This document shows, in pieces, positions 1 to 64,000 of a stretch of 64,000 nt of DNA (position 1 is its first letter; every line of letters begins with the position of its first letter). The stretch is from an uncultured Helicobacter sp. Lineage in GTDB: Bacteria; Campylobacterota; Campylobacteria; Campylobacterales; Helicobacteraceae. Under the pieces are notes generated by a model that did not search any database, was not told the DNA's origin, and saw nothing but the letters and a program-made list of their open reading frames with translations. The position numbers and the translations under genes are program-made. The stretch covers positions 34,408 through 98,407 of the forward strand of contig NZ_CANBCA010000003.1 in NCBI RefSeq assembly GCF_947367035.1, written 5' to 3'.

Positions 1-386
1 TTACTTGCCGCTCCCATAATTTTACCCATATCTTTTTTGGATTTTACTCCAATCTCGTTTAAAATTTTTTCTAACGCATTGCGCAAATCTTCCTCACCCA
101 ATTGCTCGGGTAAATATTCCATAATGACTTGCATTTCAAAATTTTCTTTTTGATATAAATCCTCTCGTCCTGCCTTTTTATAAGCCTCTGCCGCTTCCAA
201 ACGTTGTTTGTAAGCTTTTTTAAGAATTAAAATAACCTCTTTATCCTCTAAGTTCTTACGTTCATCTACTTCTACTTGTTTTAATGCACTACTTATCATT
301 CGTAGTGCATCACGTCTCTCTTTATGATTTTCCTTCATTGCCTTTTTAATATCATTTAAAATTCTTTCTTTTATAGCACTTACCAT
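1..386 (-). CDS. yqeY: GatB/YqeY domain protein, C-terminus cut by window edge
   Basis: A minus-strand frame starts at ATG 384-386, behind an AGGA ribosome site, and stays open to base 1, giving about 128 residues. The sequence (start MVSAIKERI, middle ERRDALRMISSALK, late LPEQLGEEDL and MGKIMGAAS) follows the YqeY family, which resembles the tRNA-binding tail of the GatB amidotransferase subunit. Family members are about 150 residues, so roughly 20 are missing outside the window. The family's role is unsettled; an accessory part in tRNA-dependent amidation is only suggested by the fold. It is divergent from flgH, and the two share the 84-bp gap. Confidence 0.85.
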   Translation of the reverse strand, partial: MVSAIKERILNDIKKAMKENHKERRDALRMISSALKQVEVDERKNLEDKEVILILKKAYKQRLEAAEAYKKAGREDLYQKENFEMQVIMEYLPEQLGEEDLRNALEKILNEIGVKSKKDMGKIMGAAS

Positions 387-402
387 TAATTATCCTTTGA
401 TT

Positions 403-420
403 TTGGAATGAGCTTTGCTT
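403..420 (+). promoter_or_regulatory. Sigma-54 (RpoN) promoter of flgH
   Basis: The bases read TTGGAATGAGCTTTGCTT. The -24 GG is at 405-406 and the -12 GC at 417-418, with exactly ten bases between, as RpoN requires. It agrees well with the Campylobacterota form TTGGAAC-N4-TTTGCTT. Transcription would start near 430, about 40 bases before the flgH start codon. RpoN control of middle flagellar genes is established in Helicobacter and Campylobacter; its use here is inferred. Confidence 0.8.
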
Positions 421-470
421 AAAGCTTTAAAAGTTAGGAATTATACCTAAAATTCACATAAGGAAATGCT

Positions 471-1208
471 ATGAAATTTAGAGCTATTTTTTTGAAATTA
501 TCCTTTGCTGTCGTGCCTTATTTTGCATTCGGGATTCTTTTTAGCGGTTGCGCTACAACAGAACCTCAAATCTCTTTCCGCCCCCCAGCGTATGTAGAAG
601 AACTACCTCCAAAAGAAGAGGAAGATAACTTTGGTAATCCAGGCAGTATTTTTGGACAAGGAGATAACTTATTGTTTTCAGACCGCCGTGCTATGCAATT
701 AAATGATTTAGTAACCGTCATTATCAATCAAACAGCTCAAGCAACTTCCACGGCAAACAAGAATCTTAATGAAACTTCAAATTCTAATTTAACAGGTCCT
801 GGAATCACTTTTGGTGGACCTAGTAGTAGTATTGGCAACTTAACAAGAACATTAAATAACTTGACAGGATTTGGCATTACAAGCGGTAACAATACTTCCA
901 CTTATCAAGGAGCAGGTTCGCAAAATCGTCAAGAAACTTTTTCTACAACGATTGCAGCACGTATTATTAAAGTAATGCAAAATGGAAATTATTTCATTGA
1001 AGGCAGTCGTGAAGTGCTGATTAATGGCGAAAAACAAATCATTCATTTGAGCGGGGTTGTGCGTCCAACAGATATAGCAAGAAATAACACTATAGAATCC
1101 CAATATATTGCAGACGCGAAAATTATGTATGACACACAAGGTGAATTAAAGAAAACCACCGAAAAAGGTTGGGGAACAAAACTTATTGAATCCGTTTGGC
1201 CTTTTTAA
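471..1208 (+). CDS. flgH: Flagellar L-ring lipoprotein FlgH
   Basis: FlgH forms the outer-membrane L ring around the flagellar rod. The 245-residue protein starts with a lipoprotein signal ending in FSGC (cysteine near residue 27), so it should be lipidated and sent to the outer membrane. The C-terminal half carries the family pattern: NGNYFIEGSREVLINGE, then SGVVRPTDIARNN, then IADAKIMYDTQG. Length is normal for the family. ATG 471 follows an AAGGA site. The upstream sigma-54 promoter supports a flagellar role. It stands alone, with thrC 57 bases downstream on its own likely promoter. Confidence 0.95.
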   Translation: MKFRAIFLKLSFAVVPYFAFGILFSGCATTEPQISFRPPAYVEELPPKEEEDNFGNPGSIFGQGDNLLFSDRRAMQLNDLVTVIINQTAQATSTANKNLNETSNSNLTGPGITFGGPSSSIGNLTRTLNNLTGFGITSGNNTSTYQGAGSQNRQETFSTTIAARIIKVMQNGNYFIEGSREVLINGEKQIIHLSGVVRPTDIARNNTIESQYIADAKIMYDTQGELKKTTEKGWGTKLIESVWPF

Positions 1209-1265
1209 AGACAAATTTTGGCTTGATTTTGGTAAAATACGCAAATTTATTCATAAAGGATTTGC

Positions 1266-2732
1266 GTGCAAACACAACATTTTATTGGCACTCGTGGGGG
1301 ACAAGATACCGCTTTAACTTTCAAAGATGCGGTTTTAAATCCAAATGCAGCGTTTGGGGGACTTTATACAGCCAAAAATCTTCCAAAATTTGATGGAGAT
1401 TCTATTAAAGAATTGAGTCAGTTAAATTATGAAGAATTGGCGCAAGAACTTTTTCGCCATTTAAATTTAGGTATACGTAAGGAATCTCTACAAGCTGCAT
1501 TACAACTCTACCATAATTTTGATGACCCTACTACGCCCTCACCTCTTTATTCAGTGCATCCCTATTTGAATGTGCAAAAACTCTATTGCGGACCTACGCG
1601 TGCTTTTAAAGATATGGCATTACAACCCTTTGGTTCTTTATTTAGCGATTTTTTAAAAGAATCCAAAAAAGACACAGATTATCTTATTTTAGTTGCAACA
1701 AGTGGTGATACTGGACCTGCAACTTTACAAAGCTTTGCGAACAAATCACATATTAAAGTTGTCTGCATTTATCCAGAAGGTGGAACGAGCGATGTCCAAC
1801 GTTTGCAAATGACTACGATTAATGCAGATAATATTAAAGTTTTTGGCATTAAAGGGGATTTTGATGAGGCACAAACTTTGTTAAAATCTCTTCTTAAAGA
1901 CCCAAAATTTAATGCGGTTTTAAAATCTAAAAATATTGCTTTAAGTGCTGCAAATAGTGTAAATTTTGGTAGAATCGCATTTCAAATTCTGTATCACGTT
2001 TATTCTAGTTTGCAAATCTTTAAAATCAATCATCAAAAAATCCATATCATCGTGCCAAGTGGTAATTTTGGCAATGCGCTAGGTGCATTTTATGCTAAAC
2101 TTATGGGATTCCCTATTGAGCGCATTTGGATTGCTTCTAATGCCAATAATGTTTTGACAGAATTTATCAATACAGGCATTTATGATATTTCAGAAAAATC
2201 CCTACAAAAGACTTATTCACCTGCAATGGACATTCTAAAAAGTTCCAACATTGAGCGTGTGCTTTTTACCCTCTTTGACGCACAGCGCACAAGAGAATTT
2301 ATGGAATCCCTAGAGCAAATCGGAAAATATAGTCTCACAAAAGAAGAACTTGCGTGGATACATATGTATTTTAGTGCAACAAGTTGCGATGATAATTATT
2401 GCCTTAAGACTATCAAAACCTATGCGGAAAAAGGCTATATCATAGACCCACATACAGCGTGTGGATTCAAAGCTTTTGAGGAAATCAAAGCCAAATTTCC
2501 TAACACACCTTGTGTGCTTTGTTCTACTGCAGAATGGACAAAATTTGCTCCAACTTTAGCTAAAGCACTTGGCTTAGGAGATTTAAGCGATAAAGAAGCC
2601 TTAGAGAGTATTTCTAAGACCTATAAAGTTACGATTCCTAAACAGATTTTCACTCTCTTCAATCAACCAGAAATTCATAATCAAGTTTTTGACAAAGAAA
2701 CACTTAGCCAAAAAATTTTAGAATGGTTATAA
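1266..2732 (+). CDS. thrC: Threonine synthase
   Basis: Threonine synthase converts O-phospho-L-homoserine to threonine using PLP in the cytoplasm. The 488-residue protein has the Y-G-G-L-like N-terminal region, the PLP-lysine motif GPTRAFKDMALQ (Lys115) and the phosphate-binding VATSGDTGPA loop. The start is GTG 1266, just behind AAAGGA at 1255-1260; no better ATG lies upstream. A TAAAAT -10 at 1233-1238 gives it its own promoter after flgH. The long form matches that of Gram-negative bacteria. Confidence 0.95.
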   Translation: MQTQHFIGTRGGQDTALTFKDAVLNPNAAFGGLYTAKNLPKFDGDSIKELSQLNYEELAQELFRHLNLGIRKESLQAALQLYHNFDDPTTPSPLYSVHPYLNVQKLYCGPTRAFKDMALQPFGSLFSDFLKESKKDTDYLILVATSGDTGPATLQSFANKSHIKVVCIYPEGGTSDVQRLQMTTINADNIKVFGIKGDFDEAQTLLKSLLKDPKFNAVLKSKNIALSAANSVNFGRIAFQILYHVYSSLQIFKINHQKIHIIVPSGNFGNALGAFYAKLMGFPIERIWIASNANNVLTEFINTGIYDISEKSLQKTYSPAMDILKSSNIERVLFTLFDAQRTREFMESLEQIGKYSLTKEELAWIHMYFSATSCDDNYCLKTIKTYAEKGYIIDPHTACGFKAFEEIKAKFPNTPCVLCSTAEWTKFAPTLAKALGLGDLSDKEALESISKTYKVTIPKQIFTLFNQPEIHNQVFDKETLSQKILEWL

Positions 2733-2741
2733 GGAATTTTA

Positions 2742-3626
2742 ATGTTATATTTTTCTGATTTACTTTTGAAATTGCAACAATTTTGGCGCAATCAAAATTG
2801 CTTGATTATTCAACCTTATGATATTCCAGCAGGTGCAGGCACTTTTCACCCTGCTACAATGCTTAGAAGTTTAGATTCTAAACCTTGGAGCGTAGCTTAT
2901 GTTGCCCCATCTCGCCGACCAACAGATGGACGTTATGGGGAAAATCCTAATCGCTTAGGAAGTTATTATCAGTTCCAAGTTCTCATTAAACCAAGCCTTA
3001 ATAATATCCAAGAGATTTATTTGAAAAGTTTAGAATACTTAGGTCTAAATCTTAAAGAACACGATATCCGATTTGTTGAAGATAATTGGGAATCTCCAAC
3101 GCTTGGTGCGTGGGGCTTAGGGTGGGAAGTTTGGTTAGATGGTATGGAAATAACACAATTCACTTACTTCCAACAAGTAGGTGGAATCCCTTGTGAGCCT
3201 GTGGCAGTTGAAATCACCTATGGAACAGAAAGATTAGCAATGTATTTACAAGGTGTGGAAAATGTTTTTAGTATTCAATGGAACGAACATTATAGCTATG
3301 CAGATGTGCATTTGGAGGGGGAATATGAATTTTCAAAATATAATTTTGAAATTGCGGATACCTCAATGCTATTTGAATTTTTTGCTAAAATACAAAATGA
3401 AGGCAATCAAGCCTTAAAAGCAGGACTGCCTTTACCCGCTTATGATTGCGCTATGCTCGCAAGTCATTTATTTAATGTATTAGATTCTAGAAAAGCAATT
3501 TCTGCAACAGAGCGTCAAAATTATATTCTAAAAATCCGAGAACTTTCTAAGGCGTGCGCAACCCTATACAAAGAGCAAGAACCTATGCGTCAAGAACGAT
3601 TAGAGTGTGCAAAGCAGAAACTCTAA
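2742..3626 (+). CDS. glyQ: Glycyl-tRNA synthetase alpha subunit
   Basis: This is the catalytic alpha subunit of the alpha2-beta2 bacterial GlyRS, which needs GlyS (not in the window). The 294 residues include the hallmark stretches [31 protein letters not shown] and [18 protein letters not shown], and the length is standard. ATG 2742 follows AAGGA. It opens a tight forward operon (glyQ, nif3, flgZ, waaA, rluA) with the order of H. pylori HP0960 to HP0956. Confidence 0.96.
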
Positions 3627-3645
3627 TTGTAAAGATTGTACGAAT

Positions 3646-4392
3646 ATGGTAAATAATAAAAAATACGATATTGCTACGATTCTTAAGTTTTTGGACACTC
3701 TAAGTCCCTTTAATCTACAAGAATCTTGGGATAATTCTGGATTAATTTTAGGCACACCCCATCATTGCTTTGAAAAAGTCTATTTAAGCTTAGAAGTAAC
3801 TCTTGAAGTGTTAGAGCAAATGGAATGTGATTCTTTACTCATTACGCACCACCCATTGATTTTTAATCCTCTTAAAACATTAGTCTTTGAAAGCTATCCC
3901 TCTAAGTTATTACAAATGGCTATATTAAAAAACATTCAACTCATTGCTATGCACACAAATTTTGATAAAACACATTTTGGCAAATATATCGTAAAAGAAA
4001 TCCTAAAGATTCAAAAATTTGAACAAAATGACTTTATGGTGTGTTTTAGATGGTGTGATAGTTTAGAATCCCTTTGCGCGCTTATCAAGGAGAAGTTTGC
4101 CTTAAAACAACTTAAAATCACAGAATCGCAAAATAAATATTGTCAAAATATTGCCCTTGTTACAGGAAGCGGTGGGGGATTCGTTCATTCACTTGATAAC
4201 ATAGACTGCCTCATCACAGGTGATGTAAAATACCACGAAGCAATGGAAGCTTTGGTTAAAAATCTTCACATCATTGATTGTGGGCATTATGAATTAGAAC
4301 GTTACTTTGGTGAAATCTTGTTGCCCTTTTTGACAAATCAAGGCTATAAAGCTATAATTTTAGATTCACAAAATCCCTTTAATTTTGTTTAA
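3646..4392 (+). CDS. Nif3-like dinuclear metal centre protein
   Basis: This is a member of the Nif3/YbgI family, ring-shaped hexamers with two metals per subunit; the physiological reaction is unsettled. Visible family motifs are LDTLSPFNLQESWDNSGL, the metal-binding TH-HP-LIF motif (ITHHPLIFNPLK), the AMHTNFD motif, and a late TGDVKYHEA followed by IDCGHYELE. I chose ATG 3646 because MVNNKKYDI begins where family members begin. An in-frame GTG at 3607 inside the glyQ tail would add 13 unrelated residues. It is the HP0959 counterpart by position. Confidence 0.88.
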   Translation: MVNNKKYDIATILKFLDTLSPFNLQESWDNSGLILGTPHHCFEKVYLSLEVTLEVLEQMECDSLLITHHPLIFNPLKTLVFESYPSKLLQMAILKNIQLIAMHTNFDKTHFGKYIVKEILKIQKFEQNDFMVCFRWCDSLESLCALIKEKFALKQLKITESQNKYCQNIALVTGSGGGFVHSLDNIDCLITGDVKYHEAMEALVKNLHIIDCGHYELERYFGEILLPFLTNQGYKAIILDSQNPFNFV

Positions 4393-4421
4393 ATAATATT
4401 TTAATCTTTGGAGTAGCTGTT

Positions 4422-5135
4422 ATGAATAAGCATTTAAGTCAATTAATTGAAATTGCAAATCTTGATAAAGAAATTGATTCTTTTGAGCCTCGCATTAAAG
4501 AAGTGAGAAAAGAGTTAAATCTCATTGAAGAGGAAGAAAATACGCTCAATCGTGAAGTAGAAGAGCTTGAAAGTGCAACACGTGATATTTCACTTTCTAT
4601 TGCCAAAAATGAGAATCACTTAGAAGATTTATCCTTAAAACTAGAAGAGATTGCCAACAAAACAAAACTAATTAAAACGGAAAAAGAGAGTAAAGCATTA
4701 AGCTTAGAAGAGGAACTCGCCAAAGAGCAAATTACTTTTGCTAATGAAGAAATTGCTCGCTTAAATACGCTCATAGAATCCAAAAAAGATTCCATTAATT
4801 CTTTAAAAGAAAAAATAGATTCATTAAAAATCAGCGAAAAAGAAATTGCACAAAAGGTAGCAGTAGAAGTCCAAAAGGTAAAAGAAGAACAAAAAAAGGT
4901 TTTCACTCAAAAAGAAGAACTTGTTAGTAAAATGGACCAAAAAATTATCTCATTTTATGAAAAAATTCGCAAATGGGCAAAAAACACAAGTGTTGTGTCT
5001 ATTACACGTCAAGCGTGTGGTGGTTGCTTTATTCGCATCAATGATAAGATTTATTCTGATGTTATCCGCCTTGATAATATTATCACTTGCCCTCATTGCG
5101 GTAGAATCCTTTACTTTCAAGAAGAAAATGCTTAA
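4422..5135 (+). CDS. flgZ: Coiled-coil zinc-ribbon protein, FlgZ (HP0958) family
   Basis: The first 175 or so of 237 residues form a long charged coiled-coil hairpin, followed by a four-cysteine zinc ribbon (C199, C202, C223, C226 in ACGGC and CPHC). This is the HP0958 architecture, and its neighbours match HP0957 and HP0959. In H. pylori the protein stabilises RpoN (sigma-54) and binds flaA message, linking it to flagellar expression. This fits the sigma-54 promoter of flgH 4 kb upstream. Start ATG 4422 follows GGAG. The function is transferred by homology and synteny. Confidence 0.88.
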   Translation: MNKHLSQLIEIANLDKEIDSFEPRIKEVRKELNLIEEEENTLNREVEELESATRDISLSIAKNENHLEDLSLKLEEIANKTKLIKTEKESKALSLEEELAKEQITFANEEIARLNTLIESKKDSINSLKEKIDSLKISEKEIAQKVAVEVQKVKEEQKKVFTQKEELVSKMDQKIISFYEKIRKWAKNTSVVSITRQACGGCFIRINDKIYSDVIRLDNIITCPHCGRILYFQEENA

Positions 5136-5141
5136 TTTATA

Positions 5142-6413
5142 ATGAATCTTTTTATTAGGATTTACTATATTGTGCTTTGTATAGCACATATTTGTGCTAT
5201 ACCCTTTTTACTTCTTTTAAACTTTAAGTTAAAATATCGTTTCTCTCTTAAAAAACGTTTTTTTGTACCCGATTCTTTACTCCAAGATGCAACAGGTTTC
5301 AAACTACATTGGCTACATTCCTGCTCATTTGGAGAGGTTCAATCCCTACAAAGTGTAATAGAATCTCTTATAAAACAACTCTCTAGTGATGAAAAGATTT
5401 TGCTTACTACTACTACACAAACGGGTTTCACTCTTGCTTGCAAACTTTATCCAAAGTGTATCGTGCGTTATTTGCCCTTTGAAACTTTGATTCCTTTTTG
5501 GTTGCACAAGATTAATTTGGTAAGTCTTACATTGGTAGAAGCGGAACTATGGCTTATGCCTTTAGTTTGTGCTAAATCAAAAGGTGCCAAGACACTACTT
5601 ATTAATGCTAGAATTTCTAAACATTCTTTTCCACGTTATAAAAGATTTAGATTTTTTTATCGTAGGCTCTTTAGTCTTGTGGAAAAAATTTTTTGTCAAA
5701 CACATTCTGATGAAAAATATCTTAAGATATTAGGCGCTAAAAATATTGAAGTTTTAGGGAATTTAAAATTAGCTCAAATTCCGCAAGTAAGTGTTCATTA
5801 CACCTCTCCAAAGCAACCTTTATGGGTAATTGCTAGCACACATTGTAAGCATCATCAAAGTGAAGAAACCCTAATCCTAGATGCTATTTTAAAGGCATTT
5901 TTTATAGACAACCCCAATCAAAATTCCAACTTAGAATCTATGCCGCGTTTTTTATTTGCTCCTCGCCACCCAGAACGTTTTTTAGAAGTAGAATCTCGAT
6001 TAAATAAAATCTTAAAATCCCATTCCCTCCCCCTTTTAGTAAAAACTTCAAATAATGGTGTGCAAAATGCCCTCAACGCTCCCTTTATTCTGCTAGATTC
6101 TTTAGGAGAGTTGAATAATCTTTACAAAATTGCACAAGGAGTGATTCTAGGGGGAAGTTTCTTGAAAGATATTGGGGGACACAATCCAATAGAACCCGCA
6201 TTTTTTCGCACTAAACTCATTAGTGGAATTTATATTTTTAATCAAAAATCACTCTTTTTTAGCATACAAAATTATACTTTATGCTCTATTCAAAATTTGC
6301 CAAAAGCCTTGCAAAAATATAAAGTTTTAAAAAATACAAAAATTACCAAAAAACTCAATCTTAAAAAAATCATTCAAGCCATTTGCGCCAATAAGGTCAT
6401 CAATGAAAAATAA
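5142..6413 (+). CDS. waaA: Kdo transferase (3-deoxy-D-manno-octulosonic acid transferase)
   Basis: WaaA attaches Kdo to lipid A precursors at the inner face of the inner membrane. The 423-residue protein has an N-terminal membrane anchor (about residues 3-27), the H-S-CSFGE motif near residue 60, the VEAELW motif and the late GGSF...GGHNPIEPA donor-binding region. It begins 6 bases after flgZ with a weak ribosome site, suggesting translational coupling. Its last 11 bases overlap the next gene. It would use the CMP-Kdo made by the kdsB product at 24.4 kb. Confidence 0.94.
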   Translation: MNLFIRIYYIVLCIAHICAIPFLLLLNFKLKYRFSLKKRFFVPDSLLQDATGFKLHWLHSCSFGEVQSLQSVIESLIKQLSSDEKILLTTTTQTGFTLACKLYPKCIVRYLPFETLIPFWLHKINLVSLTLVEAELWLMPLVCAKSKGAKTLLINARISKHSFPRYKRFRFFYRRLFSLVEKIFCQTHSDEKYLKILGAKNIEVLGNLKLAQIPQVSVHYTSPKQPLWVIASTHCKHHQSEETLILDAILKAFFIDNPNQNSNLESMPRFLFAPRHPERFLEVESRLNKILKSHSLPLLVKTSNNGVQNALNAPFILLDSLGELNNLYKIAQGVILGGSFLKDIGGHNPIEPAFFRTKLISGIYIFNQKSLFFSIQNYTLCSIQNLPKALQKYKVLKNTKITKKLNLKKIIQAICANKVINEK

Positions 6414-7266
6414 AAAATTATCTAAAACTCAATCTTGCAAAAAACATTTCAAAAATAAATCCAATTTTTCTAAGCAACGAGCGACAAAATTAGATTCAAA
6501 TCAAGAATCAAAGATTCCAAAAAATGCACAAAAAGCCTACAAGCTTTTAAGCCTACAAGAAAATATTTCCAACAACGAAGCCAAAAACCTTATTGATAGA
6601 GGATTGGTTAGTGTTAATGGCAAAAAACTACAAATTGCACGAACTCTTCTTACCTCACAAACAAAATTTGCCCTCCAAACTCCAAGCAATATAACAGAAA
6701 TCTTTAAAGATTCGCAAATCTTAGCTCTTGCAAAACCCGCGTTTTTAACAAGTGAAGAAATTGCCAAATCGTATCCAGAATGGGTTTTGCTTCATAGGCT
6801 AGACAAAGAGACTAGTGGTGTTTTGCTATTAGTAAAAGACCAAAGCACATTTCATCTTAAAGCAAAAGAATCCTTTAAACAAATGCAAGTTAGAAAACAT
6901 TATATCGCTATTGTAGAGGGCATTATAGAAGAAGAGAGCGAAATTACCGCCCCTTTACTTATCAAAAAAGGAAAATTTGCTAAAGTTACAATTAGCAAAA
7001 GTAACGAGGGGCAAAAGGCAATTACAAAAATTCGTCCTTTAGAAATTTCAGGCAAAAAAACTAAGTTAGCAGTGGAAATCAAAACAGGTAAAACACATCA
7101 AATCCGTGCGCATTTAGCACACTTAAAACACCCAATTATTGGCGATACACTCTATGGAGCAAAACCTGCTAATCGCATTTTACTACACGCTGAATCCATT
7201 ACACTTTTAGGCTACAACTTTATTTGTCCTCCCCCGAAAGAATTTATCTTTAAAGATAATCTATAA
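6403..7266 (+). CDS. RluA-family pseudouridine synthase with S4 domain
   Basis: The 287 residues comprise a Lys-rich N-terminal extension (1-40), an S4 RNA-binding domain (about 44-95) and a pseudouridine synthase domain with the catalytic aspartate in HRLDKETSG (D134) and the closing GKTHQIRAHLAHL motif. The likely substrate is 23S rRNA or tRNA; the sequence does not decide which. The position matches HP0956. The start overlaps the waaA end in another frame (ATG 6403). Confidence 0.88.
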   Translation: MKNKKLSKTQSCKKHFKNKSNFSKQRATKLDSNQESKIPKNAQKAYKLLSLQENISNNEAKNLIDRGLVSVNGKKLQIARTLLTSQTKFALQTPSNITEIFKDSQILALAKPAFLTSEEIAKSYPEWVLLHRLDKETSGVLLLVKDQSTFHLKAKESFKQMQVRKHYIAIVEGIIEEESEITAPLLIKKGKFAKVTISKSNEGQKAITKIRPLEISGKKTKLAVEIKTGKTHQIRAHLAHLKHPIIGDTLYGAKPANRILLHAESITLLGYNFICPPPKEFIFKDNL

Positions 7267-7329
7267 AATTGCATTACATTTTACTATTTCTTTATACAAG
7301 ATAGTCTCAGTGTGGATTTTATAAAAATA

Positions 7330-7368
7330 TGATAATTATTATTAAATTTATTATTTATTTGTTATAAT
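7330..7368 (+). promoter_or_regulatory. Ferritin promoter with Fur-type operator
   Basis: A TATAAT -10 lies at 7363-7368. TGATAATTATTATTA at 7330-7344 matches the H. pylori palindromic Fur operator TAATAATnATTATTA at every defined position but one (G for A at position 2). It covers the place of the -35 box, so bound Fur would block RNA polymerase. Transcription should start near 7375, about 40 bases before the ferritin ATG. AT-rich context raises the chance-match rate. Confidence 0.65.
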
Positions 7369-7415
7369 CCTCAATGTTAATTCAAATTAGCAAAATTATT
7401 TTTAGGAGTTTATAT

Positions 7416-7910
7416 ATGTTAAACGAAGAAATTGTCAAAAGGCTAAATGAGCAAGTAGCAAAAGAAATGTATGCCTCAAATCTCTATCTAAGTATGAGTT
7501 CTTGGTGCTTTAAAAATCACTATGAAGGCGCAGGTGCTTTTTTATTTGAACACGCTGGAGAAGAAAATAATCACGCCAAAAAACTCATCACCTATCTAAA
7601 TGAGACAGATTCTATGGTTGAGATACAAGCAATCAAGAAACCTGATAATAACTTCAAAAACCTACTTGATGTGTTTGAAAAAACATATCAACACGAATTG
7701 TCCATTACTGATTCTATTAACAATATGGTAAGCTTTATGCTTGAACATAAAGATTATTCAACTTTTAATTTCTTACAATGGTATGTAGCAGAGCAACACG
7801 AGGAAGAAGCACTTTTTAGAAACATTATTGATAAGATTAAACTAATTGGAGAACAAGCTAATGGACTTTATTTAGCAGACCAATACATTAAAAGTATTGT
7901 GGGAAAATAA
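7416..7910 (+). CDS. ftnA: Non-haem ferritin
   Basis: This is a 24-mer iron-storage ferritin of about 164 residues, close to the H. pylori FtnA/Pfr sequence (LNEQVAKEM, NLYLSMSSWCF, HAGEENNHAKKL, FNFLQWYVAEQHEEE, GLYLADQYIK). Ferroxidase-centre ligands are in place: Glu in KEM, Glu-x-x-His in GEENNH, and Glu and Gln in the WYVAEQHEEE helix. I chose ATG 7416, behind AGGAG at 7404-7408; the longer frame from 7374 would overlap the likely transcription start. A Fur-type site covers the promoter, and a strong hairpin follows the gene. Confidence 0.95.
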   Translation: MLNEEIVKRLNEQVAKEMYASNLYLSMSSWCFKNHYEGAGAFLFEHAGEENNHAKKLITYLNETDSMVEIQAIKKPDNNFKNLLDVFEKTYQHELSITDSINNMVSFMLEHKDYSTFNFLQWYVAEQHEEEALFRNIIDKIKLIGEQANGLYLADQYIKSIVGK

Positions 7911-7930
7911 TCAATTTACCTTTGTATCAT

Positions 7931-7963
7931 TTGTGTGAGATTCCTTATTGCAATCTCACACAA
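7931..7963. terminator. Perfect 12-bp inverted repeat between convergent ftnA and amtB
   Basis: TTGTGTGAGATT (7931-7942) and AATCTCACACAA (7952-7963) pair perfectly around a 9-base loop. It sits 20 bases after the ftnA stop, between convergent genes. No clean T tract follows on either strand, so it could be a bidirectional terminator or a 3'-end stabiliser of the ferritin message. Confidence 0.6.
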
Positions 7964-8104
7964 CCAACTAAATTTTACTAATTTCATTGTATTAACCCAT
8001 CTCTTAATTTGCCTCATAATATAATCCAAAAAACCTTGTGTTAAAGTTTTCTTAATTTTCCACTTTAAAATAAAATACCCCCTTATAAATACGATAAAGA
8101 ATCC

Positions 8105-9382
8105 TTAACGATAGGCAATCTCTCCGTGCAGAGACTGGTCTAATCCATTTTCTTCTTGTGTTTCCTCTACACGCAATGACACGAAAATACTAATTATTCT
8201 TAATACAATAAAGCTCATTAGAGCAGAGAGGGTAAAGCACGCAATAATTGCAACAATCTGCACAAATAATAAATTGAACTCTCCGCTATAAAATAGCCCC
8301 TCTCCTGCTGCTTCTTTACAGACAATCTCATTTACAGAACTCGTAGCAAAAAGTCCTGTTGCGATTCCTCCCCATATCCCACCTATGCCATGCAAACCAA
8401 ATGCGTCTAATGTATCATCATATCCAAACTTAGATTTCATAGAACCAATGGCAAAAAAACAAATAGGTGAAGCCAAAAACCCAATCACAATCGCAGAAAA
8501 TGGTGTTACAAACCCGGCAGAAGGCGTGATAGCTACTAGCCCAACAACAATTCCTGTGATACTCCCTAACAATGTAGGCTTACCATATTTTGTCCATTCT
8601 ATCATCATCCAAGAAATCATTGCACCCGCCACCGCAAAATTTGTCGCTAAAAACGCATTGACAGCGACAGAATTAACACTAAGCGCACTTCCTGTGTTAA
8701 ATCCAAGCCAACCTATCCATAAAAAGATTGCCCCAATAAACGATAAAGGAAGGTTATGTGGGAGGATTCCTTTTTGAGACTTGCGTTTTCCAATTAATAG
8801 ACAGCCTACAAGCCCAGCCGCACCTGCTGCAATATGCACCACTCCCCCTCCTGCGAAATCCAATGAGCCTATTTTCATCAACCATCCTCCACCCCATACC
8901 CAATGTGCTAAAACATCATAAACTAAAGTGCTCCAACATAAAATAAAAATCAACAAGACGCCAAAACGTATTCTTTCTACGAATGAACCTGTAATAATTG
9001 CCGCTCCAATTACAGCAAAGAGCATTTGAAAAAAGACAAAAAGATTTTCTGAAACTAAACCAACCATAGAATCTTGAATATTAATTAAGAAAATATGATT
9101 TAAATTTCCAATCAACTGCCCTACATCATCTCCAAATGCAAGTGTATAGCCTACAATCACCCACTGAATGCACAACAAAGCAAAAAGTATTGTGCAATTT
9201 AGGGTTGTATTTAATACATTGCCACGATTGACCATTCCACCATAAAACATTCCTAGCGCTGGTGTCATCAACAAAACCAAACCACAACAAGCAATTAAAA
9301 ACAATGTATCCACAGCGGAAATTGTGGATTCTGCGCCAAAAGCCATATTGTTCAACGCTAAAACCAACAAGATGATTTTCAT
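8105..9382 (-). CDS. amtB: Ammonium transporter AmtB
   Basis: AmtB is an inner-membrane trimeric ammonium channel. The 425 residues start with a short export signal (cut near residue 17, before AESTIS), as in many Amt proteins, then about 11 membrane segments. The twin pore histidines appear in GGVVHIAAGAAG and GLHGIGGIWGG. The C-terminal tail that contacts PII is present. It lies 54 bases downstream of the PII gene in the same direction; the glnK-amtB pair is the usual arrangement for nitrogen-regulated ammonium uptake. Confidence 0.95.
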   Translation of the reverse strand: MKIILLVLALNNMAFGAESTISAVDTLFLIACCGLVLLMTPALGMFYGGMVNRGNVLNTTLNCTILFALLCIQWVIVGYTLAFGDDVGQLIGNLNHIFLINIQDSMVGLVSENLFVFFQMLFAVIGAAIITGSFVERIRFGVLLIFILCWSTLVYDVLAHWVWGGGWLMKIGSLDFAGGGVVHIAAGAAGLVGCLLIGKRKSQKGILPHNLPLSFIGAIFLWIGWLGFNTGSALSVNSVAVNAFLATNFAVAGAMISWMMIEWTKYGKPTLLGSITGIVVGLVAITPSAGFVTPFSAIVIGFLASPICFFAIGSMKSKFGYDDTLDAFGLHGIGGIWGGIATGLFATSSVNEIVCKEAAGEGLFYSGEFNLLFVQIVAIIACFTLSALMSFIVLRIISIFVSLRVEETQEENGLDQSLHGEIAYR

Positions 9383-9436
9383 TATTTCTCCAATCTTGAA
9401 TATCCTAAATCATATTAATTCTATAATTTAGTTTTG

Positions 9437-9784
9437 TTAAATTGCGTCCTCTCCTTCTTGACCTGTGCGGATTCTAATTACATTGCTAATAGGGAGAATA
9501 ATAATTTTACCATCACCTACATTACCTGTTTTTAAAGTAGTTTTTGTTACTTCAATAATCGTTTGTAATAAACTCTCTTTTGTAATAATTTCTACACGAA
9601 TTTTTGGTAGCAAATCAATGGTTATTTCATTGCCACGATACACTTCTGTTTTGCCTTTTTGGTTACCAGCTCCCATAACATTACTGACCGTCATACCTTT
9701 GATTCCTCTTTGCGCTAAAGAATCTTTTAAAATATTTAACTTTTCTGAACGTGTGATAATTTCAACCTTATAAATCTTATCCAT
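9437..9784 (-). CDS. glnK: Nitrogen regulatory PII protein (GlnK/NrgB type)
   Basis: PII trimers bind ATP, ADP and 2-oxoglutarate and plug AmtB when ammonium is plentiful. The 115-residue protein carries the T-loop region GAGNQKGKTEVYRG (Tyr49), the B-loop TGNVGDGKI and the C-terminal IRIRTGQEGEDAI. NVMGAGNQKG resembles the NrgB/GlnK forms of Gram-positive bacteria more than E. coli GlnB. Start ATG 9784, behind GGAG, is preferred over a longer frame to 9838. Whether Tyr49 is modified is unknown; no uridylyltransferase is in the window. Confidence 0.93.
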   Translation of the reverse strand: MDKIYKVEIITRSEKLNILKDSLAQRGIKGMTVSNVMGAGNQKGKTEVYRGNEITIDLLPKIRVEIITKESLLQTIIEVTKTTLKTGNVGDGKIIILPISNVIRIRTGQEGEDAI

Positions 9785-9912
9785 TGATTCTCCTCTCAAA
9801 TTTGAAAAAATTATACCAAAAATAATATTTAAATTCAAAAATTAAATTTAATATTTAAGGAAAATAAAATATTTATAAATCTAATCTCTTGTTACGAAAA
9901 CTTAGGGACATT

Positions 9913-9941
9913 ATTATAGGCATTTGCAATAGAATCTTGAA
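9913..9941 (-). promoter_or_regulatory. Likely glnK-amtB promoter
   Basis: On the minus strand TTCAAG (9936-9941) and a perfect TATAAT (9913-9918) are 17 bases apart. The leader to glnK ATG would be about 120 bases. No GG-N10-GC sigma-54 site is evident, so nitrogen control, if any, must use another route. Confidence 0.55.
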
Positions 9942-9970
9942 ATTTTAAAATGTAGTTTTCAATGAGTTAT

Positions 9971-11182
9971 TCAGTGCTTCTCCTTTTCTTCAATAATATC
10001 TAACCTTTTTGCAGCAAAGCCCAAAGTCATACCCTGCACTAGCACAGAGACAAGCACCATAAAAAACACTACATTAAAAAACAGCTGGGATTGCTCCAAA
10101 TCATACACGAAAGGATAAGTAGCGAGGATAATTGGCACAGCTCCGCGTAAGCCAACCCAAGATATAAATGCCTTTTCACGTTTGCTATATTTACTCTTTG
10201 CCAAAGAAATAAACACGCCAATAGGACGCGCAAAAAACATCAGCACAAAAACTAAAATCAAAGCTTGCAAAGCAACTTCTGGAAGTTGAGATGGAAATAC
10301 AAGTAATCCAAGCACCAAAAATACAAGAATTTGCATCATCCAAGCAATCGCATCGTGAAAAGCAATAATATGTGATTTATAAGGAAAAGCAAATTTATTC
10401 GTCAAAATCCCTGCAATATAAATACTTAAATAACCATTGCCTTTTAACATCATAGAGAGTCCAAAAATCATAAAAAGCCACGCAACACTGATAAGTGGAT
10501 AAAGACCAGGTTGAGAGATATTCAATCTTTCACAGATTTTTGGAAAAGTATAACCACAAAGTAATCCTACTGCGCCTCCAATAGCAAATTGTGCGACAAA
10601 TTGCACAATCCATTCTGTTATAGAAGTGGCATTGCTCATCACAATCAACTGCAGCACGGTAATAGTGAGAAAAATTGCCATTGGATCATTACTCCCAGAT
10701 TCTAGTTCCAAAAGCGGTTGAATATTGTGTTTTAATTTGATTTTGTGGGAGCGAAAAATCATAAACACTGCAGCTGCGTCCGTAGAAGACACAATAGAGC
10801 CGAGCAACAAAGCTTCCAATATCGTTACATTCCACATTAAATAAATAAAACAAGCTAAAATTATTGCTGTAATCAAAACTCCAAATGTTGCTAACATCAC
10901 ACCGCTGACTAAGATTGGCTTAATATGTCCCCAATGCGTATCAAGCCCTCCACTATAAAGAATAAAAATCAATGAGACTGAACCAACTGCTTGTGCCAAA
11001 AGGGCATTATCAAACTTAATTCCGACAATTCCCTCACTTCCTAATAACATTCCTAAAATCAAAAACACAAGCAATAATGGAAAACCAATTTTCTCTGAAA
11101 TCTTACTCGCATAAACACTGATAAATAAAATCACTCCAATGGCTATGATATACAAATGAAGATTATCAATAATTTCCGACAA
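9971..11182 (-). CDS. CPA1-type Na+(K+)/H+ antiporter
   Basis: The 403-residue membrane protein has about 12 hydrophobic segments and resembles the membrane part of NhaP2/CvrA antiporters. Charged residues sit inside membrane helices, as in the transport centre SIVSSTDAAAVFMIF and ELESGSNDPMAIFLT (Asn-Asp). It stops soon after the last helix and lacks the cytoplasmic TrkA-C/CorC-like tail of full-length CvrA. Whether it carries Na+ or K+ cannot be told. It lies 18 bases after recR in the same direction. Confidence 0.85.
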   Translation of the reverse strand: MSEIIDNLHLYIIAIGVILFISVYASKISEKIGFPLLLVFLILGMLLGSEGIVGIKFDNALLAQAVGSVSLIFILYSGGLDTHWGHIKPILVSGVMLATFGVLITAIILACFIYLMWNVTILEALLLGSIVSSTDAAAVFMIFRSHKIKLKHNIQPLLELESGSNDPMAIFLTITVLQLIVMSNATSITEWIVQFVAQFAIGGAVGLLCGYTFPKICERLNISQPGLYPLISVAWLFMIFGLSMMLKGNGYLSIYIAGILTNKFAFPYKSHIIAFHDAIAWMMQILVFLVLGLLVFPSQLPEVALQALILVFVLMFFARPIGVFISLAKSKYSKREKAFISWVGLRGAVPIILATYPFVYDLEQSQLFFNVVFFMVLVSVLVQGMTLGFAAKRLDIIEEKEKH

Positions 11183-11200
11183 AATTTCTCCTTTTAATTT

Positions 11201-11773
11201 TTAAACTTTTACTCGTGATTGTAAGGCACGAACGATAGAAAGCTGGTCAATATTTTCTAGACTAACACCTGTTGGCACACCTTGCGCAATTTTGGTAAAT
11301 TGTAATCCTAAATGCTCCAATTTATCCTCTAAATACAACATTACACTCTCATTACCCAAAGAAGGGCTAAAAGCAAAAATGACTTCTTTGATTTTATTTT
11401 TTTGAATCACTTCTTCTAAATGCTTTAATTCTAGCTTTTCAAGACCTTCTATAACAAAATATTTACCCACAAACTCTCCACTTTCTTCTAGCAAAAAAAT
11501 GTCCCTAGGATTTGCTACAATACACAATTCACCATTATTACGTTCATTATCACTACAAATACCACAAATCCTATCATTAGAAATTGCACCGCACTCCTCA
11601 CAAACAAGCAGCTGCTGAACACAACATTCAATATTATGTGCAAGTCTAATGGCACTGAATTTATCTTCAAATGCCAAGAAATATGCTAAACGCATTGCGG
11701 ACTTCCTGCCAATACTTGGGAGTTTTTCTAGGGATTCTACAAGTTTTGCAAAATTTTCAGGATAAGATTTCAT
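11201..11773 (-). CDS. recR: Recombination mediator RecR
   Basis: RecR forms a DNA-clamping tetramer that, with RecO and often RecF, loads RecA on gapped DNA. The 190 residues show the helix-hairpin-helix start (LEKLPSIGRKSAMRLAYFL), the four-cysteine zinc finger (CEECGAISNDRICGIC), the Toprim domain beginning LCIVANPRD, and the closing GVPTGVSLENIDQ motif. Length is standard. It is 43 bases downstream of the KefB-like gene and 18 upstream of the CPA1 antiporter, so it may be transcribed with both. Confidence 0.95.
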   Translation of the reverse strand: MKSYPENFAKLVESLEKLPSIGRKSAMRLAYFLAFEDKFSAIRLAHNIECCVQQLLVCEECGAISNDRICGICSDNERNNGELCIVANPRDIFLLEESGEFVGKYFVIEGLEKLELKHLEEVIQKNKIKEVIFAFSPSLGNESVMLYLEDKLEHLGLQFTKIAQGVPTGVSLENIDQLSIVRALQSRVKV

Positions 11774-11816
11774 TAGCTAACCATTGATTTAAATTTTCAT
11801 TATTATAAATAATCTT

Positions 11817-13556
11817 TTAAGTTTTTATTTCCTCTTTCTCATCTATTCCCATTTCTTTAGACTCTTTAATCGCTTCTAATGCGAGATTTGCAAGCATTGT
11901 TGCTAATTCACGACTGCCATTAAGAACATTATAAAGCCCGATTCCTTTCAAATCTGCTTCTATCGCCTCTTCATCAGTTTGAGCGATAATTTTGACTAAA
12001 TGAGAAATATCCATTATATGACGACACGCTTTTTCAATTGCCAAAGGGGATTCCACACACAAAATAACAACTTTAGACTTTTCAATCCCAATTTCTTTAA
12101 ACATCATTTTATCTGTAATATTGCCATAAACAATATTAAACCCCTTTTTCAACCCCTCTTCTACACGTTCATAATTAGAATCCACTACTAATGTTGTAAC
12201 ATCGCAACCACTAAAAAACTCTAATACTTTCTTACCTAAAGTCCCATATCCGCAAATCACAACTTCGCAATGATATTCCACTTGTGGTTTTTGACTCTTT
12301 CCTGCCTTACTACCAATTTTTGCAATTTTTAGTGGAATTTTAAAGATTTTTAAAGCGGATTTTACACAAAAATCTAATCGGTCTAAAATAAAAGGTGTTG
12401 CAATCATAGAAAAAATAACCATTAAGGTAAGAAATTGATAAATTTCATCAGGTGTAATAGAAGCCAAAAATTGATGCCCAAAAATCCAATTTAAGATTCC
12501 ACCCTCTAATCCTAAATTTAAGATTTTATGCTGGCTTGCAAGTAGAAAGATTGCGAAAGAAAACTCCCCGATTTGCGAAAGAGAAAGTGCGATACGCATT
12601 GCAACTTTTGCACCTCTAAAAAGACTCAAAAACGCAAACATAATTAAAGTTTTGATAAACAACATTATCGCAACGAGTATCAGCACAACCACAAAATATT
12701 TAGCCAAAAATATCACATCTACTTGCATACCAATAGTGATAAAAAATACTCCCAAAAGTAAATCACGAAAATACACCAATACACTTGCAACCTGATATTT
12801 AAAAGGCGAATTTGAGACAATCATTCCTGCCAAAAATGCTCCAAGTGAGAGAGAAAACCCAAAATATTTACTAAGGTAGGCTGAACCCAATACAATCAAA
12901 AACACAGTCCCAACAAAAATTTCATCTGTTTTCATTCTAGCACTAGAACGCAAGACAATTCGTGCAAAAAATCTTCCAGGCAATATCAATAACAAAAGCA
13001 CAAGAACCGCTGAAATACCTGTGCTAAATAGCATTTCTCCCATACTTAAATCTTTATTGCTTAGCAATTTAATCATTAACAAAATCGGAATGACTGCAAT
13101 ATCTTGAAAAACCAGAATCCCAACTGAAGCCGTTCCATAAGGTGTTTTTGTCTGATTGGTTTCATTTAAGCTCTTTAAAACAATTGCTGTGGAAGAGAGA
13201 CTTACTGCACTTGCTATAATGATAGAAGTATCAAAATTAAAGCCTAGTAAATAATAACAAATTGCAAAAAAAACAAGGATAGATAATCCAATTTGCATTC
13301 CTCCAAAAAGCAATACTTCCTGCTTCATTTGTGTGATTTTCTTGAAACTAAAATCTAATCCAATCATAAACATCAAAAAAACGATTCCAAGTTCTGCAGC
13401 TTCGTTTAAATCCACAGAATCTTGCACACGCAATCCAAAAATATAAGCAGTGAGTGTCCCTGTAATAATATACCCAATAATTGCTGGAATTTTTAGTTTA
13501 TTTAAAATAATCCCAGAAACTACCGCCATAGCCAAAACATAAATAATTATAAGCAA
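11817..13556 (-). CDS. CPA2-type K+/H+ antiporter with TrkA-N domain (KefB/KefC-like)
   Basis: The 579 residues comprise about 12-13 membrane helices (1-395) and a cytoplasmic NAD-binding TrkA-N domain starting VVICGYGTLGKKVLEFF (about 430-545). Membrane motifs include LGIVFLMFMIGLDFS and ASAVSLSSTAIVLKSL, typical of Kef/CPA2 proteins. A role in K+ efflux or pH balance, gated by nucleotide binding, is expected. The Kef glutathione-binding detail cannot be judged by eye. It is the first gene of a minus-strand run with recR and the second antiporter. Confidence 0.88.
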   Translation of the reverse strand: MLIIIYVLAMAVVSGIILNKLKIPAIIGYIITGTLTAYIFGLRVQDSVDLNEAAELGIVFLMFMIGLDFSFKKITQMKQEVLLFGGMQIGLSILVFFAICYYLLGFNFDTSIIIASAVSLSSTAIVLKSLNETNQTKTPYGTASVGILVFQDIAVIPILLMIKLLSNKDLSMGEMLFSTGISAVLVLLLLILPGRFFARIVLRSSARMKTDEIFVGTVFLIVLGSAYLSKYFGFSLSLGAFLAGMIVSNSPFKYQVASVLVYFRDLLLGVFFITIGMQVDVIFLAKYFVVVLILVAIMLFIKTLIMFAFLSLFRGAKVAMRIALSLSQIGEFSFAIFLLASQHKILNLGLEGGILNWIFGHQFLASITPDEIYQFLTLMVIFSMIATPFILDRLDFCVKSALKIFKIPLKIAKIGSKAGKSQKPQVEYHCEVVICGYGTLGKKVLEFFSGCDVTTLVVDSNYERVEEGLKKGFNIVYGNITDKMMFKEIGIEKSKVVILCVESPLAIEKACRHIMDISHLVKIIAQTDEEAIEADLKGIGLYNVLNGSRELATMLANLALEAIKESKEMGIDEKEEIKT

Positions 13557-13683
13557 ATTATCTATTACGCACCTCTAAATTAAAATTTTGAAATTATATC
13601 AATTCTATAAAATTTCTAAAGTTAAATTCAACTAGTAATTTTCTATTTTATACTATTCTTTCACAAGTATAAAAATTTATGAT

Positions 13684-14382
13684 TTAAAATTTTACTTTCA
13701 AAAATTCTTGATACAAAATCTCTAACTTCTTACGTGATTCTATATACTCTATATTTTTTGGTGCAACAGATTCCAATAGCTCCAAACGCTTTTGCAAATA
13801 ATTAAAAAGCTGATATTGAATATCTGGAATCTTATTTAAATCATCACTCATTCCCTTAATGATATTTTTTGCAGGGATTCCAACTGCTGTGGAATTAGGC
13901 GGAACAGAGCGAATCACAACAGAATTTGCACCTATTTTAGAATGCGCTCCAATGATAATATTTCCTAGGACTTTAGCACCTGCTCCAACAATAACATAAT
14001 CCTCAATTGTAGGGTGTCTTTTAGTGCGCTCCAAACTCACACCTCCCAAGCTCACACCTTGATAAATCACAACCTCATTGCCTACTTCGGCTGTCTCACC
14101 AATCACAACCCCGTGTCCGTGGTCAATAAATACACGATGTCCAATCTTGCACGCAGGATGAATATCCACATTTGTAAGCCATTGCGTGATTCCCATAAGG
14201 ATTCTAGCCAATCCTTTAAATCCTATATCGTAAATCTTATGTGCGATTCTATAATGCACCAAAGCAATCAGTCCAGGATAATTAAAAAATAATTCAATTT
14301 TAGAATTAATTGCTGGGTCTTTTTCTAAAATTACCGCGAAATCTTCTTTAATAGTGCCAAAAAGCGTTGTGGCATAGTTCAA
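13684..14382 (-). CDS. cysE: Serine O-acetyltransferase
   Basis: CysE makes O-acetyl-L-serine for cysteine synthesis. The 232-residue short form has a helical N-terminus and a left-handed beta-helix of hexapeptide repeats. Active-site motifs are visible: DHGHGVVIGETAEVG and YQGVSLGG, with the RHPTIED loop. Its ATG overlaps the speA stop by four bases, so it is translationally coupled to arginine decarboxylase. It could supply cysteine for the NIF Fe-S system at 25-27 kb; that link is inference. Confidence 0.95.
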   Translation of the reverse strand: MNYATTLFGTIKEDFAVILEKDPAINSKIELFFNYPGLIALVHYRIAHKIYDIGFKGLARILMGITQWLTNVDIHPACKIGHRVFIDHGHGVVIGETAEVGNEVVIYQGVSLGGVSLERTKRHPTIEDYVIVGAGAKVLGNIIIGAHSKIGANSVVIRSVPPNSTAVGIPAKNIIKGMSDDLNKIPDIQYQLFNYLQKRLELLESVAPKNIEYIESRKKLEILYQEFLKVKF

Positions 14383-16235
14383 GACTTTTCCCCTCCATTC
14401 TTGAATACCGTCCTTAGATAACCATTCTCACTAAGCATTATATAAAGTTGTCCCAAAACTTCTTTTTTAGCATCTTCTGAAATCTCCTTGCTATCCTCCA
14501 AACGTTGTTTTAAGGAACGTTCAATTTCTTTAGTATCATAGTCCAAGTCTTCTAATACATCTAAAATTGTTTGAGATTCTAACAAGTTTTCAATCTTATA
14601 TCCACCCTCTTCTTCGTCAAATACCACACTAAATTCTGTTGGGTGCGTGAAAAGATTATGACGCATTCCAAGCACTTCTTGATATGCACCAACCAAAAAG
14701 AATCCTACAAAATATTCTTCTTGATTTATGTCAATATCATGTAAAAATAAAGGGGCATTTTTATCAAATGCTACTTCACCATCACTATCGCAAGTAATAT
14801 CCCAAAGACTCGCAGAACGAGTGGGACGGCGATTCAATCTGTCTAATGGAATCACAGGGAATTTTTGCTCTAATCCCCAATAATCTGGCAAACTTTGAAA
14901 AAAACTACAATTTAATAAATATCGTTCCTGCACCTGCTCTTGAATCCGAATAATATCACTATGGTTTTTGTGCTTTAAAGTCTTAATAACTTTTTTAATA
15001 ATCAAATGCACAAGCACTTCTGTATTGCTACGGTCTTGTAAATCAATATAACCCAAATCAAAGAGCGTAAGTAAAGATTCCATATGCTCTAAGCTATCGT
15101 GTAAATACTCTATGGCGTAACGTTCATTGATAGTATTATACAAATCAACAAGCTCTTCTACTAAAGGGGGATTTTTATCTTTTAAATGCAAAGATTTTTC
15201 ATCATAATCTTGGGAGAATAGTTCTAATACAGGAGCGATTAACACTGCGTGGCTTGCAGAAACATAGCGTCCAGATTCTATAAAAATATTTGGTTCAGGC
15301 TCTTTTTTGTTTTTCGCAATTTCTTTTAATGTAAAAACAACATCTCCGCTAAATTCTGCAAGTGTATAATTGCGATTTTGTTGATTTTCGTGCTGTGCAT
15401 ATTCTACAGCAAGCCCACCACCAATATTGACATTATTTAGATTCTTTGCTCCCATTTTACGGAGCTCTGCATAGATATTTCCTGCTTCTCTTAGGGCTTT
15501 TTTTAATGGAGAAATATCACTAATTTGGCTACCAATATGGAAATGAATCATTGTGAATTTATTAAGTAGGTCATTTTTTCTTAGTAATGAAATTGCTTCT
15601 ACGAGTTCACTTGCAGTTAATCCAAATTTAGAATTAATCCCTCCACTTTTTGCCCAAATTCCAATCCCTGTGCTATGCAATCGGATTCTAAGCCCAATCT
15701 TTGGATAAGGCTTTCCTAGTGTTTTAGCAACCTCAATAATAGTTTCAAGCTCATTTAACCCCTCAATCGTTAGAGTAATATCGTGTCCCATTTTCGCAGC
15801 AATAAACCCAAGCGAAATCATTTCTTTATCTTTAAAGCCATTTACCGTAATAGGAGCATTGTCATTAGTATAAGCCATTGCAATTATAAGCTCTGATTTG
15901 CTTCCTGCTTCTAATCCATAACAACGATGGGTCGTATTTTCCATCAATGGCAAGATAAAATTAGGATAATGATTAACCTTAATCGGAAAAACTGCTTTAA
16001 ATTTGCCTTTATAATGGTATTCTTTAATAGAATTTTCAAAACTTGTAAAAATCTTTTCTACCTGCTTTTTCATCAAATGAGGAAAGCGCACTAAAAGCGG
16101 ACCACGATAGCCCTCTTCACGCACTTGCTTAACAATGTTAATTAACGCTGGTTTAGATTTATAATTAACCTTTACCTGCCCATCTTCAATAATAAAGTCA
16201 TCTTTTCCCCAATATTCAATCCCATAATCCACCAT
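14379..16235 (-). CDS. speA: Biosynthetic arginine decarboxylase
   Basis: SpeA is a PLP enzyme converting arginine to agmatine, the first step of the agmatine route to putrescine and spermidine. The 618 residues are family length. The PLP lysine lies in FKAVFPIKVNHYP (K86). Other motifs are GLEAGSKSEL, FHIGSQISD, NIGGGLAVEY and the C-terminal CDSDGEVAF active-site segment. It begins 21 bases after an 86-residue rod-like protein and overlaps cysE by four bases. Confidence 0.95.
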   Translation of the reverse strand: MVDYGIEYWGKDDFIIEDGQVKVNYKSKPALINIVKQVREEGYRGPLLVRFPHLMKKQVEKIFTSFENSIKEYHYKGKFKAVFPIKVNHYPNFILPLMENTTHRCYGLEAGSKSELIIAMAYTNDNAPITVNGFKDKEMISLGFIAAKMGHDITLTIEGLNELETIIEVAKTLGKPYPKIGLRIRLHSTGIGIWAKSGGINSKFGLTASELVEAISLLRKNDLLNKFTMIHFHIGSQISDISPLKKALREAGNIYAELRKMGAKNLNNVNIGGGLAVEYAQHENQQNRNYTLAEFSGDVVFTLKEIAKNKKEPEPNIFIESGRYVSASHAVLIAPVLELFSQDYDEKSLHLKDKNPPLVEELVDLYNTINERYAIEYLHDSLEHMESLLTLFDLGYIDLQDRSNTEVLVHLIIKKVIKTLKHKNHSDIIRIQEQVQERYLLNCSFFQSLPDYWGLEQKFPVIPLDRLNRRPTRSASLWDITCDSDGEVAFDKNAPLFLHDIDINQEEYFVGFFLVGAYQEVLGMRHNLFTHPTEFSVVFDEEEGGYKIENLLESQTILDVLEDLDYDTKEIERSLKQRLEDSKEISEDAKKEVLGQLYIMLSENGYLRTVFKNGGEKS

Positions 16236-16256
16236 TTCCAGCCTTTAAATTATCTC

Positions 16257-16517
16257 TTATGCTTGAATATCCAATAACGTTTGTAAGATGGAATCCGCAG
16301 TTTGAATGCTTTGTGCATTTGCTGCCATACCATTTTGCACAATGATTTGCCCCACTGCACTTTGTGCCAAATCTACATTTGAAGCCTCTAAAAAACCTTG
16401 TGAAATAGAAACTGCAGCTTCATTTGCAGTTTGAACATTTGCATTAATTCCACTTTGTCCATTATCAAAAGCATTAAAACCACTATAAACTCCGATATTT
16501 TGGCTACTAATTTCCAT
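16257..16517 (-). CDS. Small stand-alone flagellar rod/hook C-terminal (D0-like) protein
   Basis: The protein is 86 residues. Residues 46-84 match the C-terminal helix of rod and hook proteins (FlgE, FlgG): SNVDL at 46-50, then Q61, N67 and TADSILQTLLDI at 73-84. The usual Arg-Ala-Tyr after Q61 is replaced by NGM, and the rest of an axial protein is absent. A start behind GGGAG and a TATAGT -10 near 16549-16554 support expression. It lies 21 bases upstream of speA, so it is probably transcribed with speA and cysE. It may be an accessory axial or export-related protein; the function is unknown. Confidence 0.8.
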   Translation of the reverse strand: MEISSQNIGVYSGFNAFDNGQSGINANVQTANEAAVSISQGFLEASNVDLAQSAVGQIIVQNGMAANAQSIQTADSILQTLLDIQA

Positions 16518-16688
16518 TTTTCTCCCTGTATTTTTTAAAGATTCTAAAACTATAACGAAAAAATCTAAAATTTATTTTTAAAATTAAAATTTTTATGGAA
16601 AGTTCTTACGAGAAATAAAATAAATTGTGATAAAAGATAGATTCAATGTAGCTGCAAATTACAAAAGAAGAGAAAGCTAGGCAATGGC

Positions 16689-16874
16689 TTACGCCATTAC
16701 ACTAAAACCACTAAAATAATCTGCATTTGCTACTTGTTGTGTTTGCTGATTTTGTTCTTGCATTCTTGTTTCTTGAGCTTGTTGTGCCTGTTGTGTCTGA
16801 GATTGAGATTCTAAACTTGCTTGTGAGCCATAGTTCGAATAACTTGAATAACTACTAATGCTTGTTGTATCCAT
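16689..16874 (-). CDS. Small Ser/Gln-rich protein of unknown function
   Basis: The 61-residue protein has a Ser/Tyr-rich start (TTSISSYSSYSNY), a Gln-rich middle (about residues 20-48) and an aromatic end (ADYFSGFSVMA). A strong AAAGGAG site precedes ATG 16874, and a TATAAT (minus strand) lies just upstream at the slt end, which argues for a real gene despite low complexity. No signal peptide or membrane helix is seen. I do not recognise the family. Its neighbours are a rod-tail-like protein and slt. Confidence 0.6.
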   Translation of the reverse strand: MDTTSISSYSSYSNYGSQASLESQSQTQQAQQAQETRMQEQNQQTQQVANADYFSGFSVMA

Positions 16875-16903
16875 TGTTGCTCCTTTATTATTTTCATAAT
16901 TAT

Positions 16904-16920
16904 AGCAAAACTTCGCTCAA
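16904..16920 (-). promoter_or_regulatory. Possible degenerate sigma-54 site upstream of the Gln-rich small protein
   Basis: On the minus strand the bases read TTGAGCGAAGTTTTGCT. This keeps the TTG, the ten-base spacing and TTTGCT of the sigma-54 consensus but has GA where -24 GG is nearly invariant. It overlaps the slt stop codon and is followed at once by a TATAAT, so a sigma-70-type promoter is equally possible. Confidence 0.3.
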
Positions 16921-18707
16921 TATACTAAACTTTGCTGCAATAAATCCAACATTTTCACTTTATTGCCAAGTTTATTTTGATAGATAAAATAATTAGCTAA
17001 TACTTTCTTACCATACACGCGTGATTCCTCATAAGGAATCATCTCCATACTATACCAAGGATCTAGTGAATTATTTTTCTTAAACAAATGATTTTTTCCA
17101 AGCAATCTACGCGTAAATCCAGGACCTCCATTATAAGCATACGCTACAAAAAGCGGGTGATTAAACTCTCGCAACAATGGACGCGTAAAATATTCCGCAT
17201 AAGGCACATTTACCGCTGGGTCAAACATATCAAAATATCCTACTCTATCCTCTTCTTTTAATTCTTTAGCTATGGCTTTAACATTAAAAGGCATTAATTG
17301 CATAAGACCTAAAGCATAAGAAGTTGAGATTGCTGTTGGGATAAATAAACTCTCTTGTCTTGCAAGAGCGTAAAGCAAAGCTTGCTTATCTTGAGGAAAT
17401 CTAGAAAACACTTCTTTATAGGGCATTAAAAAATACTCGGTGTCTTTTTGACGTGCGAGCCAAATGTAATGCGCTTTTGTCTCCTCACTATCCACCTTTG
17501 CAAGTAATTGCTGTTTGCGTGATTGCGCTTCTTTCCCCTTAAGTTTTTTAAAAGAATTGCGGATATGCTCCCATTCAAAAGGATTTTTAAAATTCCAATT
17601 TGCATTTTTTTGCTGCGTAGAAATGTCATAGACGAGATTAAATTTCGGTTTGGCTTCTATTATCTCAAGACTTGCAAGCACATAAATATCTACAATTTTG
17701 GAATCACTCAAAATCTGCAAATATTTTTTATCTTGACTAGCCAAATATGCCCAAAAAGTTGCGCGATTCCTATTAAAAGTATGCTTTGCCTTTTCTTTTG
17801 AATGAACAAAAAACTTAAGAGCTTGTCCATTTTTTTGATACCTCATCGCATTTAATCCTAGATAAAAGGAACTCTCCGCATCTAGTATATTTAAAACCTC
17901 CTCTAAATTCAGTGTAGTAAGCGAACGATTAAAGTTTCCTAAATTTGTATTCATAATCATACTTTTGAGTGCGCGGTTAAAAGTCTCATTGCGTTCTTTT
18001 AATAATCTTGCTAAAGTTTCTTTTGAAATAGCAAAGTTTAAATGATTACGATAATTTTGTGAAATAGCAAAATAAAAATCTCCAAAAGATTTTGCATCTT
18101 GTGTAATCAGATGGGAAAAAGGGTCTTTAGAGGCTAAAATTTGTAGATTTCTAGCAAGTTTTTGATTGTGAGGCTGCACATTATGTGAAAGCTTTTTCAA
18201 GATTTTTTTATCTAAGGATTCCGCCTTTTTAGTCGTGAGTGCTAGAGCAATGCACTTAGTATCTTCTTTTAAAAGTTTATCTAAACTCATACGTTGGCAA
18301 ATTGTTTTGCGCGAAAGAGTTTTATTGCTACCTTTTTTAAAATATAATCCAAAAAGTTTTGCATTTTTACGAATTGCAAGGTCATAAGCCTCTTTAGCTT
18401 CTTTGGGGTTAATATCTTGCTGCAAAAATAACCAAATATAAAAATCACGCGAAATACCCGCTGGTTGCTTTTTAAGATAATCTAAAGTGATCTTTTGATT
18501 CAATGTAGGGGCTGTGCTTATTTTTTTGGTTTGAGTGGCTTTTGTTTTGGAATCTTTCTTATTCACATTATGCTTAGAATCCTGTTTTTTAGCTGTCTGC
18601 TGCTTACCTGAAGTTTGGGGTGAGGATTGTTTGGAGTTCTGTTCTTTTTGCACAGTTTGTGCGAAAAGTGTGCTAATAAAAATTAATAAAATAAAAAGAT
18701 TTTTCAT
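16917..18707 (-). CDS. slt: Soluble-type lytic transglycosylase (Slt)
   Basis: This enzyme cleaves peptidoglycan glycan strands to 1,6-anhydro products in the periplasm. The 596 residues have a signal peptide (about 1-16), a Lys/Gln/Ser-rich linker (17-70), a long helical superhelix and a C-terminal goose-lysozyme-like domain. The catalytic glutamate is in LARQESLF, followed by SYALGLMQLMP and VAYAYNGGP. It corresponds to HP0645 by position (slt-yggT-gltX order). Confidence 0.93.
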   Translation of the reverse strand: MKNLFILLIFISTLFAQTVQKEQNSKQSSPQTSGKQQTAKKQDSKHNVNKKDSKTKATQTKKISTAPTLNQKITLDYLKKQPAGISRDFYIWLFLQQDINPKEAKEAYDLAIRKNAKLFGLYFKKGSNKTLSRKTICQRMSLDKLLKEDTKCIALALTTKKAESLDKKILKKLSHNVQPHNQKLARNLQILASKDPFSHLITQDAKSFGDFYFAISQNYRNHLNFAISKETLARLLKERNETFNRALKSMIMNTNLGNFNRSLTTLNLEEVLNILDAESSFYLGLNAMRYQKNGQALKFFVHSKEKAKHTFNRNRATFWAYLASQDKKYLQILSDSKIVDIYVLASLEIIEAKPKFNLVYDISTQQKNANWNFKNPFEWEHIRNSFKKLKGKEAQSRKQQLLAKVDSEETKAHYIWLARQKDTEYFLMPYKEVFSRFPQDKQALLYALARQESLFIPTAISTSYALGLMQLMPFNVKAIAKELKEEDRVGYFDMFDPAVNVPYAEYFTRPLLREFNHPLFVAYAYNGGPGFTRRLLGKNHLFKKNNSLDPWYSMEMIPYEESRVYGKKVLANYFIYQNKLGNKVKMLDLLQQSLVY

Positions 18708-18722
18708 TGACTTCCTTATAAT

Positions 18723-19016
18723 TTAAATGCTATTTGCCAATCCAAAAAGTAACTTCACAGCAAATAAATCTATAAATTTCAGTGCTAAAATCACTATGAT
18801 AGGCGCAATATCAATACCTCCAATTGATGTAGGAATGACTTGACGAATCTTTGCATAAACAGGCTCAGTTAGTTTATAAAGAACCTGCACGATAGGATTA
18901 TAAGGGTCAGGACGCACCCAAGTAATCAGTGCTGCAATAATAACTACCCAAATATAGATATTTATTACCATACTTAAAATCTGCGCAAGAGCTTCAACAA
19001 ATGTGCTTAAAACCAT
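18723..19016 (-). CDS. YggT-family membrane protein
   Basis: The 97-residue protein has two hydrophobic segments (about 12-32 and 68-92) and the family stretch ITWVRPDPYNPIVQVLYKLTEPVYAKIRQVIP. YggT proteins are small inner-membrane proteins without a firm biochemical role, linked in some bacteria to osmotic tolerance or division. It lies between gltX and slt with gaps of 1 and 15 bases, as in HP0644. Confidence 0.9.
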   Translation of the reverse strand: MVLSTFVEALAQILSMVINIYIWVVIIAALITWVRPDPYNPIVQVLYKLTEPVYAKIRQVIPTSIGGIDIAPIIVILALKFIDLFAVKLLFGLANSI

Positions 19017-19017
19017 C

Positions 19018-20391
19018 TTAACTCCTTACAATCTCTTTTAAATACAAACGCAAAATTGGGAATAAATCACTTAGCTCTGGACCCTGCACAAAGCCTGTGA
19101 ACAAAAAACGCAAAGGCTTAAAAAACTTCTTACCTTTTAAGGCACTTTTTTGTATTGCACACTCCTTAAAGGTATCAAATGCACTTTTTGTCCAATCTTG
19201 TTCTTCTAACATTTTTAAAATAACTTTTTGCAAGCTTAAAATTTCAGCTTTAAACTCTACAACCTCAATATTTTGCGATTCTATTTCTTGTAAATTTTTA
19301 TTTTCTGCTAATTTTTGAATTTGATGCAAAAGTAATGCCTTTTTAGCAAAGATTCTATCCATTTTTTCTCTTATTTCATTTAAAGTGCTTGCTTCTTGCA
19401 AATAAATTTTTGCTAATGCCCCAATGGAAGAATCTTTATATCCTAAAAGCAATGCTAAATCTTGTTCATTTAGTCTTTTAAAATGCTCACGATTAAGGAA
19501 TTTTAGCTTATCAATATCAAAATGTGCTGGAGCTTTAGCAATCTTACAAATATCAAACCATTCTAAACATTCTTGCAAAGTAAAAACTTCACAAGGTGTT
19601 TTATTACCCATTAAAATAAGATAATTCACAATTGCTTGTGGTAAGAATCCAGAATCCAATAACCATTGCACGCTAGAAGCATTATCACGTTTGCTCATTT
19701 TTTTGCCCTCATCATTTAGCAAAATAGGCAAATGAGCAAATTTGATTTCTTTATCATAATTTAAATTTTTATGAATCAGCATTTGCTTGGGAGTATTACT
19801 CACGTGGTCTTCGCCACGCACAATAAAATCTACATCATAAAGCATATCATCTACGGCGCAAGCAAAGTTATAAGTAGGGATTCCATCTTCTTTTAATATC
19901 ACAAAACTATCCACTTCATTGGGCGCAAACTGAATTTCCCCTTTAATGCAATCTACAAATTTCATTGTTACTTTAGAGCCACGCAGACGCACAACAGGCT
20001 TAGAATTACTTCCTTTTTCTAACTCCGCCCAACCATCATCATACCGAAAAGCTTCGTGCCTTTCTCTTGCTTCATCTCGCTTTTGCTCTAAAAACTCCTT
20101 AGTGCAATAACAATAAAACGCGCAACCCTTGGCAATTAAATATTCTGCAAATTGCCGATGACGTGGAAAATTATCACTCTGATAAACAAGATTATCCCAA
20201 GTAATTCCAAAGAGATTTAATAAAAACATTATCTCTTTATCTTTACCCTCAATATTTCTTGCAGTATCTGTATCCTCAATACGGAGTAAAAATTTCTCTT
20301 GTTTTTGTTTAGCTAAAATATAATTAAATACTGCTGCGCGCAAGTTTCCTGTGTGCATATCCCCTGTTGGAGAAGGTGCAAATCGTAGCAT
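19018..20391 (-). CDS. gltX: Glutamyl-tRNA synthetase, GltX2 type by synteny
   Basis: This is a class I synthetase of 457 residues with the HIGH-type motif in SPTGDMHTGNLR near residue 15 and KMSKR in LNDEGKKMSKRDNAS. Helicobacter carries two GluRS copies. The one next to yggT and slt in H. pylori (HP0643) charges tRNA-Gln with Glu, which GatCAB then amidates. The same neighbours here suggest this copy is that specialised GluRS2. Confirming this needs the other copy and the anticodon-binding residues. Confidence 0.92.
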   Translation of the reverse strand: MLRFAPSPTGDMHTGNLRAAVFNYILAKQKQEKFLLRIEDTDTARNIEGKDKEIMFLLNLFGITWDNLVYQSDNFPRHRQFAEYLIAKGCAFYCYCTKEFLEQKRDEARERHEAFRYDDGWAELEKGSNSKPVVRLRGSKVTMKFVDCIKGEIQFAPNEVDSFVILKEDGIPTYNFACAVDDMLYDVDFIVRGEDHVSNTPKQMLIHKNLNYDKEIKFAHLPILLNDEGKKMSKRDNASSVQWLLDSGFLPQAIVNYLILMGNKTPCEVFTLQECLEWFDICKIAKAPAHFDIDKLKFLNREHFKRLNEQDLALLLGYKDSSIGALAKIYLQEASTLNEIREKMDRIFAKKALLLHQIQKLAENKNLQEIESQNIEVVEFKAEILSLQKVILKMLEEQDWTKSAFDTFKECAIQKSALKGKKFFKPLRFLFTGFVQGPELSDLFPILRLYLKEIVRS

Positions 20392-20496
20392 TTATCCACC
20401 TTTTGATGCTTAAATTTAATAGTGGCAGATTTTAACATACACAAGATTATAATTGGCAAAAATGGCAAAGATTTTTTATTACTCTTATAAAAACGA

Positions 20497-21351
20497 TTAA
20501 AATTCTATCATAAAACCTCTATCCAATCCTGCTAAATCTTTATAAAATTCTAGCGACTTATATGGCAAAGTTTGCAAACAAGACTCCACACTTTTTTTTT
20601 GATTATGCCCCATCTCACAAATCAAAAATGGAATTTTGCAATCAAAGCAAAGTTGGATAATCTTAAGAAGAATTTCATCACCTTTTTTACCACCAAAAAG
20701 TGCGGTTTTAGGCTCATACTCAAGAGTTTTAGGTAAAATCTCTCCCTCTTTAATATAAGGTGGATTAGAAAGAAGTAAATCAAAAGGAATCTTTAAATTT
20801 TCATTAAACTCCAAATACGCACTTTTGTGTAATGTAAGATTATCCGCTTGAAACTTTACTTTATTCACATAAGCATTGAAGAGAGCTTCAGGAGAAATAT
20901 CACTTGCGTGAAATTCTAATTTAGGATTCTTTAGCAGGTGCGATAACATAACGCTTATCGCACCACTTCCCACCCCAATTTCTGCAATTTTTACACAAGA
21001 TTTGCACACAATCCAATCCATTGCTTTTTGCACCAAAATCTCTGTTTCTGGTCTTGGAATTAGTGCGCCATAGGAGATATATAATTCTTCTCCATAAAAG
21101 CTCACATTCTCAATCAAATATTCCATTGGCTCATAAAATCTTCTGCGCCGAATTAATCGCTTAAAAGATTCCAACCAAAAGGAATCTATGGTCATTTCAA
21201 AATTATAATGCAAAGCAACCCTAGACTGCTTTAAAACAAATCCAAGTAAAATTTCAGATTCTAAAATAGGGCGTTCAATCCCACTTTTTTTTAACTCTAC
21301 TGCGCCATAGCCTAAAGCTTCTTTAATACTCCATAAAGGTTTGGATTTCAT
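20497..21351 (-). CDS. prmC: Release-factor glutamine methyltransferase
   Basis: PrmC methylates the GGQ glutamine of RF1 and RF2 to speed termination. The 284 residues include an N-terminal helical domain (IERPILESEILLGFVL), the SAM-binding motif IAEIGVGSGAISVML and the catalytic NPPY (196-199). PRPETEILV is also typical. It contains an A9 run on the coding strand (bases 20592-20600) near the C-terminus. It follows the M48 protease gene by 13 bases. Confidence 0.95.
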   Translation of the reverse strand: MKSKPLWSIKEALGYGAVELKKSGIERPILESEILLGFVLKQSRVALHYNFEMTIDSFWLESFKRLIRRRRFYEPMEYLIENVSFYGEELYISYGALIPRPETEILVQKAMDWIVCKSCVKIAEIGVGSGAISVMLSHLLKNPKLEFHASDISPEALFNAYVNKVKFQADNLTLHKSAYLEFNENLKIPFDLLLSNPPYIKEGEILPKTLEYEPKTALFGGKKGDEILLKIIQLCFDCKIPFLICEMGHNQKKSVESCLQTLPYKSLEFYKDLAGLDRGFMIEF

Positions 21352-21364
21352 AGTCTTTAATCTT

Positions 21365-22570
21365 TCATCGTTTTGCCAAATCTTGACAACCCAGTGCCAA
21401 TAAACGCGCCATTAATGGAGGGTGGCTATAAAAAAACCTCATATATAAGGGATGCGCCAAAGGAAAGGAATTATTCTCCTTAACAAGCACCAATAGAGCA
21501 TTTGCAAGAGACTCTGCACTAGTTAAACTTGCACCAAATCTATCAGCTGCAAACTCATTTTGACAACTTTTCCAATTCACAAGTAGCATAAAGTAAAATC
21601 CAATCGGCGCACTTAAAAGCAACAAAAAAACAATTAATGTATGCACATTTCTTTCTACATTCGCACTACTAAACAAAGATTCAGGTAAATTGGTTACCAT
21701 AAATAATAGTGCACCAAAAAACCCAAGCACCAAAACCATCATTTTATAAATATCATAATGTTTAAAATGTCCTAATTCGTGTCCCAAAACAGCAAGAATA
21801 GAAGGGTGTGGAATCTTATCTAACAAAGTATCAAACAAAATCACGCGTTTTGCCCGTCCTAATCCTGCAAAATAAGCATTCAATCTCCCATCACGTTTAG
21901 AGGCGTCCATTACAAATACTCCTTTGCTTTGAAATCCTACACGTTTTAAAAGATGATTAATTTCATCTTTTAATTCTGTATTTCGCAAGGGAGTAAATTG
22001 ATTAAACATTGGTGCAATTAGTAAAGGATACAAAAAATTCACTCCAACAATCAAGACAACTCCAAAAACAAAAGCATAAACTTCCCAAAACTGCACTTCT
22101 AAAATAATCCAACTAAAAATTAGAATCAAAATTCCACCCACTACAAGCAAAAGCGCAAAAGACTTTAAATTATCCAATATAAAGAGTTTTACTCCACCTT
22201 TTGCAAAACCAAACTTTTTATCAGTTACTAAAGTTTGATAAGCTTCAAAGGGCAAATTAGCCAAAATGCCAACCACAAGAAAACAAAGCACAAAGACAAC
22301 CGATTTTATAAGAGGTGAAAACTCTAATGCAGAATCCAAAGCTGACAACCCAAAAAAAATCCAAAAAATGATCAACAACATATCTACAAGGATACTTGCC
22401 ATTGCGATTCTCTCACGCACACTTGCATAATCTGCTGCTTTCAAAAATGCTTGAGATTCCAAAATATAAGGAGTTTTTCTCCTCTCTTGCTTTAAAAAAT
22501 TTATTTGCAAAAGAGATAAAGTGAATTTAGGAACACTAAAAAATAAAATGTAACACACAACAAACACCAT
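21365..22570 (-). CDS. M48 family membrane zinc metalloprotease (Ste24-like)
   Basis: The 401-residue inner-membrane protease has about seven hydrophobic segments and the zinc motif HELGH (H264, E265, H268) in LAVLGHELGHFKHYDIYKM. The third ligand is a Glu in the QNEFAADRFGA segment. The N-terminal membrane domain and the GFxxKGVFVMDASKRDGRLNAYFAG region match CAAX-protease/Ste24 relatives. A role in membrane protein quality control is expected from the family; the substrate is unknown. Position matches HP0382 next to prmC. Confidence 0.92.
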   Translation of the reverse strand: MVFVVCYILFFSVPKFTLSLLQINFLKQERRKTPYILESQAFLKAADYASVRERIAMASILVDMLLIIFWIFFGLSALDSALEFSPLIKSVVFVLCFLVVGILANLPFEAYQTLVTDKKFGFAKGGVKLFILDNLKSFALLLVVGGILILIFSWIILEVQFWEVYAFVFGVVLIVGVNFLYPLLIAPMFNQFTPLRNTELKDEINHLLKRVGFQSKGVFVMDASKRDGRLNAYFAGLGRAKRVILFDTLLDKIPHPSILAVLGHELGHFKHYDIYKMMVLVLGFFGALLFMVTNLPESLFSSANVERNVHTLIVFLLLLSAPIGFYFMLLVNWKSCQNEFAADRFGASLTSAESLANALLVLVKENNSFPLAHPLYMRFFYSHPPLMARLLALGCQDLAKR

Positions 22571-22604
22571 ATAATAAACCCTTTATAGAATAAAATTTTT
22601 GCGC

Positions 22605-22649
22605 ATTATAGCAAAAAGCATTTACAAAATTATGGCTTTAGTATATAAT
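22605..22649. promoter_or_regulatory. Divergent promoter region between the M48 protease and mreB-like genes
   Basis: A TATAAT on the minus strand (22605-22610) faces the protease gene and a TATAAT on the plus strand (22644-22649) faces the mreB-like gene, whose start lies about 40 bases on. -35 boxes are not clear, as is usual in this group. Confidence 0.6.
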
Positions 22650-22689
22650 CTAAAAAACTTAAAATATTGTAATTTATTGGGATTTTACT

Positions 22690-23685
22690 ATGGGAATTTT
22701 TGAACGAAATGATATTGCGATTGATTTAGGAACAGTCAATACGATTGTGCGTAACAATCTTGAAGAAGCTTTATTTTGTGAAGCAACCTGCATTGCACTT
22801 GAAAACAAATTCACCTCTCGCCGTATTCTTGCGCTTGGCGATTCAGCAAAAAAAATGCTAGGACGCACACCTAGTGAAATAGAAGTCATTAATCCACTTT
22901 TAAATGGAGCCATTAGTGATTTTGAAGTAACAAAAATCTTTATGAATGCCATTTTACAAAAAAGCAAAACAAGCTCACTTGCTCCACGCGTTGGCATTAG
23001 CATTCCTCAAAACCTTACCCAAGTTGAAAGACATTCCCTCTATGAAGCAACAATGCTAGCAGGTGCGAAAGAGGTCTTACTCATAGAAGACCCTTTTAGC
23101 GCGAGTGTAGGGGCTGGACTAGACATCTCCACTGCACGTGCAAAAATGATTATTGATGCGGGAGGCGGATTAGTAGAAGTTAGTATCATTTCTTTAAATG
23201 GACTTATCACAAGTGCTTTTACAAAAGAAGCAGGGGATTTTATAGACTATGCCTTAATGGAACATTGTCGCCATAACAAAAACATTGGAATCAGTAAAGA
23301 AATAGCCGAAAACCTCAAACGAAGAGTGAATGTCTTTGACAAGAATCCTACAATACATATTGGTGCAAAAAATCTTGCCAATGGTATGCCAATAGAATGC
23401 GAACTAGATTTAGAGGAATTTAAAAATGTTATTTTAGAGAATATTTATAAAATTAAAGAGGTTATTATTGAGGCGATTCATAATGCTCCACCACAGATTG
23501 CACCAGACCTTATTGAGGATGGAGCAACTCTTACAGGAGGATTAGCTCTCATTCCCGGACTTAAAGACTTTTTAGAAAAAGAACTTCGTATGCAAATCCA
23601 TCTTTCTTCAGACCCTCTTTTAGATATTTCTAAAGGTGTTTGGCAAATTATGCAAAACTATGAAATCTACGAAAAAAGTCTCTAA
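22690..23685 (+). CDS. Divergent MreB-like bacterial actin
   Basis: The 331-residue protein has the actin fold signatures of MreB: phosphate-1 DLGTVNT (12-18), IEDP (132-135) followed by VGAGLDI, phosphate-2 DAGGGLVEVSIIS (157-169) and the adenosine motif LTGGLALIPGL (281-291). It differs from standard MreB: the second phosphate loop lacks the Thr-Thr after GGG (Leu161, Val162), and Glu-Glu-Pro is Glu-Asp-Pro. Identity to H. pylori MreB as I recall it is limited, so this looks like a paralogue rather than the housekeeping copy. It overlaps the PgeF gene by one base and heads an envelope operon. A filament role is inferred. Confidence 0.85.
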   Translation: MGIFERNDIAIDLGTVNTIVRNNLEEALFCEATCIALENKFTSRRILALGDSAKKMLGRTPSEIEVINPLLNGAISDFEVTKIFMNAILQKSKTSSLAPRVGISIPQNLTQVERHSLYEATMLAGAKEVLLIEDPFSASVGAGLDISTARAKMIIDAGGGLVEVSIISLNGLITSAFTKEAGDFIDYALMEHCRHNKNIGISKEIAENLKRRVNVFDKNPTIHIGAKNLANGMPIECELDLEEFKNVILENIYKIKEVIIEAIHNAPPQIAPDLIEDGATLTGGLALIPGLKDFLEKELRMQIHLSSDPLLDISKGVWQIMQNYEIYEKSL

Positions 23686-24383
23686 TGAATTGCACTTCCC
23701 CCTTTATTGAACCTATTGCCACGCCTAAGGGAATCAAAGCTTTTTTAAGCAAAGCACCTTTAAATATCGCATTTCACGCTGGAGGGGACTCTAAAGAAAT
23801 CATAAAACAAAATCGTGCTCTTTGTATTACTCCTTTTGACCTCTCCTCTCTTGCTTATTGTAATCAAGTGCATAGCAAAGAAATTTTAGAGGCAAATCAA
23901 GGTGGATTATTAGGCACAGGTGATGGGATCTTAAGTATGCAAAGAAATATCATAGGACTGATTATGGTAGCAGATTGTAATCCTATTTTACTTTTTGACA
24001 CCAAACACAAAGTTTTCACATTACTGCACGGAGGAAGAGTAGGCTTACAAAAAGGCATTATTCAAAACGCATTCCAGCTGATGAAAAAAGGATTTAACAC
24101 GAATGCTTCGGATTTATTTGCCTATGTTGGTCCTTCTATTCGTGCGTGTTGCTATGAAGTGGGCGAAGAAGTCTTCAGCAATTCCATTTTACAAGTCGGC
24201 AAAATTGTGCAAGGAGATAAAATTTACTTAGATTTAATTGCATTAATCCTTGAACAATTTAATAATGCAAACATTACAAATTATTACTTCTCTCCCCATT
24301 GCACTTGTTGCACATCAACTTATTTTTCTTATCGTAGAAACCCAATGTGTGGGAGATTTGGATTATTTGCTTATCTCACTTAA
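23685..24383 (+). CDS. pgeF: Peptidoglycan editing factor PgeF (YfiH, laccase-domain family)
   Basis: The 232 residues show the family's metal-site pattern: VHSKEI, the VADCNPILLFD cysteine, LLHGGRVGLQKGI histidine, then YVGPSIRACCYEVG and the final CTSTYFSYRR. YfiH proteins were once called laccases or purine nucleosidases; in E. coli the member removes mis-added L-Ser from UDP-MurNAc. The usual HAGWRG appears here as HGGRVG. It overlaps the mreB-like stop (TAATG) and precedes kdsB, an envelope-biogenesis context. Confidence 0.88.
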   Translation: MNCTSPFIEPIATPKGIKAFLSKAPLNIAFHAGGDSKEIIKQNRALCITPFDLSSLAYCNQVHSKEILEANQGGLLGTGDGILSMQRNIIGLIMVADCNPILLFDTKHKVFTLLHGGRVGLQKGIIQNAFQLMKKGFNTNASDLFAYVGPSIRACCYEVGEEVFSNSILQVGKIVQGDKIYLDLIALILEQFNNANITNYYFSPHCTCCTSTYFSYRRNPMCGRFGLFAYLT

Positions 24384-24403
24384 ATTTCAAAAAGGAGTTC
24401 TTG

Positions 24404-25132
24404 ATGATTATCATTCCTGCAAGGTTAAAATCTACTCGTTTCCCCCATAAAGTCTTAACTCAAATTTATGGAATCCCAATGGTAGTGCGTACCGCACAAC
24501 TTGCAAAGGAAATTGATGATGTCATTGTTGCTTGTGATGAACCCATTATCGCGGAGGTCTGTACGCGTTATAATGTGCGCTCAATTCTGACAAGTAACAC
24601 GCACGAGAGCGGGACAGATAGAATCGCAGAATGTGCCAGAATCCTAAAACTTACCAAAGAAGAAATCATTATTAATCTACAAGGAGATGAACCCTTTTTA
24701 GAGCAAGAAGTGATATTAAGCTTAAAACGTTTAATGGAGAGAGAAGCAAAAAGTCGTGGTAAAGTCCCCTTTATGGGAAGTTGTGCTAAACCAATCACAG
24801 AAAAACAAGCAAACGACCCAAATCTTGTTAAAGTTGTGCTAAACGCCAAAAACGAAGCAATTTATTTTTCACGCTCCATCATTCCCTATAATAGAGAAAA
24901 TGTTGATGGTATAGGATATTTAGGACATTTAGGAATCTATGCCTTTAGCGGAGAGAGTTTGCAAGAGTTTTGCAAACTGCCAAAATCCACTTTAGAATCC
25001 TTAGAAAAACTAGAACAACTACGCGCATTAGAGTATTCTAAAACTATCGTAATGGCAAAGGTGGAATCCCAATCCTTTGGCATTGATACCAAAGAAGATT
25101 TAGAACGTGCTTTGAAACAATTTACACACTAA
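24404..25132 (+). CDS. kdsB: CMP-Kdo synthetase
   Basis: KdsB activates Kdo with CTP to give CMP-Kdo, the donor used by WaaA. The 242-residue protein begins MIIIPARLKSTRFPHK (nucleotide-binding loop) and contains the family stretches ESGTDRIAECA, NLQGDEPF and the FGIDTKEDLERA end. Start ATG 24404 follows AAAGGAG; the frame extended to 24347 would run into pgeF. The gene is third in the mreB-like-pgeF-kdsB operon. Confidence 0.95.
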   Translation: MIIIPARLKSTRFPHKVLTQIYGIPMVVRTAQLAKEIDDVIVACDEPIIAEVCTRYNVRSILTSNTHESGTDRIAECARILKLTKEEIIINLQGDEPFLEQEVILSLKRLMEREAKSRGKVPFMGSCAKPITEKQANDPNLVKVVLNAKNEAIYFSRSIIPYNRENVDGIGYLGHLGIYAFSGESLQEFCKLPKSTLESLEKLEQLRALEYSKTIVMAKVESQSFGIDTKEDLERALKQFTH

Positions 25133-25185
25133 ATTCTATCTTTTCAAGTGTGTTTGTTACACAAGATTACATTAAGCTTTTTTAG

Positions 25186-26424
<1,239 letters not shown>

Positions 26425-26446
26425 TAATTAATATAAAGGGAAAAGA

Positions 26447-27427
26447 ATGGCAAAAAACGAATTATTAGGTGGTGCGTTGTGGGACGCATATAGCAAAAAA
26501 GTTAGCGAGAGAATGGATAACCCAACGCATTTGGGTGTCATCACACAAGAAGAGGCAGACAAAAGAGGATTAAAACTCATTGTTGCAGACTATGGTGCAG
26601 AAGCTTGCGGTGATGCTGTCCGTCTCTATTGGCTGATAGACAATAACGACACGATTGTAGATGCTAGATTTAAGAGCTTTGGCTGCGGAACTGCGATTGC
26701 AAGTAGTGATATGATGGTGGAACTCTGTCTTGGAAAAAAGGTGCAAGAAGCGGTAAAAATCACAAATATTGATGTAGAAAAAGCCTTGCGAGATGAGCCA
26801 AACACCCCTGCTGTTCCTGGACAGAAAATGCATTGTTCTGTTATGGCATATGATGTGATTAAAAAAGCGGCTGCATTATATTTAGGCAAAAAACCAGAGG
26901 ATTTTGAAGATGAAATCATCGTGTGTGAATGCGCACGTGTAAGCTTAGGCACTTTAAAAGAAGTAATTAAACTAAACAACTTAAAAACAATTGAAGAAAT
27001 TACCGAATATACAAAAGCGGGTGCATTTTGTAAAAGCTGTATTAAGCCCGGAGGACACGAGGAAAGAGAGCATTATTTGGTAGATATTTTACGCGAAGTG
27101 CATTCAGAAATGGAAGAGGAAAGGCTGAAAAATAAGGTGGATTTGGAATCTAAGGGGGATTTAAAATTCTCCAATATGACAATGGTGCAAAAAATCAAAG
27201 CAATTGAAGCTGTCATTGATGAAAAAATCCGTCCAATGCTGATGATGGACGGCGGAAATATGGAGATTATTGACTTAAAAAATGCAAGTGATGGCTACAA
27301 TGATGTATATATTAGGTATTTGGGTGCTTGTAGCGGGTGCGCAAGTGGATCAACTGGCACACTCTTTGCAATTGAATCTGTCTTGCAAGAGAGTCTAGAC
27401 TCTAGCATTCGCGTCTTTCCTGTGTGA
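26447..27427 (+). CDS. nifU: Fe-S scaffold NifU, three-domain form
   Basis: The 326 residues have an N-terminal IscU-like scaffold (about 1-130, with ACGDAVRLY, FGCGTAIASSD and MHCSVMA cysteines), a central [2Fe-2S] domain (CEC at about 163-165 and CKSC in FCKSCIKPGG) and a C-terminal Nfu domain with CSGC in YLGACSGCASG. This is the full NifU layout known from H. pylori HP0221. It receives sulfur from NifS directly upstream. Confidence 0.96.
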   Translation: MAKNELLGGALWDAYSKKVSERMDNPTHLGVITQEEADKRGLKLIVADYGAEACGDAVRLYWLIDNNDTIVDARFKSFGCGTAIASSDMMVELCLGKKVQEAVKITNIDVEKALRDEPNTPAVPGQKMHCSVMAYDVIKKAAALYLGKKPEDFEDEIIVCECARVSLGTLKEVIKLNNLKTIEEITEYTKAGAFCKSCIKPGGHEEREHYLVDILREVHSEMEEERLKNKVDLESKGDLKFSNMTMVQKIKAIEAVIDEKIRPMLMMDGGNMEIIDLKNASDGYNDVYIRYLGACSGCASGSTGTLFAIESVLQESLDSSIRVFPV

Positions 27428-27447
27428 GATTCCACATTAAGGAAAAC

Positions 27448-28668
27448 CTATTCGTGGCGCAAGGCGTCAATGGGATTCAATCTTGAAGCACGCCGTGCTG
27501 GGAGATAGCCAAAAAGTATCCCCATAAAAGCAGAAAAAATAAATGCCACTAACGCAATCGTATAATCAAAGTTGAAAGGCAACTCCATAGCATAGCAAAT
27601 GCCAAATGAACCTAAAAACGCCAAAAAAACGCCTAAGATTCCACCTAATGCACTAAGCGTTAAAGCCTCTATTAAAAACTGCAACAACACTTCACTTTGC
27701 ATTGCACCAATAGCAAGACGTGTGCCAATCTCTCTTGTGCGTTCGGTTACAGAAACTAGCATAATATTCATAATCCCAATTCCACCAACAATCAAACTCA
27801 CTCCGGCAATTGCTCCTAAAAAAATTGTCAAGTTTGCGGTGGTGTTTTGCATCATTTCTATGATTTGCTTTGTATCCATAATCTCAAAATCATCTTTTTG
27901 CCCCTCTCGGACATTACGAATTTCACGCAATACACTAGAAATTTGTGTCGTGGCTTGGGTAGAATCCACATTGTCTTTAAGCGAAATCATTAGCCTTGAG
28001 ATATTATACAATGTGCTAGACTTGGAAATACTGCGCTGATAAGTCTTAAGAGGAAGCAAAATCACATCATCTTGGTCATTTCCCATTGCACCCTGCCCCT
28101 TTTCCTCTAAGATTCCGATACATTCACACACGATATTTCCTAGTCGGATTCTACTTCCTAGAGGATTCGTAGAAGATTTATCAAACAAGTTTTTTTTCAC
28201 ACTTGCTCCAATGATACAAGTATTACTCCCTGCGCGATAGTCTTGTGTGCTAAAGGTCGTCCCAGTAGCTATATTCCAATTTGTCGCAATAAAATAATCA
28301 AGATTTACACCTTGAATCTGTGTTTGAGTATTTTCTTGGCGAAATTGCACAAGAGCAGAAGTCATAGAAATTGGTGCAATTGCGCGTGTAATATGCCCAA
28401 CTTGGAGATTGAGTGCTTTAATATTATCTAAGCTAAAAAGCTTTCTTCCACCCCCACCGATATTTTGATTTCGTGCAGGAAAAACAAGCAAAATATTGCT
28501 CCCTAAACTACTCATACGCTCTGTAATGACTTGTGTTGTGCCATTCCCAAGCGTAATCATAATCACCACTGCGCCCACCCCAATAATAACCCCAAGCATT
28601 GTTAAAAGTGCGCGCAAAAAATTGCGTCTAATCTGACGAAAGGCAAGAAAAAAAGCATTAAGAATCAT
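27448..28668 (-). CDS. ABC exporter permease, MacB membrane part
   Basis: The 406 residues have one N-terminal membrane helix (about 16-42), a large periplasmic MacB_PCD domain and three C-terminal helices (FtsX domain; ERTREIGTRLAIGA loop and the GYLPARRASRLNPIDALRHE end). It corresponds to the C-terminal part of MacB. Here the ATPase is a separate protein whose gene overlaps this start by 11 bases. With the MacA-like and TolC-like genes upstream it would form a tripartite exporter of peptides, lipids or drugs. Confidence 0.9.
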   Translation of the reverse strand: MILNAFFLAFRQIRRNFLRALLTMLGVIIGVGAVVIMITLGNGTTQVITERMSSLGSNILLVFPARNQNIGGGGRKLFSLDNIKALNLQVGHITRAIAPISMTSALVQFRQENTQTQIQGVNLDYFIATNWNIATGTTFSTQDYRAGSNTCIIGASVKKNLFDKSSTNPLGSRIRLGNIVCECIGILEEKGQGAMGNDQDDVILLPLKTYQRSISKSSTLYNISRLMISLKDNVDSTQATTQISSVLREIRNVREGQKDDFEIMDTKQIIEMMQNTTANLTIFLGAIAGVSLIVGGIGIMNIMLVSVTERTREIGTRLAIGAMQSEVLLQFLIEALTLSALGGILGVFLAFLGSFGICYAMELPFNFDYTIALVAFIFSAFMGILFGYLPARRASRLNPIDALRHE

Positions 28669-29404
28669 TGCACTCCTTTTGTATGGAATCCACTTTTGTA
28701 GATTCTACATTTGCAGATTGCAAACTTGCAGAATCACTCTGCACTAAACCATCTAAAAACATAATTTCGCGCGTGGCATATTGCGCCATTTCCGGTTCGT
28801 GTGTAACCATCAAAATTGTAATTTTTGAATCCCGATTCAAACGTGCTAATATCTCCATAATCTCCACACTTCTTTTTGTATCCAAATTGCCTGTGGGTTC
28901 ATCGGCAAGTAAAAAAAGGGGGTTAGAAGCAATTGCTCTAGCAATTGCCACGCGCTGTTGTTGCCCACCACTTAGCGCATTACTTTGGTGATTGTGCCAT
29001 TTCTCTAAACCTACCATTTCAAGAGCCTGCATAGATAATTTGATACGCTCTTTTTTGGGTACTTGACGATAAAGCAAAGGAAGTTCAACATTTTCTAATG
29101 CAGTCGTGCGGGGCAAAAGATTGAATCCTTGAAAAATAAAGCCAATATAATATCGTCTTAAAAGGGCTTTTTGCTTCAAATTTAAACCGCACACATTCAC
29201 GCCACAAAACTCATAAACACCATTACTTGGGCTATCTAAACAACCTAAAATATTTGCTAAAGTGCTTTTACCACTTCCACTTGGACCCATCAGTGCAACA
29301 AATTCACCCTCTACAATCTCCAAATTAATCCCGCGTAAAGCTTCAAAAAGATTGGGTGGCTTCCCATAAGTCTTATGAATGTTTTGCAGACTGATAAAAG
29401 GCAT
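28658..29404 (-). CDS. ABC exporter ATPase, MacB nucleotide-binding part
   Basis: The 248-residue ATPase is of the LolD/MacB class. Walker A is GPSGSGKST, the signature LSGGQQQRVAIARA, and Walker B LFLLADEPTGNLD, followed by the H-loop MVTHEPEMA. It powers the permease encoded next. The 20-residue Ser/Val tail (SASLQSANVESTKVDS) is not conserved in the family and ends inside the permease start. Its ATG shares one base with the MacA-like stop. Confidence 0.92.
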   Translation of the reverse strand: MPFISLQNIHKTYGKPPNLFEALRGINLEIVEGEFVALMGPSGSGKSTLANILGCLDSPSNGVYEFCGVNVCGLNLKQKALLRRYYIGFIFQGFNLLPRTTALENVELPLLYRQVPKKERIKLSMQALEMVGLEKWHNHQSNALSGGQQQRVAIARAIASNPLFLLADEPTGNLDTKRSVEIMEILARLNRDSKITILMVTHEPEMAQYATREIMFLDGLVQSDSASLQSANVESTKVDSIQKECNDS

Positions 29405-30663
29405 TATTTCTCTTCTTTTTGCGTGATGATAACTTGCATTCCTGTTTGTAAAGAATCGCTAAAGACTTGTGTCAAGATTCCATCGCTAATGCCTACTTCT
29501 ATCGTAACTTCCCTAGGCACACCCTTTTCTAGAACCCAAATACTAGAGTTCGTCTGCGGTTTGTTGCCACCTCCTCTTGTGCGCACAGGACGCATTCCTA
29601 AACCAAAAGAATTTAATTTTGAGGAGGATTTCGCAGAATCCTTTTTTGTTGTTGGAGTAAAATAGAGCGCACTAGAGGGAATCAAAAGCGCATTTTTAGC
29701 AGAATCTGTAACAATATCTGCAGTCGCACTCATTCCGGGCTTTAAAAGCAAATCTTTATTGCTCACATAAATACGCGCCTCATAACTTACGATATTATCC
29801 GTGCTTTCACTTGCACCAAAATTCACCCTATCCACTAATGCTTCAAAAGTTTTTTGAGGATAAGAATCTACACTAAACTTCACGCTTTGTCCTACTTTGA
29901 CTTTACCAATATCAGCTTCAGAAATGCTAACATTGAGTTCCATTTCTTCTAAACTTTCTGCAATGATGAAAAATTCGGGAGCTTGAAAACTTGCTGCAAC
30001 ACTTTGCCCGACTTCAATAGAACGACTAAGCACCACCCCATCAATAGGGGTTGTAATATGAGCATTTTTTAAATCCACTTGTGTGGAGCGAATCGCTGTT
30101 TCAATCTCTTTAATATTCGCCTCTCTAAGCTCAACCTCGCTTAAAGCCGCATTATAGGAAGTCTTTGCACTCTGTAAATCAAGCTTTGAGGGTGTCTTGC
30201 CCCCTGTTGTTTTAAAAAGTGCTTGAAGCTGCTTATACTGCCATTGCTTCTCTTCTAAAGTTACTCTTGCGCTTTTTAGCTGTGCTTTGGCGCTCTCAAG
30301 CTGTGCTTCATAGCGATACAAGTCTTGTTCAATGCTTTCACTATCAATTTTGGCAAGGACTTGCCCCTTGCTGACTTCATCATTAACATCTACAAGTACT
30401 TCAAGCACGATTCCAGAAATCACTGAACCAATAGAAACTTCGTGCGTAGGGGAGAGTGTACCATTTGCGCTAATGCTTGTAGAAATATCTCCTAAAATTA
30501 TTTCTTGTGTCGTGTAAATATAGTTTGGTTCTCTAGTTTTCCACCAATAAATTAGTGCAGCACATAGAATCGCAGTGATGAAGATTACACCCCAAAGGGT
30601 AAAAAGTTTTTTATAGTTTTTTTTAGGATTCAAATTCATTAAAATTTCTTTTGTGGATTGCAT
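29404..30663 (-). CDS. MacA-like periplasmic adaptor protein
   Basis: The 419-residue membrane fusion protein has a membrane anchor (about 24-42), a split lipoyl domain (SGIVLEVLVDVNDEVSKGQVLAKID and GVVLSRSIEVGQSVA), an alpha-hairpin (about 125-200) and beta-barrel parts. It joins the MacB transporter to the outer-membrane channel encoded immediately upstream. Overlaps and a 1-base gap to its neighbours place all four pump genes in one transcript. Confidence 0.9.
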   Translation of the reverse strand: MQSTKEILMNLNPKKNYKKLFTLWGVIFITAILCAALIYWWKTREPNYIYTTQEIILGDISTSISANGTLSPTHEVSIGSVISGIVLEVLVDVNDEVSKGQVLAKIDSESIEQDLYRYEAQLESAKAQLKSARVTLEEKQWQYKQLQALFKTTGGKTPSKLDLQSAKTSYNAALSEVELREANIKEIETAIRSTQVDLKNAHITTPIDGVVLSRSIEVGQSVAASFQAPEFFIIAESLEEMELNVSISEADIGKVKVGQSVKFSVDSYPQKTFEALVDRVNFGASESTDNIVSYEARIYVSNKDLLLKPGMSATADIVTDSAKNALLIPSSALYFTPTTKKDSAKSSSKLNSFGLGMRPVRTRGGGNKPQTNSSIWVLEKGVPREVTIEVGISDGILTQVFSDSLQTGMQVIITQKEEK

Positions 30664-30664
30664 T

Positions 30665-32140
30665 TTATTCCTTGTTCATTAAATCAGGTTGTTGGGAAGC
30701 GGCAAGATTTAAATCACCACCAAAGGCTTTATAGAGCAAAACAAGTGCTTTGAGATTCTCAAATTTAGCAGAATTAAGCGATTTTTTGGAATTATTAAAT
30801 GAAGCAGTGTTTAATGCGTGTTCTAAACCATCAATTAAGCCTACAAAATAACGATTAGAGGAAAATTCAAAATAATTTTGTGCATTTTCCATTCTCTTTT
30901 GGCTATTTTGCAATTGCAAATCGGTGCTTTTGAAATTAAAACTTGTATTTTCAATTTCAGCAAAAGCATTTTTGAGTGATTTTTGAAGGGTTGCATAGGA
31001 TTCTTTTAAAATTGCATCTTGTAAAAAGTAATTTTGCGTTAATTGTGTGCGATTTAGAATCGGCGCAGTAAGAGAGCTAGCAAACTGCCAAGCCAAATTA
31101 CCACTTGCTTGAGTGTTGGAATCTAAAATTTCATTTAAATTCGCACTAATAGAGAGAATCGGAAACAAACTTGCTTTTGCATTGGCTTTAAGATAGCTTT
31201 GCGCATAGAGACTAAAAAGTGCGGCTTTAATATCTGGACGAGCTAACAAAACTTCTGCTGGCATAGAATCCAAATGTAATTGGTCTGTGAACTTAGGCGG
31301 TGTTTTGGATTCTATTACAAAAGGAAGATGGGGTAAGTCTAATAAAACCAACAAAGCATTTTTGTTTTCTTCAAAAATACTTTTTAAAGATTCTAAAGTA
31401 TTTTGTTCATTCGTTAGCATATCTTGCTTTTCAAAAAGCTCTGTGCTATCCAATAAGCCATTTTCAACCTTTAAACGCGTCCATTCTAAAGCATTTTGAT
31501 AATGCACAATATTTTCTTGCGTTAAAGAGAGATTTGAAGAAGATTCAAGGAGTGTAAAATAAAAGCTTGCTATATCTGCTAAAAGCGTGATTTTAGCGTT
31601 TTCTAAGTCTTGCAAGGACTTTTCATAAAGAGAAGCTCTAGCATTTTTACTATGTTGCAAACGTCCAAACAAATCCACTTCCCACGAAAGTATCACACCC
31701 ATTTGAGAAGTATAAGATTGTGTTTTTTGCACCTTTGATGTGTTGGTGCGCGTGTGTGATTCGTTTGCCCCTAAACTTCCATCTACACTTGGGAAAAGCT
31801 CTCCCCAAGCACTTTTTAGCTGTGCCTTGGCTTGTAAAATCCTTGCATTCATAATTTGCAAATCCAAATTTTGACTTAATGCAATCTCAAAAAGATTCTC
31901 TAATGTAGAATCATTACAAAATAGAATCTTAATTTGTTCCGTAGGCGTTGCTTTTGGCATTGCTTGGGATTGAGTATCTACACTAATTAAAGAAGTGTTT
32001 TGAAAGGATTGTGGAAGCGTTTGAGTGATTTCTGATTCCTTAGGCAAGTTTGCAGCACAGCCAAAAAACACCCAACCAATGAGGGACAAACATAATGCAA
32101 AATATTTTAATAAAGTCTTGCACAAAATAGATTGCGCCAA
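30665..32140 (-). CDS. TolC/NodT-type outer-membrane efflux lipoprotein
   Basis: The 491-residue outer-membrane factor has a lipoprotein signal ending VFFGC (cysteine near residue 28) and two long heptad-like OEP repeats, including EVDLFGRLQHSKNA and the second-repeat RPDIKAALFSLYAQSYLKANAKASLFP. It is the exit duct of the pump encoded downstream and the first gene of that operon. It resembles NodT/CusC-type lipoproteins more than E. coli TolC, which lacks a lipid anchor. Confidence 0.9.
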   Translation of the reverse strand: MAQSILCKTLLKYFALCLSLIGWVFFGCAANLPKESEITQTLPQSFQNTSLISVDTQSQAMPKATPTEQIKILFCNDSTLENLFEIALSQNLDLQIMNARILQAKAQLKSAWGELFPSVDGSLGANESHTRTNTSKVQKTQSYTSQMGVILSWEVDLFGRLQHSKNARASLYEKSLQDLENAKITLLADIASFYFTLLESSSNLSLTQENIVHYQNALEWTRLKVENGLLDSTELFEKQDMLTNEQNTLESLKSIFEENKNALLVLLDLPHLPFVIESKTPPKFTDQLHLDSMPAEVLLARPDIKAALFSLYAQSYLKANAKASLFPILSISANLNEILDSNTQASGNLAWQFASSLTAPILNRTQLTQNYFLQDAILKESYATLQKSLKNAFAEIENTSFNFKSTDLQLQNSQKRMENAQNYFEFSSNRYFVGLIDGLEHALNTASFNNSKKSLNSAKFENLKALVLLYKAFGGDLNLAASQQPDLMNKE

Positions 32141-32246
32141 AATATCTCCTTAAAATAAAGCTGATATTTTATATCAAAACTCTAAAATGAATGTGAATTT
32201 TGACAAATTCAAGCAAATTTTACAAGCCTTTAAAACTTGTGAATCT

Positions 32247-34619
32247 TTAAGGATTTTGTAAAATTTGTTTGGTGTCAATTTTAAAATCAAAATATTTAGA
32301 ACGCAATTTAGAAGCAGCTATGGCAGTAAATTGTGATGCAGCGGCGCTGAAGTTCTTTTCTTGCAAAAACAAGATTCCATTTGCGATTCTTGTTTCATAG
32401 TTTGTGGGAGCTTCTAACTTTGAAAGTTGTAAAAGCGTTGCGGCATTCTCAATATGTCCTGCACCAATCGCAGCAACTGCGCTCAAAAAGAGTGTTTGGG
32501 TATCTTGCTCTTTAAAATCATCAATTAAACTATTATAAAGCGTAAAAGACTTTTCAAATTCTTGTAAATACAAATAAGTCAGTGCTAAAGCCTGAATCAC
32601 GCCACGCGCATCTTTTTGCTCTGTAATCAAACGCATATCCAAGTCTTGTTGAATATAATGCAATGTTCCAATAATATGTGCAATTTCAATATACATTTCA
32701 CGCACAACAGACGCACCATAATAAATAGGATCTTTATTAATCTTGGGGTCTTGATAATAGCTTTGCAGTTTCAAGGCAAGGGATTTTGGCTCATCTTGAT
32801 AATTCAAAGCCAAAAGAGCTAAAAGATTGCTAATTGGGTCGCTAGGATATAAATCTTTTAATCTGTTAGCAGATTTTATCAATAATGTTTGGTTGTTCAT
32901 CTGCACACCTTGTGCAAAATCCAAAGCATAATAGATTGCAACCTTGCTTTCCTCATTCTCAAGAAATTGCAAAGGTGTTGGAACACCATCACGTGTAAAA
33001 TTTAACAAAGCATTGATAAATTCTTGCTCCTTAGCATTTCCTTGAAAATTTACAATCTCTTTCCCGATTTCACTCTCCAATCGCCCACTATCACGGAATG
33101 TAAGTTTAGCAGCAATTAAGGCAAAAATGCCTGCATACAAATCTTTTGGATTTAAGTGAAAAGAGCGCAAAAAATGCCGATAAGCTGCATCAAAATTACC
33201 CATCTGTGCGTAGTTTAATCCTAAATTATAATGCAAAATAGAATGATTTGGATAGGCATTAACCACTTCTGTTAATAAAGCATTCGCATTCCGAATATTA
33301 CCATTTAAAGTTTCTAAAATTGCATTTGCAATATTACGATTCATTCTTGAAATAGTCTGTCCGCGCACTAAAATTTCTTTGGCTTCTTGCAAATTTTCAA
33401 TGTTAATATTAATCCCTCCTTCTTGAATCACATTAAAAGCTTCTTTTGCGTCAAAAACCTTGTAAGATGCAAAATAAAATATTATATTATAAGCGTTCAA
33501 CTTCTGCCCTATAAAATCTCCCCAAAAGCGTTTTTGTGCAACTTCAATATTAAAAAAATCATCACGTAAAGCAATTTGAATTGGATAAGGATTACGATTC
33601 AAATCTTCTTCTTTTTGAGAATATTTATTTGCAAGACGCGCCGCTTGACTATACTCTGCAAGTTGAATCTTAATAAGCATAAGAGCCATATCAGATTCTA
33701 AAGTGCTTCCTAAGGTGTCAATACTTTGCATCAGAAGCTTATTCGCCTCATTATAATCCCCAATCCGCGCATAAAGCAAAGCTAAATTGAACCAATTTTG
33801 TGGGTCGGTGGAATTTTTACTCAAAGCATCAATCGCATTATAGTTATTATTAAAATATGCATACAATGAAGCTAAAAGTTGATTACTTTCCTCTTGATAA
33901 AAACTGGAAGAATTATGTAATAAAGAGGAAAAAGCTTCCAAATAATTTCCTAAATAGAAATTTGTAAGGGCATAAAGATAGGAATAAATAGGTAAATTCC
34001 CTGTTTTTGGGAGATAGGTTTGTGCAAGGTGTAAGTAATAACGATATTTTAGAGGCTCTTGTAAATATAAAGAACAAATTGCAGCATTTAATGCACTAAT
34101 CACTCTATCCTCTCCTAAATCAATCGCCTTTTGGAAAGAATCTAATGCTTCAGAATAAGATTTTTCTTCCATTTGTGCAACACCCAAGTTGTAGTTAGAA
34201 AGCCCTTCAGAATAATTAGAAATTTTGCCATACAAATCTAATGCCTCTTGTTTGTTGCCACTTGCATAAAGAAAATTGGCTTTTTTAATGAGTGCTTCTA
34301 AATTTTCAGCATCTGTAATAAGGTCTGCTCCTCCTTCAATCTTAAATTCCACAGGTGGCAAAACATTCATTTGAGTTTGCGGAGGCTCAACTTTATGCGT
34401 CAAAACCCAACCAATTAAAAAAATAAATCCAAGTATAAAAAATCCCAATAAAATTGCTAAGATAACACTTATTTTTTTATGTTGATTAAAAAATTCTAGA
34501 AGCTTATCAAGCTTACTTTGTGGTTTAGGTGCTTCTGGCTCTTTTTTTAAAATATCATCTAAAACACTAAAATTATCATCAAGCTGGATAACTTGGTTAT
34601 TTTCTTGATTTTCTGGCAT
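32247..34619 (-). CDS. pflB: PflB-like TPR membrane protein of the flagellar motor
   Basis: The 790 residues comprise a cytoplasmic N-terminus (1-49, acidic then Pro/Lys-rich), one membrane helix (about 50-73) and a long periplasmic chain of TPR repeats (for example KQEALDLYGKISNYSEGLSNYNLGVAQ and HSILHYNLGLNYAQMGNFDAAYRHFLRSF). Architecture and position next to serS match HP1479 and C. jejuni Cj0390 (PflB), part of the periplasmic scaffold that builds the wide high-torque motor. It starts 4 bases after the serS stop. Individual TPR conservation was not measured. Confidence 0.82.
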   Translation of the reverse strand: MPENQENNQVIQLDDNFSVLDDILKKEPEAPKPQSKLDKLLEFFNQHKKISVILAILLGFFILGFIFLIGWVLTHKVEPPQTQMNVLPPVEFKIEGGADLITDAENLEALIKKANFLYASGNKQEALDLYGKISNYSEGLSNYNLGVAQMEEKSYSEALDSFQKAIDLGEDRVISALNAAICSLYLQEPLKYRYYLHLAQTYLPKTGNLPIYSYLYALTNFYLGNYLEAFSSLLHNSSSFYQEESNQLLASLYAYFNNNYNAIDALSKNSTDPQNWFNLALLYARIGDYNEANKLLMQSIDTLGSTLESDMALMLIKIQLAEYSQAARLANKYSQKEEDLNRNPYPIQIALRDDFFNIEVAQKRFWGDFIGQKLNAYNIIFYFASYKVFDAKEAFNVIQEGGININIENLQEAKEILVRGQTISRMNRNIANAILETLNGNIRNANALLTEVVNAYPNHSILHYNLGLNYAQMGNFDAAYRHFLRSFHLNPKDLYAGIFALIAAKLTFRDSGRLESEIGKEIVNFQGNAKEQEFINALLNFTRDGVPTPLQFLENEESKVAIYYALDFAQGVQMNNQTLLIKSANRLKDLYPSDPISNLLALLALNYQDEPKSLALKLQSYYQDPKINKDPIYYGASVVREMYIEIAHIIGTLHYIQQDLDMRLITEQKDARGVIQALALTYLYLQEFEKSFTLYNSLIDDFKEQDTQTLFLSAVAAIGAGHIENAATLLQLSKLEAPTNYETRIANGILFLQEKNFSAAASQFTAIAASKLRSKYFDFKIDTKQILQNP

Positions 34620-34623
34620 TTAA

Positions 34624-35919
<1,296 letters not shown>

Positions 35920-36088
35920 TTAAGTCCCAAAATTTAAATTAAATGGCTAGATTCTACACTAAGGCTTGTTAAAACACACTAAAATTTCTAAAAATCATCA
36001 AAAGTTATAAGAGAATGGTGTATAATTAAAAATTATTCTTAAGTTTTGTAGATTCTAGCAAAACTACCTTAATATTTTGGAGTAAAGA

Positions 36089-36304
36089 TTGAATTCAGTT
36101 GAGAATTTTACAATGATACTTGGGGTTTTGGGTTTAGTATCCATCATCATTTTAGCAATTACAGCGATTTCAGTCAGTAAGAGTGGTGATAAACTCACTC
36201 CTTTTGAAAAAAAGATTTTATTCGTTGTGGCTTTTTTACTCTGTCTTGGAATTATTTTGCTTTATATTTTTTCTAACTTAAATTTATTTTTCGCCCTATT
36301 TTGA
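36089..36304 (+). CDS. Small two-helix membrane protein with TTG start
   Basis: The 71-residue protein has two hydrophobic segments (about 9-29 and 45-68) joined by a charged loop (SKSGDKLTPFEKK). The start is TTG 36089, six bases after GGAG at 36079-36082; an ATG at 36113 would sit inside the first helix. A TATAAT lies at 36021-36026. I do not recognise a named family, but a small ORF occupies this place beside serS in H. pylori (HP1481), which may be the same gene. The function is unknown. Confidence 0.7.
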   Translation: MNSVENFTMILGVLGLVSIIILAITAISVSKSGDKLTPFEKKILFVVAFLLCLGIILLYIFSNLNLFFALF

Positions 36305-36312
36305 GTCAAACT

Positions 36313-37650
36313 TTAAACTTTTTGATTTTTCCAAATACCACTTTGAAAAATTTTCCAATAAACAAATGCACGCAAAAAAGTCTCTATACAAATACAAAGA
36401 TAAATATAAATTGCAGGATAACTCATAGTAGCAATAAAATAACAAGGTATCACGCGTAATCCCCAAATCATTATGCTATTAATTAAAAGTGTAATTTTTG
36501 TAATACCCGCTCCACGCAAAGCACCATCAAGAATACAAATAAATGCAAAAGCAATTTGTGAGATTCCAATAGGAATAAGATAATGAACGCTTGCTTGGAT
36601 TGTAGCAGAATCCTGACTAAAAAAACTAGATAAAAAGGGTGCAAAAATCGCCATAAATAACCCAACCGCTCCAATAAAAATCCCACCTAAAAGTAAAGTA
36701 TTCAATGTAGAATATTTCGCCTCTAGCGGTTTTTTTGCTCCAAGATTCTGTCCCATTAATGCCATTGCTGCAATCATAAAGCCAAATCCTGGCATAAAAG
36801 CAAATCCTTCAATCCTTGTCGCAATCTGATAACCCGCTAAGTCATAAGTCCCATAAAGCGCAACAAACTTTGTCATCACAATAATGGCAAAAAGCGTAAA
36901 GAGACGCTCACAACCACTAGGAATCCCTACAATAAAAGCACGTTTAATATAATCAAAATTAATCCTACCTCTAAGGGAAATAGGGCTATTTTTATAGAAT
37001 AAAAGACAAGCAAACAGGGCAGAAGTTTCTAAAAAATTAATAATCAAGGTCCCAATTGCCGCTCCAAGCACACCAAATGCAGGAATAAAAAGGAATCCAA
37101 AAATCAAAGCATATTTGACAAAAAGATTCAAAAATGTAATAAAAACCTTGATATAAAAAGGCAATTTTGTTGCTCCAGCTGCGGAAAATGCAGAGATACT
37201 CACTTGCTTGATTAACAACAAAGGCACACTAAAAAGCACAACACTTAAATATTCTCTCCCAATGCTATGTGCATTAGAATCTACCCCAATCCAAGAGAAA
37301 AAAACTTCAAAGCCAAAAAAAGCAAAGAGCATTAAAGGCAAAGACAAACAAAATGCAGCAAAACTTAAACTCATTACCACTTCATTTGCTGCATTTTGGT
37401 TATTCGCACCCAAAAATCTTGACACCAAAGCACTATTGCCTACAAAAATAATGGTTGTGAAAGCAAAAAGCAGCATAATAAAGTTCAAACTCACTCCGAC
37501 TGCGACAATCGCACTTGCCCCAAAAGTCCCAATCATTAACAAATCTATGGAAAGATTAATAATATCTAAAAGTGAATTTAAGCCAGAAGGAATTGCAATG
37601 TTTAAGATTCTATGGCTACGCTCTTTAGAATAGAACTTGATTCTATTCAT
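36313..37650 (-). CDS. MATE-family multidrug/cation exporter
   Basis: The 445 residues have 12 hydrophobic segments in two related halves. Family features are the early IPSGLNSLLDIINLSIDLLMIG and the second-half equivalent VGIPSGCERLFTLFAIIVMTK. It exports organic cations or drugs using Na+ or H+. The start follows a strong GGGAGGGG-type site (37653-37663). It is transcribed alone; its end is 8 bases from the convergent small membrane protein. Confidence 0.9.
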   Translation of the reverse strand: MNRIKFYSKERSHRILNIAIPSGLNSLLDIINLSIDLLMIGTFGASAIVAVGVSLNFIMLLFAFTTIIFVGNSALVSRFLGANNQNAANEVVMSLSFAAFCLSLPLMLFAFFGFEVFFSWIGVDSNAHSIGREYLSVVLFSVPLLLIKQVSISAFSAAGATKLPFYIKVFITFLNLFVKYALIFGFLFIPAFGVLGAAIGTLIINFLETSALFACLLFYKNSPISLRGRINFDYIKRAFIVGIPSGCERLFTLFAIIVMTKFVALYGTYDLAGYQIATRIEGFAFMPGFGFMIAAMALMGQNLGAKKPLEAKYSTLNTLLLGGIFIGAVGLFMAIFAPFLSSFFSQDSATIQASVHYLIPIGISQIAFAFICILDGALRGAGITKITLLINSIMIWGLRVIPCYFIATMSYPAIYIYLCICIETFLRAFVYWKIFQSGIWKNQKV

Positions 37651-37751
37651 CTTAATCCCCTCCCTTAATTATTTATCTTCTAAAAATTTGCCATAAACTA
37701 TGCAACAAATCCCTTCCATATATACTTTTGTTTGCTTGATATACAGAAGAT

Positions 37752-38081
37752 TTATACAGAAATATTTAAATGCAAGATTGTGCCATCTTCCTTGGTTTGT
37801 ATAGAATCTTTCTCTTCTTGAGATTCTTGAGAATTTTCTCCTTGCTGTTTCTCTTGCTCTTCTTGTTCAGGCTCTTTACCATTCCCCTCACGCTCATCGT
37901 TTGCTTTAAGCGTTTCTTCAGTAGGACGCACTTCTTTTATTTCCTCTTGTTTATCTTGCATTTCTTGCAAATTGACCATTGCCTGAAAATCAAGTTTTGT
38001 TTGCGTGTTTGCGTGTTGCACAGAACCAACTTGAGCATTTTGATGGATATGAGTAATATTACCAATAGGAGAAACTGCCAT
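37752..38081 (-). CDS. Conserved small acidic protein of Campylobacterota
   Basis: The 109-residue protein has an ordered N-terminal half (MAVSPIGNITHIHQNAQVG, then DFQAMVNLQEM and EVRPTEE) and a low-complexity Glu/Gln-rich stretch (about 66-95), ending DGTILHLNISV. The N-terminal block resembles a hypothetical protein I have seen widely in Campylobacterota, but no function is known to me. ATG 38081, behind AAGGA, is chosen over a frame reaching 38135, because it leaves the upstream rqcH-like stop at 38083 clear. It ends the nadK-recN-rqcH transcript. Confidence 0.8.
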   Translation of the reverse strand: MAVSPIGNITHIHQNAQVGSVQHANTQTKLDFQAMVNLQEMQDKQEEIKEVRPTEETLKANDEREGNGKEPEQEEQEKQQGENSQESQEEKDSIQTKEDGTILHLNISV

Positions 38082-38082
38082 A

Positions 38083-39420
38083 TTAGTCCTTCTTAAGCTG
38101 AATCGTCTGTGCTTTAGCATAAACAACATTTGCACCAGATGTGATTTTTACAAATTTACGTTTGGTATAATCTACTGCATAATTTTCACCAACATCTTTT
38201 GTCAATCCTGCTAAAATTTGTGTAGCTTTTTGCAAGATTATATCAGAAATTTTCGCCTTTCCGCAATGAACAATACAATGCGAACTTGGAATCCCGCGAA
38301 TATGTAACCAAATATCTTCCGCTTTAGCTTCCTTTAATAATGCAATATTTTCTCTCTCATTCTTGCCAATAGATACCTTAATCCCTGCGATAAAAAAACT
38401 TTCAAACAATTTTAATTTTTGTTTAGATTCTTTAGGATTGGATTTTTTTTGTAAATTAGAATCCAAAATCTGTAAATCATTTAGATTTGTTACATTTTGT
38501 ATCATTTTTAGCAAATTTTGATAGAATAAAATCTTTTCTTGTAGATTTTGGGCTTGTAGATAAATATTTTTTGCCTTTTTGGCAAGTTTTTTGGAATTTT
38601 CAAAGAAAATTTGTGCGCAATGGCTTAGAGAATAAGCTTTTTTAGGCAATATAATTTTTTCATTTTCTAAGCAAATTTCTCTCCCTTTAAAATCTGGATA
38701 CAAATAAAGATTTTGCAAAACAAGTTGCCCTAGATACGCTTCTCTTTTGGCATTTGCTTCTAAAATATCTTTTGCTTCTAGGGATTCTAAATGCTGCTTT
38801 AAGTGCATAATTTTATGATGAATTTTCGCACTAGATTTTGCAATTTTTTCCTTTAATTCCTTTGTCTTTAAATGGATAAAATTATCTAAAAGATTCTCAA
38901 ATAATTCTCCCTCACATTGAAACAAAGGAGAAGTTTTGGGCTGCGGCAAAGGTAAAAGTGGCTTCCCAATCCTCACATCACGGAATGATTGCTCCTTGGT
39001 AATATGTCGCAAAGCATCTAGAACGATTTTGTTAGTATCTAGTAAAATTAAATTTGTATTTTTCCCTGTAAATTCAGCTTGTAAGATAATTTGTGAAGAT
39101 TTATAGCTATTCTTCGTTTGTAAAGTAAGTTGCAAGATACGATTATTACCATCTATTTTCGCCCCTATAATCCAAGCATTGAAGCAATATTTTTGCAAAC
39201 TTTTATCAAAAGGAGCTTGATAAACCTTTGAGGCGACAAAGACCTCATTACTGATGAAAATTGTACTTTTGCCCTTGCTTAAATCCATAAAAAACGAATG
39301 TCCATCTATGTCCATTTTAAACAAATTATCTGCAATTCTATAAATAGAACGAAGTTTAAAGGGGGGAGTTTGCTGTAAATAACTAGCAAATTTTTGCAGT
39401 ATTGCAAGATTCATCTTCAA
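38083..39420 (-). CDS. NFACT-domain protein (RqcH/FbpA family)
   Basis: The 445 residues comprise an NFACT-N-like start, a coiled-coil middle (about 190-300) and an NFACT-R domain with the hallmark DIWLHIRGIPSSHCIVHCG. Bacterial RqcH binds stalled 50S-peptidyl-tRNA complexes and adds C-terminal alanine tails. It is shorter than the roughly 570-residue Bacillus protein, which I believe is usual in this group. Older annotation as fibronectin-binding protein (HP1392) is a poor guide to function. Confidence 0.85.
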   Translation of the reverse strand: MKMNLAILQKFASYLQQTPPFKLRSIYRIADNLFKMDIDGHSFFMDLSKGKSTIFISNEVFVASKVYQAPFDKSLQKYCFNAWIIGAKIDGNNRILQLTLQTKNSYKSSQIILQAEFTGKNTNLILLDTNKIVLDALRHITKEQSFRDVRIGKPLLPLPQPKTSPLFQCEGELFENLLDNFIHLKTKELKEKIAKSSAKIHHKIMHLKQHLESLEAKDILEANAKREAYLGQLVLQNLYLYPDFKGREICLENEKIILPKKAYSLSHCAQIFFENSKKLAKKAKNIYLQAQNLQEKILFYQNLLKMIQNVTNLNDLQILDSNLQKKSNPKESKQKLKLFESFFIAGIKVSIGKNERENIALLKEAKAEDIWLHIRGIPSSHCIVHCGKAKISDIILQKATQILAGLTKDVGENYAVDYTKRKFVKITSGANVVYAKAQTIQLKKD

Positions 39421-39441
39421 TCTTTAAAATACAACTATACA

Positions 39442-40995
39442 TTATTCTCCCTCAATGCGTTTAGTAGCAAATTCTAAAGCCTCTTTAGTAATTGTATTAC
39501 CACTAATCATACGCGCAATTTCATAAATTCTGCCCTTTTGGTCTAGTAGAATAATCTCTGAACCTTGCGAATGCTTTTGAATCAAGAAATGTGTATCCGC
39601 CAGACTTGGCATATGAGGTTGATGCGAAATTGCAAAGACTTGATAATTGCAAGAGAGTTTTTTCAAGGCTTCTGCGACCCCTTGCGATTCCTCTCCACTT
39701 AGATTTGCATCTAATTCGTCTAAAATAATAAGGGCTTGATTTTTTTCTTGCGCACTTTGAGTAAGCAAAAGTGCAAGACGAAATCGGTTAAACTCTCCTG
39801 CACTTAGATTTTTTAAATCCGTATTTAAGGTGATTTCTAAAATTTGATTCCCAAAGGGCATATAAGATTCTACTTCATCTATTGGCTTAAATAACACTTT
39901 AGCATTTGGCATTTTAAGTGAATTAAGGGATTGGTCTAGAGTATAATTAAAGTTTATAACCCACTTTTCTCTTGCCTTTTGTAATGTATTTGCGCTTTGA
40001 ATCAAAGATTCTTTGGCACTTTGAAACTCCTCTTTAGAATCTTTTAAAATGGAATCCAAATTTTCATATTTTGTTAATTCTCGTTTTTTAACTTCTAAAT
40101 ATTCTAATGCCTCCTCTACGCCACCATATCTATGCTTCAATGCTCCTAAAGATTCCAAACGATTTAAAATCTCTTCAGGGTTGATATTTTCTAACTCTCC
40201 TAGTCGCTCACTCTCTTGGGCACATAACTCTTCTAATTCACTAAAAGCATTCAAGATAGAATCATTTTCTCTACCAATAAGATTTAAAAAATGAGAAACT
40301 TGAGGACTATGATTTAAAAATTCTTGCACTTCTTGCAAACTCTCATTGATTTTTTCTTTTTTAGAAATTTCCTTTTTAAGCTCTAAAAGCTCTTCATATT
40401 CTCCTTTTTTAGGGCTTAAAGATTCTATCTTTTGGATTTCAAAGCGCACAAACTCTTTAAGTTCTTCAACTTTGAGTGCTTCTTCTTGTATTTTTTTAAG
40501 CGCAACTTTTGCAGTTTGAAATTGCACAAAAGAATCCTTATAAGCATCTAAAAGCACCTTATACTTGGAATCTTTAGATAAACAAAAAGAATCAAAAACC
40601 AAAAATAAATTTTCCAAACTTGTTGCATCGTCCATTTTTGTGCTTAAATGTTTTAAAAACGGAGCAAAAAGTTCTTGAACTTTTTTCTTAGGAATATTTT
40701 GTGCATTGAGAAAAAAGCGAATTTTGTCTTTTTTTGTTAGTGTCAAAATCACTTCACCCTCATCTATTAATCCTTTAAATTCCTCTTTGAAGCCTTGTAA
40801 TTCTAAAGTTGCTTCTAACACCTGTGCATTGCATTCACGCAGACCAAAAAGCGCAAGGATAGATTCCATTAGCACAGATTTTCCTGCTCCACTTGCCCCA
40901 CTGAAAACATTAAAATGCGCACTTGGAGAAAAAGTAATTTCTCTAAAAATTGGAGAATTTTTAATTGTAATTTTGTGAATAAGCAATTTTTGCAT
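39442..40995 (-). CDS. recN: DNA repair ATPase RecN
   Basis: RecN is an SMC-like ATPase acting in double-strand-break repair. The 517 residues carry Walker A (GASGAGKSVLME, about 33-44), a coiled-coil middle, the signature LSAGEFNRFRLALLL, Walker B ALIILDELDANLSGEE and the H-loop AISHQPHMPSLAD. Its start codon meets the nadK stop at base 40995, indicating coupled translation. Position agrees with HP1393. Confidence 0.94.
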   Translation of the reverse strand: MQKLLIHKITIKNSPIFREITFSPSAHFNVFSGASGAGKSVLMESILALFGLRECNAQVLEATLELQGFKEEFKGLIDEGEVILTLTKKDKIRFFLNAQNIPKKKVQELFAPFLKHLSTKMDDATSLENLFLVFDSFCLSKDSKYKVLLDAYKDSFVQFQTAKVALKKIQEEALKVEELKEFVRFEIQKIESLSPKKGEYEELLELKKEISKKEKINESLQEVQEFLNHSPQVSHFLNLIGRENDSILNAFSELEELCAQESERLGELENINPEEILNRLESLGALKHRYGGVEEALEYLEVKKRELTKYENLDSILKDSKEEFQSAKESLIQSANTLQKAREKWVINFNYTLDQSLNSLKMPNAKVLFKPIDEVESYMPFGNQILEITLNTDLKNLSAGEFNRFRLALLLTQSAQEKNQALIILDELDANLSGEESQGVAEALKKLSCNYQVFAISHQPHMPSLADTHFLIQKHSQGSEIILLDQKGRIYEIARMISGNTITKEALEFATKRIEGE

Positions 40996-41864
40996 TATTC
41001 AAAATCTCCCCAATGGAATTTTTCTTTTAAAATTTTAAAATAATCCCAATTTGCATTATGAATCAATTTAACCCCATTCTTTTGAACACGAATCGCAATT
41101 TTCTCACCAAACTTTAGAGGTTTGCTCTCTTGCCCATCAATTACAATATTACAACGTCCCTGCTCACCAAGCTCCACAGCAATTTCAAAACTACTTGGCA
41201 AGATGAGCGGACGTTGCGTCAAAGAATGCGCACAAATGGGAGTTAAAAGTAAATTATGAGAGAAAGGATAAACCACTGCACCCCCTGCACTGATATTATA
41301 AGCCGTAGAACCTGTGGGTGTAGCAACAATCAATCCATCACCATAATAGGAATTAAAATATTCACCATCAATGTAAGCCTTAAGATAAATCATAGATGCC
41401 TCATCAAGACGCGTTAAAATAATATCATTAAGTGCAAAAAAACTTGCAGTATTACTCTTTACATTTTGTATGCTACCCTCTAGCATCAGATGGTTTGCTA
41501 TATTGTAGTTTCCCGCTCTAAGATGAGGTAAAAAGGATTCTACTTCATTTTTTTGCAAATCCGTAAGGAATCCTAAATGCCCCATATTGATTCCCAAAAT
41601 AGGCTTACCAAAAGCAAAAGAGCGTCTTGCAGTAGAAATCAATGTGCCATCGCCACCAATAGAAATAAGCGCATCACATTCACTGCAAAGCTCTTCAAAG
41701 TTTAATCCACGCATTCCAATCATTCCCGCACTTAAGGAATCCAAAATCACACGGAATCCCAAATCTAAGGCTAAAGTCTGAAATTCCAAAAAATAAGCCT
41801 TTAACTCTGGGGTAGAGGGGCGCAAAAATACGCCCAAAGTATGAATGGGTGGATTATGATTCAT
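40995..41864 (-). CDS. nadK: NAD kinase
   Basis: NadK phosphorylates NAD to NADP. The 289 residues contain the essential ISIGGDGTLISTAR motif and the NAD-binding GLIVATPTGSTAYNISAGGAVV. Length and motif order are standard. It overlaps recN by one base and begins 1 base after the upstream membrane-protein stop. Confidence 0.96.
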   Translation of the reverse strand: MNHNPPIHTLGVFLRPSTPELKAYFLEFQTLALDLGFRVILDSLSAGMIGMRGLNFEELCSECDALISIGGDGTLISTARRSFAFGKPILGINMGHLGFLTDLQKNEVESFLPHLRAGNYNIANHLMLEGSIQNVKSNTASFFALNDIILTRLDEASMIYLKAYIDGEYFNSYYGDGLIVATPTGSTAYNISAGGAVVYPFSHNLLLTPICAHSLTQRPLILPSSFEIAVELGEQGRCNIVIDGQESKPLKFGEKIAIRVQKNGVKLIHNANWDYFKILKEKFHWGDFE

Positions 41865-41865
41865 C

Positions 41866-42720
41866 TTATTCTACAAAATAAGCTTTAATACTATACCCGC
41901 GTTTGTTTTCTAGTTGCAAACTTGGACCTTCAAACACAGTAGCATTTGGGATTTTAGCATTTATTGCACGAATCGCATTCCACGCACGAAAACTTGCGAG
42001 TCCTTCTTGTTTTAATTCTGAAGATAAACCACGATAAGGACGAGTATCTACAATACCCTGCACTTCAAAAGCAACCACGCGTTTATCTTCTTGCAATTCT
42101 TTATCCACTTTTGTCGCAATTGAAAGCATACAACTTTGTGGAATCTGCCATTGTCCCACATTCATAGAAAAACATTCAGCAATAATTTGCTTTTTAGGTT
42201 TAATGGTATAACGCAACTTTGCCATTGTATTTGCTTCTGCGCCACGTGCGTTTTGCATTTCTTTCACAGACAAACTCAATCCATCAACAGATTGCGCAAG
42301 AGAAGCAAGCTCTTTTTCTTTTTGATAAAGAGCTTCTTGCAAACGTTTAATTTCTTCATCTTTGGCAAATTCACTTGTCAAATCTAATCGGGATTGTACC
42401 GCTTCTGTTGCCTTTGTTTGGAATCCTAACGCAACTTGCGCTTTATGAAGCAAAGATTGCCCACTAGGGCTTGTCAAGAAATAATATCCTCCACCAAAAA
42501 TCAATGCAATTAATACAAAAAGTAAAAATAGATAGACAAAGAAATGTCCTTTGCTTTCAGAATACTCTTTGGTATCTTCTAAAGAATATTCAATCGTTCC
42601 TTTAGATCTAGATTTAGTTTTTGGCTCTTCTTTAAACTCTTCAAAAGTATCAAAAATATTATCTGGAATCGTAGCGGATAGACTCTCAAGTTTTGGATTT
42701 TTTTGTGTATTATCTGACAT
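41866..42720 (-). CDS. Single-pass membrane protein, HP1395-like
   Basis: The 284 residues have an acidic cytoplasmic N-terminus (1-58), one membrane helix (about 60-83), a coiled coil (about 115-160) and a globular end with two cysteines (in ECFSMNVG and QSCMLSIA). The late segment QGIVDTRPYRG followed by GLASFRAWNAIRAI loosely recalls OmpA-type peptidoglycan-binding domains, but key residues differ and I would not assert it. Position matches HP1395. The function is unknown. Confidence 0.75.
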   Translation of the reverse strand: MSDNTQKNPKLESLSATIPDNIFDTFEEFKEEPKTKSRSKGTIEYSLEDTKEYSESKGHFFVYLFLLFVLIALIFGGGYYFLTSPSGQSLLHKAQVALGFQTKATEAVQSRLDLTSEFAKDEEIKRLQEALYQKEKELASLAQSVDGLSLSVKEMQNARGAEANTMAKLRYTIKPKKQIIAECFSMNVGQWQIPQSCMLSIATKVDKELQEDKRVVAFEVQGIVDTRPYRGLSSELKQEGLASFRAWNAIRAINAKIPNATVFEGPSLQLENKRGYSIKAYFVE

Positions 42721-42733
42721 TTTAACTCCTTAG

Positions 42734-43543
42734 TTATGCCACGCGTTTAAAATTAGATTTAATGTTTTCATACGCTTCATTAATCAGGCGGAATTTTTCC
42801 GCATAGCCATCAATAATTTTTTTATCTTGACCATAAACATTATCAGGATGATAGATTTTGGCAAGTTCAATATAGCGATTTTTCACACATTCAAAATCAT
42901 CATTATAACCACAACCTAGAATCTTGTAGCTTTTCTTAAGGATTTTTTCCTCTTTAGTTAAATATTCCTCAAAACATTCAAAAGTATTGTGCGTTTTAAA
43001 AGTCTCATAATCAAAATCCAACACGATATTATGAATAACTTTTTGTGAAAGCGCACCAATTAACTTTTCCCAAAAATAAGGGCTACTAGAATCTAAAAAA
43101 ATTTCTTGCCTTGTGTAACTTAGCACAAAATCTTGAAACATTGAGCTTAAATAACGTCTTGCAAGACGACTTGGACGATTTAGCTTTAAACAGACTTGCG
43201 AATTACCAAAAGAACTCTGAATTATCTGCAAAGACACGATAATATGCTCTAACATTGCACGATTTTCAATCATTTTGATACGAATCGGAAGATAGCTACT
43301 ATCAATAATAGTTTGAAAATCCTCGCTATCCTTTTTGGCTTCCTCTTGCATAGCAACGTGATATGCCCAATTCAAAAAGTAATCTTTCTTGTAACGCTCA
43401 CCATCGTCAAGAATCAAGACTGAACTTGAAAGACGATAGGCTTTAGAAAAATGTTTATACGCAAAATCCACTGCACGTTTTAAAAATTGTGATTCTTTTT
43501 CAATGCTGATTTGAATGTATGGCTCTAAGAGCTCTACTTTCAT
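42734..43543 (-). CDS. Protein with C-terminal J domain
   Basis: Of 269 residues, the last 65 or so form a J domain with the obligatory HPD (232-234) in ELAKIYHPDNV and the helix IV region FRLINEAYENIKSNF. J domains stimulate the DnaK ATPase. The first 200 residues are a conserved-looking mixed alpha/beta region without motifs I recognise. J domain at the C-terminus and no zinc or substrate domain make it a specialised co-chaperone. A similar DnaJ-like protein occurs in C. jejuni (Cj0954c). Confidence 0.85.
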   Translation of the reverse strand: MKVELLEPYIQISIEKESQFLKRAVDFAYKHFSKAYRLSSSVLILDDGERYKKDYFLNWAYHVAMQEEAKKDSEDFQTIIDSSYLPIRIKMIENRAMLEHIIVSLQIIQSSFGNSQVCLKLNRPSRLARRYLSSMFQDFVLSYTRQEIFLDSSSPYFWEKLIGALSQKVIHNIVLDFDYETFKTHNTFECFEEYLTKEEKILKKSYKILGCGYNDDFECVKNRYIELAKIYHPDNVYGQDKKIIDGYAEKFRLINEAYENIKSNFKRVA

Positions 43544-43604
43544 AAACTTTCCTTAAGTCTTATCCTTAGTTTTGCCATTTGACATATCCAAATATGGCAG
43601 TTCA

Positions 43605-43628
43605 AATTAGAATTAAGCAATTCTAATT
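43605..43628. terminator. Perfect 10-bp hairpin after the dynamin pair
   Basis: AATTAGAATT (43605-43614) and AATTCTAATT (43619-43628) pair perfectly around the tetraloop AAGC. It lies just past the stop of the second dynamin-like gene on the minus strand and upstream of the J-domain gene. It is AT-only apart from one pair and has no T tract, so termination is probable rather than certain. Confidence 0.45.
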
Positions 43629-43642
43629 CCACTTTGCTATCT

Positions 43643-45685
43643 TTAAGCATTTACGCTCTTTAGCTCTTGCTTGATTGCTTTAAGATTCTGTGTAATTTTA
43701 TCTATTTCTTTCTTAAGTTCAAAAGAAACTTGTGCAATTAATTGAATTTTCTCTTGCGTGGTTTGTTCGCTTTGATTTAAAAATTGCGCATAGGTTTTCT
43801 TTAAACAATTCATTGGACCAAAAAGACGTGCTTGGAATTGTTCAAAACAAAAAGTTTCATTCAAGCTTTCACGCACATTTTCCAAAGTGGGGCTAAATAG
43901 GGCAAATTCTTCTTGGTTCTCGCTATGTTTAGCAATTGCATTTTTGATTTTCAAATCTAAACGATTTAAGGTCAAATCTATTGCATTATTATAACTTAGA
44001 GCCAAAAAGTTACTTAAAACATTTAATTCACTTTGTAAATAAGAGGTTGCCACGAGAGTATTTTTATTGAAATCATCTAGCAAATTTTCGTAACAATTTT
44101 GTGCAAAATCGTGCAAATCATTTAACGCTTGACTTTGTGGGGCAACGAGATAAAGTTCAATACTCTTGGGCGCATCGTGTTGCCATTTTGCCAACTCTAG
44201 CTTCAAAGTATCTGTATTTTTGGCAATAGATTGGATAAACAAATCTAAGAAATTTTTAATTTGCACACTTAGTGCCTTGTAATTTTTAACTAATTGCGTA
44301 TCGGGATTTTGTAACTCTAAACGAATCTTTTCTATTGGGAGCAAAACCACTTCTTTAGTCGTTTCAACAGATTTAGTCCCCAAAAAACGTTTTTCTTTTT
44401 GCGCAAAACTTAGAGATTTTTTCTCCAACGCATTAAAGATTCTTTGTGCTAAAGTGTCAAGCCATAAATCAAGCCCAATATACAAATCATTAAAAATTTT
44501 TTGTTCTTTTTCTTGTGAGATAGCACAGCTCGTAATATAATGCTGCAAATTATGTTGCAAAGTCTTTTGTAAAATTAAATAACATTGGTTAATTTTATGG
44601 TATTGTAAATGCAATAAAATGTGCATTTCGCGAAGTTTTTTAAGTATGCTATAAGATTTAGCAAGTTTTGCCTTTGGCTTAATCGTTTGGTTGAGAAAAT
44701 CAAAAATCAAAGGCATATTGGAATCTTGCATAAGAGTTGTTGCATTTTGAGTATTAAGTAAAAGCAATTCTTGGTTAATTTTTTCTTGTATCTTATGATA
44801 AGTCATACCTAAAGAATCTAGCACACTCTGCGGGTTTTGATATTTTTCATAAGCTTCATCAGAAACTTTTAATGCAAGAGATTGGATTGTTTGTGCAAAG
44901 TCCAAAAGAGTTGTTTCAAGAAATTTTTGTGGCGTGTTTAATCTTGCTTTGAGTGCTAACTTTGCAGAGATTGGAATCACAGCAGAGAAAATCCCTTCAA
45001 AAGCACTTTTTGCATAATCTACGCTAATTTGCACTTCTTTTTCATCTTTTAACCTATCTTTTTGATTTAATACACAAAGACTTTTTTGTGCAAAATGTGT
45101 AATAAACTCTTTAAGTAATGCTTTTTCACTATTTTTTCCTGCATTATCAATCAGGGTAAGCCAAATGATTCCATCTACATTTTCTAAAATTTTTAGTGTA
45201 GTGCGTGTATCATCAGAGTTTTGAGAATTAAATCCGGGTGTGTCTAAAAAATTAATTTCTTTTAATAATATAATCGGGGCATAGAGGCAAAAATAATCAA
45301 TATTTTGAGAATTTTCACGTGAAAGCTTATGCAAAAAATCCACATTCTGCAACACTTTACGCCCATCTTTATAAAGAATCTCTAAAATATAATCTTCGCC
45401 ATAGCAGATTTTACATACCTTTGAAGTAATAGGCGTAATACCTGTTGGCAAAATATCTTGCCCTAAAAGAGCATTTAAAAAAGTGCTTTTCCCGCTTGAA
45501 AACTGCCCAATAATCGCAATTTGCATAGGCTCCATTTCCTTTTGTGCTAAATTTTCAAAAAAACTTAACATATAATCATTTGGATTAAGATGATTCTGAC
45601 AAGCCAAAATTAACTTTTGAGTGGGAGATTTTTGTGCAATTTTTGCTTGCAAGATTTTACATTCTTCTAAATATTTCTTTAGCAT
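43643..45685 (-). CDS. Bacterial dynamin-like GTPase, second of the pair (DLP2 type)
   Basis: The 680-residue GTPase has G1 GQFSSGKST (60-68), a G2 threonine in PTGITPITSKV, G3 DTPG (148-151) and G4 NQKD (207-210), then long helical regions to the end as in dynamin-like stalks. I start at ATG 45685, immediately after the first gene's stop, rather than GTG 45730 inside it. The pair resembles C. jejuni Cj0411/Cj0412, whose products assemble as a heterotetramer that tethers membranes. The cellular task here (membrane repair, vesicles, division) is open. Confidence 0.88.
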   Translation of the reverse strand: MLKKYLEECKILQAKIAQKSPTQKLILACQNHLNPNDYMLSFFENLAQKEMEPMQIAIIGQFSSGKSTFLNALLGQDILPTGITPITSKVCKICYGEDYILEILYKDGRKVLQNVDFLHKLSRENSQNIDYFCLYAPIILLKEINFLDTPGFNSQNSDDTRTTLKILENVDGIIWLTLIDNAGKNSEKALLKEFITHFAQKSLCVLNQKDRLKDEKEVQISVDYAKSAFEGIFSAVIPISAKLALKARLNTPQKFLETTLLDFAQTIQSLALKVSDEAYEKYQNPQSVLDSLGMTYHKIQEKINQELLLLNTQNATTLMQDSNMPLIFDFLNQTIKPKAKLAKSYSILKKLREMHILLHLQYHKINQCYLILQKTLQHNLQHYITSCAISQEKEQKIFNDLYIGLDLWLDTLAQRIFNALEKKSLSFAQKEKRFLGTKSVETTKEVVLLPIEKIRLELQNPDTQLVKNYKALSVQIKNFLDLFIQSIAKNTDTLKLELAKWQHDAPKSIELYLVAPQSQALNDLHDFAQNCYENLLDDFNKNTLVATSYLQSELNVLSNFLALSYNNAIDLTLNRLDLKIKNAIAKHSENQEEFALFSPTLENVRESLNETFCFEQFQARLFGPMNCLKKTYAQFLNQSEQTTQEKIQLIAQVSFELKKEIDKITQNLKAIKQELKSVNA

Positions 45686-45687
45686 CA

Positions 45688-48051
45688 CTACGCTCCTTGT
45701 GTGGCATAATCTTGCAAAGCACCAAAACACTGCAAAGATTCTTCTAAAACAACTTCATTTTGTGTTAATAACATTTCTTTCTCTGTTTTTTCTTGTGTGC
45801 TTTGTTGCGAAGTTTGTAAAGCATTTTGTAAAATTCTCTCTTTATTCTCCAAATCTGTTTTTAAAGCAGCTTCTAAATCATTAAGAAATCTTTGGAAATT
45901 CTCTGTTAGCTTAGATTCCAATGCTTTGCTTTGTCTGATAATGATTTCAAAAAATTCCAAAAACCCATCTTTAAAATCCAAATCCAATGCGCTTTTAAGC
46001 TCAATCTTTTGATTTTTACCAAATTTCTTTACAGACTTTATCATACGATTTAAGATTTTAAGTGTTGTTTTTTTCAAAATACTTTCATCAAAATGAAGAT
46101 GAAAATTACCCAAAAGACTAGAATCCTTTTCTTGAAACTCAACATACATTTCAAATTGACTTTGCAATTGTGTGATTTTTTTGTCCAAACTTTGAGTACA
46201 AAAGCGCAAAATATCACTCAAAACATCTTTTAATCCTAAATCCAAGATTCTTTGTAGCCTTTCGTAACTTGGTATTTTGCCTTTCTCATAATCATAGATA
46301 ATATCAGCAAAAATCCTTTCACTTAAAATATTTTTAGAAGTTTCTAGCTGCTGATTCAATTCCTTTTGAAGTGTAACAAGGTATTCTTGTAGCTGTGCTG
46401 TCGCACTCTTTAAAGATTCTTTAGTCACTTGAAGTTTAGCTAAACTTTGTTCTTTCTCAAATTTAGCTTCTTGCATTAACTCTTGGATTTGACTCTCTTT
46501 GGCAAAAAGCAAACTTTTTTCTAAACTGCAAGCAGATTTAATCTTTTCAAAAACTCTTGTAAATCCTTGCGCACTTAAATAAACTAAATCTTTTGCTTTT
46601 GTGCTATTGCTACCCAATAAAGTTTGATTGAGATAATCAATTAGCGCATTAAAATTGGAAGATTCTAAACTAAACCCTAATTCTTTAGCTTTTTGCGGAT
46701 TAGTTTGACAAAGCAACGCAGGATAACTTGCAAGTGCAATAAAATCAAGTCTTTGTAATAAAAGTTCTACACTTTGCTTTGCCATACTTTGAGATAAGCG
46801 TGTCTTAATGCTCTCTTTTGTGTAATTCAAAGCCGATTCTAAATCCTTTGGTTCCAATAAATCTGCGTGTGTTAGTAAAATTAAAATTCTTGAAATATTT
46901 GCATTTTGCAAAGTCTGCAAGATAAAATCTACATCAATTTGTGTTGCACTTTGCGCAGCATTCATTGCGTGTATTAACAAATCGCAATCTAAAATATAGC
47001 CCTTAGTGATTTCTTCCCTTTGAACAATAGGGTCATCAAGACCGGGAGTATCTACAATTTCAACTTTGTTTTCTAAGAACTTCAAAGGAGTAAAAAGTGT
47101 TGTTTCTTTGATGAGATTACACAACTTGCTTGGATGATTTGCTGAAGTATATTTGGGTAATTCCTGCAAAGAAATCCTAAGACTTGTTGTAGAATCTTGC
47201 ACATATTTTTCTAAAAATTCTTTAAACTCTGCATTTGCCATAATCTCACGAAGCAAAGAATCCTCCATTGTGGATTTCAAATCTTTCCACTCTGCTTTAT
47301 TCCAAAAACTCACAAGCGCACTGGGTGTTTTATCATATTTTAAAAGCGTTAAACTCGCAGTTTCTGGAATCGTAGAACTACCTAAAATTTCCTGCCCTAA
47401 AAGAGCATTTAAAAGCGTACTTTTCCCCGCACTTAAAACGCCCGTGATTCCAATAGAAAAATGTTGATTTCTAAGTTTTTCTAATAGAGATTCTAACTCT
47501 TCTAAACTTGGATTAAGATTGAGTAAATTTTGAGTGCGCATTGCATTTAAAATCTCTTTTTTCTGCTCCAACAACCTTAAACTATTTGTTAAAAAATCCC
47601 TCAAGAAACTTTTATCTAAGGTTAATTTTTGTTGCTCTTTATGCATATGAGATTCTTTGATTTCTTGATGAATAATACTATCTAAATGTCTTTTGATTTG
47701 GTAAAAAAACTCTCCTTTTGCAAGGTCGTGTTGCTCTAATAGATTAAGATTTTCTAAGACTTTTTTGAGTAAATTCTGTATGAATCTTGGCTCTTTTAAA
47801 AAGACTTTGTGGATATTTAAAAGTAAAGTGTATTGCACTTGTAAGATTCCTTTAAAACTCAAAGTTTTGCAATACTTTTCACAGAGGTTTTGTAACACAG
47901 AACTTTGCCAAAATAGATTAAATGTATGATTATCAAGGCTTAAGAAAATCGCTAAGATTTCACTTGCTTGCTCACTTTCTAAAATATGCAAATTTCCTAA
48001 TGGCACAATTTCTTTGAAGATTGATTCAAAATATTCTCCTAATTCATTCAT
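45688..48051 (-). CDS. Bacterial dynamin-like GTPase, first of the pair (DLP1 type)
   Basis: The 787-residue GTPase has an N-terminal helical extension of about 190 residues, then G1 GVLSAGKST (204-212), a G2 threonine in SSTIPETASLTL, G3 DTPG (334-337) and a non-classical G4 THAD (394-397). The remaining residues are mostly amphipathic helix. It overlaps the MFS gene by ATGA (48048-48051) and abuts the second dynamin gene, so all three should be co-expressed. The longer extension distinguishes it from its partner, as in the C. jejuni pair. Confidence 0.88.
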   Translation of the reverse strand: MNELGEYFESIFKEIVPLGNLHILESEQASEILAIFLSLDNHTFNLFWQSSVLQNLCEKYCKTLSFKGILQVQYTLLLNIHKVFLKEPRFIQNLLKKVLENLNLLEQHDLAKGEFFYQIKRHLDSIIHQEIKESHMHKEQQKLTLDKSFLRDFLTNSLRLLEQKKEILNAMRTQNLLNLNPSLEELESLLEKLRNQHFSIGITGVLSAGKSTLLNALLGQEILGSSTIPETASLTLLKYDKTPSALVSFWNKAEWKDLKSTMEDSLLREIMANAEFKEFLEKYVQDSTTSLRISLQELPKYTSANHPSKLCNLIKETTLFTPLKFLENKVEIVDTPGLDDPIVQREEITKGYILDCDLLIHAMNAAQSATQIDVDFILQTLQNANISRILILLTHADLLEPKDLESALNYTKESIKTRLSQSMAKQSVELLLQRLDFIALASYPALLCQTNPQKAKELGFSLESSNFNALIDYLNQTLLGSNSTKAKDLVYLSAQGFTRVFEKIKSACSLEKSLLFAKESQIQELMQEAKFEKEQSLAKLQVTKESLKSATAQLQEYLVTLQKELNQQLETSKNILSERIFADIIYDYEKGKIPSYERLQRILDLGLKDVLSDILRFCTQSLDKKITQLQSQFEMYVEFQEKDSSLLGNFHLHFDESILKKTTLKILNRMIKSVKKFGKNQKIELKSALDLDFKDGFLEFFEIIIRQSKALESKLTENFQRFLNDLEAALKTDLENKERILQNALQTSQQSTQEKTEKEMLLTQNEVVLEESLQCFGALQDYATQGA

Positions 48052-49196
48052 TTTACCTCCTTAAAAATTAAATGTATTTTATAAAATACTAATGCACTTA
48101 AAAATAAAATTCCACTTAAAAATAAACAAAGCACTTCCCAACCAAAATGATAATATAAAAAACTCGGCATTGTGGTCCCAATCGTGCCTCCTGTATAATA
48201 AAATGCAAGATACAAACCATTGGTAATACCTTTTTTTTCTGCTGAAATAGAATTAACCAACGCAGATAAGACAGAATGCACGATAAACATTCCAATACAA
48301 ATCACAAATACCGCAAAAAACAGCCACCAGAAGTTTTTAATTAACATTATTAAAGGTGCAATTCCAAAAATAATAAAGCCAACAATAATTGCCTTTAAAT
48401 CCCCACCCACAAATCTTTTAATGCGTTCCACTAAAAGAGCGGTAATAATACCAACGATATATCCAAGATATAAAAACCCAATTTGTGCGGGAGTGATATC
48501 TGGATTTAAAGCCTTGATTTCAAAAGGCATAAAGTTCAATGCACCTTGAAAGCAAAACAACACTAAAAAAGCCCCCATATAAACTGCTGCATAACGTCTA
48601 TCTTTGAGCAACTCTAGGATAATCTTAGGTGTAATTTTGGCATTAGTCATTTGCAAGCTTTGAGGGATTTTATAAGAGAGAATCGCAACGATTAATGTTG
48701 TAATCCCAAGTGCTACAAAGGTAAATTGCCACGAAGAAATAGAAGTGATAAACCCACCTCCTACACGCGACAACACACCACCAAAAACTGTTGAGGCTAC
48801 ATAAAGACTAATGTATTTTTGTATCTTTTGTGTATCTAGGCGCATTAAAGTTGTTAAAGTCGCAGTTAAAGCTGCTGGAATCGCAAGCGCCTCAAGAAGT
48901 CGCAAGGATAAAAATGTTTTGTAATCTTGGGCAAAGCAAAGCAAACATTGAAACATTCCAATCAAAATTAATGAAACAAGCAACACTCTACGCGTATCAA
49001 ACTTTTCTAACAAATATCCATAAACTATGGGCGCAAAAGCAAGTGCAAGTAAAACAACGGAAGTAAAAAGCGTAACTTGTGCAATAGAGATTCCAAACTC
49101 TTCTATAAAAAGAGGTTGCATAGGCTGCGTGATGTAAAGACTAGAAATCGTTACCATAGCACTTAACATTACGACAAATAAAATATAATTTTTCAC
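48048..49196 (-). CDS. MFS transporter (YnfM-like)
   Basis: The 382 residues have 12 hydrophobic segments and the MFS loop motif between helices 2 and 3 (GYLLEKFDTRRVLL). The N-terminal ITQPMQPLFIEEFGIS resembles YnfM/inner-membrane drug exporters. The substrate is not evident. The ATGA overlap with the first dynamin-like gene makes this the head of the MFS-DLP1-DLP2 operon. An inverted repeat at 49286-49313 separates it from the upstream rpiB block. Confidence 0.85.
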   Translation of the reverse strand: MKNYILFVVMLSAMVTISSLYITQPMQPLFIEEFGISIAQVTLFTSVVLLALAFAPIVYGYLLEKFDTRRVLLVSLILIGMFQCLLCFAQDYKTFLSLRLLEALAIPAALTATLTTLMRLDTQKIQKYISLYVASTVFGGVLSRVGGGFITSISSWQFTFVALGITTLIVAILSYKIPQSLQMTNAKITPKIILELLKDRRYAAVYMGAFLVLFCFQGALNFMPFEIKALNPDITPAQIGFLYLGYIVGIITALLVERIKRFVGGDLKAIIVGFIIFGIAPLIMLIKNFWWLFFAVFVICIGMFIVHSVLSALVNSISAEKKGITNGLYLAFYYTGGTIGTTMPSFLYYHFGWEVLCLFLSGILFLSALVFYKIHLIFKEVK

Positions 49197-49285
49197 AATT
49201 TTAGATTCCTAAAAATTTTATAAAATTCTAGGGTAAATTTGCTTATTTGATTTTGAAAAACCCTATGAGGAATCTTTAAGAGTTC

Positions 49286-49313
49286 AATCCATAGTTGCAC
49301 AAAACTATGGATT
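49286..49313. terminator. Perfect 11-bp hairpin ending the lepB-rpiB block
   Basis: AATCCATAGTT (49286-49296) pairs perfectly with AACTATGGATT (49303-49313) around GCACAA. It lies 20 bases after the stop of the 112-residue gene (minus strand) and before the MFS gene. A strong T tract is lacking. Confidence 0.55.
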
Positions 49314-49332
49314 AGCCTTGCAATAAAGCAGA

Positions 49333-49671
49333 CTACAACAAAGCCTCAATTTTTTGTTCTAAATCTTTGATTTTACTTTTGTATTTTTCACTCTCTACAC
49401 GATATTGCGAATTACGTTGTTTGAGTGCTTTAACCTCATTTCGTAAAGAAGTAATTTCATCAGTTAAAATATCAATATTTCCCAAAGCTCTTTGAAGTTG
49501 TAGTTGGTGTTTGCGAATTAAAATTTCAGCTTCTTGCAGTGTGAGTTTCATCACGGCACTATTTTTTTCTTCCTTTTGGGCTACACTTTTATAAAAAAAG
49601 GTTTTAACAACCATAAACAAAATAAACAAAATAAATGCTGTTAAAAACAACCATTGCGTAAATTGCGCCAT
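49333..49671 (-). CDS. Small membrane-anchored coiled-coil protein
   Basis: The 112-residue protein has one N-terminal membrane helix (about 6-27) and a heptad-rich coiled coil (about 50-110, ending KYKSKIKDLEQKIEALL). No catalytic motif is seen. It follows rpiB by 16 bases and ends the folD-lepB-M50-rpiB transcript. I do not recognise a characterised family; a structural or scaffold role is only suggested by shape. Confidence 0.75.
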   Translation of the reverse strand: MAQFTQWLFLTAFILFILFMVVKTFFYKSVAQKEEKNSAVMKLTLQEAEILIRKHQLQLQRALGNIDILTDEITSLRNEVKALKQRNSQYRVESEKYKSKIKDLEQKIEALL

Positions 49672-49687
49672 TATATTTCCTTAAAAG

Positions 49688-50110
49688 TTATAATTTCCCT
49701 ATACGACAAGCGTGCCTACCGCCCTCAAATACACCCTCACAAAAACTTTTTAAAATCCATTCCACCATACCCTCACCTACGATACGCGCACCTAGGCATA
49801 AGACATTTGCATCATTATGCGCACGGCTCATTGCTGCGCTATAAGGCTCATTGCAAAGTGCTGCACGAATTCCCTTATGACGATTAGCAGCAATACTCAT
49901 TCCAATTCCGCTTCCACAAATTAAAATTCCAAAATTTTTTTCATTTTTCAAAACATTTTCACATAAAACATTGGCAAAATCGGGATAATCCACACGATTA
50001 GAATCCTGTGGTCCCAAATCTTCCACACTATGCCCCATTTGTGTTAATGTCCGAATCACAAAAATTTTTAACTCAAATCCTGCGTGATCACTTGCAATAA
50101 AAAACTTCAT
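49688..50110 (-). CDS. rpiB: Ribose-5-phosphate isomerase B
   Basis: RpiB interconverts ribose-5-phosphate and ribulose-5-phosphate. The 140 residues start MKFFIASDHAGFELK and contain the active-site ILICGSGIGMSIAANRHKGIRAALC and the ANVLCLGARIVG stretch. It is the HP0574 counterpart, 8 bases after the M50 protease gene. Confidence 0.95.
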   Translation of the reverse strand: MKFFIASDHAGFELKIFVIRTLTQMGHSVEDLGPQDSNRVDYPDFANVLCENVLKNEKNFGILICGSGIGMSIAANRHKGIRAALCNEPYSAAMSRAHNDANVLCLGARIVGEGMVEWILKSFCEGVFEGGRHACRIGKL

Positions 50111-50118
50111 TAATCCTC

Positions 50119-50802
50119 CTATAATAACAAGTTTATAATGGTTTGCACAGGCACAAAAATTACACGAGATAAGGGTGTGCTTAAAATAATCATTAACAAA
50201 ATCATACCTATCATTGGAGGCACTCTATCAAACAATCTAGCAAAAAAGTCATTTTTAAACATCAAGCCAAGATAAGCAAGCGCATTCGAACCATCTAAAG
50301 GCGGGATTGGAATCAGATTAAACACACCTAATACAACATTATAAATCAATAATTGCAAACAAAAATATAGCACAAGGAGAGCGACAAAGTTTGGACTAGA
50401 AAAATATTCAAAAAATCCTGCAAAAATTCCACCATTGAACGCATAAATCAATAAAGCAGTAAAAACTGCAAGAGCAAAATTATAAGCTACACCTGCAATA
50501 GAAACAGCAAAAGCTCCAAAATATCCTCCGCCGAAAATCACTTGCTCCATCCGCACAGGCACAGGCTTCGCCCAACCGAATAAAAAGGGTGCGTTCAAAA
50601 GAAACAGCATACTAGGCAAAAGAATAGAACCCACCAAATCAATATGTAACAACGGATTAATCTTCAAGCGCCCTGCTTCTTTAGCGGTAGTATCGCCAAA
50701 CTTCAGCGCAACCAATCCGTGCATAATTTCGTGTCCAATGATTGCAACCAACAATGCAACCACCATAATAGGAATCTTAAAACTAAGTGGCAAATCAAAC
50801 AT
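50119..50802 (-). CDS. M50 (site-2 protease) family membrane protein
   Basis: The 227-residue membrane protein has the zinc motif HEIMH (24-28) in a membrane segment, the NPLLHIDLVGS turn and the second-site NLIPIPPLDGSN, all features of site-2 protease relatives. It lacks the PDZ domain of RseP, so it belongs to the compact group whose substrates are mostly unknown. Synteny: HP0575. Confidence 0.9.
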   Translation of the reverse strand: MFDLPLSFKIPIMVVALLVAIIGHEIMHGLVALKFGDTTAKEAGRLKINPLLHIDLVGSILLPSMLFLLNAPFLFGWAKPVPVRMEQVIFGGGYFGAFAVSIAGVAYNFALAVFTALLIYAFNGGIFAGFFEYFSSPNFVALLVLYFCLQLLIYNVVLGVFNLIPIPPLDGSNALAYLGLMFKNDFFARLFDRVPPMIGMILLMIILSTPLSRVIFVPVQTIINLLL

Positions 50803-50813
50803 TAAAGATTTCC

Positions 50814-51683
50814 TTACATTACTTGTGATTTAATATTATGTGATTTAGGCACATTAGCATTGTTAGAAACTTCACTCTTTGTATGTTCTTTCATTTGCGA
50901 TTCTAAAAACTCTATGCTTTTGCCAATACGTTCCCAACGAATATTAAAATCCTTATCCCAGCTAAAATACACAAACCAAGGCTTACCTACTACATATTTA
51001 TAAGGAACTGCACCCCAAAAACGCGAATCATTAGAATTATTGCGATTATCTCCCATCATAAAAAATTCGTCTTCTTTAACTTTCACATAAAACCCAATCT
51101 CGCCATTTTGTAATTGCACTCTCTCCATACCAAGCACTTCACCTTGTTTGGATAGAATCTCCAACTGATTAAAGGCGTCAGGAAACACATCAATATATTG
51201 CACACCCAAATGTGATGCTAAATAAGGGTCATAATAAAAGGTTTTTCCTCTAAATTGTAGAGTCTTGGTGGTTTTATCTTGATAGGTTGAATCACTACTG
51301 AAATACACCCAAAGCCCTTGTGAAGTGTAAAGCACCTCATCTCCTTCAATGGCTACATTGCGTTTGACATAGTGAATTTTGGGTGATTGTGGATAGCGGA
51401 AGATGACAATATCTCCGCGTTTAGGACGCTCACCTTCTATTAAATGTCCATTGCCCTTAAAGTCGGGCAAGATTTTAAGCTCAATCCAAGGAATTGTAGG
51501 CGTTGGGATTCCATAGGCATATTTTTTGACAAACAAATTATCCCCAATTAACATTGTGTTTAGCATACTTCCACTTGGAATCACAAAGGCTTGTGCAACA
51601 AAGAAAATAATGCCTAATACAATAATAATTGTCCCAACCCAGCTATTAACAAATTCGTAAAGTTTGGTAAAGATTCTTTTCAT
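50814..51683 (-). CDS. lepB: Signal peptidase I
   Basis: LepB cuts signal peptides from exported proteins at the outer face of the inner membrane. The 289 residues have an N-terminal membrane helix (about 15-35), the catalytic serine in IPSGSMLNTM (S39), lysine in HYVKRNVAIEGD (K107) and the box E motif FFMMGDNRNNSNDSR. The C-terminal tail after about 265 is polar and unconserved. It precedes the M50 gene by 11 bases and follows folD by 14. Confidence 0.96.
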   Translation of the reverse strand: MKRIFTKLYEFVNSWVGTIIIVLGIIFFVAQAFVIPSGSMLNTMLIGDNLFVKKYAYGIPTPTIPWIELKILPDFKGNGHLIEGERPKRGDIVIFRYPQSPKIHYVKRNVAIEGDEVLYTSQGLWVYFSSDSTYQDKTTKTLQFRGKTFYYDPYLASHLGVQYIDVFPDAFNQLEILSKQGEVLGMERVQLQNGEIGFYVKVKEDEFFMMGDNRNNSNDSRFWGAVPYKYVVGKPWFVYFSWDKDFNIRWERIGKSIEFLESQMKEHTKSEVSNNANVPKSHNIKSQVM

Positions 51684-51697
51684 TCTCTTTTTCCTTT

Positions 51698-52546
51698 TTA
51701 AACATTAGCACGAAGCTTGGCAGATTTTAATGTGTTTTGCAACAAAGAAGCAATCGTCATAGGTCCAACTCCTCCAGGCACAGGAGTGATAAACTCACAT
51801 AAAGGCGCAACATTTTCAAAATCTACATCACCTACAATTTTACCATTAGGTAATTTTGAGATTCCAATATCTACGATAATTGCACCCTCTTTTACCATTT
51901 CTTGTGTGATTAAATTTGGTTTGCCTACTGCTACACATAAAATATCTGCTTTTTTTGTATGTTGAATTAAATCTTTTGTATAGATATGACAAAGCGTAAT
52001 GGTTGCATTTTTATTTAAAAATAATGCACCAAGCGGCTTACCAACAATATTACTAGCACCTACAATCACAACATTTTTACCTTGTATTGGAATCTTATAA
52101 TGCTCTAAAAGCGTCAAAACACCCATAGGAGTCGCGGGAGTAAAACTCTCAAGATTTGCAAAAATACGTCCCATATTAAAAGGGTGGAATCCATCTACAT
52201 CTTTATGAGGCGCAATCGTTTCTAACACTGCAGTAGTATCAATATGTTTGGGTAAAGGTAACTGCACCAAGATTCCATCAATATTTGGATTCAAATTTAG
52301 CATTTGTATGGTTTGCAGCAAAGAATCTTGCGCAATATTTTCAGGCATTTCATGTGTAATAGAATAAATACCTGTGCGCTTACACGCTTTTGCTTTCATA
52401 TTGACATAACTTTGCGAAGCAGGGTCGTTTCCTACTAAAATCACTGCCAATCCGGGCGTAATGCCCTTTTGACTTAAACCTTCAACTTTAGATTTGATTT
52501 CTGCTTCAATTTGCTGTGCAAGTGCTTTTCCATCTAAAATCTGCAT
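51698..52546 (-). CDS. folD: Methylene-THF dehydrogenase / methenyl-THF cyclohydrolase
   Basis: FolD carries out two steps of one-carbon folate metabolism and yields NADPH. The 282 residues show the YVNMKAKACKRTGI motif with the catalytic lysine, the DGILVQLPLPKH stretch, the NADP-binding GASNIVGKPLG and the closing TPVPGGVGPMT. It is the first gene of the minus-strand block with lepB, M50 and rpiB (HP0577 order). Confidence 0.96.
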   Translation of the reverse strand: MQILDGKALAQQIEAEIKSKVEGLSQKGITPGLAVILVGNDPASQSYVNMKAKACKRTGIYSITHEMPENIAQDSLLQTIQMLNLNPNIDGILVQLPLPKHIDTTAVLETIAPHKDVDGFHPFNMGRIFANLESFTPATPMGVLTLLEHYKIPIQGKNVVIVGASNIVGKPLGALFLNKNATITLCHIYTKDLIQHTKKADILCVAVGKPNLITQEMVKEGAIIVDIGISKLPNGKIVGDVDFENVAPLCEFITPVPGGVGPMTIASLLQNTLKSAKLRANV

Positions 52547-52619
52547 TCATAATACCCTTTAAAAAATAATTTTGTTATTATAATCAAAAAAGATTTTTTA
52601 AAAGTTTAAGGGAGTATTA

Positions 52620-52982
52620 GTGCAAAAAGTATTTGAAGCCTTTCTAATCCTAATGAGTATTTTTACAATTTTTAATGCAGAGGAAAGCTTTATCACAACT
52701 TTAGAATATGGCAAAATGCTCTACAATAATCCGCGTGGAATCGGTTGCGTGGAATGTCACGGACGATTTGGTGAAGGGCAACAGATTGCAAACTATATTC
52801 ATAAACGCAAAGGCAAAACCCTACAAGGTTCGCGCATCAATAATTTAGGCTTTGAAAGATTTGAAAGTGCTTTACAAAAGGGTAAAAACATTATGCCAAA
52901 GTATTATTTAACCCCAAGCGAAATTGAAGCAATCTATAAATACCTAGAATCCGCTAAAAATACTCCAATAATGGAAGAATAA
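52620..52982 (+). CDS. Small periplasmic cytochrome c
   Basis: The 120-residue protein has a signal peptide (about 1-20, cut after FNA) and one haem site, CVECH (43-47) in GIGCVECHG, with Met92 (NIMPKYYLTPSE) as the likely sixth ligand. It is a class I, single-haem electron carrier. The start is GTG 52620, behind GGGAG. The redox partner is not evident from the neighbours; the gene stands alone, divergent from folD. Confidence 0.88.
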   Translation: MQKVFEAFLILMSIFTIFNAEESFITTLEYGKMLYNNPRGIGCVECHGRFGEGQQIANYIHKRKGKTLQGSRINNLGFERFESALQKGKNIMPKYYLTPSEIEAIYKYLESAKNTPIMEE

Positions 52983-53135
52983 CTCCTCATTTATTGTAAA
53001 TTTTTATCAGAATCATAAAAAACCCATAACATTGCATCACTTAAATTTAACAATGTAATTTTTATAAATAAAATTCTACATTATCCATATACTTTAGAAA
53101 TCACTTTGTTATAATGGAGATAATAGGAAATTGCG

Positions 53136-53244
53136 AAAAACCTTCCTCAAGATACTTGCGGCACCTAAGCGGTTTGGGGGCTCTGCTGTGTTCCCACCCT
53201 GAAGCATTATCCAAGCCACCTATTGCACAAGTCTCAAGAAAGGC
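53136..53244 (-). ncRNA. ffs: Signal recognition particle RNA (4.5S-like)
   Basis: On the minus strand TCAGG-GTG-GGAA-CAC-AGCAG (centre near 53191-53194) is the conserved SRP helix 8: GGAA tetraloop, three-pair stem and the AGG/AGCAG internal loop bound by Ffh. Outward, TAGGTGGCTTGG pairs with CCAAACCGCTTA (one mismatch), ACTTG with CAAGT, and the ends GCCTTTCTT with GAGGAAGGT. A T5 run (53136-53140) follows the closing helix and ends transcription. Length is about 105-109 nt, a short RNA without an Alu domain, as in other Gram-negative bacteria. Confidence 0.9.
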
Positions 53245-53251
53245 GAGTGGG

Positions 53252-53279
53252 ATTATATTAGGTTTTTGCCAAAAATCAA
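53252..53279 (-). promoter_or_regulatory. SRP RNA promoter
   Basis: Minus strand: TTGATT (53274-53279), 16-base spacer, perfect TATAAT (53252-53257), then 7 bases to the predicted first base, G53244. The fit of the -10 to the folded 5' end supports both calls. Confidence 0.75.
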
Positions 53280-53405
53280 CTTAAGATTTTGATTTGTATG
53301 AAATTTTACCTTTCTGTTACTGCAAGAAAATTCAAAAATATTCGTGGCAATCAATAAAGATTTATTTTTTATTGTCAAACAATCTTATAAACACAAGCAA
53401 TATCT

Positions 53406-54461
53406 TTAAACTTTAAAAAACTCTTTATACCATTGGATAAAATTTTTGATTCCCTCTTGAATACTTGTATTTGGTTTATAACCCAAATCACTGACTAAAT
53501 CCTCTACATTAGCATAAGTGGCTGGTACATCACCTGGCTGAAGCGGAAGCATATTTTTCTTTGCTACCATTCCAAGCTCTTTCTCAATAGCTTCAATAAA
53601 ATCCATTAATTTCACAGGATTATTATTACCGATATTATAAATCTTATAAGGCGCTTTAGAACTATGGGGATCTGGAGTTAATCCGCTCCAAGCAGGATTT
53701 GGCTGTGCTATATTATCTATCACACGCACTACACCCTCTACAATATCCTCTACATAGGTAAAATCACGCAACATTTGCCCGTGGTTAAAAACATCAATGG
53801 CTCTACCCTCTAAGATTGCTTTTGTGAATAAAAATAATGCCATATCTGGACGACCCCAAGGACCATAAACCGTGAAAAATCTTAAACCTGTCGTTGGCAA
53901 ACCAAACAAATAAGAATAAGTATGCGCCATTAATTCATTACTCTTTTTACTTGCTGCATAGAGACTAATAGGGTGATCTACATTATCACTTGTAGAAAAT
54001 GGCATTTTTTCATTCAATCCATAGACAGAGGAGCTAGACGCATAAGCAAGATGCTGAATACCAAACTGCCTACAAGCTTCTAAAATATTGACAAATCCTA
54101 CAATATTACTCTCAACATACGCATAAGGATTAATCAAGGAGTAACGCACACCCGCTTGTGCGGCAAGATTACACACTTTATCAAATTGTTCATTTTTAAA
54201 AAGTGTAAAGAGATTTTCTCTATCCTCTAAATTCAATTTGATAAAACGATAATTTGGATATTTGCTACTTTGTATCAACTGATTTTCTACAATAGTATCT
54301 TGTGTAATTCCAGCTTCTGCTAACCTGCCATATTTAATACGCACATCATAATAATCATTAATGCAATCCAACCCCACAACTTCATCACCACGTTCTAACA
54401 AACGTTTTGCCAAAAAAGAACCGATAAACCCGGCTGTGCCTGTTAATAAAATTTTCATCAT
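53406..54461 (-). CDS. NAD-dependent sugar-nucleotide epimerase (UDP-glucuronate 4-epimerase-like)
   Basis: The 351-residue extended SDR protein has [14 protein letters not shown] (NAD-binding GxxGxxG), [13 protein letters not shown], the catalytic YAASKKSNE (Tyr-x-x-x-Lys) and [15 protein letters not shown]. The long insertion after NDYYD is typical of the UDP-glucuronate 4-epimerase group. It would supply galacturonate-type sugars for surface polysaccharide. Two adjacent ATGs (54461, 54458) could both serve. It is 6 bases downstream of the aminotransferase gene; no other glycan genes are nearby. Confidence 0.85.
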
Positions 54462-54467
54462 ACAATC

Positions 54468-55577
54468 CTACAAAAGATTGAAATAGTTTTCTAAAAACAC
54501 TTGATTTGCGATTCCATTAAATTTGTGCCTTCCTAAATCCGCAAGACTTAATTCTATCGCATTAACCACCCAAGAAGTCTCGCTAACATCAATCAATCCC
54601 ATATGATTAATCCTGAAAATCTTGCCCTTTAAATCATCTTGCCCACCTGCAATATTAACATTAAATTTTGCTTTTAAAGTTTTGCGCACCAAATCACTTG
54701 CTTCATCATAAATGCAAGTCATAGAAAGCGCTGGTTTCTTTGGATAAATTTTCAATCCCAAACTTTCCATTGCTTTATCGCAAGCAAGGGAACGTGCTTT
54801 TGTCTGCTTATAAATTGTATCAAACCCTATTTCTTTTGCCTTTTGCAAAAAGGCACAAAGCCCTATGACGATTGTTGTTGGTGCAGTCCAAGCCGTAGTG
54901 TTTTTAATCTGATTCTTAAGCTCCGTTTTGAGGTTAAAATAGAATCCCACATTGCGTTCTTCAATTTTTTCTATGGCTTTTTGACTAAGTCCGATGATAC
55001 TAAGTCCCGGTGGTAGCATAAAAGCCTTTTGCGAACCACCAATAAGCGCATCTACACAACGTACATCTAACTCCTCTACCCCCATTGCAGTAATACCATC
55101 TACAATAACCATAATTTCAGGGTTATGATTCTTAATTGCTTTAGCAATTTCTTCATAAGAATGACGTAATCCCCCAGCACTCTCACACGCTTGGATACAA
55201 AAGGCATCAATATCTGGGTTTTGTTTTAAAGCCTCCAGGATAGAATCCACGCTTGCAGGTGTATCCCAAGGATTTTTAATCTCTACATTTTGGATTCCAA
55301 ATGCTTTTGCAATCTTGCCAAATCTTTCCCCAAACTTACCGCTATTTACACTTAAAAGCTTCTTTTGGCATAAGGAAGTAACACAAGCTTCCATTGCTCC
55401 ACTTCCTGAACTTGCTAGCATTAGAACTTCAGGTAATTGAATCACTTCCCTTAAGAGTGTGCGAGTTTTTGCAAAAATTGCTTCAAATTCTGGAGTGCGA
55501 TGATGAATCGTAGGCTCACTCATTGCAACACGCACAAATTCTGGCACAGGAGTAGGACCGGGAGTAAAAAGTAACAT
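54468..55577 (-). CDS. Class V PLP aminotransferase (serine-pyruvate / alanine-glyoxylate type)
   Basis: The 369 residues open with LLFTPGPTPVPEFVRVAMSEP, typical of the alanine-glyoxylate/serine-pyruvate aminotransferase group, and have the PLP lysine in GGSQKAFMLPPG and the HHRTPEFEAIF turn. The likely reaction is transamination of serine or alanine with a 2-oxo acid. Some relatives are misnamed hydrogenase subunits. The pairing with a sugar epimerase is unexplained. Confidence 0.85.
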   Translation of the reverse strand: MLLFTPGPTPVPEFVRVAMSEPTIHHRTPEFEAIFAKTRTLLREVIQLPEVLMLASSGSGAMEACVTSLCQKKLLSVNSGKFGERFGKIAKAFGIQNVEIKNPWDTPASVDSILEALKQNPDIDAFCIQACESAGGLRHSYEEIAKAIKNHNPEIMVIVDGITAMGVEELDVRCVDALIGGSQKAFMLPPGLSIIGLSQKAIEKIEERNVGFYFNLKTELKNQIKNTTAWTAPTTIVIGLCAFLQKAKEIGFDTIYKQTKARSLACDKAMESLGLKIYPKKPALSMTCIYDEASDLVRKTLKAKFNVNIAGGQDDLKGKIFRINHMGLIDVSETSWVVNAIELSLADLGRHKFNGIANQVFLENYFNLL

Positions 55578-55606
55578 TTCTTATCCTTAAGTTTAAAAAT
55601 TCAACA

Positions 55607-55638
55607 ATTATAGCCAAAATTCTACCATAAAGTAGAAT
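55607..55638 (-). promoter_or_regulatory. Terminator-like hairpin and promoter between TRAP and aminotransferase genes
   Basis: ATTCTAC (55619-55625) pairs with GTAGAAT (55632-55638); read on the minus strand it is followed by TTTT, so it may weakly end the TRAP transcript. A TATAAT on the minus strand (55607-55612) then serves the aminotransferase-epimerase pair, about 30 bases before its ATG. Confidence 0.5.
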
Positions 55639-55710
55639 CTTAAAAACTAGATTAACACAACTTCCATTGATAGATATTTAGTTAAACCCCACCATAAATT
55701 CTAAGTAAAA

Positions 55711-56820
55711 TTAACGAATTGCTAAATACGCTCCCAAACTATCTTGTGTCCAAGTTGCTTGCTCACTTTGAAATTTCTGATAGCTTTCTAATACTTTTTT
55801 GAAATCTGCATTTTTATTACTTTCTTCTTCTAGCACGATTGCAAGTGTCTTTTTGAATCCCTCAATGACTTCAGGAGGAAATGTGCGCACTTTTGCACCC
55901 TCTTTTTTCAGAATCTCTAAGGCTTTGGCATTATAGAAATTTCCCATTGCAGTCATTTGCATATGCGCTTCACGACTTGCAACCTCCAAAATCGTTTGCA
56001 CTTCTTTAGAGTAATTTTCCCATTTTTGTTTATTAAAAACAAATTCCGTGATAGAACCTGCTTCTTGCCAAGGCGTATAATAATAAGGGGCAACCTTATG
56101 AATATCTAACTTTTGGTCAAAAGCGGGTGAAACCCATTCTGCTGCATCTAAAACACCTCTTTCTAAATTCGGCACAATCTCACCACCAGGAGTATTTTTG
56201 GTTGCTGCACCAAGTTTGGATAACACTTGCCCTGCCACACCTACCATACGAATCCTTAAACCCTCAAAATCCTTGAGACTATTCATTTCTTGTTTATACC
56301 AACCCGACATTTGAATGCTAGTTGCCCCACCTAACATAGGATAAAGATTATATTTTGCTGCCACTTCACGCCACAGCTCCATTCCCTCTCCATATAAATA
56401 CCAAGCATTTTGCTCACTATCAATCATTCCAAAAGGAATCCCTGAAAACAGGTTAAAAGCAGTATTTTTGCCCTCCCAATAATAAGGAGCAGAATGAAAT
56501 GCATCAATCTGTCCGCTACTTGCTGCATCAAATACCCCAAGTGCTGGCACAAGCTTACCCGCAGGAAAAATATCAATCTCTATACTACCACCACTTAGCT
56601 CTTTAACAACTTTAGCGTAGTGCTTTACTATATCTGCTAAAATCGGCATTGTAATAGACCAAGTCATCGCCAAACGAATTTTAAGAGTTGCTCTTTTTGT
56701 AGGGGTTGGAGTCTCACTAGCATTAGCAACTTTCTCTTCACTATTACACCCTGCTAGAGTCGCAACCCCTAGCATAGAAGCCACCCCTAAACTTGTTGTT
56801 AAAAACTCTCGTCTTTTCAT
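55711..56820 (-). CDS. TRAP transporter substrate-binding lipoprotein (DctP family, TakP-like)
   Basis: The 369-residue protein starts MKRREFLTTS with twin arginines (R3, R4) and a lipobox LAGC (C25), so it is probably a Tat-exported lipoprotein, an unusual route for a TRAP binding protein. Later motifs are FPAGKLVPALGVFDAASSGQIDA, LRIRMVG (the Arg that binds the substrate carboxylate) and PNLERGVLDAAEW. It resembles the 2-oxoacid/lactate-binding group; the substrate is inferred only as an organic acid. ATG 56820, six bases behind AAGGA, is preferred to 56823 and to the longer frame at 56868. Confidence 0.85.
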   Translation of the reverse strand: MKRREFLTTSLGVASMLGVATLAGCNSEEKVANASETPTPTKRATLKIRLAMTWSITMPILADIVKHYAKVVKELSGGSIEIDIFPAGKLVPALGVFDAASSGQIDAFHSAPYYWEGKNTAFNLFSGIPFGMIDSEQNAWYLYGEGMELWREVAAKYNLYPMLGGATSIQMSGWYKQEMNSLKDFEGLRIRMVGVAGQVLSKLGAATKNTPGGEIVPNLERGVLDAAEWVSPAFDQKLDIHKVAPYYYTPWQEAGSITEFVFNKQKWENYSKEVQTILEVASREAHMQMTAMGNFYNAKALEILKKEGAKVRTFPPEVIEGFKKTLAIVLEEESNKNADFKKVLESYQKFQSEQATWTQDSLGAYLAIR

Positions 56821-56830
56821 CATCAATCCT

Positions 56831-58159
56831 TTAAAAAATAAATCGCAAAATTGTAGCCCAATCTGCACTTGTAAGCGTTAATTGAGGAAACAAAAATACC
56901 AATCCTAATACCAAAACTTGTAGCACAATAAATGGCACAACCCCTTTATAAATTTCACCAATCTTAATTGCGTCTCCAACTGCAGATTTCAAAAAGAAAA
57001 TGGAGAATCCAAAGGGAGGAGTTAAAAAACTTGTCTGCAAATTAATCGCTACTAACAATGCAAACCATAGCATATTAATTTGATAGTGCATAGCAATCCC
57101 CGCTAGAATCGGTAAAGCAATATAACAAATCTCAAAAAAATCAATTAGAAATCCCAATACAAAAATCACAAGCATTGCCACTAGCATAAAATAAAGAGGT
57201 GAATTTAAATAATTTGCAAAAAACTCTAGCACAACCACATCACCACCTAGCTCATTAAATACGAGCGTGAAGCAATTTGCACCAATGAGAATCATAAACA
57301 CCATTCCGCAAAAGGTAATCGTCTCTTGACTTGCTTGTTTAATTAAGCTTAAATGAAGTTGTCCATTGAGCAAACTTAGGAGTAACGCACCTACTACACC
57401 GATTGCTGCGGCTTGGGTTGGCTCTACGATTCCACCTAAAATACTTCCTAATACTAATGTGATTAAAATAATCGGTGGAATCGCCATTTTCAATGCATCT
57501 AATGCCAAAGTGCGTAGATTTTTAGAATCATCAGGATTGGCGGGGGCAAGTTTAGGGGCAAACATCACTACCCCTAAAACGAACAAAACATAAACTCCCA
57601 CAAGTATAATACTCGGCAGAATTGCGGCACTAAAGAGGTCGCGCACACTCACATTTAAAACATCAGCTAAAATGATTAAAATAATAGATGGAGGGATAAT
57701 CTGTCCCAAAGTTCCACTTGCAGCCACCACACCAGAAATTAATCGTTTATCATAGTTAGCTTTAATCATTGTTGGCACTGCAATCACACCCATCATTACA
57801 ACGGTTGCCCCTACAATTCCTGTGCTAGCAGAGAGCAAGACACCCACTAGAATCACTCCCATTGCTGCACCCCCGCCAAGTGAGCCAAAAAGCTTTGCAA
57901 TAGAGTTAATCAAACGTTCTGCGATTCCGCTTCGCTCTAAAATCATTCCCATTAAAATAAACAATGGAATCGCAATCAAAGTGGTATTACTAAAAATCCC
58001 CTCCAAACGATTAGGCAAAAAAGTCAGCACATAAGGATTACCACCAAAAGCCATTAAATAACTACCTACAATCAACCCACTAGAACCAAAAGCAAAAGCA
58101 ACAGGCACACCCACAACCAAAAGAATGATTGCAATTCCAATTAAAGCGAGTAATTCCAT
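56831..58159 (-). CDS. TRAP transporter large permease (DctM)
   Basis: The 442-residue inner-membrane protein has about 12 hydrophobic segments and DctM features: PLFILMGMILERSGIAERL, STGIVGATVVMMGVIAVPTM and SGTLGQIIPPSIILII. It is the Na+-coupled transport subunit. Its ATG shares the junction TAAATG with the small-permease stop. Confidence 0.94.
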   Translation of the reverse strand: MELLALIGIAIILLVVGVPVAFAFGSSGLIVGSYLMAFGGNPYVLTFLPNRLEGIFSNTTLIAIPLFILMGMILERSGIAERLINSIAKLFGSLGGGAAMGVILVGVLLSASTGIVGATVVMMGVIAVPTMIKANYDKRLISGVVAASGTLGQIIPPSIILIILADVLNVSVRDLFSAAILPSIILVGVYVLFVLGVVMFAPKLAPANPDDSKNLRTLALDALKMAIPPIILITLVLGSILGGIVEPTQAAAIGVVGALLLSLLNGQLHLSLIKQASQETITFCGMVFMILIGANCFTLVFNELGGDVVVLEFFANYLNSPLYFMLVAMLVIFVLGFLIDFFEICYIALPILAGIAMHYQINMLWFALLVAINLQTSFLTPPFGFSIFFLKSAVGDAIKIGEIYKGVVPFIVLQVLVLGLVFLFPQLTLTSADWATILRFIF

Positions 58160-58741
58160 TTAAGATTCCTGCTTTTGTGCTTTTAAATTTGCCTTTAGTG
58201 TTTGTGTTTCTTCTGTAAAAAAACCTATGCGTGTTGAGTAATCTTGCTGCTTTATCTTTATAAACGACTTCAAGATTTCACTAAGACTTTGCAAACTTAG
58301 AAGAAAGAATCCAAACACAACAAAAGACTTAAAAATAAAATAATAAGGAATTTTTCCATTTTGCGAGGATTCTCCAATCTTAAAAGATTGAATCGTGAAA
58401 TCTAAACCATACTTTATCATCACTAGACAAAATGGCAAGATAAAAAAGAGATTCACACAAAGAAAGCTCACCACTTTTACTTTATCACTATAATGCACAT
58501 AGAGCAAATCTACACGCACGTGTTTGTCTTCTTTTAATGTCCAAGAAAATGCTAAAAGCACCATTAAAGCAAAACAATAAAGGCTGAAGTCGTCTAATTT
58601 GCTATTCACATAAGAAAAATTCAATGCAATAGAAAGCCCAAAGGTAAGCAAACACAATGCCCACAATGCAATCATAGAAACACGAGAATTCCAAAGGCTT
58701 AAACTATCTAAAATATGCGCAATTTTTAAGATTTTTTGCAT
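58160..58741 (-). CDS. TRAP transporter small permease (DctQ)
   Basis: The protein has about 193 residues and four hydrophobic segments, with the conserved TLKEDKHVRVDLLY motif after helix 2, typical of DctQ. It forms the membrane complex with DctM. ATG 58741 is chosen; a TTG at 58747 has closer spacing to AGGA and cannot be excluded. It is the first gene of the three-gene TRAP operon. Confidence 0.9.
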   Translation of the reverse strand: MQKILKIAHILDSLSLWNSRVSMIALWALCLLTFGLSIALNFSYVNSKLDDFSLYCFALMVLLAFSWTLKEDKHVRVDLLYVHYSDKVKVVSFLCVNLFFILPFCLVMIKYGLDFTIQSFKIGESSQNGKIPYYFIFKSFVVFGFFLLSLQSLSEILKSFIKIKQQDYSTRIGFFTEETQTLKANLKAQKQES

Positions 58742-58910
58742 TATCAAGGATTCCTAAATTTGAATCAAAAATTAAAACTTGCACTTATACCAAAAATTTC
58801 AATAAATTTCAAGCAAAGCAATGGCGTCTTATGTTTTTATCCTAAATAATATATGAGTTTAATTCTCTAGAAAAGACAATAACTAAGGTAAAACTTCAAA
58901 TAAGAATGAG

Positions 58911-58956
58911 ATTGTAGAGGTTGTGCATTACTCTAACCCCTACACTTTTCTACAAT
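58911..58956. terminator. Nested inverted repeat after the cold-shock-like membrane gene
   Basis: ATTGTAGA (58911-58918) and TCTACAAT (58949-58956) match perfectly. Inside, GTAGAGGTT pairs with AACCCCTAC with one mismatch, so two alternative stems share arms. It sits 11 bases past the stop of the upstream minus-strand gene. It could act as a terminator, though no T run follows. Confidence 0.45.
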
Positions 58957-58966
58957 AACTAATGTA

Positions 58967-59695
58967 TTACAAGGCATTAGGAGACTTTTTTACTTCTTCA
59001 AATTTAATCCACGCTAAAACTTGTAAAACAATTGCTCCGATTAAGAACAGGAAGCCGATATAGAAAAAAGAAGTTGCCAAACCAACCATTGTCAAATAAA
59101 AACTATATAAGAAAAAGGGTTGATTCGTGATTTGCGCAAGTTCTTTATGATACAAATACCCATAATAAGCACATACAAGCAAAACAACTAAAGAGAAAAC
59201 GATACCAAAGATACCAAAGGACGCATTATCTGTATAACTAGCCAAAAGCAAACCACCTACGATAGAAAAAATAATGGATACCATAGAAAATACCATTGCT
59301 ATCATTCCGATAACGAAGTTTTTGAGTAAAGTTTGACTACCACTTATTTTTTTCAATGCAATCACAATTAAGATATTTAATACAAAGCCAATAATGCCCA
59401 GAATCTGCCCTATGATTGGAATCCCACTAAGCACATAACAACCATACATTAAAAATGCTTTCATTTTTATGCTTGGAATATCCTCTGCTAAAAGACTTTC
59501 TTTACTTAAACTAAACTGCTTCTTGATTAAATAAATATTGACGGCTTTGTCCTCTTGTATTTCAAAATCCACTTCATTTTCTATGATGCTCTGCACTGCT
59601 CTACCTTCTAGGTTTCTTATCTCTGAAACTTCAAAGTTATAACGATGCCCATCATTGCCACTAATAATATTTTCACTAAGGATTCTTCCTAGCAT
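58967..59695 (-). CDS. Membrane protein with N-terminal cold-shock-like domain
   Basis: The first 70 or so of 242 residues look like a small beta-barrel (GRILSENIISGNDGHRYNFE, then VDFEIQEDKAVNIYLI), a pattern seen in cold-shock/OB-like heads of some membrane proteins. The rest has about five hydrophobic segments (from about 85 to 232). The function is unknown. It lies alone, divergent from terC, with a ribosome site AGGAG before ATG 59695. Confidence 0.75.
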   Translation of the reverse strand: MLGRILSENIISGNDGHRYNFEVSEIRNLEGRAVQSIIENEVDFEIQEDKAVNIYLIKKQFSLSKESLLAEDIPSIKMKAFLMYGCYVLSGIPIIGQILGIIGFVLNILIVIALKKISGSQTLLKNFVIGMIAMVFSMVSIIFSIVGGLLLASYTDNASFGIFGIVFSLVVLLVCAYYGYLYHKELAQITNQPFFLYSFYLTMVGLATSFFYIGFLFLIGAIVLQVLAWIKFEEVKKSPNAL

Positions 59696-59807
59696 ATAAT
59701 CTCCTAAATTATAAGTTTATAAGGCAGAATTATATCCCAATAAATACCTTTTAAGCAGTTTTTGCTAAAAATAACTTATAATTATGATTTTAAAATAAGG
59801 AATCTTA

Positions 59808-60548
59808 ATGTTTGATTGGATTGTAAATCCTGAAATGTGGGTAGCACTAGCAACTTTGATTGCTCTTGAAATTGTGCTTGGAATTGATAATATTATCTTT
59901 ATTGCGATTCTTGTAGGAAGACTACCAAAAGAACAACGACAAAAGGCTCGTATTCTTGGGCTTTCTTTGGCAATGATAACGCGTCTTTTGTTGCTTCTTT
60001 CGCTCTTTTGGATTATGAAACTTACCACACCTTTATTTAGTGTTTTAGGGCAAGAGATTTCCGGTCGTGATTTGATTTTAATTTTGGGTGGGCTTTTTTT
60101 AATTGGAAAATCTACATTAGAAATTCACCACGACATTGATAATGCAGAAGAATCCAACGAGAAAAATTCCTTACAAGCAGGAGTAAGAAAAGGATTTTTT
60201 AGTGTGCTAATTCAAATTGCTATTTTAGATATTGTTTTCTCCCTAGATTCTGTCATTACCGCTGTTGGAATGGTAAGCAATATTGAAATTATGATGATTG
60301 CAGTGATTGTTGCAGTGGGTGTAATGATGATTGCTAGTAAAAGTATTTCAGAATTTGTAGAAAACAACCCAACGATTAAAATCCTCGCACTTGCTTTTTT
60401 GATTTTAGTAGGTGTAACACTTGTTGCTGAAGGTTTGGATTTCCATATTTCTAAGGCTTATATTTATTTTGCAATGGCATTCTCTTTGGGTGTGGAATCT
60501 ATTAACATTTATATTAAGAAAAAACGATTAGCCAAAAGAGAAAATTAA
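59808..60548 (+). CDS. TerC-family membrane protein
   Basis: The 246-residue protein has seven hydrophobic segments and TerC motifs: EIVLGIDNIIFIAILVGRLP near the start and LDIVFSLDSVITAVGM in the middle, whose membrane Asp residues probably bind metal. Family members such as Alx and MeeF/MeeY export Mn2+. The C-terminal CBS/CorC domains of longer relatives are absent. The tellurium label is historical. Confidence 0.88.
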   Translation: MFDWIVNPEMWVALATLIALEIVLGIDNIIFIAILVGRLPKEQRQKARILGLSLAMITRLLLLLSLFWIMKLTTPLFSVLGQEISGRDLILILGGLFLIGKSTLEIHHDIDNAEESNEKNSLQAGVRKGFFSVLIQIAILDIVFSLDSVITAVGMVSNIEIMMIAVIVAVGVMMIASKSISEFVENNPTIKILALAFLILVGVTLVAEGLDFHISKAYIYFAMAFSLGVESINIYIKKKRLAKREN

Positions 60549-60571
60549 CTTTACACATATTAAGGAATCCT

Positions 60572-60814
60572 ATGCCCTATGTTAATATTAAAATTACAAG
60601 AGAAAATGGCACACCTACTAAAGAACAAAAACAAAGCATTATCGCAGGGGTTACGAATCTTTTAAGTGAAGTGTTGGGTAGAAACCCTGCTTCACTTGTT
60701 GTTGTCATTGACGAAATTGACTGCGATAATTATGGAGTAGGTGGAATCACAATTACACAAAAACGTAAAGAAAATGCAACAAACTCCCATCAAACCAACG
60801 AGATAAATTTATGA
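60572..60814 (+). CDS. 4-oxalocrotonate tautomerase family protein (DmpI-like)
   Basis: The 80-residue protein begins MPYVNIKITRENG, so Met removal would expose the catalytic Pro1. A lysine- and arginine-bearing segment (LLSEVLGRNPASLVVVIDEI) follows the family. Such enzymes are hexamers acting on 2-hydroxymuconate-like substrates, but the natural substrate in Helicobacter (HP0924) is unclear. It overlaps polA by ATGA at 60811-60814. Confidence 0.9.
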   Translation: MPYVNIKITRENGTPTKEQKQSIIAGVTNLLSEVLGRNPASLVVVIDEIDCDNYGVGGITITQKRKENATNSHQTNEINL

Positions 60815-63528
60815 AAACACTTACAATCATTGATACATTTGGTTTCCTCTTTCGCAGTTATTTTGCCCTACCACCACTTAAAAACCACGATGGTTTTCCC
60901 ACAGGACTACTCACAGGCTTTGCAAAACTGATTATGCAATTATATAAGGACTATCCACAAGATTATTTAGTGTTTGCACTAGATTCCAAGGAAGAAAACT
61001 TCCGCAAAAGTATAGACCCGCTTTATAAAGCAAATCGTCCGGAAGTCCCACAAGACCTTAAATTACAATTAAAAGTCGCGATTGATTGGGTAGAACAAAT
61101 GGGGTTTAAAAACCTTTCCATTGCAGGATATGAGGCTGATGATGTGATAGCCTCTATCAACAAGCAAGCAAATAATCTTAATGTTTATGTGCGAATTATC
61201 AGCCACGATAAAGACCTTTATCAACTCATTGATGGGGATACTTTTCTTTTTGACCCTAAGAAAAAAAAGGAAATACACGAAATAGATTGCCTAGAAAAAT
61301 ATGGGGTTACGCCAGCACAATTTGTGGATTTTCAAAGCTTAGTGGGCGATAACTCTGATAATATTCCGGGCGTCAAAGGAATCGGAGCAAAAGGTGCAGC
61401 GGGATTGTTGTGTAACTTTCAAACCTTAGATGGAATCTATGAAAATATTAACAAAATTGCCTCCAAACGCACACAAGAACTACTAAAACTTCATAAAGAC
61501 GATGCTTATCGTAGTCAAAAACTTGTGCGTTTGCGTGATGATTTGTTAGAAGATTTCAATTTGCAAGATTGCCAAATGCCCCACCAAAACCCTTTGCTAA
61601 AAATCACGCAATCCCTAAAAGCCTATGAAATCAATAGCATATTAAAAAAGATTCTACCTAAAGATTTACCAAAAAACTCTTTGCACTTATTTCAAAACTC
61701 TACAAAAATTAGAGAATCGCAAGATTTTATTCCACAAACACCAGCACCAACCCCCTTTCACTTCAAAGCCCATTTACTAAACACTGATGAAAAATTACGT
61801 GATTTTTTACCTCAAATTACCCGCGATTCTATCGTATCTTTTGACACCGAAACAACAAATTTAGATGTATTGAATGCTAAAATCGTGGGATTCTCCTTTA
61901 GTCTTGATGGAATCAATGCCTATTACGCACCTTTGGCACATAATTATCTAGGCGTAGAAGAACAAATAAGCAAACAAGTCGCCCTAGAATTTATCCAAGC
62001 ACTTTTTAATGCCAAAGCCATTATTGGACATAATTTGAAATATGACTTAGAAATCTTACGCACAAACTTTAACTTCACTCCTCAAAATTTCTTTAACATT
62101 AAAGATAGTATGCTTGTCGCTTGGCTTTACCAAAGCGACTTGCCTTGTAACCTTGATTCACTAATGTTACGATACTTCAAACACGAGATGATTCATTATA
62201 AAGATGTGGTTAAAAAGGGGGAAAATTTCTCACAGATTCCAATAGAATATGCTTGTCAATATGCTAGTGAAGACGCAGCAGCTTGTTATCAACTCTATCA
62301 AAAGCTAACTAGCCTACTTCCGCCCAATCTACTTCAAGTCGCGCAATCCACAGAATTTCCCTTTATTCAATGTCTTGTGAATATGGAATTAAGCGGGACA
62401 AAAATTGATATTGAATATTTTAAAGAACTCAAATCTGAAATGTCTGCCAAACTTTCTAGCCTTTCAGAGGAGATTTTCTCCCTTGCGCAAAAGAATTTCA
62501 ACCTCAACTCACCCCAACAGCTCTCTATTGTGTTATTTGAAGATTTAAAATTACAAAGTGGCAAAAAAACAAAATCTGGTTTAAGCACTTCTCAAATGGT
62601 GTTAAACTCTCTCTTTGATGCACACCCCATCGTCCCAAAAATCCTAGAATATCGTGAGCTTTTCAAGCTTTTTAGCACCTATATTGAACCTTTAATTGAA
62701 CACGCGAAACTCAACTCTGCACATAAAATCTACACTTCATTTATGCAAACAGGCACAAGCACAGGCAGACTAAGCTCTAAAAATCCCAATTTGCAAAATA
62801 TTCCTGTCAAAACTGCGCAGGGCAGACGCATAAGGCAAGGTTTCATTGCACAAGAAAACCATCTACTCGTAAGCCTAGATTATTCGCAAATTGAACTAAG
62901 ACTTTTGGCTCATTTCTCACAAGATAAAGCAATGATTGAAGCGTTTCGGCAAAATGCAGATATTCATCTTGAAACTGCCAAAAAAATATTTGGTGAAGAT
63001 TTAGCAAAAGAAAAACGTGCAGTGGCTAAAAGCATTAATTTTGGGCTTATCTATGGTATGGGACCAAAAAAACTCTCTGAAACATTAAAAATCAGCTTCC
63101 AAGAAGCAAAAACTTATATCCAAAACTATTTTGAATCTTTCCCAACCGTGAAAGATTTTTTAAAAGCTCAAGAAGATTTTATTTTAGAAAATGGCTATTC
63201 TCTTACCTTATTAGGGCGAATGCGCAAATTTGATTTTCGTGGAACACAAGAATACCAAAAAGCAGCATTTTTGCGTGAGGGAATCAATGCAATCTTTCAA
63301 GGAAGTGCAGCAGACATTATTAAAATGGCAATGAATGCTATCACACAAGCAAATTTAAAATCTAAATTACTTTTACAAGTGCATGACGAATTAATTTTTG
63401 AATCTCCCAAAAATTATGCACAAGAGGAAGCACAAAAAATCGCTTCTATTATGGAAAACATCACTACTTTAAAAATCCCTCTCAAATGCACCATTAGCAC
63501 CGCAAATAATTGGGGCGAATTGAAATAG
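60811..63528 (+). CDS. polA: DNA polymerase I
   Basis: The 905 residues include a 5'-nuclease domain (YEADDVIAS, SHDKDLYQL, GDNSDNIPGVKGIGAKGA), a 3'-5' exonuclease domain and a polymerase domain (SLDYSQIELRLLAHFS, AKSINFGLIYGMG, LQVHDELIFE). All three proofreading motifs look intact: FDTETTNLD, GHNLKYDLEI and YASEDAAACY. It fills gaps left by primer removal and repair. Its start overlaps the tautomerase stop. Confidence 0.96.
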   Translation: MKTLTIIDTFGFLFRSYFALPPLKNHDGFPTGLLTGFAKLIMQLYKDYPQDYLVFALDSKEENFRKSIDPLYKANRPEVPQDLKLQLKVAIDWVEQMGFKNLSIAGYEADDVIASINKQANNLNVYVRIISHDKDLYQLIDGDTFLFDPKKKKEIHEIDCLEKYGVTPAQFVDFQSLVGDNSDNIPGVKGIGAKGAAGLLCNFQTLDGIYENINKIASKRTQELLKLHKDDAYRSQKLVRLRDDLLEDFNLQDCQMPHQNPLLKITQSLKAYEINSILKKILPKDLPKNSLHLFQNSTKIRESQDFIPQTPAPTPFHFKAHLLNTDEKLRDFLPQITRDSIVSFDTETTNLDVLNAKIVGFSFSLDGINAYYAPLAHNYLGVEEQISKQVALEFIQALFNAKAIIGHNLKYDLEILRTNFNFTPQNFFNIKDSMLVAWLYQSDLPCNLDSLMLRYFKHEMIHYKDVVKKGENFSQIPIEYACQYASEDAAACYQLYQKLTSLLPPNLLQVAQSTEFPFIQCLVNMELSGTKIDIEYFKELKSEMSAKLSSLSEEIFSLAQKNFNLNSPQQLSIVLFEDLKLQSGKKTKSGLSTSQMVLNSLFDAHPIVPKILEYRELFKLFSTYIEPLIEHAKLNSAHKIYTSFMQTGTSTGRLSSKNPNLQNIPVKTAQGRRIRQGFIAQENHLLVSLDYSQIELRLLAHFSQDKAMIEAFRQNADIHLETAKKIFGEDLAKEKRAVAKSINFGLIYGMGPKKLSETLKISFQEAKTYIQNYFESFPTVKDFLKAQEDFILENGYSLTLLGRMRKFDFRGTQEYQKAAFLREGINAIFQGSAADIIKMAMNAITQANLKSKLLLQVHDELIFESPKNYAQEEAQKIASIMENITTLKIPLKCTISTANNWGELK

Positions 63529-63774
63529 AGGGCAATGCCCGAAACAATCTATAATACAGATAATAACAACTCAAGACGCAAACCCACCCCACTTGGCATA
63601 GGCTGCTACATAAATTCTATAAAATCATAAATTTCATAGTAGAGTCCTTAATTCAAAAGTAAAAGGATAAGGAAATATCTTAAAATAGAGAGTTTTTGAG
63701 GATTAAGAAAAAGAATCCAAAGGAGAATTTTTCTGCAAAATTTACTTTAAATTAAAAATATCTTAAAAAATAAC

Positions 63775-63801
63775 TTGACACCCCCCCCAATTTGCTACAA
63801 T
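63775..63801 (+). promoter_or_regulatory. Promoter with C8 homopolymer spacer, probably phase-variable
   Basis: -35 TTGACA (63775-63780) is a perfect consensus. The 15-base spacer begins with C8 (63781-63788), and an extended -10 TGC-TACAAT (63793-63801) follows. Poly-C is the only C or G run of 8 noticed in the window. Adding or losing C changes -35/-10 spacing away from or toward the 17-bp optimum, so slippage could switch expression strength. Confidence 0.65.
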
Positions 63802-63810
63802 TTGAACCTT

Positions 63811-63936
63811 GCTTTAGTTAGGTTAGAATATTCCTAAAGCTAGATCTTACTTGATTGATAGGGTGAAGCGGATTAAAGCACAAGTTTGCTTTATGAAGCC
63901 TTAGCCCTAAGTAGTCAGAGTTGTAATTTCGAAATT
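63811..63936 (+). promoter_or_regulatory. Structured 5' leader
   Basis: In the predicted leader, GCTTTAG (63811-63817) pairs with CTAAAGC (63834-63840), AAAGCA pairs with TGCTTT around a 6-base loop (63875-63892), and AATTTCGAAATT (63925-63936) is a perfect palindrome just before the AAGGAG site. The hairpins could stabilise the message or control translation; they do not match a riboswitch I know. Confidence 0.45.
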
Positions 63937-63957
63937 TTAACGAAAAAGGAGATTAAA

Positions 63958-64000
63958 ATGAAATTTCTAAAATTAAGTTTAGCAGCAAGTGTTGCTTTAG
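63958..64000 (+). CDS. Start of a secreted or outer-membrane protein
   Basis: The 14 visible residues (MKFLKLSLAASVAL) look like the beginning of a Sec signal peptide, with Lys residues then a hydrophobic run. An AAGGAG site is present before ATG 63958. The long leader and strong promoter suggest an abundant product. The signal resembles those of Campylobacter/Helicobacter major outer-membrane proteins, but the mature protein is outside the window, so its identity is inference. Confidence 0.6.
   Translation, partial: MKFLKLSLAASVAL

Follow-up and report, generated by a model that had tools for sequence, protein, structure and literature searches.

A cytosine tract between the -35 and -10 boxes of a MOMP porin gene, a candidate phase-variable locus in Helicobacter

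Introduction

Switching of gene expression by promoter tracts of variable length is already known from Neisseria meningitidis porA, Helicobacter pylori sabA, and a set of tracts in Helicobacter canadensis. For porA, a tract of 11G is reported to give high expression, while 10G and 9G give 2-fold and 13-fold lower expression, respectively (PMC3639595). The T-tract of sabA ranges from T5 to T22 between strains (PMC4081817). In H. canadensis, five of 29 tracts are described as G-tracts in predicted promoters with length variation at the level of sequencing reads, and the five genes concerned are annotated as hypothetical, conserved hypothetical, an IgA1 protease, and two vacuolating cytotoxin precursors (PMC2823697).

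A MOMP porin gene appears to be a new setting for such a tract. PorA, the Campylobacter member of this family, is reported to be essential in C. jejuni and C. coli (PMC10077673), and a survey of the Campylobacter phasome never uses the word porA in its main text (PMC6321876). No report of a MOMP promoter tract in Helicobacter appeared among the literature matches listed, a survey of titles and the opening parts of abstracts that lay outside most subscription journals. Here we describe a run of eight cytosines between the -35 and -10 boxes of a MOMP gene at the end of a 64-kb stretch of DNA (64,000 nucleotides, hereafter the window) from an uncultured Helicobacter sp., and we propose that it is probably a porA-like promoter-spacer contingency locus of the porin.

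Results

Promoter and predicted leader

The forward strand at 63775-63801 reads TTGACA-CCCCCCCC-AATTTGC-TACAAT. This comprises a perfect consensus -35 box (TTGACA, 63775-63780), the C8 tract (63781-63788), the spacer remainder AATTTGC (63789-63795), the last bases of which form an extended -10 (TGC, 63793-63795), and the -10 box TACAAT (63796-63801). The two boxes are therefore separated by 15 bases, eight of them C, and the coordinates at which the initial annotation placed this arrangement were confirmed in the sequence. Upstream on the same strand lies polA (60811-63528; Pfam DNA_pol_A), whose product shares 91.6% identity with its counterpart in H. rodentium ATCC 700285, and downstream are a ribosome-binding site (AAGGAG, 63946-63951, forward strand) and an ATG at 63958.

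Extrapolating from the -10 box, we guess that transcription might start near 63808, which would give a predicted 5' leader at 63808-63957 on the forward strand, large parts of which are conserved in four species. It contains a short inverted repeat (GCTTTAG at 63811-63817 and CTAAAGC at 63834-63840). A consensus of the four leaders gave no covariation support for a fold (covariation term +0.12), and the sole Rfam match, U7, had an E value of 0.92 and fell below the gathering score, so no RNA element is claimed. Just 5' of the ribosome-binding site is a palindrome, AATTTCGAAATT (63925-63936), which is unchanged in the four aligned species and was also found upstream of several other MOMP copies.

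The downstream porin gene and the assembly break

The source genome (designated G000) comprises 1.76 Mb in 48 contigs, and the window forms the terminal part of its contig C3, so that only 43 bases of the downstream gene (63958-64000, forward strand; 14 codons, MKFLKLSLAASVAL) are present before the contig break. The final 55 bases of C3 recur unchanged at one end of contig C12, and there the remainder of a Campylo_MOMP (PF05538) gene was detected as two pieces of 212.5 and 127.2 bits (cut-off 29.6). Through this overlap, the start of a product that had been annotated as opening with a signal peptide can be recognized as the start of a Campylo_MOMP gene. The target of the promoter is thus an outer-membrane protein, judging by the Campylo_MOMP pieces on C12 and by the four copies found in relatives, which are described below.

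How C3 continues is complicated by contig C30, which terminates with these 55 bases too (G000:C30:1-160, L010, minus strand) and carries a MOMP promoter of its own, whose spacer contains a T9 run and measures 16 (from TTGCAT) or 17 (from TTTGCA) bases. As C3, C12, and C30 end in identical bases, the assembly evidently broke at a repeat, namely the start of a duplicated porin gene. The 55-base overlap favors joining C3 to C12, but that C30 ends in the same bases argues against certainty; judged from the contig sequences, C3 likely continues into the C12 body. Gene order in relatives points both ways. In favor of the join, polA and a relative of the methylase gene on C12 are convergent and separated by ~3.4 kb in the genome taken as H. 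ganmani (G006:C9), where an autotransporter gene takes the place of the porin; against its certainty, in H. rodentium the two genes share one strand and are ~6.5 kb from each other, with other genes in the interval. The gene that follows another H. ganmani porin (L116) has its G000 relative in the middle of C3. Further MOMP genes of G000 are located on C13 and C14.

The likely C12 continuation contains an in-frame TGA at codon 208 (G000:C12, L007:5186-5188, minus strand), so the present copy may not yield a full-length porin, and the gene that the tract precedes in the source strain may be a broken one.

Conservation among relatives

The comparison set consisted of 19 Helicobacter genomes, one genome per species, including H. 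rodentium ATCC 700285 (G010), Helicobacter sp. MIT 05-5294 (G011), and G006, taken as H. ganmani. A DNA search of these 19 genomes with the block from 63744 onward found 80-81% identity at two places in H. ganmani and in H. rodentium and MIT 05-5294. The pattern TTGACANCCCC-N4..30-TGCTANAAT matched five times in four of the 19 genomes, each time upstream of a MOMP-type start, and its reversed control matched nowhere. These five promoters share the TTGACA box, and the homopolymer lies inside the core spacer, as in porA, both in the window and in the four copies of the relatives.

What varies between species is the length of the tract, which is C8 in G000, C13 in both H. ganmani copies and in H. 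rodentium, and C12 in MIT 05-5294. In the four-species alignment ACTTGACA and ATTTGCTA-AAT are unchanged, as are the -35 box and the ATTTGC of the spacer remainder, while the -10 box is TAAAAT in the relatives; the tract is the sole length difference in the promoter core. All four relatives' copies are long open Campylo_MOMP genes of 481-508 residues. The two H. ganmani copies match in 480 of 481 residues, and due to this near-identity their equal C13 tracts are not independent observations.

The position of the gene is also variable. The neighbors of the poly-C MOMP gene differ among H. ganmani (G006:C4; L114 and L115), G000, H. rodentium, and MIT 05-5294, and the two H. ganmani copies are ~24 kb apart; the differing neighbors and the near-identical pair suggest duplication or relocation. 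In H. rodentium and MIT 05-5294 the DNA search found the poly-C copy plus one more distant MOMP start each, so in these species the poly-C promoter may be the sole one for this porin type.

Beyond the comparison set, a promoter scan of genome contigs returned ten records, comprising H. rodentium ATCC 700285, Helicobacter sp. MIT 05-5294, and eight non-Helicobacter records, and a scan of viral contigs gave no matches. A protein search found 277 relatives, and many of the 120 matches listed are named H. ganmani or H. rodentium. Six Nitrospinota/Nitrospirota records (L040, L041, L042, L043, L048, L049) carry a promoter-like TTGACA-CCCCCC-...-TTTGCTAGAAT or TTTGCTAAAAT, in which neither the C6 run nor the 16-base spacer varies.

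Rarity of the tract and mismatch repair

The initial annotation had noticed no other C or G run of eight. This holds for the 64-kb window, where the C8 tract is the only such run and where the next longest are two of six, with none of seven; it fails genome-wide, where tracts of at least eight number 60 on both strands, some of them at contig tips. Three tips (G000:C5:1-52, C12:1-60, and C40:1-40) consist of long runs of C or of G and C alone and are probably artefacts of assembly or sequencing that slightly raise the count. Shuffled windows contained a mean of 0.16 such runs, with at least one in 13 of 100 shuffles. A C8 run alone is therefore within chance, but chance was rejected as the full explanation as the promoter is conserved across species, and based on its promoter position and conservation we treat the tract as real.

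Neither MutS_I (PF01624) nor MutL (PF01119) was matched in any of the 19 genus genomes, while each was detected in 11 of 14 control genomes. Absence of MutS/MutL mismatch repair is generally typical of the Campylobacterota. The locus thus combines a C run of at least seven with the absence of MutS_I and MutL matches, features expected of a G/C-tract contingency locus in this phylum. In Campylobacter, G/C runs of at least seven are taken as potentially phase-variable (PMC6321876), and in the H. canadensis reads a tract called as G10 spans G8-11 and one called as G9 spans G7-11 (PMC2823697). Judged by this cut-off and this read variation, C8 is short yet reachable by slippage.

Spacing in tract-free orthologues

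Orthologous MOMP promoters that lack a poly-C tract provide a reference for the spacing. In all 14 that were examined (one from each of 12 other genomes, together with L116 of H. ganmani and C30), TTG-16..18-TAhAAT is present no more than 200 bases from the start codon, whereas 1000 shuffled sets averaged 0.72 and never exceeded 4, a comparison in which the 16-18 range was set after inspection and the sequences are related. The H. canadensis promoter (G003, L129) is one without poly-C and has a spacer of 17 or 18. None of the five poly-C promoters has this arrangement, their spacers being 15, 19, 20, 20, and 20. The contrast of 14/14 with 0/5 indicates that spacing seems to matter. It also speaks against the earlier remark that the -35 box is often of little importance in this group, which finds no support in this gene, given the TTG at this distance in all 14 tract-free orthologues examined.

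Four paralogous copies (L008, L119, L120, L121) had been set apart before the count, and none contains TTG-16..18-TAhAAT. The count also leaves aside the copies of G004 and G014, weaker matches in G001, G008, and G009, and the C14 paralogue; the DNA search found no MOMP-start match in G015. Upstream of the paralogous genes L119 and L120 are tandem 11-base repeats, TATAATTTAAG, each with a TATAAT, and related arrays occur in L121 and L008, with repeat numbers that differ between genomes. By their sequence, these arrays are possibly another length-variable promoter device.

A second family of tract-containing promoters

A census of the comparison set for TTGAC...G8+...TANNAT found eight matches in six of the 19 genomes and none with the reversed control. 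Six of the eight, which precede genes of surface type, have the form TTGACTTTTAA-G13 or G14-TATTAT with a spacer of 18 or 19, and are located at G000:C10:41401-41431 (minus strand), G006:C9:13831-13861, G010:C13:45633-45662, and, in MIT 05-5294, C38:111226-111256, C85:66372-66402, and C100:8406-8435. By eye, the open reading frames behind them have signal-peptide-like starts, one being lipoprotein-like with a TTG start. The H. ganmani gene on C9 encodes an autotransporter (PF03797), which the product of the G000 gene on C10 (1047 aa) resembles at both ends, also by eye. The same census with a C tract gave six matches, of which five are the MOMP promoters, and three for the reversed control, so by itself the C pattern exceeds chance only modestly. 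The occurrence of a second, independent family in the same clade makes promoter-spacer tracts look like a recurrent device there.

Discussion

Proposed switch and alternatives

In the mechanism we propose, replication slippage would add or remove single C's in the MOMP promoter spacer, and the changed spacing would alter polymerase binding, so that MOMP transcription would rise or fall. Because the spacer equals the tract length plus seven, C9, C10, and C11 give spacers of 16-18, while C8 (15), C12 (19), and C13 (20) would leave the promoter weak or partly off. The conserved extended -10 (TGC before TACAAT or TAAAAT), as read from the sequence, could lessen the dependence of the promoter on the -35 box and may leave basal activity, which makes volume control as likely as an on/off switch.

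The tract may instead be a static C-rich spacer whose role is confined to setting promoter strength and whose length changes slowly from species to species, with no switching within a population. The Nitrospinota/Nitrospirota records, with their similar promoter, C6, and constant spacer, are consistent with this, as are the position of C8 at the short end for slippage and the fact that the length differences are between species, each represented by one genome. However, tract length is all that changes while both flanks are kept, all five spacers fall outside the range of the tract-free orthologues, and the genome has many other tracts and no MutS_I or MutL match, all of which render a static spacer decidedly unlikely. 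We consider it unlikely, too, that the promoter is a relic which formerly switched a porin gene now broken in the source strain, where porin would come from the C30 promoter and the C13 and C14 paralogues. The in-frame TGA in the C12 body, the separate C30 promoter with a spacer of 16 or 17, and the other MOMP genes on C13 and C14 fit such a history; against it, the assembly leaves the pairing of promoter and body ambiguous, and the relatives' poly-C copies are long and open. Moreover, the argument bears on the source strain and not on the clade.

Two further alternatives retain a role for the tract but assign it a different mode of action. As a graded rheostat, its length would set polymerase affinity through DNA bending and helical phase, as has been described for sabA in this genus, with a T-tract that adjoins the -35 (PMC4081817); here the tract is within the core spacer, where distance itself changes, and the tract-free orthologues keep 16-18, so we regard this mode as very improbable. 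The C-run could also act in RNA as a target of a RepG-type regulatory RNA, in a transcript starting farther upstream, and control of this kind through a leader G-run is reported for H. pylori (PMC8295292). Its location exactly between the conserved perfect TTGACA and the conserved TACAAT leaves this with almost no credibility. Among these explanations, we favor the contingency locus, in which spacing is the variable.

A broader hypothesis, which we put forward tentatively and hold to be doubtful, concerns the H. rodentium-H. ganmani group, in which promoter, leader, and signal peptide would recombine together as a switch cassette and so bring a spacer prone to slippage in front of interchangeable MOMP bodies at different chromosomal sites. 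MOMP would in this way come under stochastic control alongside surface genes with G-tract spacers of their own, and clonal cells would carry different porin mixtures.

Implications and comparison with known systems

If the C8 promoter is a contingency locus, a major porin of a Helicobacter group would be expressed by a lottery of C-run length, and one population would contain cells at different porin levels. As the MOMP family is essential in C. jejuni and C. coli, stochastic control of it is the surprising part. The locus also bears, for a MOMP gene, on the view that -35 boxes matter little in Helicobacter, and it comes with a built-in comparative control, since the same gene has a 16-18 spacer in sister species.

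As in sabA, a homopolymer is found in the promoter region of a Helicobacter outer-membrane protein gene. The sabA tract, however, adjoins the -35 and is described as acting via DNA shape and alpha-subunit contacts (PMC4081817), whereas the C8 tract is not adjacent to the promoter core but inside its spacer. The promoter tracts of H. canadensis differ in their targets, as none of the five genes is labelled MOMP in that report (PMC2823697). By its product, the locus is like Campylobacter MOMP (PorA, Cj1259), which belongs to the same family, Campylo_MOMP (PF05538). The closest likeness in promoter design is to N. meningitidis porA, also a gene for a major outer-membrane porin whose -35 and -10 boxes are separated by a homopolymer. 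It differs in that its tract is poly-G on the coding strand and not poly-C, in that the organism is unrelated, and in that the effect of tract length is proven in porA and putative here. The parallel with Neisseria porA drawn in the initial annotation nonetheless fits, with the same promoter position, the same gene class, a length that differs between relatives, and hexamers that are kept. If this reading is correct, porA-type promoter switches extend to the MOMP family of the Campylobacterota.
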